Part shown: one piece after another, positions 1-45,427 of the stretch
Numbering within the stretch: the stretch's first letter is position 1
Layout of the letters: the number at the start of each line of letters is the position of its first letter
Assembly (NCBI GenBank): GCA_023129715.1
Contig: JAGMBO010000011.1
Coordinates: 1-45,427, forward strand
Direction: 5' to 3'
From: Candidatus Eiseniibacteriota bacterium
Lineage (GTDB): Bacteria > Eisenbacteria > RBG-16-71-46 > CAIMUX01 > WJJG01
DNA: 45,427 nt
Program-made: the position numbers and the translations under genes
Notes under the pieces: model-generated
Told to the model about the DNA's origin: nothing
Seen by the model: only the letters and a program-made list of their open reading frames with translations
The model's database searches: none

Positions 1-91
1 TCGCTTCATGAATAGTCCGGGCTAGCCTGGCGGCGGTGTTCCGCAATCCGGGCGCCCAGCATGGCCGCGCTGGTCTGCAGTCCGCGGCTGC

Positions 92-982
92 CTAGGTCGA
101 CCGGACATACTCCACCAACCCTTCCAGTGTCTGTTCCAAGTAGAGACGTTCGCGTTGCTGGATATCAGGGTCGAGAAGGGTAACCGTAGCATAGTAGGGA
201 TCCGCATCCAGCAGACGTTCGTGGGCGCGCCCAACCAGATCGTCCGCGGACTCTCTGAGAAGTTCGCGTACGATCTCGACCCAGTGCGGCATTTGCTTGC
301 GGCTGATCTTCATGTACTCCACAGGGTCATCAACCATGCCGAAGTGCGGGAACGCCATGCGCTCCGGCGCCGGCTGCAGGGCGAGGAGTCGGTCGATCGA
401 ATCGAGGGCCACTTCCAGAACGAACCTCCGGGGCGTGGCCGGCCGCAGGTAGATGTGTCCGGGGATCGGAACCCGCAAGCCTACCGCCTCACCGACATAG
501 AGGGTCCCTTCGTGGAGGAAGGAGAGATGGTGGGCGGCATGTCCCGGCGTAGGGATGACCTCAATCCCCGCGCCCTCAATCTCCGACAGAGTTGCGATGC
601 TGGAGGCTGGCACGGGTGGCGGTGGACCATAGGCTTCGGCCACGGGCCGCAGCACGCTGAGAGAGCTCTGCCAGAGCCGAGTGGGATCAATCATGTGCTC
701 GATGCCTTGCTCGTGGCACAGAATGCGCGCGTCGGGGAAGGCCTCGAGTACATGTGCCGCACCGGCGGCGTGATCGATATGGACGTGCGTGAGCAGGATG
801 TAGTCGAGGCGCGTGATCGCCAGAGCCTTCAGCTCGTCGATCAAATGAGCGGCCGAGGTCGGCGGTCCGGGATCGACAAGAAAGCTCATCTCCTGGCTGC
901 AGGAGACCCAGCAGCTCAGGAACTTCTGATGCCCAACGAGCTTCTGGTCGAGGTTGATCATGTGCAGGACCGGGATGCTCAT
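92..982 (-). CDS. MBL-fold metallo-hydrolase at the end of the bam operon
   Basis: A metallo-beta-lactamase-fold hydrolase of about 296 residues. It shows the metal-binding motif THVHIDHAAG (H-x-H-x-D-H), a downstream TPGHAAHH histidine and a late FPHFG histidine, the usual ligands of a two-metal site. There is no signal peptide, so it should act in the cytoplasm. I chose the ATG at 982 because an AAGGA lies 11-12 nt upstream and the protein then begins directly with the fold (MSIPVLHMINL). A longer reading frame reaches 1054 but would run almost into the gene before it. It follows bamI after 83 nt on the same strand and is probably the last gene of the operon. Its substrate is unknown. Given the neighbours, a thioesterase or ring-hydrolysis role on CoA intermediates is possible, but nothing in the sequence proves it. 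The 91 bases to the left hold no recognisable gene. Confidence 0.8.
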   Translation of the reverse strand: MSIPVLHMINLDQKLVGHQKFLSCWVSCSQEMSFLVDPGPPTSAAHLIDELKALAITRLDYILLTHVHIDHAAGAAHVLEAFPDARILCHEQGIEHMIDPTRLWQSSLSVLRPVAEAYGPPPPVPASSIATLSEIEGAGIEVIPTPGHAAHHLSFLHEGTLYVGEAVGLRVPIPGHIYLRPATPRRFVLEVALDSIDRLLALQPAPERMAFPHFGMVDDPVEYMKISRKQMPHWVEIVRELLRESADDLVGRAHERLLDADPYYATVTLLDPDIQQRERLYLEQTLEGLVEYVRST

Positions 983-1065
983 GACGCCAGAATTCCTTAC
1001 AAGTAAGAGTGTTACATCGCCACCCGTTCGCCTGAGACAATCGCGTCCTATCACCGGGTCGTCGC

Positions 1066-1680
1066 CTATTCCTCTGGCGCGGCTTCAGAAGAAACTGAGC
1101 GAAACGCGAAGGCTTCGGTTAAGACGAAAGCCGCCTGAAGATACGATGTCGGGCACAGCGGAAGACATTCCTTGCAGGTAGGGCACTCCCTGGCGGCGAT
1201 CTCCGGAATGAAAGCTATCTCCTTTCTTGTTCCCCGCTCAACAAATCCAACAGCGTTCTTCTTCACGACCTCAGCACAGTATCTGACACATAGCCCGCAA
1301 TGAATGCAAAATGAGGCCTCCTTTTCGAACCGATCCTTGTCTGCTCCATACTCCACCGCCAACTCCTGCAATGGGGGGGAATCCGGGGCATGCGCCAGCA
1401 TCAGCTCCAGAAGGGTTTTGCGGATTCTATCGACCCTCTCGGACCTCGTTCTGACGACCAGATCGTCCTCCACCGGGTGAACGCAGGAGACAACGAGCGT
1501 TGTCGCGCCGCGAAGCTCCACTTCCACGATGCAAATCCGGCAGCCCCCATAGGGCTCTAGCTTCTCGTGGTGGCAGAGCGTGGGTATGAATATCCCCGCA
1601 CTCCGGGCTGCCTCCAGGATGGTCGCCCCTTCCCTTGTGACAACGTCCTTTCCGTCAATCTGCAAGCGGACTTCACTCAT
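1066..1680 (-). CDS. bamI: BamI-like iron-sulfur subunit (NuoG N-terminal/HoxU type) of class II benzoyl-CoA reductase
   Basis: A 204-residue electron-transfer subunit related to the N-terminal part of NuoG and to HoxU. A plant-type [2Fe-2S] ferredoxin domain fills residues 1-75 (Cys in TLCHHEK, GGCRIC and VVSC). Two [4Fe-4S] binding motifs follow, CIHCGLCVRYC near residue 125 and CPTCKECLPLC near residue 165. There is no catalytic molybdopterin domain, as expected for a BamI-length protein. Its ATG overlaps the stop codon of bamH by 4 nt (ATGA), so the two are translationally coupled. In the Geobacter complex BamG, H and I form an NADH-dehydrogenase-like module; this gene sits at the same place in the same order. 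Assignment to Bam rather than to an NADH-linked hydrogenase rests on the whole operon. Confidence 0.85.
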   Translation of the reverse strand: MSEVRLQIDGKDVVTREGATILEAARSAGIFIPTLCHHEKLEPYGGCRICIVEVELRGATTLVVSCVHPVEDDLVVRTRSERVDRIRKTLLELMLAHAPDSPPLQELAVEYGADKDRFEKEASFCIHCGLCVRYCAEVVKKNAVGFVERGTRKEIAFIPEIAARECPTCKECLPLCPTSYLQAAFVLTEAFAFRSVSSEAAPEE

Positions 1681-3605
1681 TGCTTCTTGCTCTTCCTGAC
1701 AATCGCTCTCTGGTCTTCAGGGATGGGAGGCGGAACGGGTTCGCCGGAGATCTTCCTCACCGCGCTGAAGCGGGGCGGGCAGACTTCAAGGCAAGATCCG
1801 CATTTCGTGCATTTCTCCTGGTCGACAATGTGGATCATCTTCTTGCCGCCGTCGATGGCCTCGGCCGGGCACTCTCTGAGGCAACGCCCACAGGCCTGGC
1901 ACTTCTCCGGATCAATGTAATAGGAGATCAGCTCCTTGCAGTACAACGCAGGGCACCGCTTCTCCTTGATGTGCGCCTCATACTCACCTTTGAAGTAGCG
2001 CAACGTGCTTCGGAACGGGTTGGGGGCAGTTTTGCCTAGTGCACAAAGGGAGGCCTCAGCGGCTGTCTCGGAGAGCTCCTCCAAGAGCTCGATGTCGCTC
2101 TCTTTTCCCCTTCCTTCGGTGATGTTGCTGAGGATTTTATGCATCTGCCGCAGGCCTTCCCGGCAAGGGAGGCACTTGCCGCACGATTCATCCGTGAGGA
2201 AGTGAATGAAGTACCGGGCCACATCAACCATGCAGGTATCCTCATCCATGACAATCATCCCACCGGACCCCATCATGGATCCGGCCTGGGTAAGCTCATC
2301 GAAACCAACCTCCAAATCGAGCAGTTCCTCCGGGATGCATCCGCCGGACGGCCCCCCGGTCTGCAGTGCTTTGAACTTCTTGCCTCCGGGGATTCCACCG
2401 CCGATCTTGTAGATGATGTCCCTCAGGGTCATGCCCATTGGGATTTCGACGAGGCCGGTGTTGTTTATCTTGCCGACCAGGGAGAAGATCTTCGTACCCT
2501 TGCTTCCCTCGGTGCCAATTGAGGTAAACGCTCGAGCTCCTTGGTTGATGATCAAAGGAACGTTGGCCCATGTTTCGACATTGTTTATGCAGGTGGGCTT
2601 GGCCCAGAGACCTCTGACGGCCGGATAGGGTGGCCGCGCTCTTGGTTCGCCGGCCTTGCCCTCCAGAGACATGAGGAGAGCTGTTTCTTCACCACAAACG
2701 AAGGCCCCCGCTCCCCGATGCAGCTTGACGTGGAAATCGAACCCGGAGCCGAGCACATTCTTGCCCAGGAGACCGTGCTCTTCGGCGCGCTTCATCGCGC
2801 CGCACAGGTTCTCCACCGCCAGCGGGTATTCCTGGCGAATGTAGATATAGCCCTCATGAGCGCCTATGGCATAGGCACCGATCATCAAACCCTCGAGCAC
2901 GCGATACGGATTCCCCTCCATCAGGGACCTGTCCATGTAGGCGCCCGGGTCTCCCTCGTCGCAGTTGACGACTACATACTTCGGCTCGCCGGGGGCTTCG
3001 CGAGCGACCTCCCACTTCACTCCGGCCGGGAAACCTCCTCCTCCGCGCCCTCTCAGATGTGCTTCCTTCACCTCTGCGATGACCTGCTCCGGCGTCATCT
3101 CGAAGAGCGCCTTGGCCAGGGCCTGGTAGCCCGCAATCGCGAGGTAGTCCTCAATGCTCTCCGGGGCGATCGTGCGATTGGCGCCGAAAACAAGGCGTTC
3201 TTGATGCTTGTAGAAGGGAATATCGGCTTCCCGGGTCACCCGTTCGCCTGTGCTCGGGTCCACATAGAGTAGACGTTCTACAACTCTTCCCTCCTTCAGG
3301 GTCGCTGAGACGATCTCCGGGATGTCCTCGGGCGTTACCTCCAGATAGCAAATCTCCTCAGGTGCGATGACAACGATGGGGCCCTTCTCGCAGAAGCCGT
3401 GACAACCGGTTCTCTTCAGGTCTACCTCGCCTTCCAGGCCTTGCTTCCGGAGTTCCGCCCCAAGAGCGGCGATAACTTCGCCGGCACCCGTGGCAACACA
3501 CCCGGAGCCGGCACACACGGAAACGCAAAGCCTGGCGGGGTCTCTCATGGAGATTGCTTCTTGTCGGAACTTCTCGAGTTCCTCAGGCGAACTTAATCGC
3601 GCCAT
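1677..3605 (-). CDS. bamH: BamH-like NuoF-type flavoprotein of class II benzoyl-CoA reductase
   Basis: A 642-residue NuoF/HydB-type subunit expected to bind FMN and NAD(H). In order it has: an N-terminal thioredoxin-like [2Fe-2S] domain (CAGSGC near residue 31, TGCHGFC near 67); the NuoF core with the glycine-rich GRGGGGFPAG near residue 185 and CDEGDPGAYMDRS near 215; an SLBB-like segment; the 4Fe-4S motif ESCGKCLPCREG near residue 478; and a C-terminal two-cluster ferredoxin (CQACGRCLRECP and CTKCGSCLEVCP). This is the long NuoF form with extra ferredoxin found in bifurcating or confurcating enzymes. It starts 9 nt after bamG and overlaps bamI by 4 nt. Within the Bam complex its job would be electron exchange with NAD(H). 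HydB of a trimeric [FeFe] hydrogenase looks similar, but no hydrogenase catalytic subunit is nearby. Confidence 0.87.
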   Translation of the reverse strand: MARLSSPEELEKFRQEAISMRDPARLCVSVCAGSGCVATGAGEVIAALGAELRKQGLEGEVDLKRTGCHGFCEKGPIVVIAPEEICYLEVTPEDIPEIVSATLKEGRVVERLLYVDPSTGERVTREADIPFYKHQERLVFGANRTIAPESIEDYLAIAGYQALAKALFEMTPEQVIAEVKEAHLRGRGGGGFPAGVKWEVAREAPGEPKYVVVNCDEGDPGAYMDRSLMEGNPYRVLEGLMIGAYAIGAHEGYIYIRQEYPLAVENLCGAMKRAEEHGLLGKNVLGSGFDFHVKLHRGAGAFVCGEETALLMSLEGKAGEPRARPPYPAVRGLWAKPTCINNVETWANVPLIINQGARAFTSIGTEGSKGTKIFSLVGKINNTGLVEIPMGMTLRDIIYKIGGGIPGGKKFKALQTGGPSGGCIPEELLDLEVGFDELTQAGSMMGSGGMIVMDEDTCMVDVARYFIHFLTDESCGKCLPCREGLRQMHKILSNITEGRGKESDIELLEELSETAAEASLCALGKTAPNPFRSTLRYFKGEYEAHIKEKRCPALYCKELISYYIDPEKCQACGRCLRECPAEAIDGGKKMIHIVDQEKCTKCGSCLEVCPPRFSAVRKISGEPVPPPIPEDQRAIVRKSKKQ

Positions 3606-3614
3606 AGATGTTCC

Positions 3615-4067
3615 CTACTCATAGCTCTTCAGCACCTCTACCGCCTCGGCCGGCGACAGTTTGCCGTGCGTCTTCCCGTTGACTTTCATCACCGGTCCTA
3701 GCGCACAGCAGCCGAGACAGTTGACAGTGTCCAGGCTGAACCGCAGATTCAGGTCCGTGTCGCCGGGTCCAATTCCAATTAGATCTTGCACAGCATCGAG
3801 GACACGCGTCGCGCCGCGTACGTGACAGGCAGTGCCCATGCAGATGTGCACTTCATGGCGACCCCGGGGAGACAAACTGAAGGTCTTGTAGAAGGTAGCG
3901 ATATGTTGGATCCGGCTCAGAGGAACCTGGAGTCTGTCGCTGACCCTCTTCAGTGCCTCCCTGGGAAGCCAGCGATTCTCGCCCTGGATCTCGAGGAGTA
4001 CCTGAATGAGGGAACTGGCTTCACCCCCATGGCTCTCGATGATCCGGTCAATCCTGGCGTTGTCCAT
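3615..4067 (-). CDS. bamG: BamG-like NuoE-type [2Fe-2S] subunit
   Basis: A 150-residue NuoE/HydC-type thioredoxin-fold protein. The helical N-terminal part (residues 1-70) carries the NuoE pattern ending in HIATFYKTF. The four [2Fe-2S] ligands are seen as ICMGTAC (residues about 76-81) and NCLGCC (about 115-120). Length is normal for the family. It starts at an ATG preceded only by a weak purine-rich stretch, 20 nt after the bamF stop, and is followed 9 nt later by bamH, its usual partner. It would shuttle electrons between the BamH flavin and the other clusters of the ring-reducing complex. Confidence 0.85.
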   Translation of the reverse strand: MDNARIDRIIESHGGEASSLIQVLLEIQGENRWLPREALKRVSDRLQVPLSRIQHIATFYKTFSLSPRGRHEVHICMGTACHVRGATRVLDAVQDLIGIGPGDTDLNLRFSLDTVNCLGCCALGPVMKVNGKTHGKLSPAEAVEVLKSYE

Positions 4068-4087
4068 GGCCGCTTCTCTCTTCCGCC

Positions 4088-4855
4088 TCAGGCGAGCGCG
4101 TAGCGCTTCCGGTCTACGTCGTACCGGACCAATCCCTGCCTGGATGAGATATTCATGTGTCTTGAGACCACAGCCGGGTTCAGCCCCAGCATCTCAGAGA
4201 CGTCCGCGGTTGATCGGGGTCCCTCCTCGAGGAGCAGCAGAATCTGGCTGACGGCCAGCTTGTCTGCGATGAGCTCCTGGAACAGCCGGTCCATTTGGTC
4301 ACTGGCATAGAACGCGTTGTAGGCCTCTTCTGACTTCAAAGGTACTCTCAGCCTCTCCCGCTCCACCAACTTGATGTAGGGGATGAGTCGAGTGACGGCC
4401 TCGAGCTTGAGCTTCAATCCGTTTCCGCCGACTCCCTCGCCATTGCGAAGCGGTCCCAACTCCTTCAGCTTCTTGACGAAGTCATCCACAACCTCGGTGA
4501 AACGGCTCCCTTCGGCGGCGGACATCCATTCGAGCCTCAACCTCTCGGGGTGTACCCCGATCTGCTCCATCAGCTTGCGGCAGAGATGCATGGTGCTCAG
4601 GGCATCATAGTTCCCTTCGGTGACGTAGTGGCACTCGCCGGGCCAGCAACCACCGATGAATACTCCGTCGGCACCCTGCGAGAAGGCCCGCAGGATGAAT
4701 GCCAGATCGACCCGGCCGCTGCACATGACGCGGATGATCCTGATCTCGTGCGTGTACTGCTGCCTGGAAACTCCAGCCAGATCGGCGGCGGAGTAGGCTC
4801 ACCAGTTGCACAAGAAGCCGATGACTCTCGGCTTGAACTCAAATCCCATGCCCAT
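4088..4855 (-). CDS. bamF: BamF-like selenoprotein (MvhD family), UGA read as selenocysteine
   Basis: MvhD-type electron-transfer subunit of 255 residues if the in-frame TGA at 4799-4801 is read as selenocysteine (residue 19). Upstream of the TGA the frame reads MGMGFEFKPRVIGFLCNW, and after it AYSAADLAGVSRQQY, the family's conserved N terminus; other members have CNWC(S/T)Y at this place. A conventional gene call would start at the internal Met at 4726 and lose 43 residues including a cluster ligand. MCSGRVD, GCWPGECHY and EWMSAAEG follow as in other MvhD proteins. The ATG at 4855 has AAGGAG 10 nt upstream; ATGs at 4861 and 4849 are alternatives. The last 65 residues look like a winged helix-turn-helix (STADVSEMLGLNPAVVSRHM), an unusual fusion. 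It lies 43 nt after bamE and 20 nt before bamG. In MvhD-HdrA pairs this subunit passes electrons to the HdrA flavin. Expression would need the Sec machinery, not seen here. Confidence 0.85.
4760..4780 (-). promoter_or_regulatory. Bacterial SECIS-like hairpin for the bamF UGA codon
   Basis: The hairpin begins 19 nt after the TGA codon (4801-4799). The 5' arm is CTG-G-CTGGA, the loop is GTT, and the 3' arm is TCCAG-G-CAG. This gives 8 base pairs broken by one G-G mismatch, and the first loop base is a G 28 nt after the UGA. Bacterial SECIS elements lie inside the coding sequence just after the UGA, with a small apical loop carrying an early G (often GU); this hairpin fits on distance, loop and length. 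Pairing was checked by eye only. Confidence 0.72.
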
Positions 4856-4898
4856 TGTCATCTCACTCCTTCCCTTGAGCTCCTCTGCCTCTGCCTGC

Positions 4899-7800
4899 TC
4901 ACGTGCTGACTTCCGCGAGGTCTGAAAACGCCGCGTCGATCTGACAGAAGAGCTCTTCGTCGGTGTAGTGCTTCAGAATGATCGCGTTGGTCGGACACTT
5001 CGCGTTGCAGAGACCGTCGCCCTTGCAGAGAACCGGATTGACCCAGGCCTTCTTGCCCTTGGGTGTGTCACGGAATTCGATGGCACCGTACGTGCAGACC
5101 GTGATGCAGGCGCCGCAGGACACACAGTCGTCCTCTCTTACCTCGCAAACAGAGCCGGAAGCTGTGACGGTATCCTGGGAGAGAAGCGTTACAGCGCGGC
5201 CTGCGGCGCCATAGGCCTGGCTAATCGCTTCAAGCATATGCTTGGGATAGTGAGCCGTCCCACACAGGAAAACGCCGTCTGCAGCAAAGTCGACGGGCCG
5301 TAGTTTCACGTGGGCTTCCTGGAAGAAACCATCCGGGCTCATGGGAACCTTAAAGAGACGGGCTGCTTCCCGACTTCCTGCCGAGGGAATCACGGCGGCG
5401 GACAGAACGAGCAAATCGGCGTCCAATTCGAGTTTCTGTCCCAAGATGGGATCCGCTACGGTGACCCGCACAACGGGTTTGCCATGCTCGTTTGTGGCAG
5501 TTTCCACCTGGGGCGGATCCTGCGGTTCCCAGCGGACGAATATGACATCCTTGTCCGCCGCCTCGCGGTAGAAATCCTCCTTGAATCCATAGGATCTCAT
5601 ATCTCGAAAGAGAATGTAGATATCCAGCTCGGGATTCCTCTCTCTGAGCTTCAACGCATTCTTCAGGGCTTCGCCGCAGCATACCCGCGAGCAGTAATTG
5701 CGGTCTTCCTGCCGGCAACCGACGCATTGGATCATCACCAGGCTCTCGGCATCCTGCAGGGATTCGTCTCCCTTGGTGAGTCGCTCCTCCAGCTCGAGCT
5801 GGGTGAGGACCCGGTCATCTTCCCCGTAGAGGTATTCGGTGGGTTTGTATTCGTCGGCGCCGGTGGCCAGGATGGCCGCGCCATGGTGTATCGTTTTGAC
5901 CTGGCCTTCGGCTTCCACCGTGGTCGCGAAATTGCCCACATAACCGGAAACGTCCGTAATCGTCGCTCCATGCGAGACGTGGACGAGGGGGTGCTGGTAC
6001 ACCTTGCGGATTAGATCGCGCAAGTACTCCTGAACATCCAGTCCTTCCAGGCTGTAGTGAATTCTTCGAGCCATCCCTCCCAGGTCAGAATCCTTCTCCA
6101 CCAGGTGAGCCTCGAATCCCTGGTTGGCCAAAGCCAGGGCACTGGTCATGCCGGCCAGGCCGCCCCCGACCACGAGCGCCCTCTTGTTCATGGGCAGATC
6201 GAATTCCTGCAAAGGCTCCAGATGAGTCGTCCGGGCCACCGACATCCGGACGATGTCCTTCGCCTTTTCGGTGGCCTCTTCCTTCTGCTTGGAGTGGACC
6301 CAGGAGCAGTGTTCTCTGATGTTGGCCATGTCGAAGAGATACTGATTGATTCCACCTTCCCGCAGGGTGTCCCGGAATAGCGGTTCGTGTGTCCTCGGGG
6401 TGCAGGCCGCAACGACCACGCGATTGAGTCCTTTCTCGCGGATCGTGCTGGCGATTTGCTCGGCCGCATCCGTGGAGCAGATGAAGAGGCCTTCTTCGGC
6501 GTGGACCACATTGTCCAAGCTCAAGGAATAATCGACCAGGGAACGAACATCGACCACGCGTCCGATATTGGCGCCACAGTGACACGCAAAGACACCGACC
6601 CTGACATCCTCCTTCGAGACATCCCGCTCCGGCGGATAGACGCGTTCTCTGGACAGCTTGCCTCGCCGGGATCTCAGGAGCTCACCCGTGAGGGCATTCG
6701 CCCCACTGGCCGCCACAACCGCCTCGGGAATATCCATGGGACCCAGGAAGGCTCCACTGACGAAGATCCCGGGGCGAGAGGTCTCGATGGGATTCGTGGG
6801 ATTGGTCTTGCAGAACCCGTGAGAGTTGAGCTCGATGCCGAACGTGTCTGCAAGGGACTGTACATCGTGAGGAGGGTTCAGTCCAACGCCCAACACAACC
6901 AGATCGAACTCTTCCTCCTGCACCCCGTCATGGGGCGTGGAGTATCGAATCGTGACATTCTTTGTTTCCGGATTCTCTTTGCCTATCGATACGTAGCTTC
7001 TTACGAATCGAACTCCGGGAAGATTCTCTGCTCTCTGGTAAAACCGCTCGAAATCCTTGCCGTAGGACCGGATGTCGTTGTGGAATATCGCACATTCGGC
7101 CTCAGCGTCATGGTCTTTCGTCAGGATTACCTGCTTCTGGATATAGGTGCAACACACCGCGGAGCAGTAGCTGTTGCCGCCTTCGATTACCTCTCTGGAA
7201 CCGACGCAGTGAATCCAGGCGATTTTGTGCGGATGTTCGTGATCCGAGGGGCGCAGGATCTCTCCTTCGTGCGGCCCGGTGGCACATAGGAGCCGCTCGA
7301 AGTCCAGGCTGGTGACCACGTTCTCGATCAGCCCGTAGCCGTAGTCATTCCGCGGCCTGGGGTCGAACACTTCATAGCCCGGCGACAGAACGATCGCCCC
7401 TACTACGATTTCCTCCCTCTCTGCCTCCTGATGAAGATCTATGGCGTTGTTCTTGCAGACGCCAACGCAGATAAAGCATTTCTTGTCTTTCAAGTACAGA
7501 CACTCATCAGCCACATAGGGGACAAGGGGGACAGCTTGAGAAAAGTAGATGTGGGTGGCCTTGCTCTTGGCCAAGTCTTGATTGAATGGATCCGGGACCA
7601 GGACCGGGCAGTACTCCGCGCAGGTCGTACAACCCGTGCATCTGTCCTCGATGATGTATCTGGGCTTCCTTGTCAGTGTGACCTTGAAGTTTCCTGCCTT
7701 GCCTTCCACGCTGTCCACTTCGGTATAGGTCAGAATCTCGATGTTGGGATGCCTGTCGCATTCGATGAACTTGGGAGACTCAATGCACATGGAGCAGTCA

Positions 7801-7976
7801 TTGGTGGGAAAGGTCTTGTCGAGCTGAGCCATTTTTCCGCCGATGGCCGGTGCCTTCTCGACCAGAAAGACCCTGTACCCCGAGGTAGCGAGATCAAGAG
7901 CGGCTTGAATGCCGCTGATCCCCGCGCCGACGACCATGACGTCTCCGATCGTCCTGTTGGCGAGGCTGTCTACCAT
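4899..7976 (-). CDS. bamE: BamE-like double HdrA-type FAD/iron-sulfur protein
   Basis: A 1025-residue fused HdrA-type flavoprotein, about the size of Geobacter BamE. The first HdrA unit has a dinucleotide motif VVGAGISGIQAAL (residue 15 onward), the NDCSMC and CTGCTTCAEYCP cysteine motifs (61-64, 113-124) and CFICVGVC. A segment with VGVFACHCGANIG (about 465) links to the second unit, which starts near residue 595 (ALVVGGGLAGMTSA) and has MIQCVGCR and YCSRVCC. A C-terminal ferredoxin domain carries CVSCGACITVC (about 949) and CKGDGLCNAKCP. Two FADs and many [4Fe-4S] clusters are expected. HdrA flavins perform electron bifurcation in methanogens; here the protein would be the hub that lifts electrons to the potential needed for ring reduction. 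It starts 60 nt after bamD with only a weak ribosome site (CAGGT). Confidence 0.9.
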   Translation of the reverse strand: MVDSLANRTIGDVMVVGAGISGIQAALDLATSGYRVFLVEKAPAIGGKMAQLDKTFPTNDCSMCIESPKFIECDRHPNIEILTYTEVDSVEGKAGNFKVTLTRKPRYIIEDRCTGCTTCAEYCPVLVPDPFNQDLAKSKATHIYFSQAVPLVPYVADECLYLKDKKCFICVGVCKNNAIDLHQEAEREEIVVGAIVLSPGYEVFDPRPRNDYGYGLIENVVTSLDFERLLCATGPHEGEILRPSDHEHPHKIAWIHCVGSREVIEGGNSYCSAVCCTYIQKQVILTKDHDAEAECAIFHNDIRSYGKDFERFYQRAENLPGVRFVRSYVSIGKENPETKNVTIRYSTPHDGVQEEEFDLVVLGVGLNPPHDVQSLADTFGIELNSHGFCKTNPTNPIETSRPGIFVSGAFLGPMDIPEAVVAASGANALTGELLRSRRGKLSRERVYPPERDVSKEDVRVGVFACHCGANIGRVVDVRSLVDYSLSLDNVVHAEEGLFICSTDAAEQIASTIREKGLNRVVVAACTPRTHEPLFRDTLREGGINQYLFDMANIREHCSWVHSKQKEEATEKAKDIVRMSVARTTHLEPLQEFDLPMNKRALVVGGGLAGMTSALALANQGFEAHLVEKDSDLGGMARRIHYSLEGLDVQEYLRDLIRKVYQHPLVHVSHGATITDVSGYVGNFATTVEAEGQVKTIHHGAAILATGADEYKPTEYLYGEDDRVLTQLELEERLTKGDESLQDAESLVMIQCVGCRQEDRNYCSRVCCGEALKNALKLRERNPELDIYILFRDMRSYGFKEDFYREAADKDVIFVRWEPQDPPQVETATNEHGKPVVRVTVADPILGQKLELDADLLVLSAAVIPSAGSREAARLFKVPMSPDGFFQEAHVKLRPVDFAADGVFLCGTAHYPKHMLEAISQAYGAAGRAVTLLSQDTVTASGSVCEVREDDCVSCGACITVCTYGAIEFRDTPKGKKAWVNPVLCKGDGLCNAKCPTNAIILKHYTDEELFCQIDAAFSDLAEVST

Positions 7977-8036
7977 CTGTCGTGCACCTGTCTCTCTTTC
8001 CGATTCACTCCGACCCTGGCGGGTGTCTTCGCTGCC

Positions 8037-9200
8037 CTACAGCGCCTCCTGGACGATCTCCGTGATCTCCTTGACCTCCATGACTCTGTCATATTCCAGG
8101 ATCAACCTGCTCTCCTCGAAATTGCTGATGCAATATGGGCAGGAAGTGACAAGCACCTCGGCGTGCACCGCATGCGCCTGTTCCACTCTGAGATTGGAGA
8201 ATCGTTCACTCTTTGGCGTTTCCATCCAAATCCTGCCGCCGCCTCCGCCGCAACAGAGGCTGTTGTCACGACAATCCGGCATCTCGATCAGTTCCAAGCC
8301 AGGTACCTTCCTCAAGAGCTCTCTGGGTTCGTCATAGATGCCGTTGTGCCGCCCCAGGTAGCACGGGTCGTGATACGTCACTTTCTTCTCATATGCCCCG
8401 GTGAGTTCGAGCCTTCCTTCGTTGATAAGCTCGAGCAGATACTGGGAGACATGAACGACCTCCAAGTGCACCATGAACTCGGGATACTCGTTCACAAAGG
8501 TGTGGTAGCAATGAGGGGAAGATACCAGTATCTTTCTGACCCCACGATCGACGAAGGTTTTGATGTTTTCCCTGGCCAGGGTCTTGAATACATCCTCAGC
8601 GCCGGTTTTGCGGATGCTTTCGCCGCAGCAATTCTCCTGGGTTCCCAGGATCCCGAACTCTACTCCGGCCTTGTTGAGGATGTTGGCGGTGGCGACAGCC
8701 GCCTTCCTCAGCCTTGGGTCGTAGCTGAAGTAACAGCCGACGAAATACAGAACGTCCATGCCTTCAGCAAAGGGTTTCACCGGCAGGCCGCGCGCCCAAT
8801 CAGCCCGGGCGTTGCGTTCTTCACTCAAGGGGTTACCATGAGAACGAAGGCTTCCCGCGGCGGTGTGAGCCGGACGAGCGGAAGCAGGGAAGACGCCATA
8901 TTGGGAGGCGATCCTGCGCAAAGATACCCCGAGCTCAATCTGTTCCACTCCGCGGGGGCATTCCCGAAGGCAGGTGCCGCAGGTCGTGCAACGCCAAATG
9001 TCTTCGCTCTCGATCTCCGTCAGACCGAAGGCAGCCTCGCGGATGATCTTGCGGATGCTGAAGCTCCTGACCCGATTCCAGGGACAGACGACATCGCACT
9101 TGCCGCACTGATAGCATAGTTTGAAGACATCGCCACCGGCCGCTTTGACCTCAGCAATGACTTCCTTGAACGGGGTTACTGCTTCCACTGCTCTGATCAA
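8037..9200 (-). CDS. bamD: BamD-like HdrD/HdrBC-type iron-sulfur protein with two CCG domains
   Basis: A 387-residue heterodisulfide-reductase-D-like subunit. The N terminus holds two [4Fe-4S] motifs, CYQCGKCDVVCP (Cys 29, 32, 35, 39) and CTTCGTCLRECP (about residue 72). Two CCG domains follow: the first has GCYFSYDP and ENCCGES, the second DPCYLGRHNG and SLCCGGGGG. In HdrB, CCG domains hold non-cubane clusters at the disulfide site; in BamD they are thought to carry Zn and Fe-S centres. The start is a TTG (9198-9200) with GAGG 7 nt upstream; a GTG three codons in is an alternative. It follows bamC by 23 nt. It most likely links the BamBC catalytic unit to BamE. Confidence 0.87.
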   Translation of the reverse strand: MIRAVEAVTPFKEVIAEVKAAGGDVFKLCYQCGKCDVVCPWNRVRSFSIRKIIREAAFGLTEIESEDIWRCTTCGTCLRECPRGVEQIELGVSLRRIASQYGVFPASARPAHTAAGSLRSHGNPLSEERNARADWARGLPVKPFAEGMDVLYFVGCYFSYDPRLRKAAVATANILNKAGVEFGILGTQENCCGESIRKTGAEDVFKTLARENIKTFVDRGVRKILVSSPHCYHTFVNEYPEFMVHLEVVHVSQYLLELINEGRLELTGAYEKKVTYHDPCYLGRHNGIYDEPRELLRKVPGLELIEMPDCRDNSLCCGGGGGRIWMETPKSERFSNLRVEQAHAVHAEVLVTSCPYCISNFEESRLILEYDRVMEVKEITEIVQEAL

Positions 9201-9223
9201 TCCCTTGCCTCGCCTCGGTGCTG

Positions 9224-9769
9224 CTAGCCCTTCCTCGACATTCGGGCAGCTGTATCCAATAGCTTCTGCCAGCCATGTTTGCTCGCCATGGCTTCCAGCC
9301 CGATCTCAATCTCCTCCTGTGCCTCTTCCTCCTCTACTTCCTCTTCCCGCTCTTCGTATATCAGGGCATCAGCCAGGCACCACTGAACACACATCGGTTC
9401 TGATAGGGGCGGCTCGGATTCGCACATGTCGCACTTCAGGGGGAGGCCGGAATCGGGTTCTTTGAACACGTCCCTGGATGGACAGGAAGCCCTGCAGAAG
9501 GAACACTCGTCGTATTCCTTCCCGTCAATCGTGTACTTGTCCCTGCCCGCACACTCGGCAGCAGCATACTCGCCCGCGTAAACGGGGACGTAGATGTCTC
9601 GTAGGGGATCATGAACCACTCGAATACGCGCCCTCCGCGGATTGTTGCTGCTATATTGGGGTGCAGCGTGAAAAGCGGAGCAGATGAGCTCGCATGCGCG
9701 GCATCCATTGCATTTGTCAACGTCAATCTTGATGGTCTTGACGATCTTCTTCCTCTGCTCACCCTTCAA
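9224..9769 (-). CDS. bamC: BamC-like ferredoxin subunit of class II benzoyl-CoA reductase
   Basis: A 181-residue ferredoxin-type subunit (HybA/DmsB-like) that would hand electrons to BamB. Cysteine groups are CNGCRACELIC (residues about 20-30), CSFCRASCP (about 88-96) and CDMCESEPP followed by MCVQWC (about 112-130), enough for about three [4Fe-4S] clusters. The C terminus carries an acidic stretch rich in Glu (about 140-157), which is uncommon for the fold. It begins 17 nt after the bamB stop and lies 23 nt before bamD, so it is part of the same transcript. BamB and BamC form the (BC)2 catalytic unit in Geobacter. Confidence 0.87.
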   Translation of the reverse strand: MKGEQRKKIVKTIKIDVDKCNGCRACELICSAFHAAPQYSSNNPRRARIRVVHDPLRDIYVPVYAGEYAAAECAGRDKYTIDGKEYDECSFCRASCPSRDVFKEPDSGLPLKCDMCESEPPLSEPMCVQWCLADALIYEEREEEVEEEEAQEEIEIGLEAMASKHGWQKLLDTAARMSRKG

Positions 9770-9786
9770 GGTTGGCTTCCTCCGCT

Positions 9787-11793
9787 CTAAGTTTCCTCTT
9801 CTTGCCCGGAAGTCTCTCTGGAAGGAGCGTCTTCACCATCCGCCAAGATTCCCCTCTTCAGGAAGTCCGCGGCTACGTAACCCAGGGACAGTTCGCGCAA
9901 GGACTCTCGAGTCGGAATACCTTGCTCGTTCCACCCCTTGAATCTGTAGTACGTATCGATGAGCTCGGTTTCGAGTTCGGGAAATCTTTTCTTCCAATGG
10001 TCCGCAGGCGGCTTCTCGTCCTTTCTCCTCATACCTCTCCTGATGTTCACGGCTCGAACCAGATTGCGGTTTCTCCTGGCGATTTGCTTGAGGCCTTCTT
10101 CATCCAGATCGATCCCGGTCGCTGCGGAAATCAGGGTCGGCAAGTTGTGTATGTGATACGGAGGCTTCAGAGGAAAGGACGACAGGCCTGCGCACATCCC
10201 GGTGGCGTCATCGATGTAGTGCATCATTTCTTGCCAGTCGACAATTTCGCAGGTTGCGTCAACGCCCGGGTAATGGGGAATGGAGTGTTCTCCGCGCGGC
10301 TCCCAGTCCAGGAAGTGCTGTTTGATCTTCTCGTTGGGAACCTGAATCCAGTCCTTTGCGAATTCCTCTCTTTCCTCTCTCGTCACAAAGGGTGCCTGGG
10401 GGAAATTCCCCTCAATCTGGGTGATGTTGATCTTCTCGCCGGTGGAATACATGAGGAAGTAGATGGGATTCAGCATGCTGAGTTTGAGCGGAAGCTGCTC
10501 GTGTTTCTTGATGTTGTTGTGAGCATATTCTTCCGCGCCGTTGCCGATTTGCTCGGCGGCCCAATGGGTGCCATTGGCGAGGATATCGCCGATCCCTTCT
10601 CGCCGGACGATTCGGTCCAGCAACCAGTAGAATCTCCCCTCGTTGTCGGAAGGCATTCCCGGGAAATGCTGGTCCGTCAAGATGCCGGCTTCGTACAGCT
10701 CGAGGGCGAAGGCCATGACTTGCGGGGCCGAGAATGCATCCACGCCATACTCGGTGGCGCGTTGAGCGATACTCAAACCGAATTCCAGATCCGACATGGC
10801 CGCCATGGTATACGTGAGCTTGGAGAAGCATTTCATCATGTAGGTTGGAAGCCCTGGGACGGAAATGGTTGCCGCGCATTTCATCGGGCAGTTGTGGCAA
10901 CTGATGAGCCGGGTCCGCATGCTCTCCATGGTCCCGGTCCACTGCTCCGCGACTTCCTTGGTCCAGAAGCCCTTTCTGCGGACGCGGGAATTCCCCCAGG
11001 CGAAGTTCTCGGTGTGCCACTTCTCATCATGGATTACCATCTCTTGGGGCGAGCCGAGCCCCGCCAGAATGGGCATGACTCCCGGGATGGGGTTCTCTCT
11101 TCGGACTTTGATGTACTCCAGCACTTCGTTGCAGAGCGCCATGAACTCTTCCGGCCGGGCGATGAAGATGTCCTTGCTTCCGCGGACAGCGATTGCCTTT
11201 AGGCCTTTGTCTCCCATCACGGCGCCGATTCCGCCGCGGCTGGCGCTGGATTTGCCCTGCTCGATGGAAGCGAAATAGACCCGGTTCTCGCCGGCTGTGC
11301 CAATCGCAGACACCTGGGCGTTCGGCTCCTTCAACTCCGCTCTTATGAGTTCTGCGGTTTCAGTAGTGCCCTTGCCCTGCAAGTGAGAGGCATCCCGTAT
11401 TTCTACTTTGTCGTCGTTGATCCAAAGATAGACCAGATCGGAGGACTTGCCGCGAATGATCACTTTGTCGTAACCGGCATACTTCAATTCCGGCGCCCAA
11501 AACCCGCCCATCATGGAAAAGGCCATCAACTGTGTCTGAGGAGAGATGGTAGAGACGATGGTGCGATTGCAGCCGACGGCGGGTGTGCCGACCAGGAGAC
11601 CGGTGCTGAAGATGAGGAGATTGTCGGGAGAAAAGGGCTCAACGTCAGGAGGGACCCTGTCCCACAGAATCTTGGCGTTCGTGCCCAGCCCCCCCAGATA
11701 CAATTCGGTGAGCCTTGGGTCCGTTGCCACCCTCTCGATGTTTCCTCTGGTAAGATCGACTTCCAGATTGAACCCTGTCTCCGCGTACCTCAT
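9787..11793 (-). CDS. bamB: BamB-like tungsten enzyme, catalytic subunit of class II benzoyl-CoA reductase
   Basis: Aldehyde:ferredoxin oxidoreductase-family protein of 668 residues; Geobacter BamB, as I recall, is about 653. It starts MRYAETGF, and the first 200 residues (LYLGGLGTNAKILWDRVPP, GCNRTIVSTISPQT, SMMGGFWAPELKYAGYDK, SSASRGGIGAVMGDKGLK) read like BamB rather than generic AORs. Counting from this start, His260 (EKWHTENF) and Cys322 (MMKCFSK) fall at the numbers reported for the BamB active site. The cluster ligands CHNCPMKC are at 299-306. BamB reduces benzoyl-CoA to cyclohexa-1,5-diene-1-carboxyl-CoA at a tungsten bis-pterin site, without ATP hydrolysis; the reverse direction is also possible. 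The ATG at 11793 is chosen over a frame opening at 11844 because AAAGGAGG sits 7 nt upstream. It is the first structural gene, 85 nt after the TetR gene. Confidence 0.92.
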   Translation of the reverse strand: MRYAETGFNLEVDLTRGNIERVATDPRLTELYLGGLGTNAKILWDRVPPDVEPFSPDNLLIFSTGLLVGTPAVGCNRTIVSTISPQTQLMAFSMMGGFWAPELKYAGYDKVIIRGKSSDLVYLWINDDKVEIRDASHLQGKGTTETAELIRAELKEPNAQVSAIGTAGENRVYFASIEQGKSSASRGGIGAVMGDKGLKAIAVRGSKDIFIARPEEFMALCNEVLEYIKVRRENPIPGVMPILAGLGSPQEMVIHDEKWHTENFAWGNSRVRRKGFWTKEVAEQWTGTMESMRTRLISCHNCPMKCAATISVPGLPTYMMKCFSKLTYTMAAMSDLEFGLSIAQRATEYGVDAFSAPQVMAFALELYEAGILTDQHFPGMPSDNEGRFYWLLDRIVRREGIGDILANGTHWAAEQIGNGAEEYAHNNIKKHEQLPLKLSMLNPIYFLMYSTGEKINITQIEGNFPQAPFVTREEREEFAKDWIQVPNEKIKQHFLDWEPRGEHSIPHYPGVDATCEIVDWQEMMHYIDDATGMCAGLSSFPLKPPYHIHNLPTLISAATGIDLDEEGLKQIARRNRNLVRAVNIRRGMRRKDEKPPADHWKKRFPELETELIDTYYRFKGWNEQGIPTRESLRELSLGYVAADFLKRGILADGEDAPSRETSGQEEET

Positions 11794-11833
11794 TGTTCCC
11801 CCTCCTTTATTGCCTGAATCCGCCTTGCGGGAC

Positions 11834-11855
11834 GGTCTCAGCAAGAAAGGAGACC
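11834..11855 (-). repeat. Small inverted repeat between tetR and bamB
   Basis: GGTCTC and GAGACC flank a 10-nt loop in the 85-nt gap between the TetR stop and the bamB start. It is followed by no T-run and is too weak for a terminator. It could be a small leader hairpin or an operator half-pair. Confidence 0.3.
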
Positions 11856-11878
11856 AGAAAGCGATTCCGGTCTAAGCG

Positions 11879-12517
11879 TTACCTCGGTCTTATGCCGTCG
11901 ATGAAGATGCCGCTGAGCTGCTCCTCCAGTCTCTTCAGGTCGCCGTGACGGCGCGGATTGAACCACATGTATACCCAATTGAGCATGCCGAACAGTGCCA
12001 GGGCAGCCAGGTTGCTGTCCAACTGCTGCTGGGATCCTTCGCAAAGCTCATCAATTATCTCTCTCGTGATCAGGTAATACTCCCGTCGTCTCTCCAGCAC
12101 CTTCTCATAGGCGTCGCCCTTGAGGGATTCCAGCTCCCGGGCACATACCTTGAGTTCTGGCAGGTGTCTGAGAAAATGACCGAGATGGTTTTCCACAACA
12201 AGACGAATGCGTGCTTCAGCGGATTCCTGACTGCCAGCATCAAGGCGGTCCTTGAGATTCTTCACCAGTGAATCAAAGGTGTAGAACTGTATGAGGTAAA
12301 GAACCTCTTCTTTGGATTTGAAGTAGTAGTAAAGCCCCGCAATGCTCATGCCCGCCCGGGACGCGATCTTCCGCATGGAAGCCCGATCATATCCTTCGTC
12401 TGCGATTACCTGAGCGGCGGTGGTAAGGACCGCTGCAAAACGTTCGTCGTACTGAGGGGTTCGTCCGCCATCGCCCGGAACCGGAAAACCTATGCCTGGG
12501 ACCTCTGCTTTCTTCAC
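11879..12517 (-). CDS. TetR-family transcriptional regulator of the bam operon
   Basis: A TetR-type repressor of 212 residues. The DNA-binding helix-turn-helix is clear near residues 27-70 (AAQVIADEGYDRASMRKIASRAG, then AGLYYYFKSKEEVLY written in parts), and the remaining helical domain would sense a small ligand, plausibly an aromatic acyl-CoA. I start it at the GTG at 12517: AGGGGG lies 6 nt upstream, and the promoter -10 box (12553-12558) puts the transcript start near 12546, downstream of the GTG at 12550 that would give a longer protein. It lies directly upstream of bamB in the same direction, so it may be the first gene of the operon and control itself together with the Bam genes. A palindromic site in its promoter supports autoregulation. 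The ligand is inference. Confidence 0.85.
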   Translation of the reverse strand: MKKAEVPGIGFPVPGDGGRTPQYDERFAAVLTTAAQVIADEGYDRASMRKIASRAGMSIAGLYYYFKSKEEVLYLIQFYTFDSLVKNLKDRLDAGSQESAEARIRLVVENHLGHFLRHLPELKVCARELESLKGDAYEKVLERRREYYLITREIIDELCEGSQQQLDSNLAALALFGMLNWVYMWFNPRRHGDLKRLEEQLSGIFIDGIRPR

Positions 12518-12552
12518 CAACTGCCCCCTGGCTGCTTGTCGAACGATCACTC

Positions 12553-12582
12553 AGTATAGTTATCGAACGCTCGTTCGGGCAA
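12553..12582 (-). promoter_or_regulatory. Sigma-70-type promoter for tetR-bam
   Basis: On the minus strand the -35 is TTGCCC (12582-12577) and the -10 is TATACT (12558-12553), with an 18-nt spacer. The -10 matches the consensus at 5 of 6 and the -35 at 4 of 6 positions. The expected start of transcription is close to 12546, about 30 nt before the chosen GTG of the regulator. Confidence 0.6.
12564..12577. promoter_or_regulatory. Palindromic operator in the tetR-bam promoter spacer
   Basis: CGAACG-CT-CGTTCG, a perfect 6+6 inverted repeat with a 2-nt centre, fills the space between the -35 and -10 boxes. TetR-family regulators commonly bind such palindromes and block RNA polymerase. A further CGAACG half-site lies at 12540-12545 and a partial copy ending CGCTCGTTCG at 12841-12850. 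Confidence 0.6.
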
Positions 12583-12978
12583 GCGAAAAGCATCTCTGAC
12601 TCGAGCGTGGGGCTGCCGAGAGCTATCACCATTCATTCTAAGGAGTTGACTCACTCCACTTGCCTCGGGAGCCACATTGTGACCTCCCCCTCTGGGACTG
12701 GATCAGTGGCAAGATCAGCTCGGGCACACGGGTCCGCCCGGATTCCCTGGAGAGTTTGTCTGTGGCTCCCGAAGCTCGCTCTCGGGCTCCGCAGAGCGCC
12801 CGGCGCGCGGGATGCGAACGCTCCGGGTAGCTCCTCGCGACGCTCGTTCGGAGGAGGTCTGCTGCTGGAGTTCTGCCACGGATTCTGACGGGACACGGCG
12901 GGAAGCACTAGACAGAACAGGAACGCCGGATTCGGGCAGCGCTCAACACGCAGAATCCGTGGCCTTCGCGGGACGATA
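12583..12978. other. Gene-poor gap between the bam promoter and the PHP-protein gene
   Basis: About 400 nt with no believable gene. Open frames here lack ribosome sites and recognisable protein features. Apart from the partial operator-like match at 12841-12850 I see no structured element. Because the PHP-protein gene ends at 12979 on the minus strand, its transcript would run through this stretch toward the bam promoter; I found no good terminator. Confidence 0.5.
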
Positions 12979-15270
12979 CTATCGCAGAACCACAAGGCGT
13001 GTCCGCAGTGGTGCATCCCCCGTCGTCCGCCATGTCCCCGATGGATCTCGTGACAGCAGGCGGACCCAGTAGCATCCGCTGGGAACCGGCCGACCCAAGG
13101 GATCCCGGCCATCCCAGGTGATGCCGGTGAGCCCCGGGTGTGGGGCTCCCGAACCCCTGGAGGAGGTGAACTCGGTGCGGAAAACGCGCCGACCGGTGAG
13201 ATCGAGGACCTCAAGGGCGACCGGAGTGATCCCCGGTGGGTTCAACCTGAAGGTCACTGGGCTCCTCGCCGGGTTCGGCCACATCTCGAGCTGCAGAGCG
13301 AGGCCGAGATCCCGCCCGTCATCCGATCGCCGTCCCGGCGTGTTCTCATCGAGGCCTGAGGGGCCCGCGATCACGAAGAAGCAGGAACACTCCGGGCAAC
13401 AGCAAGATGTGTTTCCCCCACGGTCCGTTGCCGTCACCCGCCACCAGTAGGATTGGTCGGGGTCCAGAGGCGAGAGGATCACATACTCACTTTGCTGCGT
13501 GACCACTGACTGAACGATCTCGTTGAGCAGGCTGTCGGCCGCAAACTCGAACGTATACTGGATCCGATCACCATCCTCCGGGTCCACTGCATCCTTCCAG
13601 TCGAACTGGATCGGGTCAGCCACATCAAGCGTCTCGTGCGCTGCCGGGCAGTGCAGAGTGAACGCGTCGGGGGGGAGAACGAAGAATGCTCGATAGACGC
13701 CGCGGGCCGCATCCAGCCTCTGCAGAACCTGCTGGTGCTGTTCCTCGCTATTCCAGTGATCGCGGATCTCCACGAAGTCCTCGAGCGAATCGATCCAATC
13801 TAGGAAGTATCCTGCCGCACCCGTCTCGCGAACCGGTGAGCCATCGAGATGGACGGAGACGGCAGCCGTGTGCGCGAAGAGCGCTGGGTCAGCCGCATGC
13901 CACAGATCCGTCTCGCCGGTCACCCGCAGGGCAATCCAGGAACTCCTCTCCAGAGCCAACTGGACGGTAGTGTCCAGGACGGTTCCCTCCGTGTCCCCAG
14001 GCAAGCCTACCTTCAGGGCGTCGTTGCCATTGCAGATAATCGTCGCCGTCTGCAGCGGGAGCACCGATTTGACGCAGAAACCGATGTCGACGATTGCCGT
14101 CGGACTCTCGATCGCAAGCGTATCTCCACTCACGACACCATTGACCGAGAAGGAAGGGATCAGGGGGTAGTTGGTGACGAAGCTGTGTCCGGCTTTGAAC
14201 CCCTCCACCCAGCGGGCATGATCATGGTCCGTGCCCGGTTCTTCCTTCACGTATGCGCGGTAGCCTCCCGCCGGCAGATTCCAATACGCAGCCACGCACG
14301 CATCGGTGGAACCACCAGGCGGGACATCGAACCCGCAGCTGAGCAGCCGGTACCAGTCGTCGAGATAGACGTCGGGATCGTTGGAATAGATGGCGATATC
14401 GATTCCATCCAGATAATCCAAGGCCCCGAGGACGGGCAGCTCCCGCCCGAGGCCGCTGGCGGGCCACCCGCCGTCGTCGAAGAAATCCGCGCCCGTCCGG
14501 GGATGCGTCAAGATCATTGCCTCGTCCCACTGAGGATCCCAGCTTTCCCGCAGGTCGCTCAGCATCGGGGAGGCAGCCTCAGGGTACCAGCAGCAGCCGA
14601 AGCCGATCAGCTCCTTCAAGCCCAGCAGGGAGACGTGCCCCAACGCGTCATTGCGATACTCGGTCGAGAAGTAGATCGTAGCCTCCGGTGTGCTGACCTC
14701 GTGGGGGCCGCCGGTGAACTCGTGGCCTTGGTCCATCGCCCAGATCTGGGCAAGATCCTCGCAGCGGGCGATGAGCTGCAATCCGGCAGGGGACACCGGG
14801 TAGTCCACCGGCTCGTGTTGCGTGTGGACATGACTGTCCCCCGAGTACCACCCCTCGCTGCGCAGGTCGAAGGCGTGTTCAAGAGTGATCGTGAGCAGTG
14901 TATCATTCTGGATGTTGGGCGTGAGCGCAACGGGACGCCATTCGAACCCCCGCCCGACCACGATGTTGGTGACACCCGCAGGCACGTTCATCACGAACGA
15001 TCCCGCGGTGTAGAAGTAGCCCCTCAGCCTCCCATGACTCATCAGTGCGGAATCGGGATAGCCCGGAAAGCGCCTGTGTTCCGCGTCCCAGACATGGATC
15101 CGGGCCGGAATGGGAACTCCAAGAATGTCGACAACCTGGACTTCAACCTCAATCGCCTTGGCGGCTGTCGCCAGTAGCGATGTGGAGAGAAGCACAAGAA
15201 ACAGGGGCAGCCAGACGGGACGGACATTCTCATGGTGTAGCCAATGGCGTAACATGGGCGGGCAGTACAT
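12979..15270 (-). CDS. Secreted PHP/CehA-type metallohydrolase with FlgD-like C-terminal module
   Basis: An exported protein of about 763 residues. After a signal segment (WLPLFLVLLSTSLLATAAKA) comes a beta-rich domain, then a PHP-type domain starting with SGDSHVHTQH near residue 142, as in the CehA/McbA family of metal-dependent phosphoesterase-like hydrolases. Further metal-ligand candidates are TDHDHARW and the late PHP histidines. A fibronectin-III-like segment follows (QYTFEFAADS to YWWRVTATDRGG) with a cysteine cluster SCCCPECSCFF. The last 95 residues are a FlgD-like module (EMWPNPARSPVTF, ITWDGRDPLGRPVPSG). The ATG at 15270 is chosen since GGAG lies 7 nt upstream; the ATG two codons earlier is too close to it. 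Family members cleave varied esters or carbamates, so the substrate is open. Confidence 0.75.
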   Translation of the reverse strand: MYCPPMLRHWLHHENVRPVWLPLFLVLLSTSLLATAAKAIEVEVQVVDILGVPIPARIHVWDAEHRRFPGYPDSALMSHGRLRGYFYTAGSFVMNVPAGVTNIVVGRGFEWRPVALTPNIQNDTLLTITLEHAFDLRSEGWYSGDSHVHTQHEPVDYPVSPAGLQLIARCEDLAQIWAMDQGHEFTGGPHEVSTPEATIYFSTEYRNDALGHVSLLGLKELIGFGCCWYPEAASPMLSDLRESWDPQWDEAMILTHPRTGADFFDDGGWPASGLGRELPVLGALDYLDGIDIAIYSNDPDVYLDDWYRLLSCGFDVPPGGSTDACVAAYWNLPAGGYRAYVKEEPGTDHDHARWVEGFKAGHSFVTNYPLIPSFSVNGVVSGDTLAIESPTAIVDIGFCVKSVLPLQTATIICNGNDALKVGLPGDTEGTVLDTTVQLALERSSWIALRVTGETDLWHAADPALFAHTAAVSVHLDGSPVRETGAAGYFLDWIDSLEDFVEIRDHWNSEEQHQQVLQRLDAARGVYRAFFVLPPDAFTLHCPAAHETLDVADPIQFDWKDAVDPEDGDRIQYTFEFAADSLLNEIVQSVVTQQSEYVILSPLDPDQSYWWRVTATDRGGNTSCCCPECSCFFVIAGPSGLDENTPGRRSDDGRDLGLALQLEMWPNPARSPVTFRLNPPGITPVALEVLDLTGRRVFRTEFTSSRGSGAPHPGLTGITWDGRDPLGRPVPSGCYWVRLLSRDPSGTWRTTGDAPLRTRLVVLR

Positions 15271-15636
15271 GAACATACTCCTTCCAGAACCATCACTTGC
15301 GCTCCCTAATCAGTCTGGGGAAGCAACACATTCGCATGCTCTTGTAAGAGCCAATCGAGCATAAGGCAATCTTCGGGATGTGTCCAGAGAACATTGGGGC
15401 CGGGTCGTAGAGATGCCAGAACTGGTGATTGCAGCGGCAGATGGGATCGTCCTGGTACAGGTACAGCTTTTCAACTACACTTCCTGCGAGATCAGCAGAC
15501 GACTGTCAGCGACCCGCGCAAGAGGATGCCAGGATCCCCGGAATTGGTGTCCCGGCCGGAGCGTGTCCGTGAGAGGTCCGCGCGTACAGGCAAGGGGGTG
15601 GCCCGCCAGGCCGCCACCCTGTATCAAGGACTTGCG
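15271..15636. other. Divergent intergenic region
   Basis: This 366-nt stretch separates two secreted-protein genes that are read apart from each other. For the left gene a weak minus-strand promoter can be drawn (TTGCCT, 17 nt, TACAAG, within about 15330-15365). I found no convincing promoter for the right gene and no small gene with a ribosome site. Confidence 0.35.
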
Positions 15637-16875
15637 ATGAGTGTCAGAGCCATCTTGGGCTTGTTTGGGTCAGTTTGTATGCTGGTCGGGTCCCCTGCCG
15701 CACATGCGGAAAGCGACACTCTCGATATTCTGACCTACAATATCTACTGGGGTGGGCAACCTCACGATCCCATCTTCGAGCGCGGCGACGAGTGGCTTGC
15801 GGTGATCAAGAGCCGCAATCCCGACGTCATCCTGATCCAGGAGGCTAATGGCTGGCTGGGAGATGACCTGAACCTGATTGCAGCTTACGTCGACTCCCTG
15901 AACAACGCCTTCCCTGAGGATCCACCCTACGAGGGTCTGGTGGGCGATGCACGCTCCCGGTTCGATCTTGCCTTGATCAGTCGGATCCCGATCGTCGATT
16001 TCGAAACCTTCACATCCGTTGACATCGGGAGGGAAACGGTTGCGATTGCGCATGCATTCATCCATGCGACGCTGAAACAAGGAAGCGAGAGTGTCCATGT
16101 GATTGGGGTGCACTTCAAGCCGGGGGCCTATCGCTGGGAGCGGGAGCGGGAGGCACAGGCGCTCCTGAGCATCCTGGATGGCCTTCCTCAAGGTGAGACC
16201 GTCTGGATCGGCGGCGACTTCAACAGCTACTCGCCGGTGGATTGCGAACCGGGCAGCCCGACGCCTCCCGACTATGGCGCGGGGGCACCTCCCGCGGAGA
16301 CCAAGGGCTGGGAGCCGGTTGGATACCTGCTTGACCGTGGCTTCAGTGATGCCTTCCGCACACTCCACCCGGGGGAATTGGGGTACACACAGTCGACGGA
16401 GAGCTTCTGGCCCTTTGGGGGACCGATCCAGCGCGTCGATTTTCTGCTCTGTTCGCCGGATAGCCCGTGGGACTTGATCATGGCGGAGACGTTGGCGGAC
16501 AGTCTTGGGCACATCGGCTCGGACCACTATGCGGTCCATGCGGTCTACACGAGAGCGCCGAGTGCCTGCGAGCCTGCCTGCCGCGATCTCACCGCGAGCT
16601 GCCGGCTCCACGCCTGGCCCAATCCCACTGGGGGGTGGGTACGCATCGAGTGCCGGCTTCCACAGACTGGCGAGTCCTCGCTGGCGGTCTATGCAGTGGA
16701 TGGGCGGCTCGTCCGCAGGCTCTTCAGAGGTATTTGGGATGCCGGGACCCATCCGATCGGCTGGGACGGTTGCGACATGCTGGGGCAAGAAGTGCCCCGA
16801 GGCTGGTATCTGCTTCGGCTACACGGGAACTGGGGCGATCGGAAGGTGCCCATCCTGAGGCTCGGCCCGCACTAG
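15637..16875 (+). CDS. Secreted endonuclease/exonuclease/phosphatase-fold protein with FlgD-like tail
   Basis: A 412-residue exported member of the endonuclease/exonuclease/phosphatase (DNase I-like) superfamily. The signal peptide is MSVRAILGLFGSVCMLVG followed by SPAAHA. Superfamily motifs occur in order: LTYNIYWGG (Asn), ILIQEANGW (metal-binding Glu), HFKPGAYRWE, WIGGDFNSYSP (Asp, Asn) and IGSDHYAVHA (catalytic Asp-His). From about residue 325 a cysteine-rich linker leads to the FlgD-like module (WPNPTGGWVRIEC, IGWDGCDMLGQEVPRG, LLRLHGN). AAGGA 6 nt upstream fixes the ATG at 15637; the longer frame to 15394 lacks a ribosome site. It could be an extracellular nuclease or a phosphodiesterase acting on lipids or sugars; the fold does not decide. 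Confidence 0.8.
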   Translation: MSVRAILGLFGSVCMLVGSPAAHAESDTLDILTYNIYWGGQPHDPIFERGDEWLAVIKSRNPDVILIQEANGWLGDDLNLIAAYVDSLNNAFPEDPPYEGLVGDARSRFDLALISRIPIVDFETFTSVDIGRETVAIAHAFIHATLKQGSESVHVIGVHFKPGAYRWEREREAQALLSILDGLPQGETVWIGGDFNSYSPVDCEPGSPTPPDYGAGAPPAETKGWEPVGYLLDRGFSDAFRTLHPGELGYTQSTESFWPFGGPIQRVDFLLCSPDSPWDLIMAETLADSLGHIGSDHYAVHAVYTRAPSACEPACRDLTASCRLHAWPNPTGGWVRIECRLPQTGESSLAVYAVDGRLVRRLFRGIWDAGTHPIGWDGCDMLGQEVPRGWYLLRLHGNWGDRKVPILRLGPH

Positions 16876-16910
16876 GACGGGGTGTTGCCCCTGACGCGCG
16901 AGGCTAGGCC

Positions 16911-16939
16911 TCGACACACGCCCCGGAATGTATTAGAAT
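16911..16939 (+). promoter_or_regulatory. Promoter for the subtilase gene
   Basis: TCGACA (16911-16916) and TAGAAT (16934-16939) are spaced by 17 nt; each box matches the sigma-70 consensus at 5 of 6 positions. Transcription would start near 16946, about 300 nt before the protease ATG. Confidence 0.55.
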
Positions 16940-17254
16940 ACGGGCGCTTGCAGAGTGCGGCCATTGGGCGAATGCGTTCGACACGTCGACCGCATCTGCG
17001 TGAATGCCGGCAACGGCCGGCCCGCACCTGAGTCCCGAAATGGATGGTTTCGCGTTCTGTCTCGGGATTTCCGCAGGCTTCCGTGTAAGAGTGGCAACCC
17101 TGCCCAAACGACTCACCCGGGAGGTAGCGGGACGATGATCGCGTTCGGCCTGCATGCAACTCGGTCGCACTCGTTGCCCTCACGCCTCCGTTGCTTGCGC
17201 TTCAGACGCAAAGCGCTCCGTCCAACCGGCATCTCCTCGGAAAGGGGGACCACC
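16940..17254 (+). other. Long leader of the subtilase gene
   Basis: About 310 nt lie between the predicted transcript start and the ATG at 17255. The reading frame stays open upstream to 16955 in phase with the protease, but the N-terminal extension has no ribosome site and would hide the signal peptide. I recognise no riboswitch. The stretch may be an untranslated leader. Confidence 0.4.
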
Positions 17255-20200
17255 ATGTCCATCTCGAAGCACCCACGGATCGGGAACCCGGGGACCGGCA
17301 CACTTCGCGTCGGCCTCTTATTGTTGGCGTTGGTCCTGCTCGTTCCCGGCGGGGAGATCTTGGCGCAGCAGTCCGAACGAGGAGCGCCCTACGCCAGCGA
17401 GAAGGACCTGATCGAGGTCATGTTCGCGGCTGAGTCGCGCGTCCGTCTGCGTGACGCAGGCCTCGTCGATCTCAGCACGGACGCTCTCGCCGGGCTTGAT
17501 GCCGCCCTCGCCGATGCGGGCGAGTACAGCTGGTCGCGGATCTGTGATGTCGAAGAAGAGGTCCTCGACCGGCTGCAAACCGAGGGTGAGAGCAAGTCGG
17601 GCGAACCACTCTACAATCTCAACAACATCTACCGCCTGCGGTATGCGACTGGCGCAGGAGCCCCCGATGTCTGGGCTCTGAGCGAGCGGCTCGAGGCGCT
17701 TCCGGGGATCCGGACGGCGCGCCCCGTGCCGCTGCCGATGGCGTTGCCGACACCGCCCGACTACGAGCCCTCCCAGGGCTACCTGTATCCCGCCAGCAGT
17801 ACGCCGACCGGCATCGATGCTCAATACGCCTGGACGATGACGGGGGGCGATGGGACTGGCATCACGATCTGCGACATCGAATACAGCATGAACGAGAATC
17901 ACAACGATCTCACCAAGGCCCAAGGGGCCCACATCAACTCGTTCGTGCAGGATCCCTTCGGGGACAACAATCACGGAACCGCCGTCCTCGGGGAGCTGAT
18001 CTCCGATGACAACAGTCCCAACTGGGGCACCAAGGGTGTCTGCCCCGGCGCCTCGGTCTACTTCAGCGGCAGCTACTTCGGCTACCCGGGTCCGAGCTGG
18101 AACCCCGCCGGCGCGATCGCGGTCGCGCTGGCCTACCTGAACGCCGGCGACATCGTCCTGCTCGAGCAGCAGTGGGACTACACCGGCGGGGGCGGCTATG
18201 TGCCGGTTGAGTGGTGGATGTCGACGGCCCCCGCCGCGCAGTTCGCCAACGCCGTCTATGTCGCCATCCAGACGGCGATCGCGAATGGCGTCTACGTCGT
18301 CGAGGCCGGCGGCAACGGCGGCATCAACACCGATCTGATGACCTGGGTCGGGGATTCGGGCGCGATCATCGTCGGCGCGGGCGGCGCCTATCCGGGCGGC
18401 ACTTATCCCGAAGGGGATCTCGAGCGCCTCTCCTTCTCCAGCTACGGTTCGCGCTTCAACGCGCAGGGTTGGGGGGAGGATGTCGTCACCACCGGCTACG
18501 GCGATCTCTACAACACCGAGGGCGTCAATCGCTACTACACGAACACCTTCTCGGGCACCTCGAGTGCCTCGCCGATCGTCGCCGGAGCGGTCGCCTGCTG
18601 CGCCGGCTACCAGCGGGCCGTCGTCTCGATGACCCCGCTCACGCCTGCTGCGATGCGCACGCTGGTGGTCAACAGCGGTACGCCGCAGGTCTTCGGTCCC
18701 GCGGGCAACATCGGTCCCCGCCCGAATCTTCTGCAGGCGTTCCAATGGATGGGCGGTCCGACCTACGACGGCGACTTCGGCGATGCGCCAGAGGATGCCA
18801 TCGCCTACCCGTCGGCCGGCGGGATGGGGTTCTTCCCGACCTGTACCGCGGGCGGAGCCCCGGGGTCCTATGTGCTGCATTGGTATATGCCCTCCTTCCA
18901 GGCCTATTTCGGCCCCTCCGAGGAGTACGAGCCCGACGGGAATGCGGGCAACTGCCCCAACTTCCCGCCCTACGATGCCGACGAATGTTTCATGGATGGC
19001 GATGCAGGGCTGATCCTGCCCGGGGCCTACACGATCCAGGGCGGTGTCGAGGTGCCCTGTGGACCATTCGTTATGCCGATGGGTTACGTCTGCACGAATA
19101 TGACCTGGGGCGGGAACGTCGACATCGACGTGACCAATGCCTCGGGCGCGGATGTGTATGTCAATGTGCTGATGGACTGGGACGGCGATGGCAAGTGGGG
19201 CGGCTCATCCATCTGCCCCGGCGGTCCAACCGACGAGCATGTGCTCGTCGACTTCCAGGTCCCCGCAGGCTACGCCGGGCCGCTCTCGGCTCTCGGCCCG
19301 CCCTCCTTCCTGAGCGGACCGAATGTCGGCTACTTCTGGACTCGGTTCAGTGTGACCGACGTTCCGGTGATGCAGGATTGGGACGGCTCGGGGGTGTTCG
19401 AGCTTGGGGAGACCGAGGATTACTTACTCCTGCTTGTCGAGGACGTGACCTTCGACGGCGAGTATGGCGATGCGCCTGAGGGCGCGCTTGCCTATCCCGC
19501 TTCCGGGATCAACGGTGCCTTCCCGACCTGCTACGGATCGGGGCCCGCCGGCTACGTGATCCACGCCTTGGCTGACGGGTACCCGGCGATGTTTGGCCCC
19601 TCGCTCGACTGGGAACCTGAGGGCAATGCGGGCAACTGCCCCAACTTCCCGCCCTATGACGCCGATGAGTGTTTCTCCGACGGCGATGCCGGCTTGATGA
19701 TGCCGCCGGCCTACACGATCCAGGCCGGTTCGGTCGTCCCCTGCACCGCACAGACCGGCTCCCTGGGCAACACCTGCCAGGCGGGTGTCTGGGGCGGCAA
19801 CATCGACATCTGGGTCGACAACAGCGCGGGTGCGCTCGCCGATGCCTACGTCAATGTCCTCTTCGACTGGAACCATGACGGCCAGTGGCAGGGGCGCCAG
19901 CAGTGTCCGGCCGGTGCGGCGCCGGAACACGTGCTCTGGAACTTCCAGGTGCCGAGGGGCTATGCCGGTCCACTTTCCGGACTCAACCCGCCTGCCTTCC
20001 TGATCGGCCCGCAGGGCGGCTATGTCTGGGCTCGCTTCACGATCGCCTACATGCAGATACCCTTCGATTGGGACGGTCACTGGGTGTTCCATTCCGGAGA
20101 GACTGAGGACTACCTGCTTCACGTCGAGGGAGATGGGGAGGAGTACGGCGAGTACGGCGATGCGCCGGAGAACTCGCTGGCCTACCCGTCGCTGGGCGTT

Positions 20201-22498
20201 TTGGGGAGTTTCCCGACCTGCGCCGCCTCGGGGCCGGCCGGGTTCGTCTATCACCAGCCGATCGGCTGGGCCTACTTCGGGCAGATGATCGACTTCGAGC
20301 TCGAGGGCAATGCAGGCAACTGCCCGAACTTCCCGCCCTATGACGCCGATGAGTGTTTCAACGATCCCGATGCGGGGCTGCTCTTCCCGCCTGCCTATAC
20401 GATCGATACTGCTCTCAATGTCGTGCCCTGCGATCCGACCCTCACTGGACCGCTGGGCAACGTTTGCACGACAGCGCTATGGGGCGGCAATGTAGATATC
20501 CACGTGACCAACAACATGCCGGTCGACGGCTTTGTCAATGTGCTCATGGACTGGAACCAGGATGGTAAGTGGCAGGGCTCATCGCAGTGTCCTGCGGCTG
20601 CGGCGCCCGAGCATGTGCTGGTCAACTTCCCGGTGCCGATGGGCTTCTCCGGTCCGCTCTCGGGACTCAATCCCCCCTCGTTCCTGATCGGACCCAACGC
20701 GGGCTACGTCTGGACGCGGTTCACGGTCAGCGAGTCGGCGGTCGTCAACGACTGGGACGGATCGAGGTGGTTCGAGGACGGGGAGACCTGCGACTACCTC
20801 CTCGACGTCGTCCAGGACACTAATGGTGACTACGGAGATGCTCCCGAAGGTGCCACAGCCTATCCGTACCTTGGCATTGCCGGGCAGTTCCCGACCTGCC
20901 GGACCACGGGGCCGGCCGGATATGTCCAACACGCACCGGTGGGGAGCATGTACCTCGGCTCATTCGTCGACTTCGAGACCGACGGCAATGCTGGCAGCTG
21001 CCTCTTCCCGCCGTATGATTCTGACGAGTGCGGTGGCGCCTTCAGCCCCGATGCCGGGCTCATGATTGCGAGTACGTTTACGATCGATGCAGCGATGAAT
21101 GTCGTGCCGTGCCCCGGTGTGCCCCCGGGCTGCTTCTCCTACATTTGCGACAATGCGGTGTGGGGGACGTACCTGGACCTCTCGGTCACCAACACGACCA
21201 ACGCCGATGCCTATGTCAACGTGCTGATGGACTGGGATCAGAGCGGTTGGTGGCAGGGTTCATCCGTGTGCCCCAGTGGGTCGGCGGCCGAGCATGTGCT
21301 GGTCGACTTCGTGATCCCGGCCGGATTCTCCGGACCGCTCTCGGCGTTGGGTCCGCCGTCGTTCCTGACCGGGCCCTACAGGGGCTACATCTGGACGCGC
21401 TTCACGGTGAGTCAGCGTCCGGTGGGTACGGATTGGGACGGCGCGGGCGCCTTCGACAATGGCGAGAGTGAGGACTACCTGGTCTGTATCACCGAGCGGG
21501 AGGCCGAGTACGGCGATGCGCCCGAAGGAGAGGGCGCGCTGGCCTATCCCGAGCTGGGGATTTTCGGAGCGTTCCCGACCTGCGTCGGCAGTGGTCCGGC
21601 CGGATATGTGGAGCACACGGTGTTCGGGGGCGTGTTCTTCGGACCGACGGTCGACTTCGAGACCGAAGGAAACGCCGGCAACTGCCCGAACTTCCCGCCC
21701 TACGATGCGGACGAGTGTTTCGCTGACCCCGATGCCGGACTGCTGATTCCGGAGACCGGCACCATCGATGCCGCGCTCAACTACGTGCCCTGTCAACCGG
21801 GAGGCGAGATCGAGCCCCTGGGCTACGCCTGCTCGACAGCGGTGTGGGGTGGCAACGTCGACATCCACGTCGAGAACACCTCCTCCGTCGATGTCTTTGT
21901 GAACGTGCTCATGGACTGGAATCGCGACGGCCAGTGGTCGGGATCATCCGACTGCGAAGATGGCCCCGCTCCCGAACACGTGCTGGTCGACTTCGTCGTG
22001 CCGGCAGGCTTCAGCGGTCCGCTCAGCGGCCTCGCGCCCCCGTCGTTCGTCATCGGTCCCGACACCAGTTACGTCTGGACGCGCTTCACGATCGGTGAGC
22101 ACGCGGTCGGCATCGACTGGAACGGTGAAGCCACCTTCGAGATCGGGGAGACCGAGGACTATCTGCTCTATGTTGCAGAATCCGAGCCTTCCGATGTCGG
22201 GGATGCGGGGACACCGATTCGTGCTACCCGGATCCTTGCCTGTCGCCCGAGTCCCTTCAGCCGGACAACGACGGTCTTCTTCCAGGTCGACCGGCCGCAG
22301 GAGATCACGGTGAGCATCTGCGACGTCAACGGCCGCCACGTGCGCACGCTGGTGGCGGGCGGCGTCGATGCGGGCCGCTATGATGCGACCTGGTACGGGA
22401 AAACCGACGCCGGCCGTCCGGTGGCGGCAGGGGTCTACTTCCTGAGGCTCCAGGCCGGCAAGGTTCGCGAGAGTCGTCCGATTATCCTGCTCAGGTAG
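17255..22498 (+). CDS. Giant secreted subtilisin-like (S8) protease with five GEVED-like repeats and FlgD-like tail
   Basis: A 1747-residue exported serine protease. The ATG at 17255 follows AAAGGGGG by 6 nt and starts a signal peptide (LRVGLLLLALVLLVPGGEIL). A pro-region runs to about residue 180. The S8 catalytic triad is seen as Asp207 (ITICDIEYS), His240 (DNNHGTAVLGE) and Ser436 (SGTSSASPIVAG). From about residue 506 to 1640 come five repeats of about 227 residues, each opening G(D/E)(Y/F)GDAPE and containing NCPNFPPYDADECF-type cysteine motifs, DW-x-x-DG-x-W and a closing GE-(T/S)EDYLL-like motif reminiscent of the GEVED domain. A FlgD-like module ends the protein (YGKTDAGRPVAAGVYFLRL). 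The repeats are probably adhesive or carbohydrate- or calcium-binding; their role is inference. It would act on the cell surface or outside the cell. Confidence 0.88.
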   Translation: MSISKHPRIGNPGTGTLRVGLLLLALVLLVPGGEILAQQSERGAPYASEKDLIEVMFAAESRVRLRDAGLVDLSTDALAGLDAALADAGEYSWSRICDVEEEVLDRLQTEGESKSGEPLYNLNNIYRLRYATGAGAPDVWALSERLEALPGIRTARPVPLPMALPTPPDYEPSQGYLYPASSTPTGIDAQYAWTMTGGDGTGITICDIEYSMNENHNDLTKAQGAHINSFVQDPFGDNNHGTAVLGELISDDNSPNWGTKGVCPGASVYFSGSYFGYPGPSWNPAGAIAVALAYLNAGDIVLLEQQWDYTGGGGYVPVEWWMSTAPAAQFANAVYVAIQTAIANGVYVVEAGGNGGINTDLMTWVGDSGAIIVGAGGAYPGGTYPEGDLERLSFSSYGSRFNAQGWGEDVVTTGYGDLYNTEGVNRYYTNTFSGTSSASPIVAGAVACCAGYQRAVVSMTPLTPAAMRTLVVNSGTPQVFGPAGNIGPRPNLLQAFQWMGGPTYDGDFGDAPEDAIAYPSAGGMGFFPTCTAGGAPGSYVLHWYMPSFQAYFGPSEEYEPDGNAGNCPNFPPYDADECFMDGDAGLILPGAYTIQGGVEVPCGPFVMPMGYVCTNMTWGGNVDIDVTNASGADVYVNVLMDWDGDGKWGGSSICPGGPTDEHVLVDFQVPAGYAGPLSALGPPSFLSGPNVGYFWTRFSVTDVPVMQDWDGSGVFELGETEDYLLLLVEDVTFDGEYGDAPEGALAYPASGINGAFPTCYGSGPAGYVIHALADGYPAMFGPSLDWEPEGNAGNCPNFPPYDADECFSDGDAGLMMPPAYTIQAGSVVPCTAQTGSLGNTCQAGVWGGNIDIWVDNSAGALADAYVNVLFDWNHDGQWQGRQQCPAGAAPEHVLWNFQVPRGYAGPLSGLNPPAFLIGPQGGYVWARFTIAYMQIPFDWDGHWVFHSGETEDYLLHVEGDGEEYGEYGDAPENSLAYPSLGVLGSFPTCAASGPAGFVYHQPIGWAYFGQMIDFELEGNAGNCPNFPPYDADECFNDPDAGLLFPPAYTIDTALNVVPCDPTLTGPLGNVCTTALWGGNVDIHVTNNMPVDGFVNVLMDWNQDGKWQGSSQCPAAAAPEHVLVNFPVPMGFSGPLSGLNPPSFLIGPNAGYVWTRFTVSESAVVNDWDGSRWFEDGETCDYLLDVVQDTNGDYGDAPEGATAYPYLGIAGQFPTCRTTGPAGYVQHAPVGSMYLGSFVDFETDGNAGSCLFPPYDSDECGGAFSPDAGLMIASTFTIDAAMNVVPCPGVPPGCFSYICDNAVWGTYLDLSVTNTTNADAYVNVLMDWDQSGWWQGSSVCPSGSAAEHVLVDFVIPAGFSGPLSALGPPSFLTGPYRGYIWTRFTVSQRPVGTDWDGAGAFDNGESEDYLVCITEREAEYGDAPEGEGALAYPELGIFGAFPTCVGSGPAGYVEHTVFGGVFFGPTVDFETEGNAGNCPNFPPYDADECFADPDAGLLIPETGTIDAALNYVPCQPGGEIEPLGYACSTAVWGGNVDIHVENTSSVDVFVNVLMDWNRDGQWSGSSDCEDGPAPEHVLVDFVVPAGFSGPLSGLAPPSFVIGPDTSYVWTRFTIGEHAVGIDWNGEATFEIGETEDYLLYVAESEPSDVGDAGTPIRATRILACRPSPFSRTTTVFFQVDRPQEITVSICDVNGRHVRTLVAGGVDAGRYDATWYGKTDAGRPVAAGVYFLRLQAGKVRESRPIILLR
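18770..22173 (+). repeat. Five tandem intragenic repeats of about 680 nt
   Basis: Units begin at about 18770, 19457, 20147, 20825 and 21503, with steps of 687, 690, 678 and 678 nt. All keep GDAPE at the start, FPTC about 22 residues later, a TDGNAG or EGNAG-NCPNF block and a DWDG/DWN-x-DG block. Unit 4 lost NCPNF (it has SCLFPPYDSDECG). Some blocks, such as the one encoding GNAGNCPNFPPYDADECF, are nearly identical at DNA level between units, which points to duplication or gene conversion. Confidence 0.85.
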
Positions 22499-22536
22499 TC
22501 ACCCTGCTCAGGTGATCAGCCTGCTCAGGTAGTGGG
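22486..22536 (+). repeat. 17-bp tandem repeat across the protease stop codon
   Basis: CCTGCTCAGGT occurs at 22486, 22503 and 22520, an exact 17-nt period. The stop codon of the protease lies in the first unit. CCTG-CTC-AGG is itself a small inverted repeat, so each unit can form a minihairpin. Confidence 0.8.
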
Positions 22537-22541
22537 TGATC

Positions 22542-22579
22542 CGGGCCCCCGTCGGCACAGCCAGCGCCGCGGGGGCCCG
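22542..22579 (+). terminator. Strong GC hairpin after the protease gene
   Basis: CGGGCCCCCG (22542-22551) pairs perfectly with CGGGGGCCCG (22570-22579) over 10 bp with an 18-nt loop, 43 nt after the stop codon. Only a short AACTTTG follows instead of a T-run, so termination may be partial or the hairpin may mainly protect the mRNA end. Confidence 0.55.
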
Positions 22580-22988
22580 AACTTTGAGAGGCGCCGACCG
22601 CACCCTCTCGGCCCACCCGTTGGTCGAACATCTAAATGTCTGTCAGACGAGAAGTTGCCGGGTAATCCGGTGTTCTCTCGACATCGGCTCGGCGGCCGGA
22701 AAAGCCAACTTATGGCTGGTATCGACCACCGGAAGGTCCCAAACTGCTCATTGCTGACTGTGCTGACGCAGCTCGGTGACGATCCTTCCTTAATAGGGAG
22801 GAGTCCCGCATGTCCGCCGCGGACGCTGGTGGCAGAAACCCCGCCTCCTTGGGGGTCGGCTGCCTCCGGGCAGGAGCTCGGTCGAGTCTGTCCCTACATC
22901 CTTCGCATCTACCCCTCGGTTTCACACTCTGCTCCAGCGCTCGCGCTCGAGAACCCATGGTCCTGGAACACCAAGGATGGAGGTTCCC
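22580..22988. other. Gap before the small cysteine-rich peptide gene
   Basis: About 400 nt with no gene I can support. An open frame covering most of it lacks a ribosome site and collides with the well-supported peptide gene in another frame. Some short pairings exist near 22690-22730 (for example GCC-AACTTAT-GGC), but I do not recognise an RNA family. Confidence 0.4.
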
Positions 22989-23189
22989 ATGAAGCGAGTC
23001 GTACTCCTCTGCCTTGTCGTGATCTTGCTGTTGTCGTTCGCGCCGGCGACCAAAGCCTACGTTCCGCCGGACCAACCGAAGGATCCCTGCGACCTCTGCG
23101 CGTACATCCCTCACTGGTGCATGCAGTGTCTGGTCGATCTGTGGTGGAACGAAGGGGGATGCTTTCCGGGGGATCCGGATTGCTTCTGA
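22989..23189 (+). CDS. Small secreted six-cysteine peptide of unknown function
   Basis: A 66-residue precursor. GGAGG stands 5 nt before the ATG. Residues 1-23 form a classical signal peptide (hydrophobic VVLLCLVVILLLSF, then APATKA). The predicted mature peptide has 43 residues with six cysteines at mature positions 11, 14, 21, 24, 35 and 42 (C-x2-C, x6, C-x2-C, x10, C-x6-C), is rich in Trp, Pro and Asp, and is acidic overall. Two C-x2-C pairs could bind a metal or form disulfides. I know no family with this pattern. It lies between the protease and a second exported protein, both on the same strand, with 84 nt to the next gene. Confidence 0.7.
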   Translation: MKRVVLLCLVVILLLSFAPATKAYVPPDQPKDPCDLCAYIPHWCMQCLVDLWWNEGGCFPGDPDCF

Positions 23190-23273
23190 TTCGCGAGCCA
23201 TTGCCAGACGGGATCGCGTGAACGCATAGGACATCTCTGCACGTTCGCGGTACGCACCGCGGGAGAACACTGG

Positions 23274-23906
23274 ATGCGACCACCGAGCAGGCCGTCGAGC
23301 GGGTCGGCGGGAGTCATGCCACCGCTCGTCCTTGCCATCCTGCTGCTTCTCCTTCCAGTGAGCACGTACGCGGGGAGGCATTTCTTCGCCCAGGGACCCG
23401 GCTATGAACTGAAGTTCAACGATCGCCAGATCCCACGCATCCCCCTCGCGATGGATCGTGACAACCTGAGGGCGGTCGAGAACGTCTTCGCCGCCTGGGT
23501 CTTGGGCGGCAACCAGGCGTATGCGCGGATCCAGGAGACGCAGATCGAGAAGGGGTACGCCTGGTTCCTGTGCGGGGCCTCGCCGCATGAGGGTGTCGAG
23601 GAATTCACCTGGCCCGCGGATCAGGAGTTCATCGCCGTCTTCAAGGACGGAAGGTCGCTGGCGGCCGTCGAGGTCATCACCCACACCAGCGCCACCTGGG
23701 GCCGGGCCCCGAGAGCGAATCTACTGCCGATCTATCCCGAGGGAATAAGACTCCTGTTCAGCGACTTCGAGGCGACCTATCCTTCCGGCAGATCCAACAC
23801 GATCCTGATCGCCTTCCCGGCCGACACGTGGGGCAGCGTGGAGCGGGTGACGTTGCGGCGCAACGGCAAAGAGCTGACCGGGGTCGTGCAAGACGATCAG
23901 CCCTGA
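23274..23906 (+). CDS. Exported protein of unknown function
   Basis: A 210-residue protein with an N-terminal signal or anchor segment (MPPLVLAILLLLLPVSTYAG). The ATG at 23274 has GGGAG 8 nt upstream; an ATG at 23316 directly before the hydrophobic stretch is an alternative. The mature part is mixed alpha/beta with a single cysteine (WFLCGASPHEG) and no motif I recognise. It sits 84 nt after the cysteine-rich peptide and 25 nt before the propeller protein, which suggests a small operon of exported proteins. Confidence 0.6.
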   Translation: MRPPSRPSSGSAGVMPPLVLAILLLLLPVSTYAGRHFFAQGPGYELKFNDRQIPRIPLAMDRDNLRAVENVFAAWVLGGNQAYARIQETQIEKGYAWFLCGASPHEGVEEFTWPADQEFIAVFKDGRSLAAVEVITHTSATWGRAPRANLLPIYPEGIRLLFSDFEATYPSGRSNTILIAFPADTWGSVERVTLRRNGKELTGVVQDDQP

Positions 23907-23931
23907 GAGCACCGGACCCCGAGATGGCCTC

Positions 23932-25320
23932 ATGGGGAAACGCGCGACCAGCGATCGACCCTGCCTTGCGCAGCGTGACATGGGACCACTCTGCCTGAGG
24001 TTCCTCTGCCTAGGATTCTTCTGCCTGGGATTCCTCTGCCTGGGCCTCAACGGTCTGATCCTTCCCTGCGCGCTCAGCGCGCCTGCCCATGCCCGCGGTG
24101 AGAGTACCGCGAGACGCGGTGTTGCTCCGGTCGCTCAGTCCAATCCCGCAGAGCCCGCCATCGGTGAGCGGGAGGTTCGACTCGAGCAGCTCTGGCAGGT
24201 CGGCGAGCGGCCCGACGACCCGATCTTCGGCATCATCACCAGTGTTCTGCGCGATGGGGATGGGAACGTCGGTGTACTCGATGTCCAGCAGCATGCATTC
24301 CTGATCTTCGACCAAGAGGGCGGGCTGCTGCGCAGGATCGGCCGGCGGGGCCAGGGACCGGGCGAGTTCGAGCGTGCCAGTGGGATCTGCACACTTCCCG
24401 GAGGTGGCTACGGCGTGGTTCAGCCGATTCCCGGGAAGATCCTGCGCTTCGATGCGCAGGGGTTGCCGTCCGGCTCATCGACGCCCCGGCCCGACAGCCT
24501 GATGACCGCGAGCAGCTTCTTCGTCACACACCAGGCGGCCCCATGCGGCGAGCGGCTTGTCATCTACTGCCTGAGCCAGGCCTTCCGGGAATACCGGACC
24601 TTCGCGCGCGAGACCTTGGCGCTTATCGCTCTAGACGGTACGATCGTCTCGCGCCTGGTCGAAATCGAGAATGAGATCGATCTCGACCGGCGCTACTTCT
24701 TCGATGAGGCGACCACGGGATTGCTGCCCAAACGCTGGATCGTCTCGCCCGAGAATGCCATCTACGCCGCGCCCGCCTTTCACGACTACCTGATCCGCGT
24801 CTTCGACGCCGACGGGCATGAGGTGATGGTCATCACGCGTGCGTACGAGGCGTTCGGGCGCACTGCGGCCGAAAAGGCACGGATCATGTTCCTGCATGCC
24901 GTCAGCGCAGACCAGGGTGAAATCGATGACTTGCACCGGGCCATCGAGCAGCTCTCCATCGGCCCCGGCGGTGTTCTCTGGGTGCTCCCCAGTCGGGGCC
25001 TGTGGCGGCTGCCCGTGGGGACGGTCGGAAGATACGACGTCTACGCGCCCGATGGCGTCTTTCGCGAGCGCGTCACGTTGTTGGGAGATGCCGATCCGAT
25101 GCTCGACGACATCTGGGTGCTGGGGGACCGCGTCATCGTCATCCGCAATGCGAAGGCGGCGCTGGCCGGCCAGCTTGGGGGAATCGGGGGAGACCGCTGG
25201 TCGTTCACGGGGTCGGATGAGTCATCCGCCGTGTCATCCGATGGATCATCGGGGCGCGCTCTCGGACGCGATCCCGAGGAGCCGGTCTCGATCATCTGCT
25301 ACGCGGTACCTGGCCGGTAA
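23932..25320 (+). CDS. Exported six-bladed beta-propeller protein
   Basis: A 462-residue protein with a hydrophobic, cysteine-rich leader and then a beta-propeller of the six-bladed NHL-like type. Typical propeller phrases are FGIITSVLRDGDGNVGVLD, FLIFDQEGGLLRRIGRRGQGPGEFERASG and GKILRFDAQG, with later blades near YLIRVFDADGHE and RYDVYAPDGVF. The GQGPGEF phrase is common in exported 6-bladed propellers of Bacteroidetes-like bacteria. The C terminus is a Ser-rich tail without the FlgD-like module. The start is uncertain: ATGs at 23932 and 23980 are both possible, and neither has a strong ribosome site. The leader contains four pentapeptide repeats encoded by a 15-bp tandem repeat. Confidence 0.65.
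   Translation: MGKRATSDRPCLAQRDMGPLCLRFLCLGFFCLGFLCLGLNGLILPCALSAPAHARGESTARRGVAPVAQSNPAEPAIGEREVRLEQLWQVGERPDDPIFGIITSVLRDGDGNVGVLDVQQHAFLIFDQEGGLLRRIGRRGQGPGEFERASGICTLPGGGYGVVQPIPGKILRFDAQGLPSGSSTPRPDSLMTASSFFVTHQAAPCGERLVIYCLSQAFREYRTFARETLALIALDGTIVSRLVEIENEIDLDRRYFFDEATTGLLPKRWIVSPENAIYAAPAFHDYLIRVFDADGHEVMVITRAYEAFGRTAAEKARIMFLHAVSADQGEIDDLHRAIEQLSIGPGGVLWVLPSRGLWRLPVGTVGRYDVYAPDGVFRERVTLLGDADPMLDDIWVLGDRVIVIRNAKAALAGQLGGIGGDRWSFTGSDESSAVSSDGSSGRALGRDPEEPVSIICYAVPGR
23989..24048 (+). repeat. 15-bp tandem repeat inside a signal-peptide region
   Basis: Four units of 15 nt at 23989, 24004, 24019 and 24034, each close to (C/T)TCTGCCTGGGATTC, encode LCLRF, LCLGF, FCLGF and LCLGL. Gain or loss of units would keep the frame and change the length of the hydrophobic core. 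Confidence 0.85.
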
Positions 25321-25482
25321 GAAGGCTGATGCTCTTGAGCCCGATTCAGTGGTTGATTCCGCTCCACTCATACGCCCTGATCCCCCGCAGATGAGCGTTA
25401 CCAGCCGGAAGCCGGCGACGAACGACTGAGGCATCCGCCGGCGACCGGCAGCGAAGTCAATGCCGCGGGCGGCAGGGTCTGA

Positions 25483-25488
25483 TATACT
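25483..25488 (+). promoter_or_regulatory. Possible -10 box before the alpha/beta hydrolase gene
   Basis: TATACT (5 of 6 consensus positions) lies 122 nt before the ATG at 25611, in the 290-nt gap after the propeller gene. I see no good -35 box at 16-18 nt. The rest of the gap holds nothing recognisable. Confidence 0.3.
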
Positions 25489-25610
25489 CGCTTCCGCGAT
25501 TCCCGGCGCAGGATGCCCTCAGTGTGGGGAGCTCGCTCCGCCGGCACGCAACGGGCATGATCGTGGCACGGCATCTACGCAGCACCGGCACGACACCAGC
25601 GGAGGCGGTC

Positions 25611-27230
25611 ATGGGTGTTTGGGACCGAAGGCAGGGGATCGCGGCGATCGCATTCGGCGTCGTACTCGCCATGGGACTTACCTCGACCTCGATTTCCGCC
25701 GCGTCCGGAGCGACGCATCTCGCCCCCCGCCAGGCGCCGGCGCCGCACGACACCCTCGCCATTACCGCCTCGATCCTCTATCAGGGCACGGCGGGGACCG
25801 GGGAGGCTTATGTCTATCTCGCTGATTCCCACGCCGCCTTGACCAACCCGGTTCTGGTGATCGAAGGATTCGACATCGACAACAGCATGGGCTGGGAGGA
25901 GCTCTACACGCTGCTCAACCGCGAGGGACTGATCGAGACGATCCGTGCCTACGGCTTCGATGCGGTGGTGCTCAACTTCACCGACGGCGTCGACTACATC
26001 CAGCGCAACGCCTTCGTGATCGTCGAGTTGATCGAGCAGGTCAATGCGCTGATTTTTCCCGGCACCGATATCGCCCTCATGGGAGCGAGCATGGGCGGGC
26101 TGGCGGGACGCTACGCGCTGGCCTACATGGAGACCCAGGGCCTCGAGCACAACACACGCACCTTCATTTCATTCGACGGCCCGCAGAAGGGGGCCAACAT
26201 CCCGCTCGGCATCCAGTATTGGGTCGCCTTCTTCGCCCCCTACTCCGACGATGCCGCCGTGCTACTGGCGGGGCTCGATTCCCCCGCCGGGCGCCAGATG
26301 CTCGTCTACCACCACACCGATCCGCCCACGGCGATGCCGACCACGGATCCCCTGCGCGCGGAGCTGTTGGCCGACCTGGCCGCGGTGGGGGAGTATCCGC
26401 TCGACTGCCGCAAGGTCGCCGTTGCCAATGGGAGTGGCATGGGACAAGGGCAGGGGTTCTCGCCGGGAGATCAGATCATCCAATGGGAGTATGAGGGCTT
26501 CCTGGTCGACGTGATCGGCAACGTCTGGGCGCTGCCCGATGCCGGCGAGCAGCTCATCTTCCACGGGTTGATGGACCCGATCCTGCTTCCCGCCGATGAA
26601 CTGATGGTCACGGTGAGCGGAACCGGGCCCTACGACACCGCCCCGGGGGGCTGGCGGGCGAGCATGGCTCAGATGGATTCGACCGAGGCGCCCTACGGCG
26701 ACATCATCGCTCTCTATCCGAACCACTGCTACATGCCGACGATCAGTTCGCTGGCCCTCGATACCGATGATCTCTTCTACGACATTGCCGGCGATCCCGA
26801 TCTGCTCTCCCACACCTACTTTGATGCCGTCTACTTCCCGGCCGAGAATCAGGAGCATGTCCTGGTAACGCCAGAGAATGCGGACTGGTTGCTCAGTGAG
26901 ATCCTGTGGGGAACCAGCGCGGGGATCGTCGCCGCCGATCACTGGATGTGCAGGACGCCGGTCATTCGCGCCATCCACCCCAACCCGGCCCGCGGCGCCG
27001 TGCAGATCCACCTGTCTCTACCGCAACCGGGGCACGCACATCTGAGTGTCTACGACATCGCCGGCCGCATGGTCGCCGAGGTCGCGGAGACCTACCGGCC
27101 GGCCGGGGACCATCGGCTCACGTGGGACGGCACCGACGCGCAGGGGCGGCAGGTTGGGGTGGGTGTCTATCTCTGCCGCCTGCGCGTGCATGATCGGGTG
27201 ACGACGAGGCCGGTGATCGTGGTTCGCTGA
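25611..27230 (+). CDS. Secreted alpha/beta hydrolase (lipase/esterase-like) with FlgD-like tail
   Basis: A 539-residue exported hydrolase. The ATG at 25611 follows GGAGG by 5 nt and opens a signal peptide (IAAIAFGVVLAMGLTSTSIS). The hydrolase domain starts with NPVLVIEGFDIDN (strand and oxyanion region) and carries the nucleophile elbow GASMGG with Ser160. FDGPQKGANIPLG nearby recalls the PGAP1/DUF676 lipase group, where DSPHxG-like motifs follow the elbow. Acid and histidine candidates lie further on (LYPNHCYMPT). The last about 85 residues are the FlgD-like module (IHPNPARGAVQIHL, WDGTDAQGRQVGVGVYLCRL). It is probably a surface or extracellular esterase; the substrate is unknown. Confidence 0.78.
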   Translation: MGVWDRRQGIAAIAFGVVLAMGLTSTSISAASGATHLAPRQAPAPHDTLAITASILYQGTAGTGEAYVYLADSHAALTNPVLVIEGFDIDNSMGWEELYTLLNREGLIETIRAYGFDAVVLNFTDGVDYIQRNAFVIVELIEQVNALIFPGTDIALMGASMGGLAGRYALAYMETQGLEHNTRTFISFDGPQKGANIPLGIQYWVAFFAPYSDDAAVLLAGLDSPAGRQMLVYHHTDPPTAMPTTDPLRAELLADLAAVGEYPLDCRKVAVANGSGMGQGQGFSPGDQIIQWEYEGFLVDVIGNVWALPDAGEQLIFHGLMDPILLPADELMVTVSGTGPYDTAPGGWRASMAQMDSTEAPYGDIIALYPNHCYMPTISSLALDTDDLFYDIAGDPDLLSHTYFDAVYFPAENQEHVLVTPENADWLLSEILWGTSAGIVAADHWMCRTPVIRAIHPNPARGAVQIHLSLPQPGHAHLSVYDIAGRMVAEVAETYRPAGDHRLTWDGTDAQGRQVGVGVYLCRLRVHDRVTTRPVIVVR

Positions 27231-27325
27231 TATGGAACGACCTTCTCAGGGGCCTTGTTCCTACGACCAACATGGCCCGGGCAACCCTCTCTCTTGCTGT
27301 ATGTGTTTGTCTTCCGGCCGGTGGC

Positions 27326-27363
27326 GGCCGATCCGCCGCGCGCATCTACGCGGCGAATCGGCC
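27326..27363. terminator. Hairpin between convergent genes
   Basis: GGCCGATCCGCCGCG (27326-27340) pairs with CGCGGCGAATCGGCC (27349-27363): 14 of 15 positions with an 8-nt loop. It lies between the hydrolase stop at 27230 and the opposing stop at 27377, the right place for a shared terminator. Neither side has a clear T-run. Confidence 0.5.
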
Positions 27364-27376
27364 CCGGGACTCGTGA

Positions 27377-30300
27377 TCACTTGACCACCGTCATGCGCTT
27401 CGAGACATCTTCCCCGCCCACGCTCAGGCGATAGAAGTAGATGCCGGTCGCCACCGGCTGCCTGTGCTGATCGCGTCCACTCCAGAGTGCGTCGTAGACG
27501 CCCGCGGACTGGTCTTCATTGATCAGTGTGCGCACAACGCGGCCGGCTGCATCGTAAACCTTCAGCACAACACGCGATCCGGATGCATGCTCGGGGATCC
27601 CATAGGCGATCCGTGTGGCATGGGCGAACGGATTGGGCACGTTGGTCCTCAGGTAGAGCTGGGTGGGCAGCGCCGCGGCGGAGAGCTCCTCCGCGTCGAC
27701 GCCCGACTGACCCGGATCGCACGTGGCCCGGTTGACCGTGTGCGTGGTCGTTCCCGCGTAACTGTCGAGCACGCTGCCGGGGCAACCCTCGAATTCGATC
27801 TGGTAGGTGATATCGAAGAAGCTGTCGACATTGAAGTCGCCGCTGGGCGCTTCGACAAGAAGCGTCTGGCCCGGGCAGGGGAGTCCGAAGTCCGATCCCG
27901 CCCGAATGCGCAGCGTGCAGAAGTCGGGGTCGCCGAAGAGCTCACCGTCCAGACGGTAGACCACCTGATCGAACATTTGCGCAGGATCCCCCGGCGTGCG
28001 CGGGCCGATGTGGATCTCGCCGTCGACCGCCATATAGATGTGCCGGTTGAATCCGGTGAGGTCCCCCTGGCCGGTGACCGTCCAATCGAAGACCGCGTCG
28101 AACGTGCAGATCTCTCCGCCCAATGTGCCTCCCGGAACGTTGACGACATTGGTGAAGCTGGTCCAGGGACCGCTGAGCTCGATCCAGGTGCCGGGCGGTA
28201 AGCCGTCGATGATCATCATCGGATCATTCCGATCCTCATAGGGGCAATCGGCGGGGAAGTCGACGGTTCCGGTGCCGTTGTCGGGCGCCAGACAGCAGGG
28301 CTCGCCCCAGACCGTCATCTGTCCCGCGTTCTCGACCTGATAGCCGTTCTCGCTGCCATCCTCGCCGAGGGCGCCGGTGGCCTTATCGGCATAGGTCCAG
28401 CTCACTCCGGCATCCCCTGAGAAGCGGTAGGCGTAGTCATACTCGCCCGGGGTTGCGGGCGTGAACATCGTCGCCATGTACTCATCGTTGTTCGGCTCGG
28501 AGGCGTCATTCCAGGCCGGGTTGGGAGCCGCGTCGAACCAGGTCCAGGCGGCCGGATCGACTGAGGGGTCGGTGCCGTCGGCGCCATAGCCCACCTGGCC
28601 AAGCACCACACCCGGGACTGGGTCTGTCACCGAGCTGCGGTCGGTCACCCCGGCGATGTAGAGGTGTCCGTAAACGGTGACCGGCTGGCTGGGGAAGTTC
28701 TCGATCGTCAGCGGCCACTGCAGGCGGCACCAGTCGACGTCGTAGCGCTCGCAGGTGAACCGGGTGACCGAGTCTTCCGTCGTCCCCGCGTAGGCGTCGA
28801 GCTGGCTGCCCGGGCACCCCTCGAACTCGATCTCGTAGGTGATGTCGAAGAAGCTGTCGACGGCGAAGTCGCCGCTGGGCAGTTGGGTCAGGGTCGTGTA
28901 GCCGGGGCTCGGCAGCCCGTGGTCACTGCCGGCGGTGACCCGGAAGGTACAGAAGTCGGGATCGCCGAATAGCTCTCCCGTCATGTCGACCAACTTCGTC
29001 GCGAAGCTCTGGACGGGATCGCCGGGCGTGCGCGGGGCGATGTGCACCTCACACTCGATGGACACGGAGAGGTGGCGATTGAAGCCCGTCAGAGAGCCCG
29101 TGCCGGTGACGGTGAGGTCGAGGGAGGCATCGAAGGTGCAGATCTCGCCGCCGAGACTGCCTCCCGGGGTGTTGACCACATTGAAGATGTCGGTGATCGG
29201 CCCGGAGAGTTCGATCGTCGTGCCCGGCGGCAGCCCGTTGATGATCATCATCGGCTCGGCCGGGTTGGCGTGCGGGCAGTCGGGCGGGTAGTCGATCGTG
29301 CCGCTGCCGTTGTCGGCGCCCACGCAGCAGGGCGGAGCGATCACCGTCATCTTGCCGGCGTTCTCCACCTGATAGCCGTTCTCACTGCCATCCTCGCCCG
29401 GCAGGCCGGTGTCTTTGTCGGCGTAGGTCCAGGCTCCGCCGCCACTGAACCGGTAGGCGTAGTCGTAGTCGCCCGGCGTGCTCGGCGTCAGAATCGTCGC
29501 CATATACTCGTCATTGCCCGGTTCTCCGGCATCGTTCCAGCCCGGATTGGGTGTGGCATCGAACCAGACCCAGCCAGTGCTCATGTTGGGATCGCTGTCG
29601 GGCGGACCGTAGCCGATCTGGGGTAGGACCGTTCCGGGGACCGGATCATTGCCCGAGGACTGATTGGTGAGGCCATCGATGAAGAGGTGGCCATAGATGG
29701 TCACGGCGGTCTCGGGATCTTCCTCGATCACGAGGGGCCACTGCAGGCGGCACCAGTCGACCGTGTACGTTGTCGGCGGCTCGCACGTGTAGGGGCGTAC
29801 ATGGTCCTGCGTCGTTCCCATGTAGCTGTCGAGCACGCTGCCCGGGCAGCCCTCGAACTCGATCTCATAGGTGATGTCGAAGAAGCTGTCGACGGCGAAG
29901 TCGCCGCTCGGCAGCTCGGTCAGGGTCGTTGTGCCGAACGGGCAGGGGAGACCGTTGGCTTCGCCGGCCTGGATCCGCAGCTCGCAGAAATCGGGGTCGC
30001 CGAACAGCTCGCCCTGCAGCGAGTAGAGGCGCGTCTGGAAGAGCTGGACCGGATCGCCCGGATTGCGCGGCCCGATGTGGATCTCGCCGGTGACCGGTAT
30101 CCAGATGTGACGATTGAAGCCCGTCAGATCACCCTGTCCGACGACCGCCCAGCCGAAAGCGGCCTGGAAGGTGCAGACCTCGCCGCCGAGCGTGCCCCCG
30201 GGGGTATTGACGACATTGATGAATTCGGTCAGTGGTCCCCGCAGTTCGATCCAGGTGCCGGGCGGTAGTCCATCGATGATCATCATCGGATCGTCCGGGT

Positions 30301-31468
30301 CTTCGAAGGGACAGTCGGGTGGGTAATCGATCGTTCCGGCGCCGTTGTCGGGCGCGATGCAGCAGGGTTCCTCGGTGACCGTCATCTGTCCCGCGTTCTC
30401 GACCTGATAGCCGTTCTCGCTGCCATCCTCGCCCGGGATCCCGGTGTCCTTGTCGGCATAGGTCCAGGTCATGCCTCCGTCGCCCGAGAAGCGGAAGGCG
30501 TAGTCGTAGGCGCCGGGGGTGGCGGGAGTGGTGAGATCACCCATGTACTCGTCATTGCCCGGCTCGAAGGTGTCGATCCATCCGGGATTGGGGATGGCAC
30601 CCACCCAGGTCCAGCTCGGGTCGCTCGACGGATCCGTGCCGTCAGCGCCATACCCGACCTGCCCCAGCACCGTGCCGGGGATCGGGTCGTTGCCCGAGGT
30701 CTGATCGGTGAGCCCCGCGATGTAGAGCCGTCCATAGACGGTCACCGGGGTGCCCGGGTATTCCTCGATCGTGTGCGGCCACTGCAGGCGGCACCAGTCG
30801 ATGGTGTAGGTTGCCTGAGTGAACTTGAGGGCCGTACCGACTGTGATACCGGCGAACCCCTCGAGCGGAGATCCGGGGCAACCCAGGAACTCGATCTGGT
30901 AGGTGATGTCGAAGAAACTGTCGACGGCGAAGTCTCCGCTGGGAAGCTGGGTCAGGGTTGTCTCGCCGGGACCTGGCAGGCCGTAGTCGCTTCCGGCGAC
31001 GATGCGCAAGACACAGAAATCGGGATCGCCGAAGAGCTCTCCGGTGAGGCGGTAGAGATCGGCCGGGAAGCTCTGAATCGGGTCGCCCGGATTGCGCGGC
31101 CCGATGTGCATCTCTCCCTCGACCGGCACGATGAGGTAGCGGTGAAAGCCCGTGAGGTCGCCGGTGCCGATGGCTTCCCACTCGAAGAAGGCGTTGAAGG
31201 TGCAGATCTCTCCTCCCAGGCTCCCCCCGGGTACATTGACAACGTTGTGGAAGTTGGTCAGCGGACCATGGAGCTCGATCGTCGTTCCTGGTGGCAGCCC
31301 ATCGATGAGCATCATCGGATCGGCGGGGTGGTCGTAGGGGCAGTTGGGGGGGAAGTCGATCGTGCCGGTTCCATTGTCAGGGGCGATACAGGGCTCGGCC
31401 CAGGCGACACCCAGGCAGAGGATCCCGCTCGCCGCGATGATTCCGAGAAGATGGACCAGCGATCTCAT
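27377..31468 (-). CDS. Large secreted repeat protein with FlgD-like tail
   Basis: A 1363-residue exported protein. The ATG at 31468 has GGAGG 8 nt upstream and starts a signal peptide (LVHLLGIIAASGILCLGVAWA). The mature protein is three full repeats of about 345 residues and a fourth shortened one. Each begins C-(I/L/V)-x-x-DNGxGT(I/V)D, then DPMM-type and DGLPPGT segments, an EIHIGPR(N/T)PGDP motif, and GDFAVDSFFDITY-x-IEF. The second half, missing in unit 4, has DWCRLQWP, VTVYG-x-LYI and GNDEYM, and ends with TWTYADKDTG. It resembles beta-sandwich modules of unknown role in secreted proteins. The FlgD-like module closes the chain (WSGRDQHRQPVATGIYFYRL). No catalytic motif is visible; a surface-layer, adhesion or binding role is inference. 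Confidence 0.8.
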   Translation of the reverse strand: MRSLVHLLGIIAASGILCLGVAWAEPCIAPDNGTGTIDFPPNCPYDHPADPMMLIDGLPPGTTIELHGPLTNFHNVVNVPGGSLGGEICTFNAFFEWEAIGTGDLTGFHRYLIVPVEGEMHIGPRNPGDPIQSFPADLYRLTGELFGDPDFCVLRIVAGSDYGLPGPGETTLTQLPSGDFAVDSFFDITYQIEFLGCPGSPLEGFAGITVGTALKFTQATYTIDWCRLQWPHTIEEYPGTPVTVYGRLYIAGLTDQTSGNDPIPGTVLGQVGYGADGTDPSSDPSWTWVGAIPNPGWIDTFEPGNDEYMGDLTTPATPGAYDYAFRFSGDGGMTWTYADKDTGIPGEDGSENGYQVENAGQMTVTEEPCCIAPDNGAGTIDYPPDCPFEDPDDPMMIIDGLPPGTWIELRGPLTEFINVVNTPGGTLGGEVCTFQAAFGWAVVGQGDLTGFNRHIWIPVTGEIHIGPRNPGDPVQLFQTRLYSLQGELFGDPDFCELRIQAGEANGLPCPFGTTTLTELPSGDFAVDSFFDITYEIEFEGCPGSVLDSYMGTTQDHVRPYTCEPPTTYTVDWCRLQWPLVIEEDPETAVTIYGHLFIDGLTNQSSGNDPVPGTVLPQIGYGPPDSDPNMSTGWVWFDATPNPGWNDAGEPGNDEYMATILTPSTPGDYDYAYRFSGGGAWTYADKDTGLPGEDGSENGYQVENAGKMTVIAPPCCVGADNGSGTIDYPPDCPHANPAEPMMIINGLPPGTTIELSGPITDIFNVVNTPGGSLGGEICTFDASLDLTVTGTGSLTGFNRHLSVSIECEVHIAPRTPGDPVQSFATKLVDMTGELFGDPDFCTFRVTAGSDHGLPSPGYTTLTQLPSGDFAVDSFFDITYEIEFEGCPGSQLDAYAGTTEDSVTRFTCERYDVDWCRLQWPLTIENFPSQPVTVYGHLYIAGVTDRSSVTDPVPGVVLGQVGYGADGTDPSVDPAAWTWFDAAPNPAWNDASEPNNDEYMATMFTPATPGEYDYAYRFSGDAGVSWTYADKATGALGEDGSENGYQVENAGQMTVWGEPCCLAPDNGTGTVDFPADCPYEDRNDPMMIIDGLPPGTWIELSGPWTSFTNVVNVPGGTLGGEICTFDAVFDWTVTGQGDLTGFNRHIYMAVDGEIHIGPRTPGDPAQMFDQVVYRLDGELFGDPDFCTLRIRAGSDFGLPCPGQTLLVEAPSGDFNVDSFFDITYQIEFEGCPGSVLDSYAGTTTHTVNRATCDPGQSGVDAEELSAAALPTQLYLRTNVPNPFAHATRIAYGIPEHASGSRVVLKVYDAAGRVVRTLINEDQSAGVYDALWSGRDQHRQPVATGIYFYRLSVGGEDVSKRMTVVK
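27720..31393 (-). repeat. Intragenic repeats of about 1.03 kb (three and a half copies)
   Basis: Unit boundaries, judged from the C-x-x-DNG motif, lie near 31393, 30362, 29329 and 28295 (reading leftward). Blocks such as the one coding GDFAVDSFFDITY recur with few base changes, so the array arose by internal duplication. The last unit ends after its first half. Confidence 0.8.
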
Positions 31469-31551
31469 GGTGCGGTCCTCCCATGGTGAGACGAAACCCG
31501 GGATGGGGTTGCCCGCACGGCAGGCAACCTTGGGCACACTGATACCCCACT

Positions 31552-31557
31552 ATTGTA
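31552..31557 (-). promoter_or_regulatory. Possible -10 box of the repeat-protein gene
   Basis: On the minus strand TACAAT (5 of 6) lies 83 nt before the ATG at 31468. The hexamer 17 nt upstream, TGGAAC, is a poor -35 and belongs to the first copy of the 42-nt direct repeat, so activation through the repeat is conceivable. Confidence 0.35.
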
Positions 31558-31560
31558 CCA

Positions 31561-31652
31561 TTTCGTGCAACTCAGTTCCATCGCGCAGGCGGCGGCCGGA
31601 GCGGATGCTGTTTCGTGCAACTCAGTTCCATCGCGCGGGCGGCGGCCGGAGC
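31561..31652. repeat. Direct repeat of 42 nt with 50-nt period in a divergent promoter region
   Basis: Copies at 31561-31602 and 31611-31652 begin TTTCGTGCAACTCAGTTCC and differ at a single base (A or G at 31587 or 31637). An 8-nt spacer separates them. They sit between the repeat-protein start (31468, minus) and the efflux-operon start (31759, plus). The period is near five helical turns, so a protein bound to both copies would face the same side of the DNA. Confidence 0.85.
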
Positions 31653-31690
31653 CGCTCTCAAGCTGGGGGGGGCGCGGGGAACCTGCCGGC

Positions 31691-31720
31691 TCGCCAACCA
31701 CGGCGCGCGTCATGTATCAT
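31691..31720 (+). promoter_or_regulatory. Possible promoter of the efflux operon
   Basis: TCGCCA (31691-31696, 4 of 6) and TATCAT (31715-31720, 5 of 6) are separated by 18 nt and lie about 40 nt before the ATG of the adaptor gene. Confidence 0.4.
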
Positions 31721-31758
31721 CAGCCTCTTGATCAGCGACCTTGGCGACAGGAGGCCCG

Positions 31759-33120
31759 ATGGGATTGATGACGATGGCTGTCCAGGCACGATCGCGAATC
31801 CCCGCCTGCCTTGGGGGATCGGCCCTCTGGATCGCTGCGCTCGTGGCGGCAATGATCACACTGCCATGTCTCCAGGGCTGTGGCGGCGGGGATGACCAGG
31901 CCGAGCGTTCCGGGCCCGCGGGCGCGGGCGCGGGCGCGCACGCGCACGGTTCCCAGGCTCAGGCGACTGGCACCCAGCAAGTCGCTTCTGCCCCCCAGGG
32001 CGTTCCCGCCCGACCCGGCAGTGTCCAGGCAGGCCAGGCGCCGCGTCACGGTGGGCGGCGCCCAGGAGGCAGGGGTGGCGCGCCCGGTGTCCAGCCGGGC
32101 GGTCCCGGCGCCCAGCCCGGCGCGGGCCATCCTCAGCAGCTCCCGGCCGTCCCGGTCGCCGTCGAAGTCGCCCGCCAGGGGAACATCGCCAGCTATTACA
32201 GCAGCACGGCGACCCTCGAACCGCAGAAGCAGGCGGGTGTGCTTGCCCGCGTCGCAGGCCTGGTGGTGACCCTGGAGGCCGAAGAGGGCGACTGGGTGGA
32301 AGTAGGAGCGACGCTGCTGACGATCGAAGATGCCGAGTATCGTCATCGCCTGAAGCAGACGGCAGCCGAGGCGGACTTGCAGCAGGCCCGTTCCGAGCGC
32401 CTGAAGCAGATGTTCGCCAACGACCTCGCCTCCGCCGAGGAGTATGAGACCGCCCGCACCGACCTTCAGGCTGCCGAGGCGACCCGCGATCTCGCCGCCC
32501 TGGAGCTTTCCTATGCCCGGGTCGCCGCACCCTTCGCCGGCACGGTGGTCGCCCGCCTGGTCGATCCGGGGCAGATGGTCAATGTGGGCACCGAGCTCTT
32601 CACGCTCGCCGATACGCGTCCGCTGCTCGCCCGCGTGCATGTACCGGCCAAGGAATTCCGCCAGATCCACACTTCACAGCCGGTCGAGTTGACCCTCGAT
32701 TCAACCGACGACGTGCTTCAGGGAACGATCACCTTGATCAGCCCGGTTATCGATCCGACCAGCGGCACGATCAAGGTTACTGTCGAGATCACCGACTACC
32801 CGGCCGGAATCCGTGCCGGAGACTTCGCCACGGTGCGCATTGTCACCGCCCGCCACGACGAGGCGCTGTTGGTGCCGAAGATCGCCGTTTTCAGTGACGG
32901 GGGTGAACAGATCGCCTACGTCGTTTCCGGCGCGCGTGCCGTGCGCTGCCTGGTGGAGACCGGCTTCCAGGGCGAGGGGCGCATCGAGATCCTCGCCGGA
33001 CTCGCTCCGGGCGACTCGGTCGTTGTCCAGGGCCAGCGCTCTCTCGAGGATGGCCAGCCCATCCGCATCGCGCCGGCGTTGGGATCGGCCGGCATCTCCT
33101 CGGCCGGGGAAGGCTCCTGA
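31759..33120 (+). CDS. Periplasmic adaptor lipoprotein (membrane fusion protein) of an RND efflux system
   Basis: A 453-residue HlyD/AcrA-type adaptor. The ATG at 31759 has GGAGG 4 nt upstream. A signal peptide ends in a likely lipobox LQGC (Cys41), which would anchor the protein to a membrane. Residues 42-130 are an unusual low-complexity Gly/Ala/Pro/Gln/His linker. Then come the barrel-sandwich (lipoyl-like) halves (LARVAGLVVTLEAEEGDWV and YARVAAPFAGTVVARLVDPG) around a short alpha-hairpin, the beta-barrel and the membrane-proximal domain (GLAPGDSVVVQGQRSL). The stop codon overlaps the next ATG by 1 nt, so adaptor and pump are coupled. It would join inner-membrane pumps to an outer-membrane channel that is not encoded here. 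Confidence 0.88.
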   Translation: MGLMTMAVQARSRIPACLGGSALWIAALVAAMITLPCLQGCGGGDDQAERSGPAGAGAGAHAHGSQAQATGTQQVASAPQGVPARPGSVQAGQAPRHGGRRPGGRGGAPGVQPGGPGAQPGAGHPQQLPAVPVAVEVARQGNIASYYSSTATLEPQKQAGVLARVAGLVVTLEAEEGDWVEVGATLLTIEDAEYRHRLKQTAAEADLQQARSERLKQMFANDLASAEEYETARTDLQAAEATRDLAALELSYARVAAPFAGTVVARLVDPGQMVNVGTELFTLADTRPLLARVHVPAKEFRQIHTSQPVELTLDSTDDVLQGTITLISPVIDPTSGTIKVTVEITDYPAGIRAGDFATVRIVTARHDEALLVPKIAVFSDGGEQIAYVVSGARAVRCLVETGFQGEGRIEILAGLAPGDSVVVQGQRSLEDGQPIRIAPALGSAGISSAGEGS

Positions 33121-36100
33121 TGCGGGGGCTCGTCGCGCTGGCCGTCCGCCGCCCGGTGGCGGTGATGATGACGGCGATCGCCGTCGCTGCCTTCGGTGTC
33201 GTCGGCTACCAGCGGCTCGCGCTCGATCTGCTGCCCGACATCAGCTATCCGTCGCTCACCATCCAGACCGACTTTCCCGACACCGCGCCCGCCGAAGTCG
33301 AGAACCTGATCACCCGCCCGATCGAAGAGACGATCGGGGTGCTCCAGGGGCTGCGCACGATCCACTCGGTCTCGCGCCCCGGTGTATCCGAGGTGACCTT
33401 GGAATTCGACTGGGACGCGGACATGAACATGCTCTCGATGGACGTGCGCGAGAAACTCGACCGGCTCGTGTTGCCCGAGGGCACCGAGGATCCGATCGTC
33501 TTGCGGTACGATCCGTCGCTCGATCCGATCATGCGCATCGCCCTACACGGGGCGGGCGATCTGACCGCCACGCGCCGGATCGCCGACTTGCGCCTGAAAC
33601 AGGAGCTGGAGACGGTCCGGGGGGTTGCTGCCGCGCAGGTCAGGGGCGGGTTCGAGGAAGAGATCCGCATCGACATCGACCAAGAGCGTCTCGCGGCCCT
33701 CGGGATCACGCTCGATCATGTCCGCGCGGCGGTGGCGGCGGCGAACATCAACATTCCCGGCGGTTCGCTGCGCGACGAGGACAGTCAGTACCTGATCCGT
33801 ACGGTGGGCGAGTTCGCCGAGGTTGCGGAGATCGGCGCGATGGTTCTGCGTCAGCGGGGCAACGCGGTTGTGCGGCTGAAAGACGTGGCCGAGGTCTATC
33901 GGGGAACAAAGGAGCGCGAAGAGATCTCACGGGTCGACGGGGTCGAGAGTGTCGAGATCAACATCTACAAGGAAGGCGACGCCAATATCGTCACCGCCGC
34001 CCGCGGCGTGCGCGAGCGGGTCGCCGAATTGGAAGAGAATCTGCCGCCCGGCGGGAAGCTCACCGTACTCTTCGATCAATCGCGCTTCATCGAGCAGGCG
34101 ATCAAGGAAGTCCGCCTGGCGGCGGTGCTGGGCGGGGTTCTGGCGATCCTGGTGCTCTTCGCCTTCTTGCGCGATGGACGCAGCACGCTGATCATCGCGA
34201 CCTCGATTCCCCTCTCGGTGCTCGCGGCGTTTCTCGCGATGTACCGGCTCAACATCTCACTAAACATCATGTCGCTCGGGGGGCTGACGCTGGGGATCGG
34301 CATGCTGGTCGATAACTCGATCGTCGTGCTCGAATCGATCTTCCGCCGCCGCCAGGGAGGACTCTCGTTGGTCGCCGCGGCGGTGGCGGGGACCGCGGAG
34401 GTCGGGGGTGCAGTGGTTGCCGCCACCCTGACGACGGTGGCGGTCTTCTTGCCGATCGTTTTCGTCGAGGGCATTGCGGGGCAGATCTTCGGCGACATGG
34501 CGATGACCGTAACCCTGAGCTTGCTTGCCTCCCTGCTCGTCGCCGTCACCATCATTCCGATGCTCGGCTCGGTCGGACGGAGACGGGCGGAGACCGCCGG
34601 CGCCCCCGAGGCAAGCGCGGTTGTCGGCGTCGGCGACGACGAGGATGCCGCCGCTGACCCCAGCGCACCAACGCCGATGACCCTGGGGCGCTTCTCGGCC
34701 GGATACGACCGCTTCCTGCGTGGCGCGCTCTCGCGGCGGGCGCTGACGCTCGGCTTGGCGGCGGCCATCTTCGCCGCCGCGGTCCTGGCGATTCCGGCGA
34801 TCGACACCGAGCTCATCCCGGCGATCAGCGAAGGGGAGTTCTTCTTCGAAGTAGACCTTCCCGGGGGCACGCCGCTGGCCGCAACCGATCAGGTGATGCA
34901 GCGTATGGAGGCGATCGTCGCCGCCGAGCCGGCGGTGGCGCACCAGTACTCGACGGTCGGCAGCCGGTTGGTCTCGGGCGGGGTTTCGCTCAACACGCGT
35001 GCCGAGCATCTCGGCCAGCTCAATGTCGTCATCGGCGATCGTGCCGATGAGGCGGCCGAGGCACTGCTTTCCGAACGGCTGCGCGAGCGCTTCGCGGCGA
35101 TTCCCGATCTGACCGCCAAGCTCGGCAAGCCGACCTACTTCAGTCTGAAGACCCCGGTCGAGGTGATTCTCTATGGCGAGGATCTCGCCGCACTCGACGC
35201 CTACGCGGGGCGTCTCGAGCGCCGCCTGCGGAATGTCCCGGGCCTGGTTGATCTGCGCTCCTCGCTCGAGGAAGGTAGCCCCGAGCTGCGCGTGATCTTC
35301 GACCGCGCGCGTCTCGCAGCCCTTGGGCTGGATATGCGCTCGCTTTCCGAGACGCTGCGCGATCGCCTCCAAGGTGTGGTTCCGACCCGCTTCAAGGAAG
35401 GGGATCGTCAGATTGATGTGCGCGTGCGCAACCGCGAGCAGGATCGCGCCACACTCGCCGATCTGCGCAACATGGTCGTGCCCGGTCCCGAGGGCCGGCC
35501 GTTGCGCCTGCTCACCCTGGCCGAGATCCATATCGATCGGGGCCCGGCGGAAATCCATCGCATCCAGCAGCAACGCGGGGCGGTGGTCAGCGGCAACTTG
35601 CAGGGACGCAGCCTGGGAGCGGTGGTCGGCGACATCGAGCGGGTCCTCGGTGAGATTCCGGCGCCCCGCGGGGTTTCGGTCGAGCTGGGCGGCCAGAACC
35701 AGGAGATGCAGGTCTCCTTTGCCAGCCTGCGGTTTGCCTTGGCTCTGGCGGTCTTTCTCGTCTATCTAGTGATGGCAGCGACCTTCGAATCGCTGATCCA
35801 TCCGTTCATCGTGCTCTTCTCAATCCCGCTGGCAGTCGTCGGGGTAGTCGGCGGATTGCTGCTGACCGGCACGCCGATCAGCGTGATCGTGCTCATCGGC
35901 GTGGTCATGCTGGTGGGGATCGTCGTCAACAACGCGATCGTCCTGATCGCCAAGATCAATCAGCTCCGCCGCGCGGGGCTGGAGAAGCGGCTGGCGGTGA
36001 TCCGCGCCTGCCACGTGCGCCTGCGGCCGATCCTGATGACGACACTGACCACCGTCCTCGGCCTGCTGCCGATGGCGCTGGCAGTTGGAGAGGGGGCCGA

Positions 36101-36263
36101 GCTGCGCACGCCATTGGCGATTACCGTCTCCTTCGGCCTGGCGATCAGCACGCTGCTTACCTTGGCGGTCATCCCGGTGCTCTACTTGCTCGTGCCCTCG
36201 CGGGTCCGGACGCGGGCGAGCGAAGTGGCCGACCTGGAGGGAGCGGAAGGAGTCCGGCCGTGA
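33120..36263 (+). CDS. RND efflux pump, inner-membrane subunit 1
   Basis: A 1047-residue AcrB/MdtB-like resistance-nodulation-division transporter. It starts with RRPVAVMMTAIAVAAFGVVGY (TM1) and has the two large periplasmic loops and 12 membrane segments of the family. Family phrases include LDLLPDISYPSLTI, the TM4 motif GIGMLVDNSIVV with the proton-relay Asp398, and the repeat-2 membrane block RPILMTTLTTVLGLLPMALAVGEGAELRTPLAIT. The VDN form (one Asp, not DD as in AcrB) is common in the wider HAE/SwrC branch. A Gly/Ala/Asp-rich cytoplasmic insert near residues 485-520 (GVGDDEDAAADPSAP) is not usual. It overlaps its upstream neighbour by 1 nt and the next pump gene by 4 nt. Substrates cannot be read from sequence. 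Confidence 0.9.
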   Translation: MRGLVALAVRRPVAVMMTAIAVAAFGVVGYQRLALDLLPDISYPSLTIQTDFPDTAPAEVENLITRPIEETIGVLQGLRTIHSVSRPGVSEVTLEFDWDADMNMLSMDVREKLDRLVLPEGTEDPIVLRYDPSLDPIMRIALHGAGDLTATRRIADLRLKQELETVRGVAAAQVRGGFEEEIRIDIDQERLAALGITLDHVRAAVAAANINIPGGSLRDEDSQYLIRTVGEFAEVAEIGAMVLRQRGNAVVRLKDVAEVYRGTKEREEISRVDGVESVEINIYKEGDANIVTAARGVRERVAELEENLPPGGKLTVLFDQSRFIEQAIKEVRLAAVLGGVLAILVLFAFLRDGRSTLIIATSIPLSVLAAFLAMYRLNISLNIMSLGGLTLGIGMLVDNSIVVLESIFRRRQGGLSLVAAAVAGTAEVGGAVVAATLTTVAVFLPIVFVEGIAGQIFGDMAMTVTLSLLASLLVAVTIIPMLGSVGRRRAETAGAPEASAVVGVGDDEDAAADPSAPTPMTLGRFSAGYDRFLRGALSRRALTLGLAAAIFAAAVLAIPAIDTELIPAISEGEFFFEVDLPGGTPLAATDQVMQRMEAIVAAEPAVAHQYSTVGSRLVSGGVSLNTRAEHLGQLNVVIGDRADEAAEALLSERLRERFAAIPDLTAKLGKPTYFSLKTPVEVILYGEDLAALDAYAGRLERRLRNVPGLVDLRSSLEEGSPELRVIFDRARLAALGLDMRSLSETLRDRLQGVVPTRFKEGDRQIDVRVRNREQDRATLADLRNMVVPGPEGRPLRLLTLAEIHIDRGPAEIHRIQQQRGAVVSGNLQGRSLGAVVGDIERVLGEIPAPRGVSVELGGQNQEMQVSFASLRFALALAVFLVYLVMAATFESLIHPFIVLFSIPLAVVGVVGGLLLTGTPISVIVLIGVVMLVGIVVNNAIVLIAKINQLRRAGLEKRLAVIRACHVRLRPILMTTLTTVLGLLPMALAVGEGAELRTPLAITVSFGLAISTLLTLAVIPVLYLLVPSRVRTRASEVADLEGAEGVRP

Positions 36264-39200
36264 CTCTGCCCGAGATCGCCATTCGGCGTCCGATCACGAC
36301 GCTGATGCTCCTGATCAGCGTGATCGTGCTCGGCGCGGTCGCGCTGACCCGCCTGCCCCTTGCGTTCCTGCCCGATGTCGAGCGGCCGATGCTCTTCGTG
36401 CGCGTGCCCTATTCGAATGCCACGCCCGAGCAGGTCGAGCGCATGGTGGTGCGCCCGCTCGAGGAGGCGCTGGGGTCGGTCAAGGGCGTGCGCAACATGG
36501 AGTCCTCCTGCGACCGTGACGGTGGGCGGGTGCGCCTGGAATTCGACTGGGGGCACCCCCTCGATCTCGCCCGCGTGGAGATCCGTGAGAAGCTCGATCG
36601 TGTGCGCCGCGAGCTGCCGGATGACGTCGGCGATGTGACCATCGGCGGCCACTGGGGCTCGCGCGACACCGATGATCCGATCCTCGAGGGGCGGCTTTCC
36701 TCGAACCGGGACTTGAGCGAGAGCTACGATCTGCTCGAACGCAAGATCATCCGCCCCTTGGAGCGGATTCCGGGCGTTGCCCAGGTACGCCTCGACGGCG
36801 TCAATCCCCGCGAGGTGCGCATCAACCTGCGCGTTGCCGACCTCGAGGCCCACGGCATCGACGTTCGCGAGGTCACGCGCATACTGCGGGAGAACAACTT
36901 CGATCAAACCTTGGGGACGATCGTCGAGGCCGATGTGCGCTACACCGCCCGCACGGTGGCGACTCTCACCAGTCTCACCCAAATCCGCAATCTGGTCCTG
37001 CGCCCCGACGGGATCCGCCTGCGTGACGTCGCCGATGTCGTCTTCGAAGAGCCGCCGTTGGAATACGGGCGGCATCTCGACGGGAAGTTCGCCGTGGGCG
37101 TGACGGTGACGAAGGAAGCCGGCGGCAATGCGGTCACGATCTGTGACGCCGTCGAGCAGCGCGTCGCCGAGATGAGCCACGACCCCGAACTCGAGGGGGT
37201 CAACTTCCTGATCTGGTTCAACCAGGGCTCAGAGATCAGAAAGACGCTGGGTGATCTCGCCTCGACAGGCACCTTCGGCGCAATCCTCGCCGCGATCGTG
37301 CTCTTCGTCTTCTTGCGACGGGTGAGCATGACTGCGATCGCCGTTTTCTGCATTCCCTTCTCGTTGATCGTCGCCTGCGGCGTGATCTGGGCGGCGGGGA
37401 AATCGCTCAACACGTTGACTCTGCTCGGGCTGATCGTCGGCATCGGTATGCTGGTGGACAATGCCGTCGTGGTGATGGAGAACATCTCCCGCCATCAGCA
37501 ACGGGGTGGGGATCGCATTGCGGCGACGCGGCTCGGCGCCCGCGAGGTCTCCAACGCGGTCGTCACGGCGACATTGACCTCGGTGATCGTCTTCATTCCG
37601 CTGATATTCAATAGGCCGAGTCAGATGAACATCTATCTCAAGGAGATGGGCATCACCGTCTGCCTGACACTGCTCGCCTCACTCTTCGTCAGTCAGACAA
37701 TGATCCCCTTGGCGACGGCGCACTTCTTAAAAGCCGCCCCGCGGCCTCCGGGTCGGCTGATGGCGCGCCTCGAGCGCACGCATGTGCGTCTGCTCGACTT
37801 CACCCTCCATCACCGCTGGCTGGCGCCGCTGATCGGCCTGCTCGTGATCGGCTCGGCGGTCTATCCATTCCAGCGCGTCGAGAAGAACTTCGATACCAGC
37901 GAGAGTGAGATCTTCGTGCAGGTTCGCTACGAGTTCAGCGAGCCGATCGGTCTCGAACAGAAGGAGCAGATCATCACCGAGGTGGAGAAGCTTCTGGAAC
38001 CCCACCAGGAGCGGCTGCACGTCAAGTCGATCTACAGCTTCTGGAGCGATCACTGGAGCCTGACGCGCCTCTACATGGAGGATGACTACGCCAAGGAGAA
38101 GGCGCTGGCCGCGGTGCGGCGCGCGCTGCCCGAGATCCTACCCGAGATCCCTGGGCTCAGTCTCCGGATTCAGGGCCAGGGGCAGGGGTGGCATCGTGGC
38201 GGGGGTAGACGGATCGCCTTTCAGATCGTCGGCGAGGACTCCGGCGTGCTCGCCGAGCTGGCCGAGGAGGCGCGCCGCAAGCTCGAGACTATTCCCGGCC
38301 TGACCGATCCCTTCACCAGTGCCGAATCTGGGGGGATGGATCTCTATGTCGATCTCGACCGCGAGCTGGCCGCCCGCTATGGAGTTCCCCTGACCCAGCC
38401 GGCGGAGGTGATCTCCCTGACTTACCGCGGGCGCCGCTTGCCACGATTCCGGACGCCTGACGGCGAGCGTGAGATGCGCCTGACGCTGGATGAGCGGGAG
38501 ACTGAGACACTCGCTCAGCTTCGCAATCTGCCGCTGCGGACCGAGGCCGGTGAGAAGATCCCCTTGGCCTCATTGGCCGAATTCCGCACCGCGCCGGGGC
38601 CCGAACGCATCCGGCGCGACAACCGGATGACGAGCGTCTGGGTGGGGGCGCGCTACGAAAAAGGCACTGCCAGTGATCACATTCCCCAGGTGGAGGCCGC
38701 GATGGGGGAGATCGAGTTCCCCTATGGGTATCGGTGGACCTTCAGCGATTGGGAGGCCCGGCGCCAGGAACAGTCCCGCGAGTTTCTCGAGAACCTGCTG
38801 CTGGCCCTGTTGCTGGTCTTCGCCGTGATGGCGGGGCTCTTCGAGTCGGTCCGCCAGGCAATCGGCCTGATGGTTGCCCTGCCCTTCGCCCTGGCCGGCG
38901 CGGTCTGGACGCTCTATGCCACCGGGGTCGACTTCGATCAGCCCGCCGGAATCGGTCTCCTGCTCCTGATCGGCGTCGTGGTCAACAACGGCATCGTCAT
39001 GCTCGAGCACATCAATCAGTATCGCCGACAGGGGATGTCGCGGCATATGGCGATGCTGCAGGGCGGTCGCGAGCGACTGCGGCCGATCCTGATGACCGCG
39101 ATCACGACCCTGGTCGGTCTGCTGCCGATCGTTGTCCAGAAGCCGGCGCTCGCCGGGGTCTACTACTACTCCTTCGCGCTCGTTCTGATGGGCGGTCTCT

Positions 39201-39340
39201 TCGTCTCGACCTTCCTCACGGCTGTGCTGCTACCCACGACGGCGGCCCTCTCGGAGGACCTGCTCGGCGCCGCTGGGCGGGGGATCGCCGGTGCCTGGCG
39301 GTTCACCACCCGGGGGGTCTGGCGGCCGCGGCCGTCGTAG
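36260..39340 (+). CDS. RND efflux pump, inner-membrane subunit 2
   Basis: A second RND transporter of 1026 residues, starting at a GTG that overlaps the stop of subunit 1 (GTGA) with AAGGAG 7 nt upstream. It opens IRRPITTLMLLISVIVLGAVAL (TM1, given in part of the chain), has LAFLPDVERPMLFV, TM4 GIGMLVDNAVVVMENI with Asp400, and closes with RPILMTAITTLVGLLPIVVQ. The two pumps are clearly diverged. Two RND genes behind one adaptor recall mdtABC, where MdtB and MdtC form a mixed trimer, so a heteromeric pump is a reasonable reading. A small direct repeat CGTCGTAGGG (39333 and 39347) spans its stop codon. Confidence 0.9.
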   Translation: MTLPEIAIRRPITTLMLLISVIVLGAVALTRLPLAFLPDVERPMLFVRVPYSNATPEQVERMVVRPLEEALGSVKGVRNMESSCDRDGGRVRLEFDWGHPLDLARVEIREKLDRVRRELPDDVGDVTIGGHWGSRDTDDPILEGRLSSNRDLSESYDLLERKIIRPLERIPGVAQVRLDGVNPREVRINLRVADLEAHGIDVREVTRILRENNFDQTLGTIVEADVRYTARTVATLTSLTQIRNLVLRPDGIRLRDVADVVFEEPPLEYGRHLDGKFAVGVTVTKEAGGNAVTICDAVEQRVAEMSHDPELEGVNFLIWFNQGSEIRKTLGDLASTGTFGAILAAIVLFVFLRRVSMTAIAVFCIPFSLIVACGVIWAAGKSLNTLTLLGLIVGIGMLVDNAVVVMENISRHQQRGGDRIAATRLGAREVSNAVVTATLTSVIVFIPLIFNRPSQMNIYLKEMGITVCLTLLASLFVSQTMIPLATAHFLKAAPRPPGRLMARLERTHVRLLDFTLHHRWLAPLIGLLVIGSAVYPFQRVEKNFDTSESEIFVQVRYEFSEPIGLEQKEQIITEVEKLLEPHQERLHVKSIYSFWSDHWSLTRLYMEDDYAKEKALAAVRRALPEILPEIPGLSLRIQGQGQGWHRGGGRRIAFQIVGEDSGVLAELAEEARRKLETIPGLTDPFTSAESGGMDLYVDLDRELAARYGVPLTQPAEVISLTYRGRRLPRFRTPDGEREMRLTLDERETETLAQLRNLPLRTEAGEKIPLASLAEFRTAPGPERIRRDNRMTSVWVGARYEKGTASDHIPQVEAAMGEIEFPYGYRWTFSDWEARRQEQSREFLENLLLALLLVFAVMAGLFESVRQAIGLMVALPFALAGAVWTLYATGVDFDQPAGIGLLLLIGVVVNNGIVMLEHINQYRRQGMSRHMAMLQGGRERLRPILMTAITTLVGLLPIVVQKPALAGVYYYSFALVLMGGLFVSTFLTAVLLPTTAALSEDLLGAAGRGIAGAWRFTTRGVWRPRPS

Positions 39341-39670
39341 GGCGGTCGTCGTAGGGGGGGGTATGCTGGATGCCGCGGGCTGCTCCTGGCAGACCACGCA
39401 CCGCGCGGCGTTGTCGAAACAGGGCACGTCTCGGTCTCCCGGCAGAGCCCTCGCGCCATGAGCTTCCCGGTTCCGGCGGGGTGGCACGCGCTGCCAACTG
39501 GTTGTGTGCGGGCAAATTGCAGTGACTCAGTTGTCGACCAGGATTCTACCCTCCCCCGTGCGCGAACCTGATAGTACGTTGCGTTCTCCGCGGCTGCCCC
39601 GTATCCTGTCCTGCAACCACCCCATGGGGTGGCACCGAGGTTCCGGGTCCCACCATTTGAGGAGGAAGGG
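39341..39670. other. Gap before the octahaem cytochrome gene
   Basis: About 330 nt. It begins with a G-run (39354-39361) and contains a short palindrome CAAC-TG-GTTG near 39495, but no gene, clear promoter or terminator that I can support. Confidence 0.4.
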
Positions 39671-40705
39671 ATGAGCAGGTTGATCGCGCTCCTCTGCTGT
39701 GTGTTGTTCGTAGCGTCCTTTGTCTGGATCGAATCGGTCGGTGGCCAAGATGAGTGCTTCTCGAAGAGTCTGCATGCCACCGGTGAGGGCATGCGCTATT
39801 GGTACGAGGAAGAGGGCGGTCTGATGACCATCACCGGCATTCCCTATGCCGATCTCGACTGCTCCAAGTGTCACATCAAGAGCTGCGATCAGTGCCACCT
39901 CGAGCAGGATGAGGGCACCGGGACCTGCGCCCTGACCAACGAGAAGGCTCGGAACACCGAGACCTGCCTGGTTTGTCACGGCCGCGAGAAGCTGACCTAC
40001 AAGATGTGTGAGACTACCGGCACATTGGACGTTCATGGCCGCTCCTGCTCCGATTGCCACAGCGCGGCCGAGATGCATGGGGACGGGCAGTCCTACAGTT
40101 CGATGCGCGATCCCGCCGCCCCCCGGGTGGCCTGTACCGATTGCCATGCCGAGACGATGGGGGAATCCCGCGCTCACACTGTGCACAAGGAGAAGTTGGA
40201 CTGCGCCGCATGCCATGTTTCGGCGACGACGGCCTGCATGAATTGCCACATGGACACCTTCCTCGAGACCGGCAGCCGCAAGGGGACCTTCTTCCCGATG
40301 CAGGATTGGCTGTTGCTGATCAACTACGATGGGAAGATCACCTCGGCGACGGCGATGACGATCGTCTATGAAGATAAGAAGTTCGTCTGCTACGCCCCCT
40401 ACTTCACGCACGCCGTGCAGGGCGAGGGCAAGCAGTGCGCCGACTGCCACGGGACCGAGGCGGTCAAGATGATCAAAGCCGGTGAATCGGTCCCGATGAT
40501 GGAGTACGAGGATGGGGCAGTCGTCAGTTGGAAGGGAGTTGTCCCGGTCGTCGATGGCCAGCTCGATTGGGTCTACCTCAACAAGAAGGGGGATGCCTGG
40601 GAGCCGGTCGCCAACGATGATCCGGCCACGGTGCAGTACGTGGCGTACGGGACGCCCCTGACGGAAGAGCAGATCAAGAAAATGGCGATGCCGTTCAAGA
40701 AGTAG
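39671..40705 (+). CDS. Eight-haem c-type cytochrome, exported
   Basis: A 344-residue protein with eight CXXCH haem-binding motifs: CSKCH, CDQCH, CLVCH, CSDCH, CTDCH, CAACH, CMNCH and CADCH. A signal peptide precedes them (LIALLCCVLFVASFVWIESVGG). All motifs lie between about residues 58 and 270; a haem-free C-terminal part of about 75 residues follows. GAGGAGGAAGGG lies directly before the ATG at 39671. It is followed by a strong terminator and stands alone as a single-gene unit. Such cytochromes carry electrons across the periplasm or to extracellular acceptors, or reduce nitrogen or sulfur oxyanions. None of the catalytic non-CXXCH motifs of the known octahaem reductases is obvious, so electron transfer is the cautious call. 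Confidence 0.88.
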   Translation: MSRLIALLCCVLFVASFVWIESVGGQDECFSKSLHATGEGMRYWYEEEGGLMTITGIPYADLDCSKCHIKSCDQCHLEQDEGTGTCALTNEKARNTETCLVCHGREKLTYKMCETTGTLDVHGRSCSDCHSAAEMHGDGQSYSSMRDPAAPRVACTDCHAETMGESRAHTVHKEKLDCAACHVSATTACMNCHMDTFLETGSRKGTFFPMQDWLLLINYDGKITSATAMTIVYEDKKFVCYAPYFTHAVQGEGKQCADCHGTEAVKMIKAGESVPMMEYEDGAVVSWKGVVPVVDGQLDWVYLNKKGDAWEPVANDDPATVQYVAYGTPLTEEQIKKMAMPFKK

Positions 40706-40726
40706 CCCGAGGTTCGACGTTTGATA

Positions 40727-40766
40727 AACGCTCCCGCCCGAGGATTTTTCTCCGGGCGGGAGCGTT
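40727..40766 (+). terminator. Rho-independent terminator after the cytochrome gene
   Basis: AACGCTCCCGCCCG (40727-40740) pairs perfectly with CGGGCGGGAGCGTT (40753-40766): 14 bp, 12-nt loop, followed by CTGCTTTTCCC. It lies 22 nt after the cytochrome stop. The opposing gene ends at 40793, so the hairpin may serve both. Confidence 0.9.
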
Positions 40767-40792
40767 CTGCTTTTCCCTCTGATTCACAGGGA

Positions 40793-43459
40793 TCAGGGCA
40801 AGCGCACGACCCGCGCCCCGACACGCGCATCTCCGATGCGCCCGCGCAGGAAGTAGACGCCCGCCGGCATGCGGCGGCCGTGGTGATCGGCCCCGTCCCA
40901 ACTCAGCGCAACGGTGCGGGCCTCTCCCGCGCCCCAGTGATGGGAAGTGATCAGCCGCCCCGTCACCGAGTAGATGCCGAGGTCTGCGTGTGTGCCTTGC
41001 GGGAGAGAGAATCGCACGTGGCTGACTGTCGCGGATGGATTCGGCCGGACCGCGTCGAGCAGTCGAATCCGCGCCGCGGACTCGGGCGCCCCCTGGACAT
41101 CGATGTATCCCTGGAAGTCAACCAACCCCAGGGCCGGATCGTCGACCTGATGCCAGATCTCCTCCTCGATCTCGATCGGGTCTCCGGATCCCCAGTCGTT
41201 GAATCTGGCGTCGACATCCTCGTCGATGGTCGCGAGCACCAGCTCCTCGAAGGTGCTGCCGCAGAACACATTCGTGTATTCCGGTGACCCGCCGATGACC
41301 ACATCCATCACGGGAGCAGGATCCGCGGCCGCATCCGTCAGCAGGATCGCGTAGTCGAGTCCCTCGAAGTGATTGCCGCGAACATCGGCGTGGACATCCA
41401 TCGAGGAGGCCCAGCCGTAGGTGTCGATGCCGATTCCATAGCGTAGAGTCTCGCGATCCTTGGTCGCTTCCTTCGAGACATCCGTGTGCAATGGGATGGG
41501 CGGTCGGATGATGCCGGTCGTCTCGCGCGGGGAGGGAGATCCCTTGGCCGCGGCGGCCAGCCCCAAGCGGTTGTCGATGATCCGCTGACGCCCGGTGAAT
41601 ACCGGGTTGTGTCCGAAGAAGTAGATGCAGAATTGATCGTAGGCGCCCGGCGGGACCGTCGAGTAGATCTCATTCGCGACGATGCTGATGCGGGCGCGTG
41701 GCTCCACCGTTTGGATCCCTGTGTCGAGGAAGTCGTAGATCCGATTACTCAGGACATAGGCCGTCTCGGTATTGCTGTTGACGGCGATGCCCGCCTCGCA
41801 ATCGCTGACCGTATTCTCATAGATGTAACCGGCCGAATAGGTATGATGCATGATCCCGATCGAGCAATCCTGAATCACATTGTGCTCGATGCTTCCATCG
41901 GTCTTGTAGAACATGATCCCGGCCGACTGATAGGAAACTCCGGTGACATGCTCGACGGTGTTGCCCTCGAAGAGGACTCCGGTCAGAGCGCTTTGTGCGC
42001 TGGCGTAGATGCCCCGCATGAAGACGTTTCTGACAGTGCAATTCCGGACGACCAGGTCGTTCCAGTCGCCGGTGTTGTAGTTGGTGATGATCCCGTTGCG
42101 GGCATCGAGCACACCGAGCGGGGTCAGCTCTGGATCGTCCCCGTCGAGGGTCATCTCTGCTACCGTCACGCCCGTGGCTTCGATCACCATCAGCTGGGAG
42201 TTCCCGAAGCTGGGCGGGTCGGAAGTGCCCGGGTCAGAGAAGCCGGGATAGAGAATCGTCTGCTCCTGGCCGGCGCCTGTGATCGTCAATGACTTATCGA
42301 CCACCAGGTTTTCCTCATAGATGCCGGCGTGGACGTCGATCGAATCGCCCGCGACCGCGGCGTCGATAGCGTTCTGGATGTAGCCCAGATGATCGCTGCC
42401 CAAGGACCAGTCGATGGGCAACATCTGGATGTTGCCCGTACCGCGGCTCGTACTGTCGGCCTCGGAACCATAGAAGAGATGGACCCCCGCGCCGTCATCG
42501 AGAGCCGCGGGCCACATATCGACCCATGCGGTGCTCTGGTATCCACCTGCCGTGATGGAGTGGGCCGTCGTCTGATCGAGGCCGTCGAGGGCTGCGATCG
42601 ACGGCGCTGACCAGTACTTGAGCATCTGTTTCGACTCGGCGGGGTTCCAGGGTGCGAAGATGAAGACGTAATCGCTGCCGACCTGGGTCAGCATCGGGTC
42701 GCAGTCGTCGTCGGGAGTGCCGGTGATCGTCGCCACCGGCGTCCAAGTCGGGCCGGGGCTGTATTGGTAGATGTAGTAGGCGGGCAGGCTCCAGCTCGTG
42801 TAGTAGAGATAGAGATCGGTTCCGTCGACGAAGAGGCGTGGCATGCCTTCGTGAGCTACCGCGGTATGCAGCGCACTCCAGGAGGTGCCGTCGAAGGTAG
42901 TCACGTCCAGAACAGCACCGCGGCTGACGACCAGCCAGATCTGGGAGTCGTAGACGGTCGCCCACAGGTGAGTTCCTGCAAAGGGATCGGCCCCCGCGGG
43001 GAGCACAGCGGATGCAGACCACGTCGCCCCGTCATCGGGTGTCGTCCAGGCCTTTACCTGCCCAGCGTCGCCCGTATCAACGGCGAAGACCCAGAGGGAG
43101 TCGCCATACTCGACGCAGGAGGTCTGTCCCTGATAAATCTTTTCCAGCGTCGTCGGCATGTTCCCGACCGGCTGCGGCGTGGCGGCGGCGAGATCCTCGA
43201 GCGCGGATGCCGTCTTGTAGTAGATCACGTAGTGGCTATTGTCCGGATTCCCGCTCCCGTAGTGCCCCGTAAAGTCCTCTGATCTGCCATAGAAGAGCCA
43301 GTAGTCTCCGCCACTGTCTTGGAGCACGCTGTTCCCGCGCTCGTAGTAGATATCGTCGGTGATCTGTTGAGGACGACTGACCTCGAGAACCTCTGCACTG
43401 ACCGGGCAGAGGATGCTCGCAACTCCCACGACCAGTGACCAGAATACGATGGTCCTCAT
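40793..43459 (-). CDS. Secreted beta-propeller/parallel beta-helix protein with FlgD-like tail
   Basis: An 888-residue exported protein. The ATG at 43459 has GGAGG 7 nt upstream and a signal peptide (TIVFWSLVVGVASILCPVSA). Residues about 30-350 look like a sialidase- or glycosidase-type propeller (GGDYWLFYGRSEDF, WTTPDDGATWSASAVLPAG, YVFIFAPWNPAES). Residues about 360-640 are a right-handed parallel beta-helix of the NosD/PbH1 kind (AGIYEENLVVDKSLTITGAG, GVLFEGNTVEHVTGVS, GIMHHTYSAGYIYENTV). The last 85 residues carry the FlgD-like module (WDGADHHGRRMPAGVYFLRG). It may bind or process surface polysaccharide; no catalytic residues were identified with confidence. Confidence 0.78.
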   Translation of the reverse strand: MRTIVFWSLVVGVASILCPVSAEVLEVSRPQQITDDIYYERGNSVLQDSGGDYWLFYGRSEDFTGHYGSGNPDNSHYVIYYKTASALEDLAAATPQPVGNMPTTLEKIYQGQTSCVEYGDSLWVFAVDTGDAGQVKAWTTPDDGATWSASAVLPAGADPFAGTHLWATVYDSQIWLVVSRGAVLDVTTFDGTSWSALHTAVAHEGMPRLFVDGTDLYLYYTSWSLPAYYIYQYSPGPTWTPVATITGTPDDDCDPMLTQVGSDYVFIFAPWNPAESKQMLKYWSAPSIAALDGLDQTTAHSITAGGYQSTAWVDMWPAALDDGAGVHLFYGSEADSTSRGTGNIQMLPIDWSLGSDHLGYIQNAIDAAVAGDSIDVHAGIYEENLVVDKSLTITGAGQEQTILYPGFSDPGTSDPPSFGNSQLMVIEATGVTVAEMTLDGDDPELTPLGVLDARNGIITNYNTGDWNDLVVRNCTVRNVFMRGIYASAQSALTGVLFEGNTVEHVTGVSYQSAGIMFYKTDGSIEHNVIQDCSIGIMHHTYSAGYIYENTVSDCEAGIAVNSNTETAYVLSNRIYDFLDTGIQTVEPRARISIVANEIYSTVPPGAYDQFCIYFFGHNPVFTGRQRIIDNRLGLAAAAKGSPSPRETTGIIRPPIPLHTDVSKEATKDRETLRYGIGIDTYGWASSMDVHADVRGNHFEGLDYAILLTDAAADPAPVMDVVIGGSPEYTNVFCGSTFEELVLATIDEDVDARFNDWGSGDPIEIEEEIWHQVDDPALGLVDFQGYIDVQGAPESAARIRLLDAVRPNPSATVSHVRFSLPQGTHADLGIYSVTGRLITSHHWGAGEARTVALSWDGADHHGRRMPAGVYFLRGRIGDARVGARVVRLP

Positions 43460-43842
43460 GATGCTACCTCCGGCGCGTTGGATGACCCTGTCCACCACAC
43501 CCAATGGGTGCGGCAAGACATGGACTCTCCGCTGGCCACTGTCTCCAGTGGCGTGGCCAGCAGTCGAGAATCCAGGACTCAGATCAGCGCGCCAGAGCTC
43601 GGATGCGGTGGAGTGAGCAACTGGCCTGTCCGTATCGGCACGAACAGGACCAGCGCACATACGGAGAGAGAACAAGTGCCAGCGACCGAAACGCATGGGT
43701 CGTGATGACGGGGACTGCCACGTTCGGACAGCAAGCTGGCTGGGCGTCGATCATATGTTGCTTCTCGCTATGCTGCATTGTGCGAAGGTCGCGACCAGCG
43801 CTCGAGCGAGCGCGTATGATCAGCGGACTCCGCAACACCTAC

Positions 43843-43859
43843 CATTACAACAAGTAATG
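43843..43859. promoter_or_regulatory. Inverted repeat overlapping a -10 box
   Basis: CATTAC-AACAA-GTAATG, a perfect 6+6 palindrome, overlaps the -10 box and the expected start of transcription of the promoter at 43857-43885. This is a typical position for a repressor site. Confidence 0.5.
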
Positions 43860-43885
43860 ATAGCATCCCGGGCAGGTCTTGGCAA
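43857..43885 (-). promoter_or_regulatory. Promoter upstream of the propeller/beta-helix gene
   Basis: On the minus strand TTGCCA (43885-43880, 5 of 6) and TATCAT (43862-43857, 5 of 6) are spaced by exactly 17 nt. The predicted start near 43850 leaves a leader of about 390 nt before the ATG at 43459. Confidence 0.6.
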
Positions 43886-44029
43886 GCGCCTTGCGAGACG
43901 GTTCCGGCAAGGACGTCTTGGGGGGGGGCGCGTCGAGGAACAGGCCGGGCGAGCCGTCCGCAGCCCGCAGGGCGGCCGGCTCCGCACCGCGGGCTGCGCG
44001 GTCTCCAGCCCCGCTCGAGACCACCCGAA

Positions 44030-44860
44030 TCAGTCGCCGGGTCCCTCGCCGGGGAGCTCTCTGAACAAGTCATAATGCTGCTTGTTGTTATGCACGAGGA
44101 TCCCATCGGCGAAATAGGTGTGGCAGGGCTCCACCTCCAGGTTGTAGGTCGCGGAGCGCCGGTAGACTCTCTCGATGGTCTCGATCGCCGAGGTGGTTGT
44201 CACCCCGGCGCGCAGGATACCACCGACCTGCGCAGCTCCGGCCTGCACCCAGGAGCCGTTGAGATAGAGCGGGTGATTGGGTGTGATCCGCAGGGTGCCG
44301 TTGACGACGAGGTAGTATTCCGTCATCTCGGCGGGTGTGTGGGTGAACACCTGGGTCACCCGGGCTGGTAGGAGGCAGCCGCTGCGTTCATCGTAGGCCC
44401 GGACCATCTCGCCGGGATGGATCCGCTCAATCAGCTTGTGCGTGCCGTCGGCCATCGTGATCTGCGTCCCGGGGAGGACACAGGGGCCGCAAGTGCACTC
44501 GGTGATGTCGAAGGGCAGCGAGACGCCGTTCCAGCACCCTCCGGGGCCGCACTCGAAAGTCCTGTGCCGCTCGTGTTCCCGGCCGTTGCACTCCCACTTC
44601 ACGTCCATCCAGTGGAAGCCGTAGGGCCAGCCCATCTCGCACCACTCGGTCGTCAATTCGTCGTTGGGGTGCAGGTGCACGGTGTCGACGTAGCCCCAGT
44701 CATCGAAGTAGAGATCGACCTCCACAAAGCAATCGGTACAGTTGGTGAGCCGGTACTGGAAACAGCCGTCCGGGCAATCGGCGCTGACCCCTGAGGGCAG
44801 CAGGATCACGATCATGCCCAGCGCAAAGGCCAAGACCGTTCTTCGGAATCCGGGTGACAT
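44030..44860 (-). CDS. Secreted cysteine-rich protein with C-terminal Hint (intein/Hedgehog-type) domain
   Basis: A 276-residue exported protein. AAAGGAGG lies 7 nt before the ATG at 44860; the signal peptide is RRTVLAFALGMIVILLPSGVSA. Residues 25-125 form a compact cysteine-rich domain (DCPDGC, NCTDC, WECN, FECGPGGC, ECTCGPC). A Hint domain follows: Cys127 in CVLPGTQITMADG starts it, TPNHPLYLNGSW holds the conserved His block, and FADGILVHN (His257-Asn258) ends it. Only 18 residues remain after that Asn. Hint domains cleave or splice the chain next to the first Cys or after the terminal Asn. The next residue is Asn, not Cys/Ser/Thr, so splicing is unlikely; self-cleavage or attachment of the N-terminal domain to another molecule is more plausible, as in bacterial intein-like domains. 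No toxin domain follows. Confidence 0.85.
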   Translation of the reverse strand: MSPGFRRTVLAFALGMIVILLPSGVSADCPDGCFQYRLTNCTDCFVEVDLYFDDWGYVDTVHLHPNDELTTEWCEMGWPYGFHWMDVKWECNGREHERHRTFECGPGGCWNGVSLPFDITECTCGPCVLPGTQITMADGTHKLIERIHPGEMVRAYDERSGCLLPARVTQVFTHTPAEMTEYYLVVNGTLRITPNHPLYLNGSWVQAGAAQVGGILRAGVTTTSAIETIERVYRRSATYNLEVEPCHTYFADGILVHNNKQHYDLFRELPGEGPGD

Positions 44861-44959
44861 GGTGACGCCTCCTTTCTGGGTTCCTGCCCGCGACACGGGA
44901 CTCGAGGGCCCTTGGGAACCGCCCCGCATCGCAGCTCTTCCTCCTGTGTGGCGTGCGCT

Positions 44960-44988
44960 ATTATAGTGCATGTAACAATGCACAACAA
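44960..44988 (-). promoter_or_regulatory. Promoter of the Hint-protein gene
   Basis: On the minus strand TATAAT (44965-44960) is a perfect -10 box; TTGTTG (44988-44983) is a weak -35 at 17 nt. The expected leader is about 95 nt to the ATG at 44860. Confidence 0.65.
44966..44983. promoter_or_regulatory. Inverted repeat in the promoter spacer of the Hint-protein gene
   Basis: GTGCAT-GTAACA-ATGCAC, 6+6 bp with a 6-nt centre, fills the spacer between the -35 and -10 boxes, so a protein bound here would block RNA polymerase. Confidence 0.5.
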
Positions 44989-45427
44989 GCACCATAATGC
45001 AGCATATCATCATGATGGGCGGATCGGGGGCGCCGAGTCGCAACCGATTATGAATTCACGCCTTGGAGAGGAAGTGAGCCCCGAGGAGATTCACTCATTC
45101 AGTGCGCGCCAACAGCCTGCCGGGGCATCTAGTTGGGTGACCCGGCTGCGTGGACCGTCCTGTCTCTCTCGCTTCACGGTGTGCCTCCGACGGGTCCCTG
45201 ATGTGCGTGCGTGCGCCCAGGGCTCTCCGGGGAGTTGCCGGACCGGCGTGAACCCGACCGACAGTCGGAAGGCCGGCGTGCCCATCAGGAGCACGATGGT
45301 GAGGGCGAAAAGCTCGGCGAAGATGAGGGCGTTCCTTTCTCGCTTTGGGTTGCTGCGACGCAACCGAGCCGATCTCAGGCTGAACAATGTGACTCAACCC
45401 CGTGTAGCCTGCCACATTATTCTGAAG
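44989..45427. other. Right end of the window, no supported gene
   Basis: About 440 nt. A minus-strand open frame (45091-45387) includes a short hydrophobic stretch, but it begins at a TTG without a ribosome site and I do not call it. No mobile element, RNA gene or terminator was recognised. Confidence 0.4.

What the first reader, a model, noticed from the sequence alone, without database searches (positions are those of the whole stretch)
4760..4861. bamF is a hidden selenoprotein: in-frame UGA with a fitting bacterial SECIS hairpin
Seen directly: the frame upstream of the obvious start continues through TGA (4799-4801) into the conserved MvhD N terminus, giving CNW-U-AYSAADLAGVSR, with a ribosome site before an ATG at 4855. 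The TGA replaces the second Cys of the CNWC motif. A hairpin (CTG-G-CTGGA, loop GTT, TCCAG-G-CAG) begins 19 nt after the TGA with G first in the loop. Known: Geobacter and Desulfococcus benzoate degraders use selenocysteine in anaerobic benzoate metabolism, including a BamF-type protein, and methanococcal VhuD has Sec in this family. A standard gene caller would truncate the protein by 43 residues and hide this.
Basis: partly seen in the sequence, partly recalled or inferred. Interest (0 to 1): 0.85.

Follow-up and report, generated by a model that had tools for sequence, protein, structure and literature searches.

The report
Selenocysteine BamF in acquired ring-reductase cluster
An apparent stop codon near the start of one gene is really a selenocysteine codon in BamF, an electron-transfer subunit of a tungsten enzyme that breaks aromatic rings without oxygen; it is a real and well-supported selenoprotein, but of an already known kind, found here in a bacterium that probably acquired the whole enzyme by gene transfer.

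Summary
At 4799-4801 an in-frame TGA interrupts a 257-codon FlpD/MvhD-type gene and replaces the second Cys of CNWC. The gene is bamF in a complete bamBCDEFGHI cluster (11844-1066, minus). Three tests support selenocysteine. (1) The genome has tRNA-Sec, selA, selB and two selD, one of them itself with a Sec codon. (2) In 51 bam clusters from other genomes, BamF has TGA at exactly this codon in 44 and Cys in 7. (3) A 13-nt element, CUGGA-GUU-UCCAG, begins 22 nt after the UGA; its five codons are 86-100% fixed in TGA genes against 15-24% expected. It is a new member of a known kind: MvhD/VhuD CxxU selenoproteins and selenium-containing class II benzoyl-CoA reductase. What is new is modest. The host phylum otherwise lacks BamB in the genomes examined, and the cluster looks transferred. 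This operon has the minority state Sec-BamF with Cys-BamE, whereas most clusters have Sec in both. The genome lacks a canonical BamA, so the substrate is uncertain.

The parts
4088..4861 (-). bamF, 257 codons read through UGA; FlpD/MvhD domain (residues 13-136) plus C-terminal ArsR-type HTH (205-247)
   Evidence: bam neighbours
4799..4801 (-). in-frame TGA read as selenocysteine (residue 21), second position of C-x-x-U
   Evidence: TGA at the same codon in 44 of 51 bam-linked homologues, TGC/TGT in 7
4764..4776 (-). conserved SECIS core: stem CUGGA/UCCAG, loop GUU, begins 22 nt after the UGA
   Evidence: synonymous-site conservation, near-invariant core pairs, 42 of 42 copies of the 13-mer stand at this spot
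4866..4870 (-). AGGAG ribosome-binding-like site before ATG 4861/4855
   Evidence: sequence
9787..11844 (-). bamB, tungsten benzoyl-CoA reductase subunit; the W ligand is Cys (residue 339 of the ORF, Cys322 of 4z3w)
   Evidence: Cys322 as ligand from PMC12096430
9224..9769 (-). bamC, ferredoxin-like subunit
8037..9200 (-). bamD, HdrCB-like (CCG domains)
4899..7976 (-). bamE, HdrA-like with two flavin domains; residue 64 is Cys (CSMC) where most relatives have Sec (CSMU)
3615..4067 (-). bamG, NuoE-like
1677..3605 (-). bamH, NuoF-like
1066..1680 (-). bamI, NuoG-N/HoxU-like
1..12600 (.). lower-GC island carrying the bam cluster (57.7% against 64.3% for the rest), likely horizontally acquired; right boundary approximate

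Best explanation
The gene is bamF of a class II (tungsten, ATP-independent) benzoyl-CoA reductase-type complex, and its TGA at 4799-4801 is decoded as selenocysteine. SelB carrying Sec-tRNA-Sec recognises the CUGGA-GUU-UCCAG hairpin 22 nt downstream and delivers Sec at the UGA. Shown here by sequence: the reading frame, the homology, the UGA/Cys interchange at one codon, the conserved recoding element and the genome's Sec machinery. Inferred: that the protein is made, that Sec21 with four other conserved Cys surrounds the [2Fe-2S] site of the MvhD fold, and that BamF passes electrons between the NADH/ferredoxin module (BamGHI) and the HdrA-like bifurcating subunit BamE. The cluster was probably gained by horizontal transfer into a lineage that already decoded Sec.
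For: Frame and domain. All five family Cys positions are kept, one as U, against MvhD of solved structures. tRNA-Sec with TCA anticodon, SelB 317.9 bits, SelA 537.9 bits, SelD 410 and 373 bits, the second with Sec in GAGUASK. TGA in 44 of 51 bamB-linked BamF genes. Codons +8 to +12 use one synonym in 98, 98, 95, 100 and 86% of 44 TGA genes with locus GC 36-69%, expected 15-24%; no other 4- or 6-fold codon among the 57 sense codons tabulated (-12 to +45) exceeds 80%. The 13-mer occurs 42 times in 1.37 Mb, always at this place. Host: BamB in 1 of 47 phylum genomes, selA over cut-off in 40 of 47, a same-contig AcrB is 82% identical to a same-family genome, island GC and tetranucleotides deviate.
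Against: No protein or RNA data. The hairpin is not unusually stable for its composition, and its core shows no compensatory changes because it hardly varies. The genome is a 95.9% complete draft, and the reads at this codon could not be seen. No Rfam family matched the window.
Confidence: 0.96

Rival explanations
1. The TGA is a true stop and translation starts at ATG 4726, giving a short FlpD protein; the upstream part is a relic.
For: A 212-aa ORF starts at 4726; a gene caller would choose it.
Against: The upstream frame is conserved at protein level in dozens of relatives with TGA or Cys codons at the same place; the SECIS codons are frozen; Sec machinery is present; the truncated form would lose two of the five conserved Cys/Sec.
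Confidence: 0.02
2. A sequencing or assembly error, or a nonsense mutation, turned TGC/TGT into TGA in this draft genome.
For: Draft assembly; one base would suffice.
Against: The same TGA stands in 44 other clusters, and the window carries the TGA-type hairpin codons GCT GGA GTT TCC AGG rather than those of the Cys genes.
Confidence: 0.01
3. The gene is a general MvhD of an Hdr-hydrogenase system, not BamF.
For: Best NCBIfam models are HdrA2 and VhuD.
Against: It lies in the complete bamB-I order next to a BamB 76% identical to Geobacter BamB, has a C-terminal HTH like the one listed for G. metallireducens bamF in PMC1924859, and matches bam-linked genes (up to 77% identity) better than other MvhD of its phylum (at most 56-57%).
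Confidence: 0.01

Closest known systems
BamF of class II benzoyl-CoA reductase (G. metallireducens bamF Gmet_2083; bam clusters of Desulfobacterota)
   Same: Gene order bamBCDEFGHI, FlpD plus HTH domains; in most relatives CxxU at the same codon and the same 13-nt element
   Different: Host is outside Desulfobacterota by its nearest relatives; bamE here has Cys where most clusters have Sec; no canonical BamA in the genome
MvhD/VhuD/FrhD selenoproteins (PF02662, motif CxxU)
   Same: Family and Sec position agree with the catalogued motif (PMC13188914); Sec MvhD reported in Desulfobacterium autotrophicum (PMC2702500)
   Different: Part of an aromatic-ring reductase rather than a hydrogenase; bacterial SECIS directly after the UGA
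Sec-containing BamE of Desulfococcus multivorans (PMC5109826)
   Same: Selenium in the same enzyme complex
   Different: Sec is in BamF here; BamE is the Cys form

Membership tests
Selenoprotein (bacterial UGA-Sec) | in-frame UGA aligned to a redox Cys of homologues | tested here: met
Selenoprotein (bacterial UGA-Sec) | SECIS hairpin just downstream of the UGA | tested here: met
   conserved core from +22 nt by synonymous constraint; excess folding stability was not found
Selenoprotein (bacterial UGA-Sec) | tRNA-Sec, SelA, SelB and SelD in the genome | tested here: met
Selenoprotein (bacterial UGA-Sec) | Sec present in the protein | not testable with these tools
   needs mass spectrometry or 75Se
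Class II benzoyl-CoA reductase (Bam) | BamB with Cys ligand to W, and complete BamC-I | tested here: met
Class II benzoyl-CoA reductase (Bam) | reduction of benzoyl-CoA | not testable with these tools
   needs an enzyme assay
Benzoyl-CoA degradation pathway (beyond the reductase) | ring hydrolase BamA/Oah in the genome | tested here: not met
   best Oah hit 104.8 bits, cut-off 464; controls Desulfosarcina alkanivorans 556.8 and NaphS2 548.7. This bears on the pathway, not on reductase membership; about 4% of the genome may be missing
MvhD/VhuD (PF02662) CxxU | FlpD domain over gathering score with CxxU | tested here: met

The most novel reading that the evidence does not exclude
Selenium use in the Bam complex is nested: Sec occurs in BamF alone (as here) or in BamF and BamE together, never in BamE alone, each with its own fixed recoding element; and Bam has spread with its Sec codons into phyla without BamA, where it may reduce another aryl-CoA.
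Probability: 0.4. Interest if true: 0.5.

Novelty: new member of a known kind. Interest (0 to 1): 0.36.

Why it matters
It shows that Sec-blind gene calling would truncate a subunit of an environmentally important ring-reducing enzyme in many genomes. It gives a nearly invariant 13-nt recoding element that can serve as a search tag. It places a selenium- and tungsten-dependent ring reductase in a phylum where 46 other examined genomes lack it. The three natural states (Sec/Sec, Cys/Sec, Cys/Cys for BamE/BamF) allow a test of what selenium does in an electron-bifurcating complex.

Tried and rejected
Folding energy as evidence for the SECIS: rejected, no excess over shuffles or synonymous recodings. 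Covariation: uninformative, the core is nearly invariant. A first regular expression for BamF found nothing because of a wrong spacing and was replaced by a six-frame search. Rfam scan of the window: nothing. The BamB tree is poorly resolved and mixes phyla, so I do not infer the direction of Sec gain or loss from it. Primary papers on Se in Bam (Peters 2004, Kung 2009, Huwiler 2019) are not held. Mis-binning of the contig was considered and rejected, because the same contig carries a gene 82% identical to a same-family genome.

Full report
Observation. The finding lies on the minus strand. The TGA at 4799-4801 sits in frame between an ATG (4861 or 4855, with AGGAG at 4870-4866) and the rest of a FlpD/MvhD protein. 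The read-through protein scores 174.7 bits to PF02662; the protein from the next ATG (4726) only 114.3 bits. Everything stated as seen is in the sequence.

What the gene is. Minus-strand neighbours in order are BamB (9787-11844), BamC, BamD, BamE, BamF, BamG, BamH and BamI (1066-1680). BamB matches the solved Geobacter metallireducens enzyme 4z3w over its whole length at 76% identity and keeps the Cys that ligates tungsten (ligand from PMC12096430). BamF carries a C-terminal ArsR-type HTH; the G. metallireducens gene list in PMC1924859 also describes bamF as a hydrogenase delta subunit with HTH.

Selenocysteine, test 1: machinery. The genome (4.83 Mb, 95.9% complete) has a tRNA-Sec over the Rfam cut-off, confirmed by ARAGORN with anticodon TCA, SelB, SelA and two SelD. 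The second SelD has its own in-frame TGA, in GAGUASK, so bamF is at least the second selenoprotein gene of the genome.

Test 2: relatives. A scan of GTDB genomes with BamB gave 80 bam loci. BamF could be read in 51: TGA at exactly this codon in 44, TGC/TGT in 7. Of the seven, five are titled Bacteroidetes or Bacteroidales, one Dehalococcoidia and one Deltaproteobacteria. Three MvhD genes of the host's class, outside bam as far as seen (their genomes have no BamB), also have TGA here, while many paralogues have Cys, including one in the window's own genome.

Test 3: recoding element. In 44 TGA genes (43 loci plus the window) with locus GC of 36-69%, codons +8 to +12 after the UGA (GCT GGA GTT TCC AGA/AGG) use one synonym in 98, 98, 95, 100 and 86% of cases, against 15-24% expected from base composition. 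Of the 57 sense codons tabulated, these are the only 4- or 6-fold ones above 80%. The Cys genes of the Bacteroidota type do not keep the set; the Dehalococcoidia Cys gene keeps it in part. The resulting RNA is CUGGA-GUU-UCCAG. The 13-mer occurs 42 times in 1.37 Mb of these loci and always 22 nt after the BamF UGA. The evidence is nucleotide constraint, not energy: the fold is not more stable than shuffles or synonymous recodings.

BamE. At residue 64, in a CSM[C/U] motif, BamE has Sec in 53 loci and Cys in the others that could be read. Of 51 loci with both genes, 40 have Sec in both, 7 have Cys in both, 4 have Cys-BamE with Sec-BamF, and none has the reverse. The window is a fifth case of Cys-BamE with Sec-BamF, like its nearest relative L048 (a Latescibacterota record), L052, L058 and L122. 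The Sec form of bamE also has a near-constant stretch after its UGA that the window's bamE lacks. D. multivorans BamE was reported as a selenoprotein (PMC5109826). The BamB tree is too weakly resolved to polarise gains and losses.

Host and transfer. BamB occurs in only this genome among 47 of its phylum, though selA passes the cut-off in 40 of the 47. The contig belongs to the host, because a transporter gene on it is 82% identical to a same-family genome. The first 12.6 kb have 57.7% GC against 64.3% for the rest, and a deviating tetranucleotide profile. I infer horizontal gain of a selenium-dependent cluster by a lineage able to decode it. RpoB is 63% identical to that of L048's genome, against about 51% for two others tested, which hints at an FCB-type phylum near Latescibacterota; the name is not established.

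Function. By analogy with the literature (PMC9304861; PMC12096430), BamGHI and the HdrA-like BamE bifurcate electrons and BamB reduces the ring. BamF as an MvhD-type subunit should pass electrons between the modules. Sec21 is one of five Cys/Sec positions conserved with solved MvhD. A changed cluster potential or protection from oxidation by Sec is a plausible benefit but is not shown. The substrate is open: the genome has no BamA-type hydrolase over the cut-off, while two control genomes with bam do.

Known or new. MvhD/VhuD with CxxU is a catalogued selenoprotein family (PMC13188914), and Sec MvhD is known in bacteria (PMC2702500). From my own knowledge, not checked here, the Geobacter Bam complex is reported to contain selenocysteine (Huwiler et al. 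2019, PNAS), and class II enzymes have been called W/Se-containing. So this is a new member of a known kind, with modest new points in the host, the mixed Cys/Sec state and the fixed recoding element.

Noticed in passing
window 7785-7787 (BamE codon 64, minus) and loci L048-L127: BamE residue 64 is Sec (CSMU) in 53 of the loci where it was read and Cys in the window; Sec-BamE without Sec-BamF was never seen in loci where both genes could be read.
   Followed up: partly
G000:C98:38000-65195 (L138, L139): A separate cluster with AMP-binding ligase, HGD-D subunit, BadF/BcrD-type activase, a second AOR, PadH/PadI-like genes, Oah-like and Had-like genes and thiolases: possibly a second aryl-CoA route; a similarly scoring Oah-like gene is in the genome of L048.
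   Followed up: partly
window 1-12600: The bam region has lower GC and another tetranucleotide profile than the rest of the contig, suggesting horizontal transfer.
   Followed up: yes
L014 (G000:C109) and L015 (G000:C138): Two selD genes, one with Cys in a long open frame (892 codons, possibly a fusion) and one with Sec.
   Followed up: partly
window 44030-45043 minus: A protein with Hint/pretoxin-HINT domain matches, near secreted-type beta-helix and FlgD-Ig proteins.
   Followed up: no
window 4121-4249 minus: ArsR-type HTH at the C-terminus of the electron-transfer subunit BamF; its role is unexplained.
   Followed up: no
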